Both the position numbers and the translations under genes were made by a program. A stretch of 64,000 nt of DNA from positions 16,901,850-16,965,849 of the forward strand of contig NC_088304.1 of assembly GCF_032854445.1 (NCBI RefSeq). Direction: 5' to 3'. Shown in pieces: positions 1-64,000 of the stretch (positions within the stretch are counted from its first letter, which is position 1; every line of letters begins with the position of its first letter). The notes below the pieces were generated by a model. The model had not been told where the DNA came from, did not search any database, and saw only the letters and a program-made list of their open reading frames with translations. The stretch is from Liolophura sinensis. Taxonomy: Eukaryota > Mollusca > Polyplacophora > Chitonida > Chitonidae.

Positions 1-1085
1 GATAGAAATAATCCATCACGAAGAATAGTTATGGAACAGTGCAATAACTAGAAAGGGAAAAAATCCTTCACGAAGAATTGTCATGGAACAGTGCAATAAA
101 CAAAGATGGAAAGAATCCATCACGAAGAATTGTCATGGAAGAGCGCAATAACCACAGATGGAAAGAATCCATCACCAAGAATAGTCATGGAACAGTGCAA
201 TAACCACAGATGGAAAGAATCCACCACGAAGAATGGTCATGGAACAGTGCAGTAACCAAAGATGGAAAAAATCCTTCACAAAGAATAGTCATGGAACAAT
301 GTAATAACCACAGACGGAAAGAATCCATCATGAAGAATTGTCATGGAACAGTGCAATAACCAGAAAGGGAAAAATCCTTCACGAAAAATAGTCATGGAAC
401 AGTGCAATAACCACAGATGGAAAGAATCCATCATGAAGAATGGTCATGGAACAGTGCAATAACCACTGATGGAAAATATCCACCACGAAGAATTGTCATG
501 GAACAGTGCAATAACCAAAGATGGAAAGAATCCATCACGAAGAATTGTCATGGAAGACGCAATAACCACAGACAGAAAAAATCCATCACGAAGAATTGTC
601 ATGGAACAGTGCAACAACCAAAAAGGGAAAAAATCCTTCACGAAGAATTGTCATGGAACAGTACCATAACCACAGATGGAAAGAATCCACCACGAAGAAT
701 TGTCATGGAACAGTGCAATAACCAAGGATAGAAAGAATCCATCACCAAGAATTGTCATGGAAGAGCGCAATAACCACAGACGGAAAGAATCCATCACGAA
801 GAATAGTCATGCAACAGTGCAATAACCAGAAAGGGAAAAAATCCTTCACGAAGAATTGTCATGGAACAGTACAATAACCAAAAATGGAAAGACTCCACCA
901 TGAAGAATTGTCACGGAACAGTGCAATAACCAAAGACAGAAACAATCCATCACGAAGATTAGTCATGGAAGAGCGCAATAACCACGGATGGAGAGAATCC
1001 ACCACAAAAAATAGTCATGGAACAGTACAATGACCAAAGATGGCAACAATTAATCTGGAAAGACAGTCATGAAACCGTACAATGT
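1..1085. repeat. Minisatellite, unit about 52 bp
   Basis: About twenty tandem copies of a roughly 52-bp unit, recognisable by the recurring blocks tggaacagtgcaataacca and aatccatcacgaagaatt. Units differ by substitutions and by a variant that has agaaagggaaaaaatcc in place of the cagatggaaagaatcc block. The array runs off the left edge of the window and fades out near 1085. Short reading frames inside it on both strands follow the repeat and are not taken as genes. Confidence 0.93.
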
Positions 1086-2585
1086 GAGGAGAATTAAATT
1101 GTTTTCAGCAAGGAATTTCAGAGCTTGAGGACTGCATGCCACAAAGAAGCCAACAATGTGGATTGACCACAAAACAATCTTAAAAACAAGGAAAAAACAA
1201 ACAATCACTCTTCCGTCACAATGAAAAAACATCGATATAGACTTGGGAATGAAATGTTGGAATCCATCATCAATGAAAACTAACTGTTACCAGTGAAATA
1301 ATACAGTACAGCTCAGGCTAAATGTCAAAACTAGGCAGGAGATTAGAGTGCTGACATAACGCCAAGCTTCGTTTTAATCTAATCCACACGGAAAAATAAC
1401 CTCAAATCCTACCTCACTTTTGGTATCCACTGATTCCCTAAAAGGCCCAAAATATAAATATGTCAATACCAGCACTGGTAAACCATCTTTCAATGGTAAC
1501 TGCCCGTTTAAACAGTTGAATTCAGCAACTCTAACCAAGATCCGTAATGTTTGGAATTCTAACTTCAGGCAGGCCTCAAAAGTTTTATCCCAGCCAATAT
1601 TCTCTTTACACGACATAAATCGTCAAACTTTATCAACTGACACCATACTATATGGTTTTGAAAATCTTAAACAATAGGAATTAATTAATCTCTCAAAACT
1701 GTTGTGGCTGGATTCACTGTGTAAATCCCTCCTCTGTACAACATTATGCAGACTAATCTTGAAAACTTTGTGAACAATCCAGTAAAATTTAAAAAAAAAC
1801 AATACACCAGGTGATCCCTGATTCTGTTCTGAACATAAATGTTTTGGGTTTGTTGCTTCGTGCTTTGTAAACTTTATGCTAAGATGTGGCAAATTTACTA
1901 TTAAATATCTGTCGTAAGGTTCTATATGGCATAACAAAAATGCATATCAAAATTAGTACACTGACTGTGGACGTTAATCAAAGACTTCAACTGCATATTT
2001 ACTCCCTTAATCAAGTTGATGAATTGAATTTGTGGTGCAGAGGTAGGTTATGCATTGCAAGTTAAACTTTCCTCTTTTCAGGTCTAGTATATATTTACTA
2101 GTACAGGTTCACATAGCTGAATACACAAGTCTGCACCCTCGCTTGCAAACTGGGATATGTAAGTAAACGGAACTATATTCACACCTTACAATGATAATCC
2201 CATGCCTCAGCAGATCTTCTATACTGATTTCAGTAAGAGAGTTTTCAGGCGCCAGTAGAGCAGTACTCAGTATCACGGAGTGCGCTACAAGCAGTAAACT
2301 ACTGACTTCTAGCCTGAGCTGTACTGTATAAAGGAATGGTTTACAGTTATGTGAAGGGGTTACCTTGGAGTAGCCAAACTTGCTCTGTAGAGGTGGAATC
2401 ATGGCTACCTGATGTAAAGCCTGCAGGCTCCTGTGGACAACGAACAATGGAGCAATAAAGAAGGCTTCTGTAACTCCAGCACATAAAAAATCAATACTTC
2501 AGGCCTCTTACAGTTGTTTATTTACTTGAGCACACTCTCTAATCTTCAGTATACCTTTTACAATGCACAAACTGGGATTAGTTAA
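1086..2585. other. Intergenic, no gene recognised
   Basis: AT-rich DNA. The longest frame, about 112 codons on the minus strand at 2109-2447, has no motif I recognise and no paired splice sites around it. I see nothing else to annotate. Confidence 0.5.
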
Positions 2586-3143
2586 AGGAGAAGAAAACAT
2601 AAAAACATGACACTATAGGCTGAAAAGAGCACATTTTTTTCTATCTGGTGGTGCCTACTGCATAATTTTGCGATTTTTCTTAGCCATACATGTAAAGCCT
2701 GAAAACGGCAAAGCTGGCATAAATCGCTGAGTCCATCGTGTACTCCATCTTTAACACCCCGTAATTTATGCTGGGGGTGTGTTGCCTCTCATCCAATGAC
2801 AGTCGTTAAAATTGCCAGCTTGTTCGTGTAAAGTCGGAACCTACATCCAACATTCTGCCTTCCTGATCATGAAAATGAACTATACTGTTCGCTACCTTCT
2901 GGGAAGAAGGGTTCTACCAGAAATGTAGGAGCTGCACTTCGTCCGTTTTTGACAGCAATTCCCCTCCTAACACAGAAGACTTCAGGACTATTTCTTAGGC
3001 AAAATAGAGTCGCCCACAGCAGATTTTGGCGCCGATAATTTATCAACTTGAGGTACATATTAGAATTTTTTATGGCATGCACCTGCAGGGAAATACATAC
3101 TCTTTTCAATGGTATTTGACTGATATTTAAATTTTCTTCTCCT
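2586..3143. mobile_element. TTAA-flanked miniature inverted-repeat element
   Basis: The left end aggagaagaaaa is repeated inverted at the right end (ttttcttctcct), and both ends are flanked by TTAA (2582-2585 and 3144-3147). TTAA target duplication is the signature of piggyBac-type transposition. The 558-bp interior has no open frame of note, so this is probably a non-autonomous MITE. The family differs from the other TTAA elements in the window. Confidence 0.75.
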
Positions 3144-3345
3144 TTAAGCGAGCAATACCAATCTTTCTGAAGAACATTATTTTGAACTGTTCACGTGAGT
3201 TACCACAGATTTTTTGAAAATCACATTTTGTTTGCTACTTCTCACAACATTAGAAGTTAAGAAATCATTAATGCTTATTTCTAAGCCTGGTTTCCTTTTC
3301 TGTGAAGATTTACATTGCATTCTTATTCTTTCCACAAATGAAACC

Positions 3346-3568
3346 TTGGGCTCAGTTAGAGTGCTAGCCTCTCACCAATGCGGTCGCCGTGAGTTCAAGT
3401 CCAGCTCATGCTGGCTCCCTCTCTGTCAGTACGTGGGAAGATCCGACAACAGCCTGCGGATGGTCATGGGTATCCCCCAGGCACTGCCCGCTTTCCACCC
3501 ACCATAATGCTGGCTGCTGTCGTATAAGCGAAATATTCTTGAGTACAGCATAAAACACCAATCAAAAA
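3346..3568 (+). mobile_element. tRNA-derived SINE, main family
   Basis: Starts in a tRNA-like head (ggctcagttagagtgctagc, then the B-box-like gagttcaagtcc) and ends in the family tail, in which attcttgagtacagc leads into acaccaatc and an A-rich stretch. The same sequence recurs at least sixteen times in the window, in both orientations. The A-box part is slightly truncated. Confidence 0.85.
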
Positions 3569-4600
3569 AAAAAAACCAAAAACCAAAAAAACAATCAAAT
3601 GAAGCCTCACCCGCCCCGGTCAGTTGACGCTCCAATCAAAAAGTCCAGAGCTTCTACCGCTTCCACAGTGATTCCAAAGTCACCTAGGATTGCTGAATTG
3701 TACACATCTGAAAATGAAAAAGAGTTTTTTTATGGCCTTTAGACATTACACATTTCAAATGTCCTGCAAACTCAAGATATGACAGTCATGATAGGAAGTA
3801 GAAGTATTGTTTTTGTAGTGGAAGTCTCGTACAAACGTACCAGAATAATAGCCAATGTCAAACTTCACCAGAGTACAATGATGTCCATATATTTTTCAAA
3901 AATGAATGAAACTGATCAAAAGTAGAATTTGATTATTAACTTGTTACAGTGAAGCTATGTACCAAGTTTCAGTAAAAAATAAAAAAAACATTTTTTTGGA
4001 GAGAAATAGTGCTACAGAAAAAGAACAGGACAAAACATTCATAATTCATTCAAACATCAATGAATGGCGTAGAACTCAAATTTGATCTGTAACTCATCAT
4101 GTCCAAAGTTTTAAAGACATGCAATGGACTATTCTGAAAAAATTTATTTATTTTTTGGGGGCATAACATGAAATAACACAAAGTACAAAATAATTCTTGC
4201 AGATTTGTAACTGTGACTCCAAGGGACACCAGATAATGAGTTTGTTTAATGATTTTAAGCAGTTTTAAAAATTGACCTACTTTTGAGCCCAGGTCATTGG
4301 TCAGTTTTGGCCTTATTTGCATACCAAACTAAAAGTGTTTTACAATATGGGCAGGGCAATCCACCTAAAAACTGTGAACATAAAGTTTATCTCGATATGT
4401 TTAGTGTTTAGGAGGAGAAGACTTTTTTGGGTAAAAATTTAAAATGGCCGCTAAATCACATAACTGGTAGTACAGCACCAAAAGTCAAAAATTGCTCCAT
4501 ATGTTCCTCACTAAGATTCAAAGTTTTTCTAACTTTATCAGTTCTTCAGATATTGCAATTTTAGGAGTTCACTAAGAAAAAACACTTAATTCCTGTTTAA
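3569..4600. other. Intergenic, old diverged repeats
   Basis: AT-rich, with no supported gene. It carries the phrase aaaatggccgctaaatcac near 4440, which recurs in altered form near 11270 and 11850, so this is probably part of the same ancient repeat that fills 9000-12000. Confidence 0.45.
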
Positions 4601-5524
4601 AGGATTAGTGTCCAGATTTAGCTACTTGTCCAAAGTATTAAGATTATAACCTGTTAACAGTATGTTTTCAGGAGAGCCTCTGGGAAAAGTAATTATGAAT
4701 TTAAATCCTCCAAAAACAATAAATTTACTACTCTAGCCGATCTCCATTCGGCCGCATGGTAAAGCTCAGCAGGCGAAATCACAGATGGCCAACCCAAGTC
4801 TAGCTGGCCTATATAACCTGGGACTTCGTATCAAAACGATATCATTTTTGAGATGGAGTCTACGTACACAAAAGCAAATATACCGCTGCATCAATTTGAA
4901 ACCATAGTCTACAATGCTGAAGTTCCGATATACAACACAGACATCTCTGGTCAGACTTCAGATTTTGAGTTTTTAGACGTTATATTTGATCTTTGTCCAG
5001 GCGTTTTCAACCGCGCTGGCAATACAGACGGGAAAGCTATAGCTTTATCCTGTGTTACACTGTTTCGAGTTTATATCAGATTTAATATTTACTATTCTTT
5101 CCTTCTGTCCGCTTCACAAAAAATGCCATCCTATTCCACAAGTGAATTTACTTCGCGGAAATTAATTTTTGTACATTTAATCAAGGCAATACTGAAAAAG
5201 AACTCTTCCAACTATTTAATTTTCCTTGTTATATTATGGCCAGAATTACTCAAGTATATCCAACAGGTATTATGAAGGGTGGCTTTAATCCTCTTTTGTT
5301 TCCTGTGGTGTCGCTACCCCCCGCCTAATCTTGATTGTAATCTTGAGTTTAAAACAAAGGGGAAAAAAAAAACTCCAGAGTTCTTCGAGGACCTGTTTTT
5401 ACAACCGTATGCAGAATAGCAAACCATTTCGTACTTCTTGCCAAATTTTTTTTCGCACTCAAATTTAACAATATATCCAGCGGTAGGTAATTATGAATAA
5501 ATAACCAATCTGGACACTAATTCT
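4601..5524 (+). mobile_element. TTAA element with shared ORF, copy 1
   Basis: The inverted ends begin aggattagtgtccagatt and finish in aatctggacactaattct. TTAA lies on both sides (4597-4600 and 5525-5528). Copies 2 and 3 are at 32956 and 43701. The interior opens with a frame starting ATGGAGTCTACG (4853) whose first 40 or so residues resemble those in copy 2, with the shared core QTSD.EF. It then decays into stops. The TTAA target implies a piggyBac-type transposase acted on it. No transposase domain is visible, so this is a non-autonomous derivative. Confidence 0.8.
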
Positions 5525-5903
5525 TTAAGGTACTTTGAATGGACATAATCATTAGCCAGGTGCTGTCTTTCACTTTAATGCTAAATATCATACTCACAAT
5601 TATTTCACTTATAACATGGTGGTTAACTTCATCAGTGGAGTGCAAATCATAAATCGCTGGCCTTGGCAAGTTTCTGACGCACTTTCTCAAGTGTGACACA
5701 CAAATTTGCACACTACATTGTTGACAGACGAGTGGTCTTCAAGAAAAGTAAAATGGCCAGACGAGTACCTACAAATACCCTCTCTAAAGTATGGTTTGAA
5801 CCTGCAGTTCAAGTGTCCTAGCCAATGACAGGCAGGCACTTTTAACCCCTAGACCATGGCCCGATCCCCTTGAGTAGAAAGAATGATGCCTCACAATTTT
5901 GAA
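5525..5903. other. Intergenic, nothing recognised
   Basis: Unique-looking AT-rich sequence between the TTAA element and the poly-C minisatellite. No gene, SINE or inverted repeat is visible. Confidence 0.4.
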
Positions 5904-6560
5904 GTATGCAAGATGTTAATGTGAGGTATGCAAGATGTTAATGTGAGTTATGCAAGATGTTAAAGATAGGTATGGCAAAGTGTCTGTCCTGCCCCCCACT
6001 GATACTAACCAGGTTCTACAAGATGTTAACGTTAGGTATGGCAAAGTATCTGTCCTGCCCCCACTGATACTAACCAGGTTCTACAAGATGTTAATGTTAG
6101 GTATGGCAAAGTGTCTGTCCTGCCCCCCCCCCCCCCCTGATATTAACCAGGTTCAACAAGATGTTAATGTTAGGTAAGGCAAAGTATCTGTCCTGCCCCC
6201 CCCCCCCCCAACTGATACTAACCAGGTTCTACAAGATGTTAACATTAGGTATGGCAAAGTATAAGTCCTGCCCCCCCCCCCCCCCCCCCCCAACAGATAC
6301 TAACCAGGTTCTACAAGATGTTAATGTTAGGTATGGCAAAGTGTCTGTCTTGCCCCCCCCCCCCCCCCCCCCCCCACCCCACTGATACTAACCAGGCTCT
6401 AAAAGATGTTAATGTTAGGTAGGGCAAACTGTCTGTCCTGTTTCCCATTGATACTGACCAGGTTCTACAAGATGTTAATGTTAGGTATGGCGAAGTGTCT
6501 GTCCTGATATCCCCCCCCCCCCCACACACACACACACACTGATACTAACCAGGTTCTACA
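5904..6560. repeat. Minisatellite with internal poly-C tracts
   Basis: Eight or nine copies of a unit built from actgatactaaccaggttc, acaagatgttaatgttagg, tatggcaaagtgtctgtcctg and then a run of C. The C run grows from about 5 to more than 20 along the array, and near 6515 a (CA) run follows it. Unit length therefore varies from about 65 to 100 bp. Proline- and glycine-rich frames in it follow the repeat and are not called as genes. Confidence 0.92.
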
Positions 6561-7364
6561 AGAAGCTCCAGAATCTCCTGTATGTGGGTCTGTACAAACT
6601 GTAAGTGGCAGTGTTCATCCAGGGTCTGAGGATAGAAGTCAAAACTCAAAAAATATGCATTTTATTTTTATCTCAACGATATCTTACATTAGAGTACCAT
6701 TTACAACAGACATTTGACCTACACAAAAATCAAGGGGGACAACTGCATCTTTCCAGCTACAGGTATGAGTAAGCATTCAAATTTCTTTAAGTTGGATGTA
6801 AATTTCCACAAATATGTTCACACTGCTTCAACCCGACATTTGAATAATGCCTACTTTGAGGAAGGCATGTTACATGCTCTTGTATTTCTACACTATTGGC
6901 AAGATGACTTCAGTCGTGTCACTGTTTGACAAATGTGTTGGATTAATGACACAAGATAATTCATTGTTCCAAGCTACATCCATGTAGCAGGCTGATCTGA
7001 ATGTCAACATATTTACATTGCTCAAGACAACAACCATGTCATAGTATACAGATGTGCAATTGCTTTTTTTTCTTTTTTTCGGAATAAACATACATTAATG
7101 CTGTAATCCACATCTCTCTTTCTGTATTGCCATCTGGACGATAGCATCCTTCATAAATATCTATTTTATACATGTTACTATGCACTATGTGTAACTTTGA
7201 TGTCCTAATTCCTCTGTCAGTTTTGTTTTTCACAAGAAATCCTAATCCAAACTAAAAGGTTTTGTGTCATGTAGTTCATTACAGCTAGACATCATGTAAA
7301 AAGATCAGTTACACAAAAGGCTCCCCCAGACCTACAGATTCCTGCTCAAATTTCTAGATGAAAG
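6561..7364. other. Intergenic, nothing recognised
   Basis: AT-rich DNA between two minisatellites. AATAAA-like signals occur on the minus strand near 6665 but no coding exon could be tied to them. Confidence 0.35.
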
Positions 7365-8957
7365 TTTGTCTGTAGAGCTACCGTCTCACATGTAAATTAG
7401 AGCTCGATGAGCCAATAGAGTATGTCTGTAGAGCTACTGTCTTACATGTGCCTTAGAACTTAATGGACCAGTGTGGTTTGTCTGTAGAGCTACTGTCTTT
7501 ACATGTACCTTAGAACTTAATGGACCAGTGTGGTTTGTCTGTGTGTGGTTTGTCTGTAGAGCTACTGTCTTACATGTACCTTAGAACTTAATGGACCAGT
7601 GTGGTTTGTCTGTAGAGCCACAGTCTTACATGTAAATTAGAACTTAATGGACCAGTGTGGTTTGTCTGTGTGTGGTTTGTCTGTAGAGCCACTGTTTTAC
7701 ATGTACCTTAGAACTTAATGGACCAGTGTGGTTTGTCTGTAGAGCTACTGTCTTACATGTACCTTAGAACTTAATGGACCAGTGTGGTTTGTCTGTAGAG
7801 CTACTGTTTTACATGTACCTTAGAACTTAATGGACCAGTGTGGTTTGTCTGTAGAGCTACTGTCTTACATGTACCTTAGAACTTAATGGACCAGTGTGGT
7901 TTGTCTGTGTGTGGTTTGTCTGTAGAGCTACTGTCTTACATGTACCTTAGAACTTAATGGACCAGTGTGGTTTGTCTGTAGAGCTACTGTCTTACATGTA
8001 CCTTAGAACTTAATGAACCAGTGTGGTTTGTCTGTAGAGCTACTGTTTTACATGTACCTTAGAACTTAATGGACCAGTGTGGTTTGTCTGTGTGTGGTTT
8101 GTCTGTAGAGCCACAGTCTTACATGTACCTTAGAACTTAATGAACCAGTGTGGTTTGTCTGTGTGTGGTTTGTCGGTAGAGCTACTGTTTTACATGTACC
8201 TTAGAACTTAATGAACCAGTGTGGTTTGTCTGTAGAGCTACTGTCTTACATGTACCTTAGAACTTAATGAACCAGTGTGGTTTGTCTGTAGAGCTACTGT
8301 CTTACATGTACCTTAGAACTTAATGAACCAGTGTGGTTTGTCTGTAGAGCTACTGTCTTACATGTACCTTAGAACTTAATGAAGCAGTGTGGTTTGTCTG
8401 TAGAGCTACTGTTTTACATGTACCTTAGAACTTAATGAACCAGTGCGGTTTGTCTGTAGAGCTACTGTCTTACATGTACCTTAGAACTTAATGAAGCAGT
8501 GTGGTTTGTCTGTAGAGCTACTGTTTTACATGTACCTTAGAACTTAATGAACCAGTGCGGTTTGTCTGTAGAGCTACTGTCTTACATGTACCTTAGAACT
8601 TAATGAACCAGTGTGGTTTGTCTGTAGAGCTACTGTCTTACATGTACCTTAGAACTTAATGAAGCAGTGTGGTTTGTCTGTAGAGCTACTGTTTTACATG
8701 TACCTTAGAACTTAATGAACCAGTGTGGTTTGTCTGTAGAGCTACTGTCTTACATGTACCTTAGAACTTAATGAAGCAGTGTGGTTTGTCTGTAGAGCTA
8801 CTGTTTTACATGTACCTTAGAACTTAATGAACCAGTGCGGTTTGTCTGTAGAGCTACTGTTTTACATGTACCTTAGAACTTAATGAACCATTGCAGGTTG
8901 TTTATAGAGCTACTGTTTTACATGTACCTTAGAACTTGATGAACCAGTGCGGTTTTC
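7365..8957. repeat. Minisatellite, unit about 58 bp
   Basis: About 27 copies of a unit containing gtgtggtttgtctgtagagc, tactgtcttacatgtacctt and agaacttaatgaaccagt. Some units carry an extra local duplication of tgtgtggtttgtc. The left half mostly reads atggaccagt and the right half atgaaccagt or atgaagcagt, so variants cluster by position, as expected from local unequal exchange. Confidence 0.95.
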
Positions 8958-11900
8958 AAGGTCAGGGGAGCGAGCACGTAGTGGCCATCTTCACACTGTC
9001 AAGGAAAACATACAACACATGCCTTTCCATCCTGTACATGCATTTACAGGAAAAACTTTAGATTTTGTCTTCTCAACTTCAAAATGTTTCGTAACAAACT
9101 TCTACACTGTTTCTACGAACTTCTAACCATAAACAGGGTCCAAAGATGTACACTAAAGGTTTCACATTTCCAGGCTAACTGCAATGAGTAATCTACAGTC
9201 TATACAAGATTAAGGCAACATAACATAGCATTTATTATCTAAAATTTTTGTTTTTCATCCCAAGAGAATGTAAGTATGCACTATTACACAAGCTAAAGTT
9301 GTTTCCGCAGTCTTAATTTAAAAGGCTTTTCCAGAAAGAATAAAAATTATCCCCCATATTTTTCAATGACTCGAGAAGTTACTTTCCAATTTCAGGCTTC
9401 AAATTATCTTTCCGGTATTTGTGACCCAGACCCACCCAACACCATAATTTATAAGAATAATCCAATAAACTAGAACTGCAAAGCAGTTTCGGCCAGGGTT
9501 CACGTAGTCTGTTGTTGTAGTTATCATTCTATGGCATCGAATAGAAGAAACATTTGTAGGTCTAATGGTTCTCGAGTTACAGGTCATTGAAATTACGTCA
9601 CTAAATTTTAATTTTTTGACTATATCTCAAAAAGTTACAAAGATAGGTTCAAAATACACCAGAATAAATTAAAATAAAATTGAAGTTTCAAAACTAGTTG
9701 TTTCAAAACAACCTCGACCAATGGCAAGCTTCTAAAGATTTTACCGGATGTCAACAATTTTCTCAAACTTGTTGTAGCTACTAACACTCTACCTGCATAT
9801 CAAATTTCAAAACAATCGGTTTAGTCATTCTCGAGAAAATGATGTTTAAACGATGTCCTATAAAATGCAATACAGCCCCAAAAACCACACGACAAAAAAA
9901 ATCGGGCTCAGAGGTGCACTTAAGCCATTGGGGAATATTAGGGCAAAATTTCAAGTCAATCAGTATCGGGTGTAGGTGGTATACAAAATCGAATAAATAA
10001 CTAGAACTGCATGCAGTTATACGGCTTCAAAGCAGTCTGTACACACAAAACTTTCCACTTTCTCCACCACAGACCGTTCAAATCTATTAGTTCTGTGCTC
10101 TTAAGAAAAGACCCTAGGTTGGTCTAATAGAGCAAAAAAAAACCAGACGTAAGCCACATTAGACAATAAACTTTCCAAAAGAGAGAATTGTATGTAACCT
10201 ACTTATGTCGCAAATTCCCATCAAGAATCCAAAATTTGCAATTTTTCCCTATATTTGTAGGTCACGTGACAGAAAATTAATACAGCTGTAAAGTTCAAAA
10301 TTGCTGAGTGGAAGGGACTATATATGTACTGTATGTATGCTGGAAATTTGTGAACTGTCTTGACAAATACAGGATAAACAGGGCTTCAAAACTTGACAAA
10401 AGGCCGATTTACTATATTTTAGCACATTTATAGGAGTATGTCATATAATGCATACACACTCCATTTGTGTCTAGGATGAATGTAGAAATATTAAAACTAA
10501 GTATGCCACCCGACATAGTTTGACCCACTCTTATTTTTTTCCTGTGATGCATATTTTTGTTGCAAATTGCGATCAAAACGCGAAAGAGCACAATTTCCCC
10601 CATTTTCGCAGGTCACAACATCAAACTGTTACAGCTGTAAAGCTGAAAATTGCTGTGTATTAAGGATATATATGTACTGTGTGTATGGTGAAAATCGTTG
10701 ACCTGGGTCAAAAAACAAAGGGCACAAACACTTTTGAACTTTTGAATGTCTAAATCTGGCACATTTACATATACACGCTATATATTGTAATACAATGTAT
10801 GGATGGTTATGAAGAATATGTATCATTGTATATGTTCTTTTAATTATCTGGTTTGCACTGCAGTTGCGATTGGGTCACCCAGCGCCATTGCACCCCAATG
10901 TTGTGCAATATTTCTGAAAGTAAGCTTTGTTTTGCACAAACCTTGTCTTCTTCACTACACGCTAGCCAGGCCACAGTGTTTGTGTTTTTTGTGTTTTGAT
11001 TGCAATTTACAAATAACACATCGCAGGAAAAAAAAACAAGACCAGATTCGTGATCAGGACATCAAACTACGTCAGTTGGCATATTTAGAACATCAAAATT
11101 CCCAAAAATAGTAAAAAATCAAGTACTTCTGCTGTATCAGCTGCAACCAAATTTGCATTCTTTCTTCCAAATAGTTTCCAGGGAACGCTTATTATGTGTG
11201 CTAAATTTCAAGTCAATCAGACGTTTGGTTTTGAAGAAAAAAACTGTTAAATGTTTTCACTTCAACCCAAAATGGCCGCTAGGTCACGTGAATATGGACG
11301 CCCAAATCTTAACTCGTAGTAGCACATCTCCCAGTCTATCACATCTCTAAGTTTCACACATTTCTATTCAGCTTTTCTAGCTATAAGAAGTTTTTCAATT
11401 TTAAAAAATGTAAAAATGGCGATTTTTTTTTTTGTGGCATGTACCACTTCCGGTTTGCTGACCTCACTTCCGACTATATAAAGGTTGTCTGCTTGCCTTG
11501 GGATGATGTCAGGCCTTAAGATTGCAGCTTCATTGCTTAAGGAGATATACCCACTTCTAGTTTTGCAAAAAAATGCATATTCAGAATCAGCGTCCAAAAC
11601 TGCATCAGATAGGACTATTTGCCGCACATCATCTTTGGAAATGAAGAAAGTATTAGCAAAAAACAGATTTTTTTTGTCACATGACATTTTCACCCAATAG
11701 CGAGATTGTACAATTTCCAACGGAGAAAATACACAATCACACCCTGACTGTACCTAGGATTTGTGCAACTGCAGTTAAAATTTCACCCCATTTGCATAAG
11801 CCATTCGGGCGGAGGAGATTTTTTAAAATTTTTCATCCAAATCCAAGATGGCTGCCAAGTCACATGACCATATCTGCCCAAAAAGTTACGATGCACAACT

Positions 11901-12203
11901 TCAAGTGACACATAAAAACATATTAACATTTCATACATATCTGACACGCTGTTTTTCCTAGAAACTCATCACAATTTCACCCAGATTAATAATAATAATA
12001 ACAATAATTATAATAAAAACAAATATTCCTAACGGATATAATAGGGATTCAAGAATGGCTTGAACCTCTTATAATCCGAACGTTTTCTATATTCTATATA
12101 CCGCCCTTGTCAAAACTGGCAGACTGGCTCTATAACGCCAAAGGGATGTCACTCTGTGAGGAAAGTTGCTTATTTGGCTATCTAGTGGAGTAGTGGCAAT
12201 GTG
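8958..12203. other. Intergenic, ancient diverged tandem-like repeats
   Basis: No gene supported. Blocks near 10190-10540 and 10555-10900 are diverged copies of one another: both have a gcaaatt block, then aggtcac, tacagctgtaaag, tatatatgtactgt and a cacattta block. Phrases such as aatggccgctaggtcac recur near 11270 and 11850. This looks like an old satellite or dispersed repeat. An (AAT)-rich stretch lies near 11990-12020. Confidence 0.45.
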
Positions 12204-12367
12204 CTAGAGGTTTGTTTTCTGCTGAAGATTTGTTCTGAGTCTCAGTTCCAAAGGATATTCATCTCCAGCCAAGAGTGACGCCTTCAGGGAGACTTTGTGG
12301 AGCTGCTGGATGTAGAGATACAACACAAACACGAATGTGCTCACGCTCAGGCTGTTCTTCAGGGCAT
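12204..12367 (-). CDS. Unassigned gene, last exon
   Basis: Acceptor ttttctgacag. It encodes ALKNSLSVSTFVFVLYLYIQ and a further 33 residues to a TAG stop. It contains the hydrophobic segment and ends NLQQKTNL. Confidence 0.75.
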
Positions 12368-15300
12368 CTGTCAGAAAATGGATCATACGTGAGAAATCAT
12401 AAGCCAGGATTAACGCACTGCTCATTCGTCATAATTTGCGCATTTTTAACACCTGGACATGGCTCTACATTAGGTCTTCTGCAGAACACCCAGTCATGGT
12501 GAAGCTTATCTAATGAACTTTTGCGGAGAAAATCCGTGGGAAAACAAACATGCAGATTCCTTCCTTTACAGTAGATTATTATATCTTTTTAACTCTGATG
12601 TCTCTGCTTATAATCACAAGTCCAATCCACTCACTTTCAGATTTAAACACTGATGCTACAATCCTACACAACTGATGTACACAAGTATATCTTTAGCCCA
12701 CAATTATAAATGCTCATACAACACAATGAAGACTAAGGGAAATATATTACATGTAACTATCCCATGCACTAACTTGCAAACACATACAGTACTATGTCAG
12801 CCGCTGGGCTTAAATCCACCAAACTGCTGCAGCCTACTTGTCTAACCTCTCTCCACCTGTACTGTACACCTGGCCAACCTCAGGTCAAAGTCTGCACGGT
12901 CCCTAGCACTGGTGGCCTCACTCAGCAGGTGACACACAGTAAAATACCTGGAACACAAAGCAAGGAGAACAACACTAATCCACCATCTACTCTATCTGTC
13001 CTTTACCGATGAATATAGCTCCTCTGTAGAAAACAATTTAACGTCACATTAATTATATACCTCAGAAGATTTGTAGCGTGACTTGTGGGGTGGGGATGGT
13101 GGGCAGAGGGTAAATTTTAAGCTGTCCTGTGTAGTGGTTTCAGCAACACATTTCATTTAAGTGTCAGACAAAAATATTCAGGGGCATGAATTGTGGCTAG
13201 ACTTTCTCCTACATATCAAATGACAAAGAAATACGAAACTTAAATATGAAATGTTATTTCTCAGTTTTGCTACTAAATTATTTATGTCACAGATTATAAA
13301 TTTTCATGATGGTAAAAGTGAATCAACATTCAGACATACACGTATTAAATTTCAACTCTGCACGTGTAGAATTCTACTGGCAATATTTTAGGCATAGCCT
13401 GCAGACTGCTTACTAATTAACGGACTACAATAAACCACTTCAATGATGATGAAAATAAAGTTATTCGCACATTTACCGGTACTGATCGATCAGATTTTTT
13501 TTTTAATTTCCCGTTAATATACATGGAGAGACAATAACTAAAATTCAGATGTAATGCAAGATTATATATTTCACCTAAAGTTTGTTTTTCAAGTGACACA
13601 TTTTGTTTGATTCTTATTGATTCATTCACCTTATGGTCCCATGAGTTTTTGTGGAGTTTATCCACAGTTTTTGTGGATTTATTCCCGTCAGAAGGCCGTC
13701 ATTGTTGACACAAATGGGATTTTCAGTTGTAATGTTTTTAAGTCATAAAAAGTAAACAAATACAAAGTTTAATTTGTCTACTTACATCCAAGCTAGATCT
13801 TCTGTCAACTGCAGCTTGTTACAAGCAATATGTTTCCACACAGAATAACTTGGAAAAAAAAAGAGCATCCCAAAAAAATTAATATTAATAATATAAAAAA
13901 AATATTATTAAATAGGAAACCATGCCCTAATTGAAAGTGAATAGTGGAAAACAACTCATAATGTTCCTGAAATTGGCAAAATATGCAGGTACATTAAAAA
14001 AAAGCCTTGTGCCAGTGTTTTATAAGGTAATTTGTGGGGCTGAGTTTCTTCCCTACTCTGCTGATAAACACTTGAACTTTAAGGTTTACAAACGACGTTA
14101 AACCCCAAGCACACATTTAAGGTTTACAAAAATGAGAAAGCCATAAAGACAGCAGACCATGAAAAAATACAAAATCCCATCCATCAAAGTATTCAAGAAT
14201 AATACACTTACTTCATTCTAGGAAAACCATTTTTCCCTTTTGTTTTACAGTAAGGAACAATTTTCTTCAGATTCTGAAACAGAAAAGATTTTAACCATGG
14301 ATTTAAGCTCCATCCAGACTGTAAGTTTCTGAGCTAATATATTACAAGTAACAACTTTTTCTTCTTTCTTGTTTGTCAGTAACTTATATCAATAATCAAT
14401 AAATTTATGAATCACTGGATCTTTCTATATGCCTAAACTGACTTTAAAAGAAATGAGCCAATATATACATGAAAAATCCATCTTCAAAATGGACTTTGTT
14501 TGACTGTACTATTGAAATTACATACACTGTAAACAACCTAAAGTTTCGTACATGAGTTAGCGTCATTTATGACCTCAGTTAACGGCAAGATGACAGCAGA
14601 GACCGATCTGTCATCAGCATCTTGTGTCGATGTAATTCCAATACAGTATGTCAGTCTACACGAACATTTTGTTTCTTTACAGTCGGAACTGTTCTCCTAC
14701 TGCAGTGGAGTTCCTTTTCCCACGTCAATTCCGAAAGCTGAAAAATTTACGCACAATTTGCCACAATCTCCCTTTGCCTTCACATACCATTCTCCTGTAA
14801 ATTTTCGCCAAAGACCAAAATTTGCTCATATTTAGCAGATCACCACGCACTGCCATGTTTCTAAAATCTGGGTCAGCGAGGCAAGTATGTGCAGCAGCGG
14901 TTGACCTATTCATGAAATTGAATGGAACGGATGCCAAAGATAACCCCCCCCCCCTTTTTCACTGCAAAGGTAATTTGACAGTTCGCACAAACTGTGGAGT
15001 TCGTCATTCTGCTCCATATCCTTCAGTCAATTGCAAATTTGTGTCTCTCCAGTCACATGGCTTCCTGTCTGTCAAAACTGAAAGCCAGCTGATCAAAACA
15101 TAGGGCATTTACAATTATGAGGAAACACCGGCGTTGCCAGTTTATGAGGATGAATCACATTACAATAATGGCAAATTACTTCACACGATTAGCAAGGCTA
15201 GGATGGTACGGGTGTTTCCGTACCATCGTAAGCACCCCTAGTGACGTCATGAAAGGTCAACCACGAATATGTGGGAAGCAAAAACCTGGTTTATTGGGTC

Positions 15301-18300
15301 ACGATGTCAACACAGCATGTCAGCGTACGTCACAACAGAGAATTGGATTTACTCGTCATAAAGGCTACACAATGTGGAAAAAATTGGCAGAGGAACAAAG
15401 AATGTCTTTGTGTACATACTTTAATCCAGTTAATGCATGTACTGGTTCATTTGGAACTGAATTGGAAATGTCTGACTGATAAAGACTTATTTCCCGAAAC
15501 TGACAAAGAGACTCGTGGCACAGGACATGTTGGACGAACTACGCTCAGCTATAAGACGGAGGAAGTTTTACCTTAGCGAGTAACAAACAATTCACGAGTA
15601 TGAAACAAATTCCCCAGGTGATAAATTTAATTATTTATTTGATCGGTGTTTTACGCCTTACTCAAGAATATTTCACTTATACGACGGCAGCCAGCATTAT
15701 GGTGAGAGGAAATCGGGCAGAGCCCGGGGGAAACCCACGATCATGGGCAGATTGCTGGCAGACCTTCCCACGTACAGCCACAGAGGACGGGACTGTTGTT
15801 GTTGTTGTTGCAATAAACTGTCATCTTGTCAAAACTGACATTTTCTCACGGTATTTATTTATTTGATTGGGGTTTTACACCGTATTCAAGAATATTTCAC
15901 TTATATGACGACGGCCAGCATTATGGTGGGAGGAAACCGAGCAGAGCCCTGGGGAAACCCACGACCATTTCCTTCCAGTACCGGACATGGTTGGTCAACA
16001 CAAGTTTTACCGCATAATGTGTCCTTACATCTGCAGAGACTTACAAAGGCAGCTCGAGTTATACTTACGTTTGTAGACAATCGTGGATGGGGAGGCACAG
16101 GCAGAGCTCCATAGCTGAAGGGTTCTGCCTTCACCCACAGGCTCACCATGGGGGTTCCAGCTGCCATCTTCTGTGAGAAATGTCTACCTCAAGTTGCAAG
16201 TCTTCTTTGTTTTACGATCTCTGTAAACAACCAAGAATATCCACCTGCCATTCACTTACAGATCATAATTGTAAATGGTTCGACTTCTGACTAGAACTAC
16301 TTCATACCATTAGCTTGATGGCTAATACACTTCTCTCTTTAAACATTTTAAAATGGACTGGCACAGTATCACAATAATAGAGGTATAGCTACAGCAGTAA
16401 TGGAAATATGGCTCTGTGTCAAGTCAGGACTACATATTAATTACACAGTCATATTGTACACATCTTCCTGTCAACAAGGTTGACATTTGCTAAAGGCTTC
16501 GTAATCACCCTTGTAAATATCTTCAGAAACCTATTCTTTCGACAGCCAATGGCACTGCGCCCCACATACTTCCACCAGGTCATTTTCAGCCAATTGGATA
16601 TTTTCTCGTTTCGAGGCAAATGCATGTACATTTGGATCCAATTTATTCCTTGACACATTATACATGTACAACAGCAATAAGCTATGATCAATCAATGTGC
16701 TTTTACTTGAAACAAACAGCGGAAAGTCCCTGTGTTGTTAGGCAATACCAAACAGCTGATCAATGTGGCCTATGTTGTTGTTGGGGGGGCCTATGTTGTT
16801 ATTGGGGGGGCCTCCGTGGCTCAGTTGGTTAGTGCGCTAGCACAGCGTAATGACCCAGGAGTCTCTGACCAATGCGGTCGCTGTGAGTTCAAGTCCAGCT
16901 CATGCTGGCTTCCTCTCCAGGCGTACGTGGGAAGGTCTGCAGCAACCTGCGGATGGTCATGGGTTTCCCCCGGGCTCTGCCCGGTTTCCACCAGTGCTGA
17001 CCGCCTTTGTATAAGTGGAAATATTCTTGAGAACGGCGTAAAACACCAATCAAGTAAATAAATCAATAAATAAATATTGTTGTTGCTTTGCCACTAATTT
17101 CTCTCAAGCCAACTTTGCCTTAAAATGAGCATCGGGGGAATCACTTAACAATTTGATGTGGAGGGAGTTATTTTTTGCACTAGCACTTTTACGTCTTATG
17201 AAATAAATTTAATCCATACACGGCATACATGTACTTCTCATTGCAACGACATCCCATGATGTTTTGAACTCCTGTCAGTGTCAATAACTAAAGTGGAATC
17301 TGATTGGACCAAGAATCATGCGAAATTTATGAAGGAAAGTTAAAGATTTTGAAGAGTTAATATGGCTCAGTAAATCAAGGTAGATGATATCGGACATCGC
17401 TAGCTTGATAATTAAATGAGGATGATTGTACAAGACTAGGTAAGCCCATACCTTTTCTCTGTAAACTTTAGCCAAGGATCCACATTTAAACAGCTAAATT
17501 ACTCATCCAATTTCATTAGTTTTCACTCTCCTCCCATCAGCTTATTATTAGGTACAGATGTACTTTACCTAGCCAGCTCCAATTTCATAAGGCATTCACT
17601 GTCATTTCGCATTAACCACACTAAGTTAAAGGTTTTGATAGAGTTCTTGTTCCTGTAAAGCATGCATACACATTAAACCTAAAAAGTGCACCATACCCAA
17701 GTCTGTTGTGAAAGTTTGCTGTGTCGTGAATTTAGCATCACTGGGTGGAATTCATGTGAGGTGCTGTTTATGCAGTTGAGATAAAAGCTGAAGTAAAATC
17801 ACTGAGCAGGGTTGACATTAAGCTCTGATGATGGTAACCTGTTTGCAGGTTGCACTTTTTTATGTGGAGTAACCCACCACCCGTTCATTCAATATATGTT
17901 ATTGATTAGTTAGAATCTAACAGAATATTCTTCTGCAAAAGTCCATACAGTTATTTCATTGTGCCTTTCCAGTAAAATATGTTTTACACAATGAATATAC
18001 CTCATTGTAAAATAAATAATTCCTTTCGTTGAATAAAGCACACTGTGACACATTTTAAGAATAATTTTTGAATGGCAGACCCCTGTTGTGATGTTGAACT
18101 GCCATGAGGCCTACTTTCAATGGCGTCACTTGTGGTGCAAACAGTGGGTGTTGTTGTTGTTGACAATGTTTCTTGCGCAACTGAACAGAATTTTTACTTT
18201 GCCCAGTCATGCAAAGACCCGGACTTGACATGTCTTGTCACATTGGATTTGTGAACATAAGTTTTGCCTTCCCCATGGTTTATGAGGGACTGCAATGACT

Positions 18301-19427
18301 ATCCACTGATGCCTTGAATCTTTGCCTTGCCGCGAATCTTGGAAATATGTTCCGAACAAACTTTGCATTGGAGTCTAGTCAATGGTTTGCCCTCACTCGT
18401 CTCATATGTAAAGTCGTCGTGAAGGTCCAACAAAAGTCAAAAAATGTTTTTTCCGTGACAGACTCAAAAGTTGCCCCTTACTTTTCAACATTTTTACGGG
18501 AACATCAACGGGCCATTTTAGCTGACTCTCAGCGTGCGCGGTTACATGGAAGTCTTTAATGTGGAGGCACGGTTAATACCCGAAATGCTACATAAACTGC
18601 TATCAGCGGGGGCCGCTCGTCGTACAAAATGCTGACAGTATTTAAGTGCCGGAGTAAATTGACTTAAACACGTCTTGCAATTCAGATTTTAACGGCCTTT
18701 TCCCTGTGAACTTAAAATATTTGAATCTCGGCCTTAGCTCATGGTGAACGAGTGACCGTTCCCCATCACTAGACAGACCGCGACCCATTCGTAACCCAAA
18801 TGTATCCCAACCCTGACTGAGGTTCTAATAGTTAGCATTACATCAAAATATTTTAATCCTCCTCTCTGACAGCACATTTCACCAAAAATACAATAATCTT
18901 CATTACATTCATAGCTGTAAAATTAAGACAAACAGCGGTAAGAATATACGGCTCCTACAATAGTTTGCCATCTTTGATTCTGTCATAATCTCATCCATAA
19001 ATGTATTTCTAAACCGTGGGGCAGAGAGGACAAGATAGGGTAAGACAGCTCTTCTAAATCTCCAATTTCATTCTATTTTCACACATACTTATTACTGTAA
19101 AGACACTACCCCGGCGTAGTGTACTAGTAGTTGTAAAGACAAGGTCTAACTTAGCATAAAATTTAAGCCTAACCATAGAATCACTACCGGGACATGCTCC
19201 AACCGGTGCTTCTAAAACGTTGCAACAACAGCAATGGTTAAAAGTGTTCTCAAAACAGTTCAAGTGTGGCAACGTGTGTGTGACAAAATACATGGCAACG
19301 GATAATTCTAAATAACAAGTGTAGATACAGCCGACGAGATATTTCTTCGTACCGGATCGTCTACAAAAGAATCACAGGCACCGATTCTCGTCATTCTGTC
19401 AGAAATGAAGTCTTCGATCCCCGCCAT
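12204..19427 (-). CDS. Unassigned seven-exon gene, 202-residue protein
   Basis: Seven exons on the minus strand: 19427-19353, 17493-17452, 16170-16069, 14273-14212, 13848-13786, 12947-12847 and 12367-12204. Every intron is GT-AG and every phase carries over, giving 609 nt and one open frame of 202 residues plus stop. That agreement across six junctions is strong evidence for a real gene. The protein starts MAGIEDFISDRM, has a proline-rich stretch (ALPVPPHPRL, about residues 61-70), a basic segment (KIVPYCKTKGKNG) and a hydrophobic C-terminal helix (STFVFVLYLYIQQL, about residues 157-170). I recognise no family and assign no function. It lies head to head with the ERp29 gene. The least certain part is the 42-nt second exon, whose acceptor has a poor pyrimidine tract. 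Introns 2 and 3 carry SINE copies. Confidence 0.72.
12847..12947 (-). CDS. Unassigned gene, exon 6
   Basis: Acceptor tgtgttccag, donor GTTAGA. It encodes 33 residues starting YFTVCHLLSE and ending CTVQVER. An upstream GTGTAC could also act as donor but would break the phase with exon 7. Confidence 0.7.
13786..13848 (-). CDS. Unassigned gene, exon 5
   Basis: Acceptor with a long T run (ttttttccaag), donor GTAAGT. It encodes YSVWKHIACNKLQLTEDLAW after the split codon and leaves AT for the next exon. Confidence 0.75.
14212..14273 (-). CDS. Unassigned gene, exon 4
   Basis: Acceptor ttctgtttcag, donor GTAAGT. It encodes NLKKIVPYCKTKGKNGFPRM and leaves two bases (AA) that are completed by T from the next exon. 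Confidence 0.75.
15626..15797 (-). mobile_element. SINE, main family, head missing
   Basis: Reads from the A-rich tail end (ttatttatttgatcggtgtt) to gaccttcccacgtacagcc, so the tRNA-like head is lost. It lies in intron 3 of the unassigned seven-exon gene. Confidence 0.8.
15852..15985 (-). mobile_element. SINE, main family, truncated
   Basis: The second copy within 250 bp, same orientation. It contains the tail and the central ggaaaccgagcagagccc block, then stops near 15985. Confidence 0.8.
16069..16170 (-). CDS. Unassigned gene, exon 3
   Basis: Follows a good acceptor (tttctcacag) and ends at the strong donor GTAAGT. It encodes 34 residues from KMAAGTPMVSLW to PRLSTN, phase 0 at both ends. 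Confidence 0.72.
16808..17073 (+). mobile_element. SINE, main family, near full length
   Basis: The best-preserved copy here. Its tRNA-like head has an A-box-like tggctcagttggttagtgcg and a B-box-like gagttcaagtcc, followed by the family body and an (AAAT)-rich tail. It is preceded by a doubled ggcctatgttgttgtt phrase. It lies in intron 2 of the unassigned gene. Confidence 0.9.
17452..17493 (-). CDS. Unassigned gene, candidate exon 2
   Basis: Encodes LFKCGSLAKVYREK in phase 0 and ends at GTATGG. It fits between exons 1 and 3 in frame. The acceptor (aatttag) lacks a pyrimidine tract, so this exon is the weakest of the set. Confidence 0.5.
19353..19427 (-). CDS. Unassigned gene, exon 1
   Basis: Starts ATGGCGGGGATCGAAGAC and ends at a GTACGA donor in phase 0 after FVDDP. 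Its ATG lies 219 bp from the ERp29 ATG on the opposite strand. Confidence 0.65.
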
Positions 19428-19646
19428 TTGTAATCAACCAAGAAGGCAGCGGTAAATTACCAAGGCTTTAGCCACTCACATTTAGCGACTCTGAAAGATT
19501 CGGACCAATCGACGCGGTGAGATTTGTGTGGCGGTATTTGATTGGTCCACATCAGCAGGCTTTGCCAGCCAACTAACACATCCCAGCATATCACGGCTTC
19601 AGTTCACACTCAGAGCAAGCGAGAGGGAAGTTGGCAGCGAGAGAAA
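19428..19646. promoter_or_regulatory. Divergent promoter, unassigned gene and ERp29
   Basis: The 219 bp between the two start codons hold two CCAAT boxes, one in each orientation (19505-19509 forward, 19541-19545 reverse), and are richer in CpG than the flanks. No TATA box is evident. This arrangement is typical of a bidirectional housekeeping promoter. Confidence 0.6.
19527..19545 (-). promoter_or_regulatory. ER-stress response element-like site
   Basis: Read on the minus strand, this is CCAAT, nine bases, CCACA. The known ERSE is CCAAT-N9-CCACG (NF-Y plus ATF6/XBP1), so one base differs. It lies about 100 bp upstream of the ERp29 start codon, where an ERSE would be expected for an ER chaperone. 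Confidence 0.5.
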
Positions 19647-19763
19647 ATGGTCGAGAATAACAAAATTATCGTCGGATTTGCGTGCATCATCTCTGCATTT
19701 CAAGTCATCCACGGTGACATTGTAAAGGGATCAGTGTCTCTGAATTCTGGCGTATTTGATAAG
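19647..19763 (+). CDS. ERP29: ERp29 exon 1, signal peptide
   Basis: Encodes residues 1-39: the signal peptide and the start of the mature chain (GDIVKGSVSLNSGVFDK). The donor is GTACTG, phase 0. The ATG was chosen because a signal peptide begins there. An upstream in-frame ATG at 19542 would add 35 residues before the signal sequence. Confidence 0.9.
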
Positions 19764-20188
19764 GTACTGGGGCTGTCTTTGCAAGCTATGTCATTACAAA
19801 GAATGCTCTGACTCCATCTGCATGATATGATTTATTTATCGATATGATTTGTGTTTTACGCTGTACTCGAGAATTTTCACTCATATGACGGCGTCCAGCA
19901 TTATGGTGGAAGGAAGCCGGGCAGAGCCCCGGGGAAATTCAGGACTATCAGCAGGTGTCAAGAGACCCTGCTAGGAAACCAGCATGAGCTGGACTTGAAC
20001 TCACGGCGGCCACGTTGCGGAGAGGCCCCTGGATCATTGCGCCCTGCTGGCGTGCAGAACCACGGAGGCCACTTGTGCAATAGCTGACAGTAGTTTGGTC
20101 AACTGTCTGTATGGAATTCGTAAGTGGCCTTGTAGATACTAAAATAGTGTTGTCTAATTATCCTCCCTACACCCCCCCCACCCCGCCC

Positions 20189-20223
<35 letters not shown>

Positions 20224-20263
20224 GTCTCAAATTGTATGTACACTGTACATATAATTTGGGAGT

Positions 20264-20313
<50 letters not shown>

Positions 20314-23300
20314 CCAGCGTAATGACCCAGGAGTCTCTCACCAATGCGGTCGCTGGGAGTTCAAGTCCAGCTCATGCTGGCTTCCTCTCCGTACATGGGA
20401 AGGTCTGCCAGCAACCGGCGGATGGGCGTGGGTTTCCCCCAGGCTCTGCCCGGTTTCCTACCACCATAATGCTGGCCGCCGTCGTATAAGCGAAATATTC
20501 TTGAATATGGCGTGAAACACGTATCAAATAAATGAATAAATAAATAATAAATATTAGTCTTAGATATAATGTTTATCCAGCGTACATGTACTTCATACAC
20601 AAATAGACGTAGCCCTGGATGATTTTTCACTTTTTTAATATATGGACAGCACTCACATCCTCATGCATGGCTTGCTGCCATTCATCCCTTGTAAAATTTT
20701 GGATAACAGGTGATTACTGACCTCCCCAGAGGGTAAAGCTATTCCTTTACAATGCTTAGAGGTGGTAAATTTATGCAGAGGCCGTTTGTTACAGGGGAGC
20801 AGGATCTTTCTGCCAATTTTATTGAAATGTTTCATTATATTGTATATGTATGTTTGTATGTATTTTGCAGATTATTAACAGGCACAAGGTGGTTCTGGTG
20901 AAGTTTGATGAAACCTACCCATATGGAGACAAGCAGGATGCATTTAAAAAAGTGGCTTCATCCACTATATCGCAACCTGATCTGATCATTGGGGAAGTTC
21001 AAATTGCAGGTCAGCGACAATGTATTCAGGCAGTATTAATCAAAGTGCTATGTCAACACTTCCTCAAACTGACGTTTTCAGTAGTATGCAGAAGTGACCA
21101 TGATACAGAAACTGTTCTGCCTGGACATTTATCAAGGAAACAGATTTAAAAAGAGCACATTTCAAGATATCCAGAAAATATGTTTTGCACATGATTGCTT
21201 TATTTTCAGTCTCTTTCTTGAACTGAACTGAAGAAAAACACAGACGTGATTGCTCCACTCAGAAGTTGAGTCTTGGGACCAAAACTTGTAGGGCAAAAAG
21301 AGGAGATAAACCATTAAAAATGACTTCCGAGGCCAGCATTTGTGGCTGTATTTTCCATTCGTGTGTTCCAAGAAATAGGCCTTAAAATGATACTAAATCG
21401 AGACATACTATGTATTTCTGGATAACTTGAAATGTGCTTTATTTTAATCTTCTTGATGTCTCCACTAGTTTTTGTGTTACAGTCACTTATATGTACCTGA
21501 CCCCTCTCAAATCCAGTCTTTTAGCTTGTCGTGTCTGTTGTTTCAGTCTTGAGGCCAGTATGTACCATACGTTCTCAATAATTTGGGGGTGCACATGGTC
21601 TGGGTTCAATACTGACCTTGAACAGGGAATTTGTAGGTTCTTACTGTGTGTGGGTCCTTAGAATCAATAATAGGTTGATGAGAATTGAGTGGCTGTTTCT
21701 CACAATCTCCGGCTCGTTAAACCATCATCTTGATTTCCACCAGTCTGGTTTTGGTATCTGTGCATCACATGTGGAAAACCACAGATTGGGGAGTTACATC
21801 CAGGCACTTCAGTTTCATCCTGCTATAAACTAACCGCCATTGTGTTAGTGTCAAAACAAGATGTTAATTCAGTGAAAAGATGTGAAATGGTGTCACTGTC
21901 CAATTTACAGTAAAACAGCCCTCTTGTTAATGGAAGGGGAGCTACAGAATGAAAACTAGCCAAATTAGGTGCACCTGCTGCTCTATGGAAATGGCGTACT
22001 CTCGATAAAACACAATAATATTGTCATTCAAGGTGAAGTTATCCACCACCGATTGCATATTATGAAGCAATATTTTTGCTTCACACAAGTTACCCACTCT
22101 CTGTCATATTGCCTCATTTTGGATTTGACAACTGAACTGTACCTGCCAAATGTTGCCAGCTTTTACTCTGTAGCTGTCGATCTCCAATCATTAGGAGAGC
22201 TACAGTGCTGTTTCTATCACTGCCCAAATTACAATACATTATACCATATCTAGAGTCATTTCAGTTCTGGAAAATGTTTGAGATCCCAAACTGTTGGCTG
22301 CACAGGCTAAATTAGATGTATTTTAACTAACAGGCAGAATTTCAAGTTTTCATACAAAAACTCATTCACCGACTTAAAAGCTCCTAGAAAACCTCATTTT
22401 GAGTTGCATTTTTGAAATTTCTTTATGCAGTCAAAACGTTACCATTAAACCAGAATTATTAATGTTTTTTATAGACATGGCCCTGATATTACAGCATGAC
22501 CATTGGGCAGGTGACAAGATAAAAGGGGCCTAAGGGAGGTTAGGTTGTCATCTTGCCAAATGGTTTGTCCTTAGAGGCTTAAAATATGAATTATGCTGGA
22601 TGTTTGTTTATAGACTACGGTGACAAGGACAACTCAGACCTTGGGGAGAGATTTTCTGTGAAAAAGGAAGAATTACCCGTGTACAAGTTATTCATGGATG
22701 GCAAGGAAAAAGCAACTTATAGTGGAGATGTCAAAAATGCTGATGATATCAAAAGCTTCCTCATACAACAGTCTGGTAAGTGTTCTCGTCAAGTGGCCCT
22801 AGCATTTTTCTGAAGTGAACAGTTAAAGTGGGAAGAGTGTGTATACCCTCTGATGTAGCTGTGTAGCATGTTTGTCAGATCAGCATGACTGTAGCATTTA
22901 TTTCTTTTGTGGTGCAAACCCATAATTGTTTTTGCTTATTTAACTGGTTCACCAGGTATAAGTGGGTTTTCAGTGGTCTCTCTGGTTTTCTAAAGCCAAA
23001 AGAGTACTGGCGCTATAAATGAAATGCATATATTCTGGAGAACAGCGTAATACCCCATTCAGTTATATAAATATATTGATGGAACTAGATAATGTGAAAA
23101 GAGCAGATGGAAAATGGATCCAATAAGTCTTTTCAGTATGTTTGATAAGAAACATAAGGTCCTGATCTTTACCTACCTTGACATTGTCACTCCAAATTAA
23201 CTATTTGGTGTCTGAAATACGGAAGTGTTATTAAAAATCAGCAGACGGACACAAAAGGAAATCCTGCAATTGTAGAGTTGGTAGGTGAAAGCCTTAATGG

Positions 23301-24196
23301 AGACCTGAGAAATGTTAAAAAATGTGTGATCAATTGCTCAGTATGTTAAGAAAATCACTACGGCAACACTGTTCACTTCTTTATTGTAAACTAAAAAATC
23401 AGCAACAACTGTAGGGTCATACAAAATTCACAAATGTATTACTTATCACTTTCACACATTTACCATACATGTATCAACGTGATTTGTCTACGATGTCTGT
23501 TGCCATGGAGGTTGCGTGCTGGCAATACTATGTGTGGATAGTTAAGTGCGCAGGCTGTTGGTTTATCATAGTAATTCGTTAATCAGAGGCCTCCGTAGCT
23601 CAGTTGGTTAGGGCGCTAGCACAGCGTAATGACTCCGGAGCCTCTCACCATTGCGGTCATTGTGAGTAGCTCATGGTGGCTTTCTCTCCAGTCGTGGGAA
23701 GGTCTGCAACCTGCCAATGGTCGTGGGTTCCCCCCGAGCTGTGCCCGGCTTCTTCCCACCATAATGCTGGCTGCCGTCATATAAGTGAAATATTCTTGAG
23801 TACGGCGTAAAACACCAATCAAATAAATAATTTGTTAATGACTGGGTGGTTTATGTTTCAGGTCTGTGGATAGGGCTGCCAGCATGTCTGGAAAATTTTG
23901 ACAATTTGGTGAAAGACTTTTTCAAAGCGGGTAAAAAAACTGCACAAGAGAAGGTGATCGCAAAAGCAGAGGAGGCTATCAAAGAATTGACCAGTGACTC
24001 AGAAAGAACTTCTGCTGAAATTTACATAAAAACGATGAAAAAAATCCTTGAAAAAGGAAAAGACTTTGTGGAAACGGAGATAGCTCGAGTAGAAAAACTA
24101 AAAGCTGGCAAAGTCAGTGACAAGAAGAAAGAGCAGCTTGGTGATCGTTTAAGCATTCTAACTTCTTTCAAGATAAGACAGAAAGATGAACTCTAA
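19647..24196 (+). CDS. ERP29: ERp29 / Windbeutel-like ER chaperone
   Basis: Four exons: 19647-19763, 20871-21009, 22614-22775 and 23862-24196. Phases agree and give 250 residues; human ERp29 has about 261. Residues 1-23 form a signal peptide with a hydrophobic core (IIVGFACIISAF). Residues about 24-139 are the thioredoxin-fold domain, with VLVKFDETYPYG where an active PDI would have CXXC, so it is redox-inactive like its family. Residues about 140-250 are the all-helical ERp29 C-terminal domain. The protein ends KDEL, the ER retrieval signal. The family assists folding and export of secretory proteins in the ER lumen (Windbeutel in Drosophila). SINEs sit in introns 1 and 3, and the promoter is shared with a divergent gene. 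Confidence 0.95.
19829..20070 (-). mobile_element. SINE, main family, in ERp29 intron 1
   Basis: A near complete minus-orientation copy, from the tail (gatttatttatcgatatg) to the head (accacggaggcc). Confidence 0.85.
20190..20310. repeat. Poly-T tract and (TA)n microsatellite
   Basis: A T run of about 29 preceded by a C-rich stretch, then (TA)n from about 20264 to 20309, both in ERp29 intron 1. Confidence 0.95.
20312..20552 (+). mobile_element. SINE, main family, A-box region missing
   Basis: Starts at gcgtaatgacccaggag, directly after the (TA)n tract, and carries the full body and an (AAAT)n tail. Confidence 0.85.
20871..21009 (+). CDS. ERP29: ERp29 exon 2, thioredoxin fold
   Basis: Acceptor tattttgcag. 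Encodes residues 40-85, including VVLVKFDETYPYGDKQDAF. The donor GTCAGC leaves one base (G) that joins AC of exon 3. Confidence 0.93.
22614..22775 (+). CDS. ERP29: ERp29 exon 3
   Basis: Acceptor ttgtttatag. Encodes residues 86-139, starting DYGDKDNSDLGERF and containing ELPVYKLFMDG, the end of the thioredoxin-like domain. Donor GTAAGT. Confidence 0.93.
23589..23831 (+). mobile_element. SINE, main family, beside ERp29 exon 4
   Basis: The head reads cctccgtagctcagttggtt and the tail ends aatcaaataaataatttg. It sits sense-oriented in intron 3, with its tail about 30 bp from the exon 4 boundary. Confidence 0.88.
23862..24196 (+). CDS. ERP29: ERp29 exon 4, helical domain and KDEL
   Basis: Acceptor ttatgtttcag. 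Encodes residues 140-250: GLWIGMP-like start (here GLWIGLPACLENFD), the helical D domain rich in Lys and Glu, and the terminal KDEL before TAA. A SINE tail ends only about 30 bp before this exon. Confidence 0.95.
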
Positions 24197-25084
24197 AACT
24201 TTGCCTGCAGTTTTTTGGCGTTTTATAATCTAAAAGGTCCATTTCAACTGATTGTTTTACAAATTTTGTGCTACTTGATGATCATCTTGTGAATTTGATT
24301 GATTCTTTTGTGCATCCCATTTTTAAGCAAAGAGATTAATAACCATAACAATACATTTTATCATAAGTGGATTTGCTCAACTGGTTGGGTAGTACCCAAA
24401 CATGGATACTCCAATGAGGCATCATGTTGATTGTTGAAAGGAAACCATAGTCAATGTGTCAAAGTCCATGTGTTTTACAGAAAAGCTTGATTTTCTTATA
24501 AGCAAGTTTTGGCCTAATGATATGAGTGATGTCAAGGTCAAGGTTGTATGTTTTTTTATTTTAATCTTTGTTTGAGATTTGTAAATACATATGCATGCAA
24601 ACTTCTTAATCTGTTTCATGTCTGTTCGTGATGATTTACAGATTATATGACTGCGGCGGCCGCTACTGAGAATGAAGAAATTTCAGTCTTAGGTACACTA
24701 TTGATAATTGATAAACCAAAGCCTCATAAAATATTAGGGTCAGGTGGCTAGCAAAAATTACATAAATAACAAGTAAGTAGATTTATCTCTTTGTTTATTT
24801 AACAAAATTTCTGAATACATGCTTCACCTAAAATGGCATGGTCAGCAGATTTGAATGTTTAATCGAATTCAAAGAAACTTTTTGTGTGGTTGTGTGAAGA
24901 GATGTGTTGGAAAAATTGATGTAAATAAATACAAGTGAAAGAATCAATCTGTAAACTTTGTGTTGTTTTTTTTGGTGGAGGTGTGTTCCTTGGCTTTTCA
25001 GGTAAGGTTTCATCCACATGTTTGAGGGTTGCCTTGGTTTTCCTGTTTCTGACTTCTTTTGGCCTTCATGGTTGACTGACACAC

Positions 25085-25226
25085 GAGCCTTCCATGTTGG
25101 TTTCCTGTCCTGTTGTATATGGGAACAGCTGCCAGCAACCTGTGGACGTTCGTATGCTCTGCTCGGTTACCTCCCACTATAATTTTGGCTGCCGTGGTAT
25201 AAGTGAAATACTGTTGAGTACTATTT
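25085..25226 (+). mobile_element. SINE, main family, decayed
   Basis: A degenerate copy without head: ggaacagctgccagcaacc, then cccactataattttggctgc, then a tail at about 25226. Confidence 0.65.
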
Positions 25227-25521
25227 AAAACACGAATAGATAAATCCATGGTTGACTGTGTTTCCTGTGGTCTCCATGGTGATCCAGTTCTGGTAACTCT
25301 GAGCTGTCTTGTGGTCTTCACATGTCTTTTTACCTAGCTATGAGGGTTCCACGTAGCTCTGTCTGGATCACACTGTTTATTAATATAATGCTGTGGTAGG
25401 CATAATTTCCTCTGATCACTGCAAGCCATGATCAGTCATTCGTTTATCTCATGCTATTTTTTTCTTCATCCTGGTTTGTGTCTATAACAAGTTTGTGTGA
25501 ATACTACTTTCCATGCTGGGT

Positions 25522-25796
25522 GCCTCCATGGCCGAGGTGGTTAGCACGCCAGTGCAGTGCGATGACACAGGAGCCTCTATTCAATGAGATCGTTGTGAGT
25601 TCAAGTCCAGCTCATGCTAGCTTCTTCTCTGGCTGTACGTTGGAAGGTCTGCCAGCAACCTGCCAATGGTCGTGGGTTGCCCAGGGTTCAGCCCGGTGTC
25701 CTCCCACTACAATGCTGGTTGCTGTCATGTAAGTGAAATATTCTTGAGCACGGCATAAAACGCCAATAAATAAATCCGATAAATAAATAAATCCAT
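25522..25796 (+). mobile_element. SINE, main family, full length
   Basis: The head reads gcctccatggccgaggtggttagc and is followed by gagttcaagtcc. The tail ends in repeated aaataaat. Confidence 0.88.
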
Positions 25797-26264
25797 ACTG
25801 CTCGGCCATTTATTTCACAGCACTTTTTATCTACAGCTGTTGTTTCTTGTTTAAAGCTCAAGAAAATGTAAAAGAGAGAAAAAAAACCCATAGAAAATGT
25901 GCGGACAGAAAAGTTGTACCGTACCTTCTTCTATTATCATGAATTTTGACTTCCAAAAGAATCGGAGCTTGCAACTGAACAGGAGGGTCATTGTCCACGA
26001 ACACCAAAATATTGGAACGAAGGTGGCACCACGTAGGACTATACCTTTGAGTATCATTAGGAAATCAATTGAACCAAACCTGTAGCCACTTGCTTTTCTT
26101 GCAAATTTATACAGTGGTAGTCACGTACTTTGCATTACTGAAATTTTAGAGCACACATCCTGCAAAAGAGAGTCTAACACTTGCTGCAAAGCAAGCAAAA
26201 TTAGTTCCGATACCGATAATCATTGATTCATAAGGAAATAAGCCTAGGGAGCTTCTTTCATTTA

Positions 26265-26337
26265 TCTATTTATTTGGTTGGTGTTTCACGCAGTACTCAA
26301 GAATATTTCACTTATACGACGGCGGCCAGCATTATGG
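26265..26337 (-). mobile_element. SINE fragment, main family
   Basis: Only the tail third survives, from tatttatttggttggtg to the ggccagcattatggg block. Confidence 0.8.
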
Positions 26338-26346
26338 GAGCTTCTT

Positions 26347-26480
26347 TCAATGGGAGCCTGCTGTAGTTTTATTAGTCCATTTAGACTCAGTGTACTATTT
26401 TAAAATTCTGACATTCATCATCTCATTGTAACGATGAATGTCGGAATTTTAGATTGAGTTCATTCAGATGAACTACAGTT
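26347..26480. repeat. Palindromic foldback element
   Basis: An 18-bp arm, aaaattctgacattcatc, pairs with gatgaatgtcggaatttt with one mismatch around a 13-base loop. Weaker pairing continues outward, and ctgtagtt occurs at one outer end with aactacag at the other. Confidence 0.65.
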
Positions 26481-27283
26481 TTATAAGATGACACCATCTA
26501 CACAGGACAATCGATATATCGATGTAGCCACAACACGGTTCTTTATCAAGCGATTTCAGTGCTAAAATTAAACGCCAAACTCAGATCAGGAAAGAGCTCA
26601 AATCGTGGTTGGTATATTGTTCTGCAATAATGAATGAGTGTACAACTTCCTGGAGCAAAACATTTTTTTTAAAAACACGATTTCTGGTATCTGTATCAAA
26701 CAAAGAGAAATGGAACACCCAACACATCATGCTACCCGTATTGGTCTTTTTATTTTTATATATACATAGAGAGAGAGTTAATGCCCTTGATCCGCATTTA
26801 CTCGCGGTAGATAACACATCCATGTTGAAATGTCAAAACGAGAAAGGTCCAATTTTCTCGCTGGATTGAAGTCATTTTCTCACTGGATTGAAGTCATTTT
26901 CTCTAACATTCACATTTGTTTATGCTCTCAATCAGATATCCCTGGACGATAAGAATCAGGCATATTTGTGTACTTTGGCGCGTAAAAATAGAAATTGAGT
27001 TACAAAGGTTTTAAAAAGTTGGCAGTTGTAAAGTCTGTCAGGTTGTAGTTCAAGTCGAACGATACACCGTTATTTATCGGCCATAAGCCGTCATTGTAAC
27101 AGGTTAGTAACAGCGTTTTGTTGGTTGCTGACCCCCTTCAGATGTTCACTGTGAAGTGATTGAAGAGCAGATTGACGCCTCTACCAACTACAAGTACATT
27201 GTTTTTTGGTTTTGTTTTTTTTTCTGATGAGATGATAAATCCTGAGTAAAAGTAAACACAACACTAACTTGAACAGGGAGAAA

Positions 27284-28030
27284 ATGCTGCCTCGTACGGT
27301 GAGTAAAACTTTGGTTTTACCATTTGAAGACAAAAATGTGAAGGTAATTAATAACCTGGTGCCAGTTGTGCAAATCTTCTTCAGACAATTCAGCAAGTGT
27401 AGACTGTACTCCTCATCAGACATCCACTTGCAACCACAAAGAAGCAATCTGTACGTGGACAATCTCCCTTCTGCCTTCATACCAGCCTTTGCAGGACACA
27501 GTGCAGAAGATGTAGCTAAACTGCAGGAGTTTGTGCAGGCTAGTCATCGATTGTTTATCATAACAGGTGCAGGCTTGTCTACAGAGAGCGGAATTCCAGA
27601 CTATCGCTCTGAGGGGGTAGGTTTATATGCCCGTAGCAACCACCGACCAATCAACTACCAAGATTTCCTGAAGAGTGCCAAAACTCGGCAAAGATACTGG
27701 GCCAGAAATTTCACTGGGTGGTCGAGGTATTCGTCCTTCCAGCCTAACCTGGCACATGTCACACTAAGCCGCTGGGAAGCTGCAGGAAAGTCTCACTGGC
27801 TTGTGACACAAAATGTGGATGGTCTGCACATAAAAGCGGGCAGTGTAAACTTGACTGAACTTCATGGTAGCTTGTACAGAGTTGTTTGTCTCTCTTGTAA
27901 GAGTAAAATGAGACGACATAAACTGCAGACAATCTTGGAGTCACTCAATCCGCATTGGAAGAAAGAATGTGTAGAGATAGCCCCAGATGGAGATGTCCAG
28001 CTGACCCAAGAGCAGGTGGAAGGATTTGTG
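27284..28030 (+). CDS. SIRT4: SIRT4 exon 1
   Basis: Encodes residues 1-249 with the NAD-binding loop, catalytic His and first zinc pair. ATG at 27284 is the first in-frame ATG; the frame stays open upstream only to a TTG at 27269. Donor GTAAAT, phase 0. Confidence 0.93.
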
Positions 28031-31000
28031 GTAAATATTTTATATATATAGATGTATGTATATATATATATTTGTGTGTACAGTATGCAAATTTACGGAT
28101 ATTATTGATGTTTTACGCCATATGCAAGAAGCCATGTATTCAAAAAACTTAACATTGCAAGGTGGTGGATGCAATTGCCCTGGATACTATTTTACATTAA
28201 TCGCACAGACAACACCATGTGGTGTGGTTTTTCCTAGTGAGGGGAAGAGCTTACATGACAATAATGTGAAATGAACCATCCACATATACACTCAGACAAC
28301 CCAGAAGTGCAGATTTGCGTCTGCACAAATTTCTTTGATACAAAAACTGCATCTACAGCAATCTGTACTGTCGTAATATTGAAAAGGTGGATAATATGAG
28401 GTAATGTGATTGCTTTAATAAGAAGACTTGTCTTGTGACCTGTGTAACAAAGTTTTCAGAAGCATTTAGAATTTGGTGTCAAAGGCTGGATGGATATGCT
28501 GGTAGTTTCATGGTATGTTGTCACACATGTATGTACACATATATATGGCGCATTAAAGCAGAATGCCATGCCATCACATGCTATATCTGACTGTAGAACT
28601 TTCAAAATAGCTGTCAACTTGACAGGTCTGCATTGTGGATGGCTGAGTTGTTAAAGTGTCTGCCTTGTATGTGAGTGACTGGTTTCATCATGAGTCGAAC
28701 ATACATAACTACCTGCAACGTGGATACTTAATTTCTGTGTTACTTTCAGTGTATAGGTCTTAAGCAGGGCATAGGTCGACTTGCAATCGTAAGAAAGTAT
28801 GTACAACTTGATGCAGTAGACCTACGCGTAGGACTTACGTCAAAAACTTTGATAAAACCTTACGATCATGAGGAACTGGTGTTGTCTCATCAGATTCAGC
28901 TTTGGTGCACGTAAGGTCAGCTACGACCGGTGGCAACTGTGAGCAGAGGCTAAGGTTATTTTCTGCCTCATTGGTTGACTCAGGGGTTGCGGTATTCATA
29001 GTTTAACGCTTGCATGTGATCCACTACCTAATGCATCGCTGGGAGCAACTGTGACCAACTGGATGCAAGCATGCGTAGATGGACGGAACTGCTGAGTCGG
29101 CAAGTGTGTGCAGATGCTAAAACCAGTATCCGATTGTATGCTTCCAGTCGCAAGTTCGATCTACGCCCGGTTTCAACTATAGCCTTGTATCAATGGGCTG
29201 TGAATGGGTGAGAGGCAGCATTCCTGTAGTGATTACCTGAGAGGTATCTCACCAAAGGAGTGTTGGTCATCTCTGTTGTGTGCCATGTGGCTGGTGGTGG
29301 TTACCTGGACTATGTTTGCAAATTCACAATTCAGATATGTTAAAGTCAGTGAAATGACCTGACTGGTGATGGATATTCATTCAAATGGTTAAATTACAGG
29401 ATTGTGTGGCCATTAAGATTTGAGGCCTTTAGAAAAATAGTGTATTGTAAAGTTAGATACGTTTTGAATTCACAATGTTGTTAGACTGGTCGGACTTGAT
29501 ACATGTGTTTTTCATCTTTCTGGATTCAAACTTAGGTTCCACCCTGTGCAGAATGTGGTGGGATATTAAAACCTGACATAGTGTTTTTTGGAGACAATGT
29601 TGCCAAAGCCACAGTGCAGCTGCTGTTCAACAAACTGCAAGAGAGTGACTCCGTCCTGGTCCTGGGATCATCTCTACAGGTTTGTTATATATCCCTACAT
29701 ACTTCTTGTAAACTTTGGCTCCTCATCTAGTTCAAATAAACTGCTGTGTCAAGCTCATTGGCAGCAATAGAGAGTTCCAGCCCCTAAGTGAGAACACAGT
29801 CACATTTTGCTCCTTTAATCTCACTTGCCATGTGCATTTAAAGAACATTAATGTTATTAATTTATCTGTGGAGATATCTTATTTTTTATCAACTTTTTTG
29901 TTCTTTCCTTTTTCTATTCTGATTTTCAATACCTGCAATTCTTGATCACATTTCCGTACTCCTCACAGTAACAGCAGTGACGGTGTACCAGTCCTTCATT
30001 ATTTCCACTTGAGCCATACATAGGGGAATTCCCATGGCGGTTACTGTAAATCTTCAAGCTTTTCGACCTCTAAAGCACTTTCTTTTCAGTAGAATTTAAG
30101 TATGCAATTATTATCAAAATGAAGGTCGAAATGATTTGCATGTGTCACTGAAGATGCAAGCTTACTAAAACTGTGCAAATTAGCTCTCTACACTTCATGG
30201 TTCTCTCAGACTGTTTTAAAATATTAGTCGCAGAGGTGGTTGAAAGGTTGAAGAATTAGGGTATATACACTGGCAGTAATATTCCCCGAAAAGAGCCAGT
30301 GACAGGGGACTCCCCATGGCTATTATATACAGTGTCAGTAAGATACATGTTTATACAGGTTACTGACATGTATGGCTGTTTTATACACTGTCAGTAAGAC
30401 AATGTTTATGTTTACAGGCGTACTCTGTCAACAGGTTACTGACATGAGCCAGGGGAATCTGCATGGCTGTTTCATACACTGTCAGTAAGACAATGTTTAT
30501 GTTTACAGGCGTACTCTGTCAACAGGTTACTGACAAGAGCCAGGGGAATCTGTATGGCTGTTTTATACACTGTCAGTAAGACAATGTTTATGTTTACAGG
30601 TGTACTCTGTCAACAGGTTACTGACATGAGCCAGGGGAATCTGCATGGCTGTTTCATACACTGTCAGTAAGACACTGTTTATGTTAACAGGTGTACTCTG
30701 TCAACAGGTTACTGACATGAGCCAGGGGAATCTGTATGGCTGTTTTATACACTGTCAGTAAGACACTGTTTATGTTAACAGGCGTACTCTGTCAACAGGT
30801 TACTGACAAGAGCCAGGGGAATCTGTATGGCTGTTTTATACACTGTCAGTAAGACAATGTTTATGTTTACAGGTGTACTCTGTCAACAGGCTACTGACAT
30901 GAGCCAGGGGAATCTGTATGGCTGTTTTATACACTGTCAGTAAGACAATGTTTATGTTTACAGGTGTACTCTGTCAACAGGCTACTGACATGAGCCAGGG

Positions 31001-31578
31001 GAATAGGTATGGCTGTTTTATACACTGTCAGTAAGACAATGTTTATGTTTACAGGCGTACTCTGTCAACAGGTTACTGACATGAGCCAGCGGAACAGGTA
31101 TGGCTGTTTTATACACTGTCAGTAAGACAATGTTTATGTTTACAGGCGTACTCTGTCAACAGGTTACTGACAAGAGCCAGGGGAATCTGTATGGGTGTTT
31201 TATACACTGTCAGTAAGACACTGTTTATGTTTACAGGTGTACTCTGTCAACAGGCTACTGACATGAGCCAGGGGAATCTGCATGGGTGTTTTATACACTG
31301 TCAGTAAGACAATGTTCATGTTTACAGGCGTACTCTGTCAACAGGTTACTGACAAGAGCCAGGGGAATCTGCATGGGTGTTTTATACACTGTCAGTAAGA
31401 TACATGATTATATCTATATTTACAGGTGTACTCTGCCTACAGATTCCTGGCACGGGCCAGAGACAGGGGAATCCCCATGGCTGTGGTGAACATTGGGCCA
31501 ACCAGAGCAGATGCCATCGCTGACCTCAAAATTGATGCAAAATGCAGTGAGATTTTACGAGACATTCAAGTTCACTGA
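27284..31578 (+). CDS. SIRT4: SIRT4-like mitochondrial sirtuin
   Basis: Three exons (27284-28030, 29536-29679, 31426-31578), GT-AG and in phase, giving 347 residues; human SIRT4 has 314. Visible motifs: NAD-binding GAGLST.SGIPDYRS (residues 95-109), TQNVDGLH (175-182), the catalytic His194 in TELHGS, zinc cysteines Cys202/Cys205 and Cys253/Cys256, FFGDN (266-270) and GSSLQ (293-297). The order YARS..RPI..QDF and QRYWARNF is specific to the SIRT4 class. The first 60 or so residues are rich in basic and hydrophobic residues with few acids, consistent with mitochondrial import. Family members are NAD-dependent lipoamidases, ADP-ribosyltransferases or deacylases acting on mitochondrial enzymes. 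Intron 2 holds a minisatellite that copies the exon 3 boundary. Confidence 0.96.
28031..29535 (+). other. SIRT4 intron 1
   Basis: No SINE or further exon is recognised. It begins with a short TA-rich stretch. Confidence 0.7.
29536..29679 (+). CDS. SIRT4: SIRT4 exon 2
   Basis: Acceptor caaacttag. Encodes residues 250-297, VPPCAECGG to LVLGSSLQ, with the second zinc pair. Donor GTTTGT. Confidence 0.95.
30340..31425 (+). repeat. Minisatellite of the SIRT4 exon 3 acceptor, ~91 bp
   Basis: About twelve copies of a 91-bp unit filling the end of SIRT4 intron 2. Each has a tttatgtttacag acceptor, then about 56 bp resembling the start of exon 3 (gtgtactctgtcaacagg, then gagccaggggaatctg and atggctgtt), then cactgtcagtaagac, which contains a GTAAGA donor. 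The copies differ from the true exon by shared changes, such as loss of six bases after gccag, so they amplified from one diverged copy. Confidence 0.93.
31426..31578 (+). CDS. SIRT4: SIRT4 exon 3
   Basis: Acceptor atatttacag. Encodes residues 298-347, VYSAYRFLARARDRGIPMAV through NIGPTRAD to a TGA stop. Identified as the true copy among many upstream look-alikes because only it continues into conserved SIRT4 sequence. Confidence 0.95.
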   Translation: MYSAYRFLARARDRGIPMAVVNIGPTRADAIADLKIDAKCSEILRDIQVH

Positions 31579-31667
31579 CAGAGTCTGTGATAATAAGAGA
31601 ATTTGTATTCAAAAAAAGGTGTTTGATATTTTTTGGTCAAACTTTAAATATGTAGCCATGTGCATAG

Positions 31668-32515
31668 TAACTGGCTCCATCTAACATGATGTCACAGGAT
31701 GAAAATGGTTAAATGCCTTGAGGATTATTAGAACTGGCTCCATCTAACATGATGTCACAGGATGAAAATGGTGAAATGCCTTGAGGATTATTAGAACTGG
31801 CTCCATCTAACATGATGTCACAGGATGAAAATGGTTAAATGCCTTGAAGATTATTAGAACTGGCTCCATCTAACATGATGTCACAGGTTGAAAATGGTGA
31901 AATGCCTTGAGGATTATTAGAACTGGCTCCATCTAACATGATATCACAGGATGAAAATGGTGAAATGCCTTGATTATTATTAGAACTGGCTCCATCTAAC
32001 ATGACATCACAGGATGAAAATGGTGAAATGCCTTGAGGATTATTAGAACTGGCTCCATCTAACATGATATCACAGGATGAAAATGGTGAAAATGCCTTGA
32101 GGATTATTAAAACTGTTTCCATCTAACACGATATCACAGGATGAAAATGGTGAAATGCCTTGAGGATTATTAGAACTGGCTCCATCTAACATGATATCAC
32201 AGGATGAAAATGGTGAAATGCCTGGAGGATTATTAGAACTGGCTCCTTCTAACATGATATCACAGGATGAAAATGGTGAAATGCCTTGAGGATTATTAGA
32301 ACTGGCTCCATCTAACATGATATCACAGGATGAAAATGGTTAAATGCCTTGATTATTATTAGAACTGGCTCCTTCTAGCATGATATCACAGGATGAAAAT
32401 GGTGAAATGCCTTGAGGATTATTAGAACTGGCTCCATCTAACACGATATCACAGGATGAAAATGGTGAAATGCCTAGAGGATTATTAAAACTGGCTCCAT
32501 CTAATATGATATCAC
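31668..32515. repeat. Minisatellite downstream of SIRT4, 63-bp unit
   Basis: About thirteen copies of a 63-bp unit (aactggctccatctaacatg, atgtcacaggatgaaaatgg, then tgaaatgccttgaggattat). It begins about 90 bp after the SIRT4 stop, so it may lie in the 3' UTR or just beyond. As 63 is divisible by 3, the minus strand is open in stretches with a 21-residue period. Confidence 0.93.
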
Positions 32516-32955
32516 AGCTATTATGGATTATTAACATTGACACCATGGTTTGAGGATTGTGAAATCAACCAAAGCTATCTTAAAGGAATACAGAATCTCT
32601 TCTGATTCACTGGTGGAAGATATAGACAAGTCCAGACTGTGCTTTGTTTAAGCTGAATTTTTAGTATGGCAGATTTATTTAAGCATGAACAAAGCTGCAG
32701 AGTTTAACCCAGGAATCCTATCTCCACTGTCAAAGAATCAGTTACGATTCTGTATCCCTTTAATACTTGATATAACACATATGGTTTTAATAGATGAAGG
32801 CCTTGTAGGAGCAATAAGAAGTATATCAACAATTCTGATGTTTACATTACACCATAGGTCATTGGTTTGGGTACTTTTTTCTCCACTCATGACGCCAACT
32901 GACCATACATAAGTGAAACGGTGTAACATTTTACAAAAATCAGTCAACCACTTAA
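32516..32955. other. Intergenic, nothing recognised
   Basis: AT-rich DNA between the 63-bp array and a TTAA element. No gene is supported. Confidence 0.4.
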
Positions 32956-33824
32956 AGGATTAGTGTCCAGATTTAGCTAGTGAGCCTAATAATGGATTCT
33001 AACTACACAGAAGCAGATATACTGCTGTTTCAATTTGAGCTCCTAATGGACAATGAGGAAGTTCAGATTTATGACACTGGCATCTGTGACCAGACTTCAG
33101 ATTCTGAGTTTAAGGTGCTGAATTTGGCCTTTGTCAAGGCATTTCCAGCTGCACAAACTGGTAAGCTATAGCTTACACTCTACATTTCGAGTGTTTGTCT
33201 TTACTGCATGTTATTGTCAGCAATCGGAATAACCTACACGTATGCCTATATAGTTGTGTGAAATATAATTGTGGACATCATTGTCAGTGTTCAGTTAAAC
33301 TTGAGCTTTTAGTCAACTCCCATAGTAGGCCACGCTTTCAAATTCAGCTGGCTGTATTCCTCTGGTAACTTGCGAATAAAATAATGGTAAGAGTGGATGG
33401 AGCTATCTTTTGCAGGCACAAAGTTTTTTAAATCTGTATATTTACTGTAAATCTGTAAATCCACATCTTCCTGAGGGTAAAACTGTCTGTAAACATGAAA
33501 AAAATGACTCCAGGGTTCTGCGATGACCTATTTTTACAACTGTATGCAGAGAAGCAAACCGTTTAGGAAGAAATTTGATATGTTGTCACTCTTGTAGCTT
33601 TTTTAAAACTGAACTAAATGGTAAAGCTCTGGTTGGACTTGTATTACGTAATTCAGCTTCTGTGATGACGGAAAAATGTATAAACCCAGCCTCATTAGCC
33701 AGTGATTTCAAGTAGCATGTTACTCATGTTAATGTACCTTTGTTAAATATTTTTTAAACATAATTTAGCAGTATATACAGGGGTAGCTAATTATGAGTAA
33801 ATGATAAACCTGGACAGTAATCCT
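32956..33824 (+). mobile_element. TTAA element with shared ORF, copy 2
   Basis: Ends aggattagtgtccagatt and aacctggacagtaatcct, with TTAA at 32952-32955 and 33825-33828. The interior frame at about 32992 begins ATGGATTCTAACTAC and resembles that of copy 1. It also shares the cctatttttacaactgtatg block with copy 1. Confidence 0.82.
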
Positions 33825-33828
33825 TTAA

Positions 33829-34299
33829 TGTAAGGCGGACATTATCGATGTTGTCTGGGGGTACCTGATGGTACTCAGGGGATAGGTTTAGGGAGGGTGG
33901 GGGTTCTAACTTCTCAAACTCGCTTGAAGGGTTTGCAAACCATTTTGAATCACATGACAGAGTCAGCATAGGCTGAGACTGACTCCACGATTGGCTGGAA
34001 ATGTTTGTCATAGAATAAGTCAGATAATATTCTGATGAATATAATTAAGTACTTTACAGGATTATTAACAAAGTTTGTGTTCCAAAAAAGGGTGACTCAT
34101 ATATACAATCACCTATGCACCACTATTCAGCCTAAAGCTATGCATACATTAACGGTTATGAAGCAACTGCCAGTTTCAACGGCCATTCGATTTAACAACT
34201 GGAATACAACCCCAGTTGGGTCGCAAATTATTTGGCGCATTTGAGCTCGTGGGATGGGTCAGGTTCAGTTGTGTTTGCTCCCTTGTATGCTGAGGTTAA
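33829..34299. other. Intergenic, nothing recognised
   Basis: No gene or repeat recognised between two TTAA elements. Confidence 0.4.
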
Positions 34300-35023
34300 A
34301 GCCCCATCCAGATTACCCAATATCATTCAACAATTTGAGTTCTTTTGAGCAGTCTGGATGGGTTCTTCAACTCCGTTCAGCAACACTCAACAACATCCAA
34401 CTTTGTTGATTCGGAAATGTGCATGTGTGTGTGGTTTTTTTTTGTCCACAGGTTGAGTCAAGCTGAGTGAATGTAGCCATTCAGCAGGCATGTAGAAATA
34501 ACGTGACCGTCTTTATGATGGCGGCACCAAGGGCTAAAGAGAGTGAGAGAGCGAGCGCTTGGGGTTTAACGTCGTACGCAACAATTTTTCAGTCATATGA
34601 TGACAAAGGAATCCTTAGGGTGCATGTACGTGTAATGTGCCTCCTTGTTGCAGGACGGATTTCCACTGCTCTTTTATTTAGTGCTGCTTCACTGAGACGA
34701 CTTACTGAAGGCAAGTAAGCCGCCCCGCTTGAGCCATTATACTGATATGGGTCAACCAGTCGTTGCACTATCCCCTTCATGCTGAACGCCAAGCGAGGAA
34801 GTTACAACTTCCTCTTTTAAAGTCTTAGGTGTGACTCGATCAAGGATTGATCCTGGATCTACCGGTCCCGAAGCGGACGCTCTACCAACTGTGCTATCCG
34901 GGCCGGTGGGCTAAAGAGAGAAACTGGTCTCACAATGAGGCAGCTTTGTTGATACCTCAACAGCATTCAACTTGCTATTGAGTCCATAGAAGTTGAACGA
35001 TGTTGGATAGTCCGGACAGGGCT
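34300..35023. mobile_element. Inverted-repeat element hosting a SINE
   Basis: The left end agccccatccagattaccca and the reverse complement of the right end (agccctgtccggactatcca) match over about 35 bp with scattered differences. TTAA precedes the left end (34296-34299); TTAC follows the right end. Without the inserted SINE the element would be about 350 bp. Confidence 0.7.
34544..34907 (-). mobile_element. Second SINE type (tRNA-like), with target duplication
   Basis: On the minus strand it begins with a tRNA-like head (cccggatagcacagttggta, then gagcgtccg) and continues gactttaaaagaggaagtt, then cgcttggcgttcagcatg. It is flanked by a perfect 13-bp direct repeat, gggctaaagagag (34531-34543 and 34908-34920). 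The body is related to the copy at 48290. It also contains the acgttaaaccccaagc phrase seen near 14095. Confidence 0.82.
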
Positions 35024-35933
35024 TTACACACAAGACATGCTATTATTGACCTAAAATTTGGTCTGTAATTAAGTTACTTAATTGGTCTGATTCTTAAGAG
35101 TTCTCTTCATCGCAGAAATTTTTTTCTTTGAAAGGCAGGATTATATCCTACTGGACAAATTTTAAGTTAAAGTACCAATGGTAATAATTTATGATCTTTA
35201 TATGCCTCTAAATAAGTTTAACCCTGCACAGCTTGATCAGCCATTCTAAAAACAAAGAACACAAGCATATTTATGTCTCCACCACTTGAAAAGTAGGGGT
35301 GCCCTGGGCATCCCCTGACCTGACACCACTGCTGGTAATATAATTAGTTTTCAAACATGTAGTATAGTAACAAAAATTTGAGCCATGCATGTGTGGGTAT
35401 AAGTACCTGTATGATTCTGTGCTTATTCAAGTACTTGAGAGATTATCTATTCCTATATGATAGCAAACCCTATTATGAACCCTTTGGCTAAGTTGCTTCA
35501 GACACAGAAACAAGGCTGTGATCAGAAAAGAGCCACCTTCCTAAAATATGGAACATGGCAAGAATTTCATTGAATGAAGGCCTGAGACTAGACTCGGGTC
35601 TAGATAATATCAAGTCAGCACAAGAATCAACGTTCCTGAAAATCAACATACTGTCAGACCGAGACTGAAGTGAGAAACCTCCAGATTCTGGCCAGGTCAG
35701 ATTTCAACATTGCAAAATACAAAACACCAATAAAGACAAAAAAAAAAACAAGATTATTCAATGTGTCAAAAATACATTTTATTGTCTCAAGAATGCTGGA
35801 TTCCGTAAGAATTAAAAACAACTTTCTCTTTACTTGGGCTTGTGTGTATTCATGAAGAATTATGTTTAATGAACACATATGAAAATTTGAGCCCCTGAAA
35901 ATTGCCTTATTACACAAGGGAACCCTAACATAT
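35024..35933 (-). other. Possible 3' UTR of the small two-exon gene
   Basis: On the minus strand an AATAAA signal lies about 150 bp past the stop at 35934, near 35783. The remaining sequence down to 35024 shows nothing recognisable. Confidence 0.35.
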
Positions 35934-36430
35934 TTATAGATTAAAAAACAAAACAAAGTGTACGCAAATATCATAAGGGTCTGTGGCGATTTGAACTGAC
36001 TTAAAGTCTCTACACAATTCTTTAAAAAGTATGCTGCTTGTAGACTGGATAGCTGAATAATCCGATATGATGCCCTGGTCTGGGATGTCTTTGATCTTAA
36101 ATAGTTCACTAAAACGTGCAGGTTTTTGCTGAACCAGGGAACCATATCATGACAAGGCCAATGTGTGTTTTGATGTCAGGGAAACCTTTATCTAAACAAC
36201 CTAAACACAATGAGCTAAGGCAGCAATATTCCAACTGACAATACCTGTGTAACTTTGTAGCCATCCTTGGGATCGTAGCGTTGAAAGACTGATGCAAATA
36301 TTGTAGCATGGAGCTCGCGTTCAGTACCTATGGCTACACTTTCATACAGTGAATCTTGCTGCCGCACCCCTTGACTGTTTTCTAAGGTGATCTTATTCAA
36401 ACTGCCCTCAACCATAATGATGACGTACAT
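35934..36430 (-). CDS. Unassigned two-exon gene, 126 residues
   Basis: Exons 36430-36245 and 36128-35934 on the minus strand, joined by a CAG|GTATTG donor and a ccctggttcag acceptor in phase 0. The product reads coding-like throughout, with segments such as LHATIFASVFQRYDPKDGYK in exon 1 and FKIKDIPDQGIISDYSAIQS in exon 2. I recognise no family. The start is the first ATG after in-frame stops; a second ATG five codons on is possible. A TATAAAG lies about 45 bp upstream. The end is uncertain: a GTACAC after YDIC could be a donor leading to exons I did not find, in place of the TAA stop used here. It follows PPP4C on the same strand. Confidence 0.5.
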
Positions 36431-36470
36431 TCAGTTTTATGAAGCTAGATCTGATGTTCATAAACAATGG

Positions 36471-36480
36471 CCTTTATATG
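36471..36480 (-). promoter_or_regulatory. Candidate TATA box
   Basis: CATATAAAGG on the minus strand, about 45 bp before the ATG of the two-exon gene. The context is AT-rich, so chance occurrence is possible. Confidence 0.3.
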
Positions 36481-37851
36481 AAGTATTAAAGCTGAAGGAT
36501 TGGCCCCTGATCATAAGCTCATGTCGCATTCTTACTTCAAAAAGGCTACAAAATAAAAACATTTGCATATCATCATGAAAATTTTGATGGTTGCACTAAT
36601 TATTCTGCTCTGACATGGTCACAAATTCACTGGTGTTTTTCTTTGACAATCCTATCCAGGGAGAAGGTTTCATTAAAACCTCTTCTGTCATAGTAAAAGT
36701 CTGATTGTATATGTTTGTAAATATTAATTACATGCAAGTGCCCATGCAGTTATGAGTCATAGCTGAAATACATCTAAGGCTGTCATCAATGAACTTTACA
36801 TACACAACTTTCTATCGATATCTGAATTTTGTAAAATAAATGTTTAGAATGGGTACAGATATAAATGTACATATAAATACATGGGATAGGAGGGGACCAT
36901 CTATGACCCACAGCTGCTTTAATACACTTAACAAAAAAAAAAATTTGACCTATGAAGTTTTGTTAACCTGGATCTGAGTACTCTTTAATACTGTACACCC
37001 TGTTAATGTTACACTTCAGCAATGACCCCCATCCCCCACAGGTAATTAGAGGACTCAGATATTTAAATATTTACTGGCACTCAATAAAGTTTGAGAAAAA
37101 TCTGAACCATCAAGTTCTTGTCTGCAAATGTTGACACTTGTTTTGATGTCAGATGTCCTGGTCCCTTGTACAGATCTGCATGTAGATGCTGCGAGGCTGG
37201 TGAGGCATAACCCTTGACCTGTATTGATTTGCCCTCCAATTTTTCTTGTGACAGCCAGGCACATGAAGGTCAATGAGGGAATGGCTACAATCGATGTCAA
37301 ACTTCCATGTGGTTTGAACTCTTAGTTGGACTGAAATGTTTGCTGTATGGCACATCTGACTAATAGGCCACACAAGGAAAACTTCCAACGCAGTTTTGTG
37401 TTTTGTCCGATATTCCATTGTGAAGTTTGGCTCCTGCATACCACAGCGGCAGTCTTGTGGATATACAGATTGTTTCCCAGCCTAGAATGAGCATTTTCCT
37501 TTCAACCAGCCAGGAGCGAATTCCTCCAACATGCCACCTGCACTCTTAACTCTCCCAAACTGCGCAGCTGATTCGTTCATACAAACGGCAAAAACCTGGG
37601 GTAAGAAGCTGTTACTTTTTTTAAATATACTGGCTGTGTTGATTACACATATTCCAACGAGACAGTCAGTCCAGAGCACAGGCATTCACACATCTTCAAC
37701 AAAAATCATGTTCAACTAACCAACCCCTTGGTTCGGTTGTCAGTTTGGGCAGGCACAATGTCAGATGAGTGGTTTGCCTTGTCTGCTGGAAACATGGGAC
37801 TTGGCTTAGCAGCTGTTGGTCTCTTATTGTCCATTAATTGGGAATTTCTTA
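36481..37851. other. PPP4C downstream region
   Basis: Between the PPP4C stop (37852) and the TATA-like site. It probably holds the PPP4C 3' UTR and intergenic DNA. No other exon, SINE or array was recognised. Confidence 0.4.
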
Positions 37852-37902
37852 TTACAGAAAGTAATCCGGTTGGGGCTTTTTGGATGGAATTCCTCGAGTT
37901 TC
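37852..37902 (-). CDS. PPP4C: PPP4C exon 8, C-terminal tail
   Basis: Acceptor ttctcttcaccag. Residues 292-307, [16 protein letters not shown], then TAA. Too short to stand out by ORF length; found by the conserved tail, which ends in the Leu that is carboxymethylated in this family. Confidence 0.95.
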   Translation of the reverse strand, partial: ETRGIPSKKPQPDYFL

Positions 37903-40900
37903 CTGGTGAAGAGAAACTGATGTTGAATATTTGTTCATATTTTACATGTTATACATCAAATGCAAGACTACACAAATGACACAATGACTAGACATGTCAA
38001 TCCCTAGGGTCATTTTCTGGTCACCCACACCCTATGGACAATTGAAACATGATTTCCAGATCACTCTGACAGAGGCATAACAACAATGACAGTGAGAGCC
38101 TGAGAATTTTTGAGAGAGGTGAGCAGGAGTCTTATTGCAAAATGGTCACCGGCGTTTTAGACTTTGACCAACAAATACATCAAAGAACTCAACAATAGTC
38201 AAAAAAATTAAATTGGTCTCACCCTGAACTCTTTGCCAGACAACTACAATAGACCATGTTTTACAGATTACAGCCTTTGTTACGATATTTACTTGTTAGT
38301 GCGCAAATACATGATGTTTTTATAAATATTCACTTCATTCTATGTTGCAGGCACTTTGGTCAGTGTCACAACATCAGGAATCGTTTAAAATATACCTAGC
38401 TAACCAGATTTATGCATTCATGGTTTTTAGTATGCTTGGGAAAATGTTAAGTTGGAGCTGCGTTCAACTAAGTGCAGTGTTCCCTTCTTGCCACTAAAAT
38501 TTTGGCAAAAATGCTAAAGGTTATCCACCAGACTACTTTCACTTCCATCCAGCATAAACATCATACCACTGCTGCCTAGTTTGCTTAACCATCGTCACAA
38601 GACATCAATACGGGAGTTTTGAGTTTACGTTCTATAGCTGATCATAACACATATCCTACTGTACCATGTGATCTGTCAGAAAAGATAGGCAACTATTTTT
38701 GATTACATTTACGACACATGGGCACCTTAGGATTTAGAATATATGAACAATGGAGACAGTTGTGCTGCTGAACGTTTGTGAGCTTAAGGAGTTTCTGAAC
38801 AAAAGCAGTGCCGTTTCTGTATCCAGAACATGGTGAGACACGCGATGGTAAATTAATAACAAGAAAAGGTTCCTTAACATTTTTGACAGGTCACATTATT
38901 GCAGCTGGATTGGTCAATGTAAAACTGGCAAATTTTACGGTCTGACCTACAGCTGTGGACCTACAACACATGGTTTTCTTACTTAATTCGCACTAGAGTT
39001 AGACATGTTTGACGAGATGTGTTTGATATCTACTATCACAGATAATGCAACAGTAGCTTATCTAGCAGAACAGCATTCAGCTTAAAATGTATATCTACAT
39101 TCTACATTAGGAAATTTCCCTTACCTGAGGAGCAGCCTCAAATATAGTGAAGTCCCTCTGTAAATGTTCATCCAGTTCTAATATAGCGGCTACATTTCCA
39201 CATCTGACAACAACAACATACGGGATATGAGCCGATTTTGAAGGTTTAGCGTCAAGATTTATTATTTACTCATAATTAGATACCCCTGTACATAGTCATA
39301 TGACAACATTAAAACAAAAATGAAAAAAAAAAGAGAGATTCGCAATTTAGTTCAGTATTAGAAAATTCTTCCCCATGTGGTTGTAACAACAGGTCAGTGA
39401 AGAAAAATGGAGTCAGTTTCTTCAAGATTCCACAAGATTTGGCACTCAAAAAGGCATGGTTTCACCATAATATCACATTGTATATAGCTCAAAATACTCT
39501 GCACTATGTGTTTCTGATCCATTACTCATTACAGCCATTGAATAACTCCAAAATATACACATCAATGTACAAAAAAAATCAGAAGAATTCAATTAAGAAG
39601 GCAATAAGCGCTGGAATTTGCACAAATAAGTTCTGAAAGTTTCTATTGGGCCCCTATACTGGATATATTGTAAGTGTGTTTCCCTGTATTGGTAACTGTA
39701 CCTGTAGCAGTAGTTGGGAGCAGACCACACAGTGAGCACAGTTTCACTGAAGTGCCATTTGTATCCCTCCATCACCAGCTGGTGAGCACGACAAATTAGG
39801 TCTATATCATTAGCTGCGTTGAACGTGGCCACAACATCACTGCCAAAAAGATACCCCGCTCCTCGAGGACTCACGCCCCAACCATGCATGTCTGAAAACA
39901 AGAATAACAACTTTATTCATTGAATATAAGAGTTCATAACACTGAGCGCTCTGCCTCAGACTACATCCATGCCAGAAAAAGCCCAGGCATTGGCTACCTC
40001 CTTTCAGTTCACATACTGTCTTAATTAAGCCAATGAGGCACAACTGTCAATCTCACCGATATCAGTGGTCACATTAAAGACAATTAATGAAAATTTGTGT
40101 CGGTCAACACTCCTTAAACCACTGACTGAATGTAACAATACATCTCACATTGGGCTGTCATGGGGGACACACACACAGCTGTTATTATGACAACAGAACC
40201 ATGTAATCCACTAACCTTCAGGGTCTGACAACAGCAGATCTCACACTGGGCTGTCATGGGGGACACACACAGTTGTTATTATGACAACAGAACCATGTAA
40301 TCCACTAACCTTCAGGGTCTGACAACAGCAGATCTCACACTGGGCTGCCATGGGGGACACATACACAGTTGTTATTATGACAACAGAACCATGTAATCCA
40401 CTAACCTTCAGGATCTGACAACAGCAGATCTCACACTGGGCTGTCATGGGAGACACACACAGTGGTTATTATGACAACAGAACCATGTAATCCACTAACC
40501 TTCAGTCCACTAACCTTCAGGGTCTGACAACAGCAGATCTCACACTGGGCTGTCATGGGGGACACACACAGTTGTTATTATGACAACAGAACCATGTAAT
40601 CCACTAACCTTCAGGGTCTGACCACAGCAGATCTCACACTGGGCTGCCATGGGGGACACATACACAGTTGTTATTATGACAACAGAACCATGTAATCCAC
40701 TAACCTTCAGGATCTGACAACAGCAGATCTCACACTGGGCTGTCATGGGAGACACACACAGTTGTTATTATGACAACAGAACCATGTAATCCACTAACCT
40801 TCAGGGTCTGACAACAGCAGATCTCACACTGGGCTGTCATGGGAGACACACACAGTGGTTATTATGACAACAGAACCATGTAATCCACTAACCTTCAGGG

Positions 40901-43900
40901 TCTGACAACAGCAGATCTCACACTGGGCTGTCATGGGAGACACACACAGTGGTTATTATGACAACAGAACCATGTAATCCACTAACCTTCAGGGTCTGAC
41001 AACAGCAGATCTCACACTGGGCTGTCATGGGAGACACACACAATGGTTATTATGACAACAGAACCATGTAATCCACTAACCTTCAGGGTCTGACAACAGC
41101 TGATCTCACACTGGGCTGTCATGGAGGACACACACAGTGGTTATTATGACAACAGAACCATGTAATCCACTAACCTTCAGGGTCTGACAACAGCAGATCT
41201 CACACTGGGCTGTCATGGGGGACACACACAGTTGTTATTATGACAACAGAACCATGTAATCCACTAACCTTCAGGGTCTGACCACAGCAGATCTCACACT
41301 GGGCTGCCATGGGGGACACATACACAGTTGTTATTATGACAACAAAACCATGTAATCCACTAACCTTCAGGATCTGACAACAGCAGATCTCACACTGGGC
41401 TGTCATGGGAGACACACACAGTGGTTATTATGACAACAGAACCATGTAATCCACTAACCTTCAGGGTCTGACAACAGCAGATCTCACACTGGGCTGTCAT
41501 GGGGGACACACACAGTTGTTATTATGACAACAGAACCATGTAATCCACTAACCTTCAGGGTCTGACAACAGCAGATCTCACACTGGGCTGCCATGGGGGA
41601 CACATACACAGTTGTTATTATGACAACAGAACCATGTAATCCACTAACCTTCAGGATCTGACAACAGCAGATCTCACACTGGGCTGTCATGGGAGACACA
41701 CACAGTTGTTATTATGACAACAGAACCATGTAATCCACTAACCTTCAGGGTCTGACAACAGCAGATCTCACACTGGGCTGTCATGGGAGACACACACGGT
41801 TGTTATTATGACAACAGAACCATGTAATCCACTAACCTTCAGGGTCTGACAACAGCAGATCTCACACTAGGCTGTCATGAGGGACACACACACGGTTGTT
41901 ATTATGACAACAGAACCATGTAATCCACTAACCTTCAGGGTCTGACCACAGCAGATCTCACACTGGGCTGTCATGAGGGACACACACACGGTTGTTATTA
42001 TGACAACAGAACCATGTAATCCACTAACCTTCAGGGTCTGACCACAGCAGATCTCACACTGGGCTGTCATGAGGGACACACACACGGTTGTTATTATGAC
42101 AACAGAACCATGTAATCCACTAACCTTCAGGGTCTGACCACAGCAGATCTCACACTGGGCTGTCATGAGGGACCCACACACAGTTGTTATAATGCGAATG
42201 GAACAATGTAATCCACTAACCTTCAGGATCTGACCACAGCAGATCACACATTGGGTTGTCATGAGGGACACACACACAGTTGTTATAATGCGAATGGAAC
42301 AATGTAATCCACTAACCTTCAGGGTCTGACCACAGCAGATCTCACACTGGGCTGTCATGAGGGACACACACACAGTTGTTATAATGCGAATGGAACAATG
42401 TAATCCAATAACCTTCAGGGTCTGACCACAGCAGATCACACATTGGGTTGTCATGGGGGACACACACACAGTTGTTACTATGACAACAGAACCATGTAAT
42501 CCACTAACCTTCAGGGTCTGACAACAGCAGATCTCACACTGGGCTGTCATGGGAGACACACACAGTGGTTATTATGACAACAGAACCATGTAATCCACTA
42601 ACCTTCAGGATCTGACAACAGCAGATCTCACACTGGGCTGTCATGGGAGACACACACACAGTTGTTATTATGACAACAGAACCATGTAATCCACTAACCT
42701 TCAGGGTCTGACAACAGCTGATCTCACACTGGGCTGTCATGGGGGACACACACGGTTGTTATTATGACAACAGAACCATGTAATCCACTAACCTTCAGGG
42801 TCTGACCCCAGCAGATCACACATTGGGTTGTCATGAGGGACCCACACACAGTTGTTATAATGCGAATGGAACAATGTAATCCACTAACCTTCAAGATCTG
42901 ACCACAGCAGATCTCACACTGGGCTGTCATGAGGGACCCACACACAGTTGTTATAATGCGAATGGAACAATGTAATCCACTAACCTTCAGGGTCTGACCA
43001 CAGCAGATCACACATTGGGTTGTCATGAGGGACCCACACACAGTTGTTATAATGCGAATGGAACAATGTAATCCACTAACCTTCAGGGTCTGACCACAGC
43101 AGATCACACATTGGTCCATCATGAGGGACCTCCTGTTTTCTGTCAATAGCTCGTATCTGATCTAGGTTTTGTATTGATGGAGACAATCCACCATGAACAC
43201 AAAAAATCTGAAGATGAAAAAAGGGTTACTCATGTTTCAGGCTGTACAGTCTCTCATTCATATAATGATGTTAGTAACAAATGTATGAAAGGGAATTGAA
43301 GAATTAAAAGCTGAATCTGTCAGGATAGTCAAGTATTAAAAAAGAACACAAAACAAGTTCACTTCTTTGATACATGTACAGGTTCGCTAACACAAAGTGT
43401 ATAGTTTTAAGTAAAAAGAGGAAAGATATTCCAAACAATTAGAAGAAAATATCCATTTTTGAGGCATAATTTATGTCCTTGACAGTCTCTCCATTTTATG
43501 CATACATTTATTTCTTGTTTATGGTTGGAATTATTTGGAAGTGACATCATCAATGAGCATACTGGTAACTCAGGACCAGCTTAGGCCCCCAATCTGGGCA
43601 ATTTCACCCAACTAAGCAGGAAAATTGTAGTTAAGGCCATTGTTATGCCCCAAAAAGGGGTAATTCTCTATGCTAAGCCACATCATATATTCTGTATTAA
43701 AGGATTAGTGTCCAGATTTATCTACTGGTCCTATCTATCTGAAAACTTCAAACCTCATCTAGAACTAACTTCATGGTCCTTCCAGGACCTGTTTTACAAT
43801 GGTATGCAGAACAACCAACCATTTCATGGTGAAACTCCATGTTTGTGGTCACTCTTGTAGCTTTTTTAACACTGAACTAAATGGCGAAGCCCTGAAAGCT

Positions 43901-46900
43901 TGTAAAGGTTGGACTTGTGGGACGTAATTCAGCAGGGACTACCCACTCTTAACAGAATAAATGCATGAATCCAGCCTTATTATCTAGTGATTTCAAGTGC
44001 CATAATACACATATTAATGTACCCTTTTTCCAATATTTCTTTGTCACTCAATTTAATAATATATAGAGGTGTGTCTAATTACCGCTAAATAATAAATCTG
44101 GACACTAGCACTTTCACAAATAAAAACAAAGCGTATGACGTATCCTTTGATGTGACAAAACAATTGTTTGTTCAACTTAGGACACTTAGAACAGTTGATC
44201 TACTTCCCCATACCTTCCCGTCAATTATAGCTGAAAGACTGAGGTAATCAAATATTTCTGTGCAGCATCTCCAGACTGTGATAGAGCCATACTTGCGTAG
44301 ACATTCATCATAAAAGCCATACACCTGTGTAATCTGTCTGCTCTCGTGATTGCCACGGATCAGCGTTATTCTGTCGGGATAACGCACCTGTACAAAAAAA
44401 AACACCATCTTGTAAGTACACATCTATCTGAGTCTCCATGAATTGTCTTCTCTCGTGATTCCTACAGACCAGATTTATTTTGTCAGAATAAAAACCCTGT
44501 ACAGGAAATACACACTTAATTTTGTAAGTACACATCTCTTAGGCTCCATAATTTGTCTGGTCTAATGATTCCTATAAACAAGAGTTGAGATAAGTTAAGA
44601 GCCTGTACGATTCAAGATAAAGGAGGAGCTGGATAATTATTTATTTCATTGCTGTTTTATGCCATACACAAGACTATTATGAAGGCTGGATATGTTTTTC
44701 TTCATGTTTTCGGAGGCAAGAGCTTTGTAATTTAAGCATCTTTTAAGTAAAAAAATCATAAAAGCTAGTGCACTGCAGATAAAGACAAATTCCCGATGTA
44801 TGTCAGAAAAGCCTATAAACCTTGTCAATGTTTCACCACATATTGTCAACGTTAAACTGTCTTCATTCATCTAGCCTATACATATAAAAGCTCTCAATGA
44901 CATTTTTCTTGTTATAAATCTTAACTACACAAAAACTTAACCAAAGGGAAGGTAAAAAAAAAAAATGCTGATGTCTAGCCCCTTAAAGGGATGGATATAT
45001 ATGGAAACAACATTGGCATGATAAATGATCAAAGTAACAAATGCAATAAGCTGATCACATTTCATGATGGTCTGAAGCCAAGATACGGCATGTGAGCATT
45101 TACTTATGAAATCAAGGAGCAATATTTCACGTACACTCTACAAGATAAATGGTTAGCAAATGACCATCAAGAATGTGTTACTTACAGAGTAGAACATGTG
45201 TGCTGAGAGATACATCCATAGAAAATCTTACCTTTAATGCTAATAATAATAAAAATGTTTCTACGCTGTAAAATCCTCTATCCACAAAATCGCCCATAAA
45301 TAAGTAGTTTGTGTCCGGTACATCTCCTCCCACTTTAAACAGCTCCTTCAGGTCATAAAACTGGCCATGAATATCACCACACACCTGGCAGGTAAAAACA
45401 AAACATTGAACCGCCTTATTGACTGAGCACCACTTGAGAGCATCATAGAATGACTTCATTTAAATTATATTGGAAGGTTGGTGACAGATATTTATCAGTG
45501 AAATCCATCTGTAACTGACATTCATGTGTACAATTATTTGTTGCATAACAAGCGCTCAGAATAGGCACCTGTTCACAAGATAATACTGTGGCATGACTTC
45601 CATGTTACCCGAACAATCGTTGGCCGTTTCAAGGCCTGCAATGTACAATGTAGTATTTGTACTAGTTGTTAGGACGATGGATCGAGACAGTGTTTGAAAT
45701 TTACAGGTTTGTAATTGTCATCGCCGGACTTGATACTTTCTTTGCATAAATTCATGGATATATTTAAAGATGGCTAGCTGGGAGATCTGCACACCTCGGT
45801 GTGAGTGGCTTGACCTCACATGGCATAGATCAGGGACCACAGCTGCCATGCAGGGTCATGAAATCTAGACAGGCGAAACTTTACATCATTTACCGTATTC
45901 CCATTTACCATTCATATTTGTTATGACATACATTGGCTTGAGGCAAATCCAACAAGTTGAACATGATTCAAACAAAACAGATAACACACAAGCAGTGGCT
46001 CGCTTTTTTCTTTCTTTATACATTACAACACTAGGTTTGCTAAAAGAAATTAAAAACCGAAGTGGAACTGGACACCCCCAGGCTCCATACATGTATGTAC
46101 ACTATGCAAGTATTTTGTGCTTGTGAAAATGTGTGAAGAGCACATGGCATAGAATGGCCTATGCTAGCCTCCAATGCATCACCCGACTTACTGTGACAGG
46201 CGAGTCCACCCTCTGTACATTGCTCTCCTCAATCAAAATCTCTCTGGCTTTGGCGCATAAGGCCTTCACCTCGCTCTCTTTGATAATTTCGCATCTCCGA
46301 AGTTGTTCTATTTGCCTGTAATACATACAGTACACATTCATTTCATACCACATTCTGATGCCTTTAGTTCTCTGTACAAAATATTAAACTGTTTATAGAT
46401 TCATAACTTGAGAGGTGAAAATATATTAGAATGTCACCACAGTCCACAATAACAACAGACGTTCAGGAAAGGCAGGAATAGTTTTCAAACTAACTAGTTT
46501 GTTACCAGAAACTTTTGGTGTATATTCACAGTTTCACAATACGAATTGGTTACTAGTAATTGATTCTGAATCTCTAATTTCTCAATCATAGCCTAAACTT
46601 ACAATGGACATGCACTTGAACGAGGAATCAGCCACGACAGTCAGAAGTTGATCAGAAATTACTCTTTGGTCGGCTATGTTGTTAATATTGAGTATCGCCC
46701 TCAAATTAACGCGAAGTACAAATACTTGCCTTAGGTAGACTGTCAGTTAGTACTTTTCAACTCTGTTTGAAAGATGTTCAATTTAACTGCATCAAAAAGA
46801 TGTTACAAGAATATTTTCACGTGTTTGTTGTTAGCTACTGAATCAATATGGTGCAAAACTCTTTGAAAATGAAGGCAAGAAAAGATATTGACAAGTACAT

Positions 46901-47127
46901 TGTCCATTTGCACGTGTCACTTTTAACTAGGAGTGAAATCTGGCCAACGACCGTGATTCTAACTTCAAAATTTTATAATTCATTTAAACAAGCAGTGCAA
47001 CTTATTTTCACAATCAACTGCAAAGTCTACTGTACATTCTACACTTGATTGTATCTATGAGCTCTTAGAGTAACCAGCACCAGGGCTGTTTATGCTCTCA
47101 CCTGTCCAAATCACTTATGTCACTCAT
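37852..47127 (-). CDS. PPP4C: Protein phosphatase 4 catalytic subunit
   Basis: Eight exons on the minus strand: 47127-47102, 46315-46192, 45384-45232, 44387-44214, 43207-43081, 39891-39702, 39203-39125 and 37902-37852. All are GT-AG and in phase, giving exactly 307 residues, the usual PP4c length. Metal-site motifs are present: GDIHG (Asp54, His56), GDFVDRG (Asp82), RGNHE (Asn114, His115), His164 in VHGG and His238 in CRAH. The N-terminus [18 protein letters not shown] and the methylatable C-terminus PDYFL are those of PP4c rather than PP2A or PP6. It is a Ser/Thr phosphatase acting with R2/R3 regulatory subunits in DNA repair, centrosome and cell-cycle control. Intron 5 carries a minisatellite of the exon 5 boundary; intron 4 a TTAA element. 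Confidence 0.97.
39125..39203 (-). CDS. PPP4C: PPP4C exon 7
   Basis: Acceptor ttgttgtcag. Residues 265-291, (R)[15 protein letters not shown] to EAAPQ. Donor GTAAGG. Confidence 0.95.
39203..39701 (-). other. PPP4C intron 6
   Basis: On the opposite strand (39400-39480) a short stretch reads [19 protein letters not shown], loosely like the start of a THAP domain but lacking its zinc ligands. Probably chance or an old transposon scrap. Confidence 0.3.
39702..39891 (-). CDS. PPP4C: PPP4C exon 6
   Basis: Acceptor tgttttcag. Residues 202-264 plus part of 265: [19 protein letters not shown] to SAPNYCY(R). Donor GTACAG. Confidence 0.96.
40136..43080 (-). repeat. Minisatellite of the PPP4C exon 5 donor, ~94 bp
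   Basis: About 31 copies of a 94-96 bp unit that abut exon 5. On the minus strand each holds ~47 bp like the exon 5 end (gtccctcatgac, then gatctgctgtggtcagaccc and tgaag), the donor gttagtgg, and ~40 bp of intron (attacatggttctgttgtca and following). Two subfamilies exist: one with ttgttccattcgcattataa (next to exon 5 and again at about 42180-42420) and one with ttctgttgtcataataacaa. The units nearest the exon keep the PP4 frame ([16 protein letters not shown]); most others have a TGA. Confidence 0.95.
43081..43207 (-). CDS. PPP4C: PPP4C exon 5, seed of the adjacent array
   Basis: Residues 160-201, [20 protein letters not shown] to DLLWSDPE, plus one base. The donor is GTTAGT. Its last ~47 nt are copied in each unit of the intron 5 minisatellite. 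Reading past the donor gives a stop at once (GGT TAG). Confidence 0.97.
43701..44112 (+). mobile_element. TTAA element, copy 3, in PPP4C intron 4
   Basis: Left end aggattagtgtccagattta with TTAA before it; right end aaatctggacactagcact followed by TTCA, a decayed target site. It is shorter than the other copies because the ORF-bearing part is deleted. The block resembling tgttttacaatggtatgcag is shared. Confidence 0.78.
44214..44387 (-). CDS. PPP4C: PPP4C exon 4, RGNHE
   Basis: Residues 102-159, [18 protein letters not shown] to SAIIDGK. Residue 142 is Cys (WRCCTEIF), where human PP4c has Tyr. Donor GTATGG. Confidence 0.97.
45232..45384 (-). CDS. PPP4C: PPP4C exon 3, metal-binding motifs
   Basis: Residues 51-101, [16 protein letters not shown] to LLLLALK, with GDIHG and GDFVDRG. 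Donor GTAAGA. Confidence 0.97.
46192..46315 (-). CDS. PPP4C: PPP4C exon 2
   Basis: Acceptor tattacag, donor GTAAGT. Residues Q10-T50: [19 protein letters not shown] to QRVDSPVT. Confidence 0.96.
47102..47127 (-). CDS. PPP4C: PPP4C exon 1
   Basis: A 26-nt coding start, MSDISDLD plus two bases of an Arg codon, with a GTGAGA donor. Confidence 0.93.
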
Positions 47128-47711
47128 GGTAAATAACGTATTCTGAAAATACAGAAAACAATAAGATCAGTTCAAAAAAGAAAGTAGAGCAAAAAAAACC
47201 CGAAGTAAATACATAATGATGTATTGGCCTTCCAGCACAATGCTGGTTCACAGAGACTTCAAATTTCCAGGCTTTTTCGAGTTCAAAACTCACATTTTCC
47301 AGGCTCAATGGATTACATATTCTCTATACTAAGTCACTGATACCAGCTGATACAAAATTAAAGCAATCTAAACATGCTGGAAAATTTCTCCAAGCGAGTG
47401 TCAGCATTATATTATAAATACTAAGGTGGGGTCAGTTCTGTGGCCTCAATTTCCAGTCATTCCCATGCCACACTACAAAGATGCCACACTGACTGCTCTA
47501 ATTCTGCAGCCTTTTTGCATATGAAAGAGCAACCTTCGGTACAATTCAGCCCCATTTTTATCTGTTTTTTTTTCTTTTTTTTTTTTTTTCTTTTAAAGAC
47601 AAAAGTACAATTGTTGGATTTGCCAGTTTCAGGGCTTCACACAAAGTATAATCTTATCAGTGAACATATGAAGATAATAAAAATTATCTCCAAATTCACA
47701 GTATAACTAGC

Positions 47712-47870
47712 CTCACACAGTCCATCAGCAACCTGCAAATGGTATTGAGTCTTCCCCCAGGCTATGATCATGTTGATTGGTTACCTTCCCACCATAAAGT
47801 GGGCTGCCATCATAGGAGTGTAACGCTCTTGAGTGTGGTATAAAACACCAATGAAATAAAATACTAGACT
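47712..47870 (+). mobile_element. SINE, main family, decayed
   Basis: Lacks the head. Starts tcagcaacctgcaaatgg, keeps ccttcccaccataaagtggg and the tail aaacaccaatgaaataaaa. It lies upstream of the PPP4C ATG, probably in an intron of the 5' UTR. Confidence 0.75.
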
Positions 47871-48289
47871 AAGACAGATGATAAAAATATTCACTGAGGT
47901 GGTTCTTCTCAAATCAAATTCTTTATAATATCAGTATATTCTAATATACAGATATTCTCTACCTAATGTCACAGGGCCAACAGGACCTCAAGGCCTGTAT
48001 TATGTATATGTATGCATGTTTGGGTTTTCTCTTTGAACGTAGCAATATTTCTGCCATGTGATGAATAATTAGGGATGTGTAAATATACATCTTCTTGTGA
48101 CAAAGAAATGACACCAGGCCACAAATTTAAGAATGTGAACTTGATGGAACTGATCTTGACAAAGTCAAGCTTGCAGCCAAACTTACCAGCACTAAAACAA
48201 GTATATATAAATTTTTTTCTGCCCTCCTTAATTTAATTACGCGTTACGGCCTTATGTTTGCGGTCATACGTTCCTTACTGTATTATCAT

Positions 48290-48690
48290 GCAGCTTTGGT
48301 GGACTAATGGTTAAAGCGTCCGTGTCGAAGCCAGGAGGCTTAGGATCAAACCCAGTTCAGGTCACACCAAAGTCTTTAAAAATAGTACTTGTTGCTGCAT
48401 CACTTGGCGCTCAGTAAAACGAGGTTAGAACAAGGAAACAGGACTGTTTAGCCCCCGTGTCAGTGTAGTGTGACTGGGTGGGGTGTTTGATATCTTTGGC
48501 ATGATACTTCAGTAATGCAGGCCTCACCATATGTCACAAGGACTGGTAACACCAACAGGTTTTTAAATGGAACACCCTCTTCGAAAACCTAGGCCAATAA
48601 ATTAGGCATTCTACGCCAATGATACAGCGTCTTGCAGTATTTTTCTCTGCGCACTTTGAGTCTCCGTGGCCTTTCCTATCTGACCTTTTC
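48290..48690 (+). mobile_element. Second SINE type, tRNA-like head
   Basis: The head reads ggtggactaatggttaaagc, with a B-box-like gatcaaacccag. The body has gtctttaaaaatagtacttg and cacttggcgctcagtaaaac, which parallels the element at 34544-34907. The 3' limit is approximate. Confidence 0.7.
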
Positions 48691-49032
48691 TCAATAATAA
48701 ATTCCCAGGAGTGGGTTGGATTTTCGAATTCAATGATTAAACAACGAGGCAGGTAAATATCAGATATTGTTGAAAATAGCCCTCAACGTTTAATTCAATC
48801 CAACTGAGGCATCCTGTGCCTGTGGTTAGATTGTGTTTATTGACACGGAAGAAAGCGTTGTTGTTGTAATCTAAACCATAGCCCAAAAAAACCGACAATG
48901 TTTGTAACAAAAACGCACGAAATATAGAGCCCATGACTTCAACTTGACCACAAAAGAGTAGTACGTAAATATGGTACGAAGAACAGGTATCCAAACCTGG
49001 TGAAAACTATAGTTAAGTCGCCAAAGACTTAC

Positions 49033-49090
49033 AAAATTCCAGAACTGTTTCGCTATCTTCTTGCTTCGTCAAGACTTCGGTAGGTGGCGC
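49033..49090 (-). other. PPP4C: Candidate PPP4C 5' UTR exon
   Basis: On the minus strand a strong donor, GAATTTT|GTAAGTC, ends a stretch containing cgaagcaagaagatagcg. It could be a non-coding first exon spliced to the exon bearing the PPP4C ATG. Without transcript data this stays tentative and its 5' limit is a guess. Confidence 0.3.
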
Positions 49091-49850
49091 TACCTATTCC
49101 TAACAAGTGGAGATAACCCTGTCAGGCAACCGTGACAAATGGTTTCTATCGTGTGTTCATTTTACCACAAAAAGAATAACCAAGTATACTTTGAAAATTG
49201 AAAAATGATGAATAGTGGATAAATAACCAGTTATAAGTTCAGGTCAAAAAAAAAAATGCGTGTGTGCGTCAGCGCAGTCAGGTGCTTGTACATTTTGTTA
49301 ACCAGGCTGATTTCACTGGAGCACTCACTCACTCACTCTAGTATACCAATTAACAATTATAACATAGTTATTACTGGGACGATTAGAATGATCATTCCAT
49401 GTTTATTGCGGAATACGAGTCCGTCCACAGGGAAAAGTCTGTCATCAAGCATAGTGGTAGGTCTGTATCAGAAGATGAAATCAGTTAATTAAAACCGTGA
49501 AAAGCAGTTTAAGAAAAAATCTTCAATATTGGCAATATGTCGGGGCGAGTGATTTTGTTTTAAATACCATGAGCAATAGATATATGTTATCCCTTCCAAT
49601 TCTGTACCAGAGAGGAGATATTTTGCAAATAATTTTTCAGCACTACCTGAATGACCTTTTCGGAATGGTTGTATTTTAGAATCTAATATTGTCCCACATG
49701 TTGTAAATCCCCAATATCGGTATCTGTTCAGAAGTGTACGGAGAAGCGTTTGACAATTAATTTACGTTATGTAAAAGATCATTCAATCAAAACAAAAATT
49801 AAATTCGAGGATAGGGGGCTGCGTTTCAGCCTGTTTAGAGCCCCATGCTT
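49091..49850. other. Intergenic, nothing recognised
   Basis: AT-rich sequence between the PPP4C upstream region and the DIRS-like remnant. No gene is supported. Confidence 0.4.
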
Positions 49851-49854
49851 ATAT

Positions 49855-51935
49855 TTTCACTTTTGATCTGAAGTCTGGTTATCATCGTTTAGATATTTGT
49901 TCAAATGAGTATAAGTATTTTGGGTTTTGCCGGGTGTTAGATGGAATGCTAAAATATTTTCCTTTTTGAAGTGTTACAACTCGGTTTGTCTTTCGCGCCA
50001 TATTTGTTTATTACACTGAGCAAAAATATAAACGCATAACTTTTTTTTGGCAATATTTCACAAGATAATGCTTTTATTTATGTCAGTATAGTACCGAGGG
50101 GTGGCCAAGAGCAAAACCCTACACCAGTGTACATTCCAGCCACCAAAACCAAAGTGCTGTGGATTCCAAGCTTTTCAACATTTTGACCTGTCAGTCAGGT
50201 GAGGCCCTATCTGTAGTATTCAGTGATCTATAAGGTCTTCCCTGGCACTTCTTAGCGCCGGACTCCTAAATAACCGGCTTTCCCCAGAGAATTGAATCCT
50301 TTGCCCAGTAGTGGTCCTATTTGTACGGCGCCATGTGGTAATATTTCAGCACGACAATGCCCGTCCCCATGTTGCTGCTGTATACGGAGCAATTCTACAG
50401 GCCAAAAACGTTGAAGTGCATGCTGAACTGGCCAGAGTATTCATCTGATCTGTCCCCAACTTAACACCTGTGGGATGTCCTCCACGGGCGTGTTCGACGG
50501 CGACTTCCAGTTCCGGCCAGCATCGCGGAATCCCAAACTGACCCCACCCCTGGTTCCTAACCTGCCTCAGTGTTACCATAGGTTGTTCGCTATGGAAATG
50601 TATATTGCTAAGAGTCCATTTCATGCCCCCCCCCCTCCCCCCTTTGAAAAATGGTATAGAAAGGAATTTTGATAATGCAGTTAATTTCATCAAAATGTTG
50701 GATGCTGCGTTTACATTTTTGTTCAGTATAAATGTTTACGACCTATAGTCAGTTTTTATCGGTGTAAAGGCACTAAGGTTGTGTTGTTTTTAGACGACGT
50801 CTGGTCTTGCAATTTGAATTGCTTCGATTTGATGTTTGTGAATAATACATTATACACAGCTGGTTTTGTGGTTAATTGTGAAAAGTCCATATTTATGCCA
50901 TCTCCAACATTGTGTGGTTTGGTTTCGGTTGGCACACTGTTTTTGATCATCTGTATTTACCTGATAAAAAATATCGATAATCGTGTTGCGTCGCTGAATG
51001 TACCAAAAGTGCGCTAAGCAAACAATCGCTTCGTTGCATTGCTTCGCTTGTTGGAAAAAACTTTATCGGTGTCTGCTGTTTTGGGTGACATAACCAGATT
51101 AATGACGAGATGTTGATGTAATCAGGTCAAAAGATTTAAGTGTTGGGATACTTTATTTCGCCTCGTTGATCGGCCCGCTCTAGCGGAGTTGTGTTTTTAG
51201 GTGCATAGGTGCATAATTCTGCATGGTTTGGAGCTAGGCCTCCGTGGACCTCCGTAAAAATCGTTTCTGATACAAGTAATGTGTCTTGTGCAGGATTTTC
51301 AAAATGTGGAGTCCTGAAGCGATGAATATGAGTTCTACTTGGAGAGAGTTGCCCACCCTTTTTTTGTGCGTTGTCATTCAAAGATTTTCTTACAGGGGAA
51401 TGTGTAACGTGTTAGACTGATAATCAAGAATGTGTACATAGGCCTACGTATATAACTATCACGGGTAGCAGAGTTCCACAACTTCAGCGAATAGCGCTCC
51501 AATTGTATCATATGTGTGTAAATCATTCTATCCAGTTACAAGTAGCCTGGATTCCTAGGTTAACGAACACACAAGCTGATTTAAGTAGAATTGTCCATTA
51601 CGACGACTGGCAGGTTACCTTAGCGGCGTCCCCATGCCTTGGACAGGTTTGCTCGTTTGGAAAACCGTAAATTACTTCGTTTTAATTCATTGTATTGGAA
51701 TCCCGATACAGAAGGTATAGATATAAATGGACTGTTTGAGTCTGCTGCCTTTAAATCGGCGTGGAAGTCCTATGTCACACTAGCGCCACCTGCTGTGAGA
51801 GGAAAATCTGCCGGTACCCCAAACGTCATGAAACAGATGCTTCGTGACGCTGTTAGCGTCTTGATACATTGTGTGACATGTCAAACATTTTCTGGTGTCG
51901 TCTTTGTGTTATAATCTCCCAAACCAAATTTAGGG
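49855..51935 (+). mobile_element. DIRS-like retrotransposon remnant (RT and RNase H)
   Basis: Fragments in order on the plus strand: a reverse-transcriptase DLKSGYH motif (about 49866), the LFLDDVW region (about 50790) in place of the usual catalytic LDDG, an RNase H-like stretch, a WIPR..NTQADLSR-like segment (about 51550-51600), and a DRFA..NRK..RFNS..WNP end (about 51640-51710) typical of DIRS-group polymerases. Frames are broken by stops and shifts. A Tc1-like element (50014-50728) splits the RT. No ends were identified. Non-functional. Confidence 0.75.
50014..50728 (+). mobile_element. Tc1-like element, internally deleted, nested in RT
   Basis: Inverted ends cactgagcaaaaatataaac and its near complement gtttacatttttgttcagta, flanked by TA on both sides (50012-50013 and 50729-50730), the Tc1/mariner target. 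About 715 bp, half of a complete element. It keeps only the C-terminal transposase region (FQHDNARPHVAA near 50345), with frameshifts. The host RT reading resumes immediately after it. Confidence 0.85.
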
Positions 51936-51948
51936 TGTTAAGAGGTGG

Positions 51949-52235
51949 CGGGACAACAGCAGATATCCAAGATCGCTTAATTCAACAAATCGTTCTTGGA
52001 GTATAATAAATGACTATACCGCGTATTAATCTCTTTCTTTATCCATCGAAGGATGCGTGGCGAACCCTCGTTATTCCTTAAGCTAATAAAACGGGGCAAC
52101 AGCAGATATCCAAGATCGCTTAATTAAATAAATCGTTCTTGGAGTATAATAAATGACTATACCGCAAATTAATCTCTTTCCTTATCCATCGAAGGACGCG
52201 TGACGAACCCTCGTTATTCCTTATGCTAATAAAAC
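51949..52235. repeat. Tandem duplication, period about 143 bp
   Basis: Two adjacent copies beginning caacagcagatatccaagat and ending ccctcgttattccttaagct or ttatgct. They differ at only a handful of positions, so the duplication is recent compared with its surroundings. It directly follows the DIRS-like remnant and may be part of its terminal repeat. Confidence 0.9.
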
Positions 52236-52250
52236 GCACACTGCAATGAA

Positions 52251-52367
52251 TATTTATTTATTTATTTATTTATTTGATTGGTGTTTTACGCCATACTCAT
52301 GAATATTTCACTTATACGACAGTGGGAAGCATTCTGGTGGGAGGAAACGGGGCAGACCTTCCCACGT
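52251..52367 (-). mobile_element. SINE, main family, truncated
   Basis: Begins with an (ATTT)n tail and reaches cagaccttcccacgtgcgg; the middle is deleted and the head missing. Confidence 0.8.
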
Positions 52368-53777
52368 GCGGACATTAAAATAACAAATGATTAATGTTTA
52401 TTGGAACGTAAATGCATTAATCAGGGACACCATCGCGGCAACAAAAAGAAAGGATTTAATAACATTTACTATACGTGGTGATGGTATTGGCTATCTTACA
52501 GTGTGATTTTGCAACAGTGTTCCTTGTTTGCAAATTTGGAGAAATATAATGTATAAATATTTACGCATGTTTAACGCCTATAGGCTGTATCAAACATTAC
52601 GCGTCAATTTATATATGCTATGTAGATTTTTAAAGGTAAACATTTGTTTGTTTTTGAAAATATTTACCATACAAGAACTGCTTGAAACAGAATATTTTTA
52701 TTCTCCATGAAACAAACGAATGCCACCCTAAAAATACAGAAAGCTGAAAATTTTGTATTGATGGCAGGTGACTTTTCACATAAGTTCATGAAACTTATAC
52801 ATTTACAACTGTTTACCGAGTCCTTTTAATGAAATCAAATATATTGGTTACGCTTGAATTTGTTAAAATGTAGAAAAGCAATGGCAATAAAACTTTCCCT
52901 TGCAGATTGAACATATCTGTTTAATTTGATAGCATGTATCCTGTATAGTGCACAAACTTTTGGTCATGGAAGCTATTAAATATATACCTAGCATATCTGT
53001 GTTACAAAACTACTTATATTTTTTTTATTTCAGAGCATTAAATCTATACTTGTAATAGCAACTGCGTTAGGCTTTGACGTTTACAAATACACGTTGGTTA
53101 AATAAAAGCACATATTCCAGTTATATTTACTTAACCTATTTGGAAAATCGATCTGTATAACGTCCCGTTTTTGCATTCATTTCAGATATACATTGAATAA
53201 AACCATGTACATACACCTGGTATATTTACGAATATTTGAACTTCTCAGAAAAAACGAAAAGAATAAATCTTTTCGTCTCACACACATTTCAGACGGATTC
53301 TACATATGTCGGTCAGACATGTAATCACAATACATGGTACAACACGTCGATGAGTACAAGCATTTCAAAGGCTGCTTGGGAAAACGTATAGGTCCAATAC
53401 TAACCAAAAATATTACAAATGTGGTATATATTGTATCTATATTCCATTACACTGAAAAACATTTCACCTTGTCAGATTGCTTAAGTGCAGGCTGTCAATG
53501 TAAGGCAGTGTACATAATCAAAATGCTTTCAGGCGAAAGTGAAAGGTAACAAAATGTCTTAAAATTCACCAGACAGACAACTGAAAACTAAGCATGCTGG
53601 TACAAGAGCCTGTACTCACCTTCACGTGACGTTGAACTCACATCGCGACATTTATGATCATTGTCTAAGTTATCTATCGTTTCAAACACTTTCCCCTACT
53701 CTAAGCAGCATTCAGTGTTTCAATAGCCCTTTTCATGCAAAACTACAGAGTTTACAAGTATAGGCAGCATGCTCCGA
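52368..53777. other. Intergenic, nothing recognised
   Basis: Strongly AT-rich, with no open frame above about 70 codons and no recognisable repeat. Confidence 0.45.
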
Positions 53778-53975
53778 TTTATTTATTTATTTATTTATTT
53801 GATTGGTGTTTTACGCCGTACTCAAGAATATTTCACTTATACGACGGCGGCCAGCATTATTTTGGGAGGAAACCGGGCAGAGCTCGGGGGAAACCCACGA
53901 CCATCAACAGGTTGCTGGAAGACCCTCCGACTTACGGACGGAGAGGAAGCCAGCATGAGCTAGACTTGAAAGCAT
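53778..53975 (-). mobile_element. SINE, main family
   Basis: An (ATTT)n tail, then the family body to cagcatgagctagacttga. The head is truncated. Confidence 0.88.
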
Positions 53976-55440
53976 GCTCCAAAAGGACCAGCCTATAGAA
54001 TAAAAGATTTCAATGCATTTTCAGTGTTAAATCCATACCAAAAAAAAAATGTAAGTTTTTTTAGTTACATAATTGTCAGTTGTCTATTTGGTAAGGCTTG
54101 ATTCCACTTTGATCTCTCTTTTCCATGTGGAATGGCATGAATCAAACAAACTTTCTGTCAGACTTAAACTATATTCAAAGCTACAAATCAACGTTTACAG
54201 AAAAATACAGACATATAATTGATATGTTGTCATCATTCTACTAATAACTGGTAGTTTGGCATGTCTGTGTAAAGTTCAAAACACATTTAATTGTTTTAGT
54301 TGAACCAATACGCAAGGTGGCACCTTTACTCTCTGATTACTCTCTGGATAACCGAACGTGTCTTTTTCAACTCCTTTGGAAGAGAGTTGCAACACTTGTG
54401 TAGTATATATGTAGTACCAAGGGGTGGCAGCATTTCATAACACTCCACCTCACCATCTACAAACACCTCTATAAAGCAATCCTCGTCTGGATTAGGCAAT
54501 TAAGTCTCCACTGTACACAAAGACCTGGTGCATGCTTGAGATCTTCCTGTATCTAAATAAGAAAATGAATCATATATCAAAATTGTTTACTGTTGTCACC
54601 TCCCCTGAGAGATTGAATTTCCACACGTATAAAATTTTACCTCAGCGCAGGTGAGGCCGATAACCGCCATTACATATATAGGCCTAGGCCTAATTGAAAA
54701 ATTCTTCAAAAACCGGTACAACTTTAAACAACAATAAAGTACATTAATAAATGAATTCTTCGCTCACTGTCAATAGAGGTAGTCGCAGTAATCTTAAAAC
54801 CACGAAACTCATAGACCGCAGCATGTAAAGTCAGATTAGCGACGACTATGTCATAGTAAATATTTACACGTGCCCCTTGAAATCTGACTTCTCGTCCATT
54901 TACCTCCGTCATGGGTCCATTATGACTGTACGTGTAAATGCTTAAATATTAGAAACTTGCATCCCTAGCACTATGGCTTAAGCACGAATAGAAACTCCCG
55001 TGATGTTAACTTATAGGCGTCACTGGTTTAGTACTACGCAGAGTGATATGTTGTCACCAAATTACATATGCTATCACATGAAATAAACAATCACATGAAA
55101 ACAATGCAAAAGGATGTATTAAAATCCTTTTCACGAATTCTTCTACTATCTGGCACATGTCACTTGTACGATCAACATTCATTCTGACAAATGATATGGC
55201 CGGAAAGATTAGTTTTAAACTTTGAACAACTTCTGGCAGACTTTGACCATTTTAATATTCGTCAAATCGACTAGAGTTAATTTCGTCTACAATTTTGACG
55301 AATTTAGACTATTAACCTGGTCAAAATGACCTCATAAGTTAGTCATAACCGGCTGACTACCCATATCTTAGTCAAATGGACGACTTAATGTTTTTCTGTG
55401 TGGTTATGTTTGAGATTTAATTGCATTATACAATAATGGA
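53976..55440. other. Intergenic, one weak ORF
   Basis: No convincing gene. A minus-strand frame at 54912-54724 (62 codons, starting MTEVNGREVRFQGARV) is composition-wise gene-like but has no homologue I recognise and no matching exons. Confidence 0.35.
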
Positions 55441-55446
55441 CTTCAG

Positions 55447-57030
55447 TTGAACATGCTTTCGGAATCTGATTCTTCTAAATCGGACTCTGCTGAAGATATG
55501 TCTAACTTGCAACGGAAGGACAAATTAACAAAATCGACTTTCCTCTCCCTTCTAATAGTTGCGACTCTCCAATTGGGCGACGAAGCTAAACGGTTCCAGA
55601 TAGACTCGGAGGCCACATGTAGCGTAATTTCTCGACATGATCTTCCTCAGGACGCTGATCATGACCATGATGTGGTGTGGAAAATGTACAATTCTACGAA
55701 CATTAGAGCACTCTGGAGAACCATACGCAAACTTGTCAACCCAAAGCTATTGAAATACAGAGAAGACTTTGTTGTCGCAACCTTTGACTGGGTCACGATC
55801 ACGATGAAAGTGATGTATGAAAACATCCTGGGAGTCAACGTAGATGAACACCCTGTTCAAGTCCAACCCAACCCGTTTAAACAAGGTCTGGCCAAGGAAC
55901 ACATTCCTATATAAACTTCAAAGATGTCTTTTCGGGAGAGGTGGGTCCATGCAAACATGGACAGCAACTGGAAATGTACAGCAGAGTTACACCCTTTAAA
56001 CAACCCTAACGAGGATTCCACAAGAAAGGAACTGAAAGCTGAACTAGGTCGTTTGGAAAATCTAAATGTAACATCTCCAAGACACTGTGTGCAAACCTCA
56101 TACAATCGATATAGATGTTTGCGCCTTCCTTTCTGTAACAGTTGAACTGGCCGGCACCGGAAATTTTCCAGCATTGTCTGAATGAAGACCTTCAGAAGCT
56201 AGCCGGCCGGTAAGTTTCGAGTGACAGATTCTTGTTTTTGTTACCGGCGAAGGATCAACATATGCGGAAACCTCGAAAAACATGGCAAGCGGTTTGTCAA
56301 ACTCATAGAGATATGTAGACAGGGAAATGCCCTGGCAAACTCGAAAGAGAAAAAGGTGCCATTTTACTGGACGTGTGCTTTCGTCAGTGGGTTTCAAACC
56401 AGACCCAAAAAAAGTTGAAACTATACTAAGGATGCATAAACCAAGTGACGTACAAAGTGTTCAGCGTATCATGTGTGGTCAACTATCTTTCCAAGTATGT
56501 GAAAGGACTGTCCGACTTCTGTGAATTTAGAGTTCAGTCCTAAAAAACCCAATTTATCTATAATTATATCCCTGGTTATGATATGTTTAACACAGACGAG
56601 CGTTACTCTTTAAGTATACAGGCGCATCGGAAACAATTTGCTGAGTGGTAGGGCCTTCGGTCGACTATCCCAGCTCAAAAGCCTGGAGCTGCAAAGGTCC
56701 CGGACGCTTTGGGATGCCAGACGGATGGAGATGCACTGAAATCGTTTTACGGGGTTTTTATTTGCTCACAAACATCCATTGCAATGTTATGTGCTTAGCA
56801 GTCTACAGTGCACATGGACTTTTTTTGGATGAAAAGTGCCGTACCGACCGACTGCAGTAGTATATAATTGCCTGGAAACTTTCAATACGTAATGGCTCCG
56901 AACAGATTAACCCAAACTATCCTCACATATTAGCCATCAACAAATCTCTTAAGCAATAGATAAGCTGGGACACTTTTCGGAGTTTGTACGAGCAGCGAGA
57001 ACAGAATTGCTTTGTCTAAAAATATCTGTT
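55447..57030 (+). mobile_element. Ty3/gypsy-like retrotransposon remnant
   Basis: A 155-codon frame (55447-55914) holds an aspartic-protease-like stretch, FQIDSEATCSVI, where the usual DSG/DTG reads DSE, followed by MYNSTNIRALW, which recalls gypsy-class proteases. Further on, decayed reverse-transcriptase scraps are visible (GFKPDPKKVE and MHKPSDVQSVQR near 56390-56460, then YLSKYVKGLSDF). Frames shift often. No LTR was found. Non-functional. Confidence 0.65.
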
Positions 57031-57059
57031 TAGCTACGCCGAGGCTGGGACTAATAAAA

Positions 57060-57960
57060 CGTTGCCTACCTGCTATATTAGTCCCAGGTTCGAGCTCGAT
57101 AAAAACAGAAAAATAACCGGCATAAAATTTATATCCGATCGTTTAAGATTAACTAGTTCCGAATATCTTAAGAACCCGTAAACCCCAGAACGCACATAGT
57201 ACAAACATCTAATATCATCTAACTTGGAATTTGCGTGTGCGAACCTGCTGATTAATACACGTAAGTGTTTGGGTGTTACTGTGTCCTTCTTGTGTATAGG
57301 CACGCTCTTACCTATATACTGCAACATCTTTTGTTAACTAATAAACTCTGGTTTGCAGGGATTGTCATACACGGATATACAGTGGGCCCAGTCAGTGGCA
57401 AAAAAATGTTTGATTCACCACAGATAAATATGTACTAGGCTGTACTAAAGAACGCGATACGATGACCAGTCGCCAGTAAAGATGTGACGTCACAGCTAGC
57501 ACGCCACCATTCTCAACCGTTGTATGCTTTGGTGTAGCCGTAAGTAGTAGAAGGAACCCTCCCTTGTGACATAAAATCCGAGAGGTCACTAGTTAGTGTG
57601 CTCAAATTGCATGCGGTTCGTCTCTCTTTTAATTTTGGGCCAAAATACCGACCGGAAAAAGTCAAGTAGATATTCAACAAGATGTAGTAAACACACAACT
57701 GGACAGACACGAAGCACCAGCGGACAGGCAAGAAGTATAAGCGGATAGACAAGAAGCACAAACGGGCAGACAAGAAGTATAAGCGGATAGACAAGAAGTA
57801 TAAGCGGATAGACAAGAAGCACAAACGGGCAGACAAGAAATATTCTTACTCAGCGGGACAGACAAAGACGTAACGTCATCTGACCTAGGAATCCACACTA
57901 CCTGCAAGTCTATGTTATGAGTGTCACAAAAGTGCAACAAATTCAGAGCAACCTCCTGTC
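57060..57960 (-). mobile_element. DIRS-like tyrosine recombinase remnant
   Basis: On the minus strand: the end of an RNase H-like region (DLQVVWIPRSDD near 57890), a 21-bp tandem repeat, then a recombinase N-terminal region (SDFMSQGRVPSTTYGYTKA near 57550) and a core start (KKDTVTPKHLRVLISRFA, then GFLRYSELVNLKRSDI, near 57290-57130). Tyrosine recombinase plus RT/RNase H defines DIRS-type elements. The catalytic C-terminal part is missing. Confidence 0.65.
57690..57840 (-). repeat. 21-bp tandem repeat inside the DIRS remnant
   Basis: About seven copies alternating gacaagaagtataagcggata and gacaagaagcacaaacgggca. As 21 is a multiple of 3, the minus strand keeps a seven-residue period (LSIRLYF-like). 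Confidence 0.9.
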
Positions 57961-58123
57961 AGTCAGCCTTCTTTCTGTTGGAATGAACTATGTAAACGCA
58001 ACACTGATTTCCAGTTTGCCAGCGCACAGACTTCCCTTCCACATGTAGAAATGTTCTAAAGCTTTTAACGGCTAAATAAATTGCTTTCCCTCACTTCACT
58101 TGGAACTGCCCACATCTTATGAA

Positions 58124-58256
58124 ATATTTATTTATTTAATTGGTGTTTTACGCCGTACTCAAGAGTATTTCACTTATACGACAGCGGATAACATTATGGT
58201 GGGAGGAAACCGAGCAGAGCCTGAGGGAAACCCACGACCATCCACAGGTTGTTCCT
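58124..58256 (-). mobile_element. SINE, main family, truncated
   Basis: Tail and body to gaccatccacaggttg; head missing. Confidence 0.85.
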
Positions 58257-59100
58257 ATGAAACACATCCCCCGAACCTATAGGAAAATGACTCTGTATTC
58301 GACGTCGCAAGCGTCGGGACGCAACATTTACTGTTAGTACATAGAACAAGAAAACAAAGACAATTTCTGACATTTCAACAACCTGACTTCCGAAACTTTA
58401 ATTCTTAAACAGAATCGGCTGAGAGACAAAATTTAAAATCTGAAGGGCAACATTTATTAATTGCAGAAAATAATTATCTGGTCATAATAGACGTATGCCT
58501 TTGCCTAGGACATGGCAATAACTTTACCAGTTACACTTGAAAAAAAGACGTCTCGTGGTCTGTGAATCAAGGTCTGACGGAATAGAATCAATCGAAGAAA
58601 TTAAATCTTCCAGTCCCTTATCGGGAATTGTCAGGAAACCAGCACATGTAGGTTAAAAAACCATTCCAATTTTTGAGCTGCATTAAACACAGATTGTTCA
58701 GTGTTAACCAAGAACACAGCTCTGGACAACTACAATTTCGCGAAGATAGCTTGAGTAGCACAAAGTAAGCCCAAAAGGTAATACGGTAAAATAAAAACAT
58801 TGTACTACACCATTAAAAAATCCCAGGAAAAAACGAGATAAGTTTGAAACCTTTTGCAAATTTCACTATAGTGATAGCCAGATTTTAAATAAAATTTAAA
58901 CATATAACCGTCTGGATCCAAAACAGCAGTTCGCCAATTTTGACCTATCTTTTACCCTATTACGACAAAATTGTTTACGTAGCGTAAATCTAGGATAAAA
59001 AAACTGATTCCCGCCAATATAGTGTACCAAAAAGAAAACATGTTCACAAAGTCTACCTTCCAGTGGCGTACCATTCACGATGTTGGACGTAGTAATTGTA
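58257..59100. other. Intergenic, nothing recognised
   Basis: AT-rich, between a SINE and the Tc1-like element. Possibly part of an older retrotransposon but no motif is legible. Confidence 0.35.
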
Positions 59101-61860
59101 CACTCAACCAAAATATAAAGGCACGAAGCAATTTTTATATTGTAGTGTCTCAGTATTAAACAACGCGTTAACTCAACAATTTCGGTAAGTCTTGATTATT
59201 AATTGTGGCTCCAATTTCCATCAGATTTTCACATTTTATGGTGAAAATATGGAGACGAGTGCGCTGTCCATGGCATATGCCTATCCATGACACTCTCCCC
59301 ACCGTGTGCCACCCTCTAAAAGACACTGGCGTCAGCATAATCAACGCTCCCTACCACAAAACTATACAGCTTGACCCGACACTCGTCACGGAAGAGCACG
59401 GTCTTCCACCGTGCAAGTGTCAACACACCGTGAACAATGACCCAGGCTAGTCGGATCTGACGCATTCTAAAATAGAAATGTACCTACTGACTAGTACATT
59501 ACGTCACTTGATCTGAGATGACTACGATCGCCTTAAGTAAACAATTGCACGTGATGGCGGACGTACCGAACTGTTGTGCCTTTTGTGGGCGTTCATGAGT
59601 ATTAGTGTCATCTCAGTCCGTGGTCAAGCTGAACGGTAGCAATTTAAATATATTTACACACACGTCACTTGATTTTGCATAACAGAATTCATACAACAAG
59701 TTATCGTGGGTTCCTCACCAAGATCTGTAGACTGTGATTACGTATATTATCACAGGCTGACAGTATACCTGTCTTGTTCCATAAGCCTACCTTGAATACC
59801 TCTGTACTTCCCTTGCTTGCTTTAATATACTACTGCTGGGCACCAAATAATTTGTATGTCCGTAGTCATAGTCGTCTCAGCTATCAATTCCAGGCAGGTG
59901 CGCTCCCATGTGTCATCACTAATAAATCCACACAAGCATGAAATTAGTGGAAACTGGATATATTTTAACTCCCACCGCCATGTTTGAATACACACTCCTC
60001 ACATCCCATAACTACCGACACTCGCTTTTTTCATCGTTCGAAAAAATTCAAGACTTGTGCCCTGCTACACAATATAAGGCTGATGCACAGGTGAAGCAAT
60101 GTTGTGGAATGCTCGATGTACTAGCATTCCTTCCAGAAGATGAAAAAGAGCAGGGTATGCGCCATGTCCATAACAGTGTTCCTGAATCCCTCGGGCCCCT
60201 TATCAATTATTTTGATGCAATTTTACGTATCTGGGACCTTCGGACATGTTCAACTGCTGATGGCCAGATTCCCAGCTGTGCGACACATTCCATCAACAAT
60301 CCCTCCCAACATTTGGAATGTACATGACATCACCCTGGTTGGAACAGACTGCACCAATAATCTCTGCGAGACATGGAATGCAGTCTTTTCCAGGTTAGTT
60401 GGCACTCAACATCCATCTGTTTCGACTCCCATTGAAAATTTACAGAATGATCAGGCTCTTACTGTAACCACTCTGCTGCAGGACTTTGTATGCTGTGCTC
60501 TTTCACAATATTTATAGACCAACATAACTTGTTCTTGTAATAGCCTCACCATCGCTTTGTGTATGTTAATAAAAGACTCATTGCATATAAACAAAATAGT
60601 CTGATTTGAACGTTCTGTTGGATTACGAAACAAACTTTCTGAACTTTGGTATTTTTAGCAATTGCATGAAGCATTGAAACACAGTTTTACACCAGTGCCC
60701 ATTTTTTTTCATTTCAAATCAATAGCAGTACGTGTTTTTCTATTCGATTTGTATCCATTGTGGAGAAAGGGGCTAGTGAGGGAAAAGGCCTACACCCCAC
60801 AACAGCCCTACAGAGCTGTCCTGACTGTATTCTCGATGCTGGATGACCCAAGGCATAAGCTGATATACCAGAGTTTCACCATACTCAGTCCATTAGACTG
60901 CAATGGCATCTTTTCTGTCATATGCCGCACGAAGAGCGGTGACCTGCTGGCTTCAACTCCACAGAAACGCCATCTTGGCATACGCGATTACTTCTTCGAA
61001 CTCTCTTTACGTGCTGTTTTTCGTGGGAGCCGCAATATTGAATAACGTTTTATCCATTAGTTAATTACTTGAGTAAATATTTCATTGTTATTTTGGATGT
61101 TTTTGATTAATTCACACAGGTGATTGATTTTTAAACTGTTGGTAGAGATTTAGACTCAGTGTATCTGAAAATACTTATGAAATATTTGATACTCCTCTAT
61201 CAGCCTTTATCCCCAAATTTTAGGGGAAATCACTGAGCTGAAGGCGCCCATCAATACACGAGCCTTGTCTCGGTACCGTCACTTGTGCAGCCCAACAATT
61301 TCATCAGCAGTTTGTGTAGCTGGTCAGAGCCGATCTTGGAGGTGCTGGAGCCACATGTGACCATCGGGCGTAGTCACACGTGCTCCTCGGCCATGAGGGC
61401 GGTTTACAGTGCTCCCAGTCTCTTGGACACCTGTTCTTAAGCGACTGATGATGGAATGACTTGAGTTCAAGAGGGCCGCCATATATGTTACTGGCATTCC
61501 GGCATTGAGCATGCCAATGGCACGCTCTCTCGTGAGATGGGACATCTGTGGCATGTTGACAAGTGTCAAAAGTCCACATTTTTGGAGCCCTTTTATTGTC
61601 TTGACTGTAATGTCCGTGCACTGGTCAGATTGACTGACCACTACATTGTCATCCTTCATGTTGCTAAACATGAATTACTCAACCTATGACTAAACTCACT
61701 GCGAGTGGCTCTGAGAAATTGGACCACTTGATTTGAGGAAAACAAATCAATCAGTATACAAATAAATAATTGGGAGGTGGGTGGGGTGTGTGTGCATGTT
61801 TCATGAAAGGTCATTTTAAGACACCATTTTTGGTTTGTGGGTTTATATTTTTGTTGAGTG
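59101..61860 (-). mobile_element. Tc1-like element split by a Mutator-like insert
   Basis: Terminal inverted repeats cactcaaccaaaatataaag and ttatatttttgttgagtg, flanked by TA (59099-59100, 61861-61862). On the minus strand the transposase N-terminus (61671 to about 61240) shows a helix-turn-helix region (ERAIGMLNAGMPVTYMA, LNSSHSIISRL). The catalytic part resumes at about 59475 (RQIRLAW, then RWKTVLFRDECRVKLY, where the usual DES reads DEC). At 2.76 kb it is far longer than a Tc1 element because foreign DNA separates the two halves. Stops disable the transposase. Confidence 0.82.
59478..61240 (+). mobile_element. Mutator-like (MULE) transposase fragment
   Basis: Plus-strand frames 59938-60327 and 60140-60517 together show features of MULE C-termini: LAFLPEDEKEQGMRHVHN in one frame and, in the next, PPNIWNV, then TNNLCETWNAVFSRLVGTQH and HPSV. 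A frameshift lies between them. A third frame (60662-61045) is not recognised. It sits exactly between the two halves of a Tc1 transposase, so it was inserted there. Its ends and target duplication were not resolved; the limits given are where Tc1 similarity stops. Confidence 0.6.
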
Positions 61861-61862
61861 TA

Positions 61863-62430
61863 TAATACTTATCAAGATGTACTATCTCTGGTAGTTTGCA
61901 GGGGCAGTTGGATGGCGTTAGGACATCGTTTGGCCCAATATCCGACTTGATTACACCGGTGACACACATCGGTTGACTGGAAAGCCAAATGGGCGGGACC
62001 TATACCTGGGATATGGGTAGCCCCAGACTCGATACTCTCTTTACACTGGGCTAGGCCAGCCTTGAATAAGGAGAGGAGTTGACGTAGCCACATGGGGCTA
62101 TGATATGGGTAGCCATGAAAGGAATTAGTACCTCCTCCAGTGTTTATGACGATTGGTGTTGGAACGAACATAGAAGTCGTAACAGTAGCTGTAGGGGGAA
62201 GAGCCGTTGTTTGGCACGTAATTTAATCAAATTAAGCATGCCAGGGCTTTGAAATTGGAAGTTGTCAGATTTTCTCTTACGAAAAATTATGCTATGGAAA
62301 TCAGTTCTGTTTTCAAGGAATCAACTTTCGACTCCATGGTACCGCATAGCTGCACCAGAAAGTTGTTCTGTAAGACAGAAGATGTCGAACCACCAGTGAC
62401 ATTGCCCTTATTTCTGTTAGTGTCCATGTT
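61863..62430 (-). mobile_element. Gag-like zinc-knuckle retrotransposon fragment
   Basis: Minus-strand frames hold CHRCNQVGYWAKRC near 61950, a CCHC-type knuckle in which Tyr replaces the usual His, and a charged segment (VDSLKTELISIA near 62300). The Tc1-like element interrupts it at 61861. It may belong to the same DIRS-type family as the recombinase at 57060-57960, which lies on the same strand, but this is a guess. Confidence 0.5.
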
Positions 62431-62437
62431 CACAGTG

Positions 62438-62622
62438 GAAGGAAACCGCGCAGAACCCATGGGGAAACCCACAACCATCTGCAGTTTACCAACAGACCTT
62501 CCCACTTACGAACGGAGAGGAAGCCAGCTTGAGCTGGACCTCACAGTGACCGCATTGGTGAGGGGCTCTTGGGTCACTGCGCCATGCTGTAGTGCTACCC
62601 ACCCGGGCAACGGAGGCATCTC
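62438..62622 (-). mobile_element. SINE, main family, tail missing
   Basis: Begins within the body (gtggaaggaaaccgcgcaga) and reaches the head (acccgggcaacggaggca). The 3' tail is lost, unusual here, where heads are lost more often. Confidence 0.8.
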
Positions 62623-62937
62623 ACACAGCATAAAGTGAATCGATACAACTGACCAGCTCTCAACTCGTTAGATAGCTACCTGGAGAACTGCATATTTACA
62701 TATTATGGATAAACTGCACACATCCACAGTCTGTCACCACTGACCATTCACTTAGCATAATATAGTTCACTGTGAATTCAATCTACACACAGTGAGAGAT
62801 CAAGAGACTCAATAAACACTCCACCAGTAACAAATGTATTTCTGTGGGGTTACATGCTTTTGTAATGCTTGTTCATTTCAGCACAAAACAGTGCTGACAA
62901 GCCTGCAGCATAACTTTTGGGTACAGGCTATTGTATG
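62623..62937. other. Intergenic, nothing recognised
   Basis: Short AT-rich spacer between two SINE copies. Confidence 0.4.
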
Positions 62938-63196
62938 TATGTATTTATTTATTTGATTGGTGTTTTACGCCGTACTCAAGAATATTTCACTTATACGACG
63001 GTGGCCAGCATTATAGTGGGAGGAAACCGGGCACAGCCCGGGGGAAACCCACGACCATCTGCAGGTTGCTGGCAGACCTTGCCACTTATGGCTGGACAGG
63101 AAGCCAGCATCAGCTGGGCTTGATTTCACGGCGACCGCATTGATGAGAGGCTTCTGGGTCATTACGCTGCGCTAACGAACTGAGCCAAGGAGTCCC
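62938..63196 (-). mobile_element. SINE, main family, full length
   Basis: From the (ATTT)n tail through gtgggaggaaaccgggcaca to the head (ctgagccaaggagtcccc). Confidence 0.9.
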
Positions 63197-63489
63197 CCCA
63201 GGCTATTGTACCTGGCTTTGAAGGATACAGGTATATGAAAGAGTATGGTTGTTTTTCTAATAGACTTTGAAACTCTTTTCACAGATATTTGATGAATTTG
63301 TGTAGTGGGAGAGATGATAGTGGAGACTGAGACCATTTATAATACTTGACCTTACCAAGTGTGGCAGCCTACCATGGTAGACAGGTGAACGTCGTATACG
63401 ATTACGAGGTTCGAAACAATGGAATTGATGTAAGATGTCATGGACTCCGGCACCTGAGAAAATCACTATCCAATCCCAGAGGATTTAAT

Positions 63490-63600
63490 GCTGAGTACAC
63501 TAAACGGATATAGGCCTGCTTCAAACCCTGAACAAACGGATATAGGCCTGCTTCAAACCCAGGACAAACGGATATTGGCCTGCTTCAAACCCCAGACCAA
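63490..63600. repeat. Short tandem repeat, unit about 33 bp
   Basis: Three copies of acggatataggcctgcttca followed by aaccc and a variable few bases. Confidence 0.9.
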
Positions 63601-64000
63601 TGCAACCCCAGAATGTGTGTGAAGACAACGACCACTGACCATGACCAAAAGTCTGTCTGGAACTCCCCAACATTTGATGGACTTTGTGAAGTGAACAACA
63701 TAAAGTAAGAGACTGTTCATATGTAATAAAAAAAAAAAAAGAGACTTTTTGGAATGAACAGTTCCCGATTTCAGTTGAATCAGGACACCAATTACATTAA
63801 ATGGACATTTATCTAGTCAGGTAGACTCTCAGTTGAGTTCAGTGTCCATTTCATTGCTAGTGAACAACCATTCATAACGCTTACATGGTCTTGTTCCTGA
63901 TTGCAAAGTTCCATGAAATCCAGCTGTGGGGAGATGCTCTAAGAAGGACAGAAAGACCAAATTCTATGTTTAGACGGGAATAACTTCGGAAAAACATTGA
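63601..64000. other. Right edge, nothing recognised
   Basis: No gene or repeat recognised apart from an A run near 63730. Confidence 0.4.

Follow-up and report, generated by a model that had tools for sequence, protein, structure and literature searches.

The last intron of SIRT4 in the chiton Liolophura sinensis raises the question of how a gene comes to carry a row of near-copies of its own acceptor, and of how splicing settles on the true one. We addressed this in a stretch of 64,000 nt, hereafter the window (C10:16901850-16965849, in a genome of 609 Mb and 632 contigs). The available part of the genome paper describes this chiton as Liolophura japonica, and a correction notice, likewise available in part, concerns the species name. 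On the plus strand, SIRT4 coding exon 1 occupies 27284..28030, to which residues 1-250 of the annotated protein P0001 map at 100%. Exon 2 (29536..29679) ends in GSSLQ/gtttgt, a stroke marking the junction here and below; intron 2 (29680..31425, 1746 bp) is the last of the gene and hosts the array, and the true exon 3 up to the stop is 31426..31578. A separate 63-bp array of 13.5 copies (31669-32517) begins ~90 bp past the stop codon.

An earlier note on this DNA, made from the letters alone, described the end of intron 2 as ~91-bp copies of the intron's own 3′ junction, and so it proves. TRF finds a period of 91 (30369..31400, plus strand, 11.3 copies, 95% matches), and a unit aligned to exon 3 is identical at 42/51 bases with one 6-base gap, the alignment scoring 42 against a maximum of 30 among 1000 shuffles. 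The tandem array itself stands, but its count of about 12 does not: leaving the true site aside, there are 11. The motif AG/G[CT]GTACTCTG occurs exactly 11 times in the array, once per 91 bp, with exon-like starts from 30418 to 31328 (30418+91n). It follows tttacag, or ttaacag in two units. The true acceptor comes after the array, the last spacing being 98. At the left edge lies a degenerate junction copy (30295..30368, plus strand), in which 30295-30321 is closer to exon 3 (25/27) than the units are. Mean pairwise identity among the first ten units is 94.7% and, because they are this alike compared with 42/51 to exon 3, the units seem to evolve together and exon 3 apart. The homology to exon 3 supports the reading that the units were copied from the intron 2/exon 3 junction. 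Misassembly is frequent in tandem arrays, which would speak for an artefact. However, the units differ from one another, and the assembly is built, according to the available part of its publication, from PacBio HiFi reads averaging 8,347 bp, longer than the SIRT4 array; an artefact is therefore hardly credible.

What the earlier note missed is that the SIRT4 array does not stand alone: its class turns up repeatedly in this genome and has been named 'mirages' in amphioxus, where, in the available parts of PMC3087553 and PMC3902484, tandem repeats lie across exon-intron boundaries of both types. The SIRT4 unit spans an exon-intron boundary of its host gene, and evolution appears concerted inside the cluster with its edge excluded, as the identities of units and left edge given above indicate.

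Every unit had been said to hold an acceptor, and it is indeed intact in 11/11. Scores were taken from a matrix of 23 local acceptors, without SIRT4 exon 3 and one U12-like site, a small sample that limits it; on this scale the true site reaches 12.2 and the 11 copies 6.6-13.0, with 9/11 at 9.5 or above. The earlier note had proposed such scoring and named uniform skipping, with array acceptors far below the true one, as grounds for abandoning its reading. Because the array acceptors are intact and, by this small local matrix, not weaker than the true one, those grounds fall away. We also considered that the copies might be crippled by a short AG-free zone, which measures 17 nt compared with 24 nt before the true exon 3, and rejected this, since 5/23 other real acceptors have 17 nt or less.

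The downstream side of the unit fares differently. TCA/GTAAGA lies in 11/11 units at the reported 67 nt from the acceptor, but it is not the good donor it was taken for. With a donor matrix built on 21 donors it scores 2.8, below all 24 real local donors scored leave-one-out (4.2-10.7), and its U1 pairing is -4.5, where four real donors lie at -5.3 to -7.8. Because this site falls below all local donors, the idea of a ready-made 67-nt pseudo-exon is not supported. A second donor-like site, CAG/GTTACT, found in 8/11 units 17 nt past the acceptor, scores 7.1, in the middle of the real range, and its use would bound an exon of 17 nt instead. Moreover, adjacent units presumably cannot both be exons, because the pseudo-donor is only 24 nt from the next acceptor. 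Each of the 11 array acceptors runs into a stop, both on read-through and with a 67-nt exon, and the protein would be truncated. The TGA codons reported for several units are there, as the tenth codon in 7/11, with a stop further on in the other four.

A protein search returned P0001, the predicted 'sirtuin-4 ... isoform X2' of Liolophura sinensis, at 100% identity over 81% of the predicted-SIRT4 query. Joining exons 1 and 2 to position 31443 reproduces it exactly, with no array unit inside, so the predicted product skips the array acceptors to reach the real exon 3, as had been proposed. Its acceptor (CTACAG/ATTCC) lies 17 nt within exon 3 and gives a frameshifted tail; normal exon joining is expected to yield 347 aa. 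X2, itself a prediction, is the only SIRT4 product of this species among the matches listed. The normal C-terminus as query returned 8 proteins, none named from Liolophura sinensis, which is weak evidence given that the database is clustered. Another SIRT4 match, P0113 (92% identical over 64% of the query), ends just past exon 1 with a tail and is perhaps a related chiton transcript retaining intron 1.

The copied acceptors might be used in part, yielding truncated, NMD-prone mRNA, with copy number tuning expression; the scores of 9/11 copies at 9.5 or above beside 12.2 for the true site, and the early stops after all 11, agree with such a regulatory device. However, no array-derived product appears among the protein matches listed from the clustered database. 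Alternatively, RNA structure might hide the copies, a 9-bp perfect inverted repeat in the unit consensus (TTACTGACA/TGTCAGTAA) folding over each acceptor. Inverted repeats of at least 9 bp were reached in 119/1000 shuffles, and folding z-scores were -0.30 for two units and -1.78 for unit 11 with the true junction. We rejected the hairpin as not beyond shuffles, and regard a structural explanation as very improbable.

The SIRT4 array has counterparts in the window. An own-intron scan of four adjacent genes (25 introns of TBCCD1, ERP29, SIRT4 and a PPP4C-like gene) found that 5/50 junctions have copies in the intron they bound, scoring 62-150, whereas none of 1200 cross-intron comparisons exceeded 26; in the same scan ERP29 had no junction copies in its own introns. 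The PPP4C-like protein matches PP2A-type phosphatases in PDB, and PPP4C is a putative name for the gene. On the minus strand it carries an array of its own donor junction (40142..43129). The array's 32 donors, of which the true one (43081/43080) is the first, read CCTGAAG/GTTAGT or near variants; one is GTTATT, and one pair is spaced by 15 bp. For its exon VRYPDR... (true acceptor 44387) the acceptor junction has a single diverged copy at 44453..44537, minus strand, which scores 62, and a second, fainter copy is discernible by eye only. TBCCD1, identified via P0124, has donor arrays in two successive introns on the minus strand, one at 7364..8955 from exon 8988-8928 (27 copies including the true one) and one at 5900..6540 from exon 6625-6550 (8 copies including the true one). 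When the exons are joined at the donor nearest the exon in each array and one conserved exon is left out, the translation is exactly the annotated protein P0124.

Some features of the window and its flank stand apart from these arrays. The exon skipped in TBCCD1 isoform X2 (-6067 to -6216, locus L003) matches molluscan TBCCD1 proteins P0125 and P0128. The TBCCD1 intron from 12259 to 8988, minus strand, has what we take, by the general consensus, to be U12-type signals, namely the donor GATGA/ATATCCTTT and, a little upstream of the acceptor AG, TTCCTTGAC. A 52-bp array in a TBCCD1 intron (-672..1050, L003:9178-9850 plus window 1-1050) lies 88 bp from an acceptor and was rejected, not being its copy. 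A 21-bp repeat of 7 copies (57694-57839) lies within open frames.

Six gene regions elsewhere in the genome were picked from Pfam hit positions (myosin heads; Cpn60/TCP1) before their sequence was seen, other hit clusters being left out. Copy counts here include the true junction. Among the myosin regions, M1 (C1:26.64 Mb) has a donor array (31 bp, 6 copies) and M2 (C2:5.38 Mb) an acceptor array, tttgtag/GTTTGAGCG, of 32 bp and 51 copies at a myosin exon. M3 (C11:2.67-2.68 Mb) has a donor array of 82 bp and 13 copies, together with M3b, a donor array of 32 bp and 21 copies, 12 with intact GT, which we count as tentative because it is weak (score 37, ~9 exon bases). M4 (C3:25.73-25.74 Mb) has donor arrays of 121 bp (9 copies) and 124 bp (at least 3, to the locus end). 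The exons of M3a and M4a were absent from the HMM list and were recognised as myosin by eye from their frame. The CCT gene on C1 has a donor array (109 bp, 7 copies), and no junction array was found in that on C6. Junction arrays thus occur in 5/6 genes elsewhere, and in 8/10 including the window's four. The 12 cases comprise nine of donor type, one tentative, and three of acceptor type, one of them a single diverged copy, so that both 5′ and 3′ boundaries are represented.

A strict test that demands spanning of HMM exon ends gave 4/84 copied at a score of at least 34, one being an alternative-looking exon of M1; none of 966 sampled cross pairs reached 34, the maximum being 30. The M1 and M2 arrays do not pass, as the HMM end does not coincide precisely with the junction; a looser window and TRF brought them to light. 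The looser exon-end scan, at a threshold of 34, also raised candidates that we dropped: M1 exons near 5595 and 6691 of locus L023, apparently alternatives to one another, M2 13720, whose score of 51 comes from the intron side only, and M4 785 (score 34). Near 5595, 6091 and 6691, L023 has one myosin exon in triplicate, the similar versions resembling mutually exclusive exons.

Across 11 arrays, AG or GT is kept in 173/188 junction copies (true junctions counted except in SIRT4). Splice dinucleotides were changed at 15/376 bases compared with 11.0 expected from flanking columns, and 9/15 changes lie in the tentative M3b. Because AG/GT is no more conserved than its flanks, no selection on the copies is visible. 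This, and the presence of the same arrays in unrelated genes, argues against the regulatory device, which we consider unlikely.

It could also be that an ordinary minisatellite came to straddle a junction by chance. Minisatellites are plentiful, covering 13.5% of a sample of 19 ten-kb stretches (one a flank of the window, the other 18 at round-number positions). Of the intronic arrays among the four local genes, 1/5 does not derive from a junction, nor do several of those in the myosin regions, and short introns favour straddling (0.36 for PPP4C). However, junction arrays were present in most of the genes sampled. Moreover, we placed a founder segment anywhere on the intron for each of 6 array blocks (one array counting as two) among the four local genes, and four or more junction arrays among six had P 0.0011; without SIRT4, three or more of five had P 0.0055. 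The excess over random is moderate, and the placement test supports, but does not prove, a junction preference. A straddling by chance alone is improbable, though less so than the other alternatives to the mirage reading.

We return to the reading of the SIRT4 array as a mirage minisatellite of splice-silent junction copies, with splicing keeping to the exon-proximal one, which in our judgement is probably correct. One tandem duplication would have straddled the intron 2 acceptor and the start of exon 3, and the intronic copies would then have expanded and been homogenised by unequal exchange or slippage. Such a duplication would be silent as long as the copy next to the exon body is used, the others leaving with the intron. 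Because unused copies leave in this way, junction arrays may be tolerated where exon-internal duplications are not. In donor arrays the exon-proximal copy would be transcribed first and close the normal exon; in SIRT4 the machinery must favour the last acceptor, because the acceptor copies come first. A probable reason is poor exon definition of the copies, with a weak donor at 67 nt or a 17-nt exon at best, against definition of exon 3 as the terminal one. However, an extension of exon 3 into the array needs no donor, which could count against exon definition as the reason. What the data show is the anatomy, an origin by homology, the splice potential on a small matrix and the recurrence; the copying mechanism, the neutrality of the copies and the reason for the choice are our inference. 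The predicted TBCCD1 protein fits the expected splicing exactly, and predicted SIRT4 fits it through isoform X2 only. Counting against the mirage reading are the frameshifted X2 junction inside exon 3, the CAG/GTTACT site in 8/11 units and the moderate size of the excess over random placement.

More broadly, splice junctions of this chiton might be preferred birthplaces of minisatellites. Mirages would then be present in the majority of its multi-exon genes, introns would gain length at their ends, and splicing would repeatedly have to pick out the exon-proximal site from dozens of closely similar donors or acceptors, guided by exon definition and not by first come. We offer this tentatively, as a proposition nearly as apt to be right as wrong. 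Choice between competing splice sites is usually tested with engineered duplications. The chiton offers a natural test among near-identical sites, with ready-made series of 32 donors (PPP4C-like), 51 acceptors (myosin exon) and 12 acceptors (SIRT4), true sites counted. These cover both polarities and differing copy numbers, and RNA-seq from five tissues (SAMN35319765-69) is reported in the available part of the published record. The polarity of SIRT4 is informative because its copies precede the true site. The arrays also bear on intron lengthening and on whether junction duplication feeds intron gain.

Among the literature matches listed (titles and abstract openings), none reports a mirage in a mollusc, the molluscan PMC7931591 lying outside this check, and the available text of the chiton genome paper makes no mention of minisatellite, tandem repeat or intron. 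In the part of PMC6627357 available, human F7 intron 7 carries highly homologous 37-bp repeats with a 5′ splice site in the first, and only the most upstream is normally used. The PPP4C-like and TBCCD1 donor arrays are like this, whereas SIRT4 presents the acceptor form, its true site being the last copy and not the first. Intron gain by duplication of an AG/GT proto-splice site, discussed in the available part of PMC3087553, likewise involves tandem duplication carrying splice signals; in SIRT4, however, an existing intron is lengthened and no new one is in evidence. Amphioxus mirages, as far as the available portions of PMC3087553 and PMC3902484 go, keep AG/GT in many repeats, splice regularly and vary in length. 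Their hosts include Adh, the globins BflGb6 and BflGb9, TnC and PGBD5, and their length is unstable, even somatically, in the parts of these sources available. By its sequence the SIRT4 array is an acceptor-type mirage, of a kind already known; new are the mollusc host and the commonness in a small sample. The chiton differs from amphioxus in this host, in series reaching 51 acceptors with the true site counted, and in that 8/10 examined genes carry one, so that the kind seems common in this mollusc. Mirages thus seem to occur outside the cephalochordates as well.
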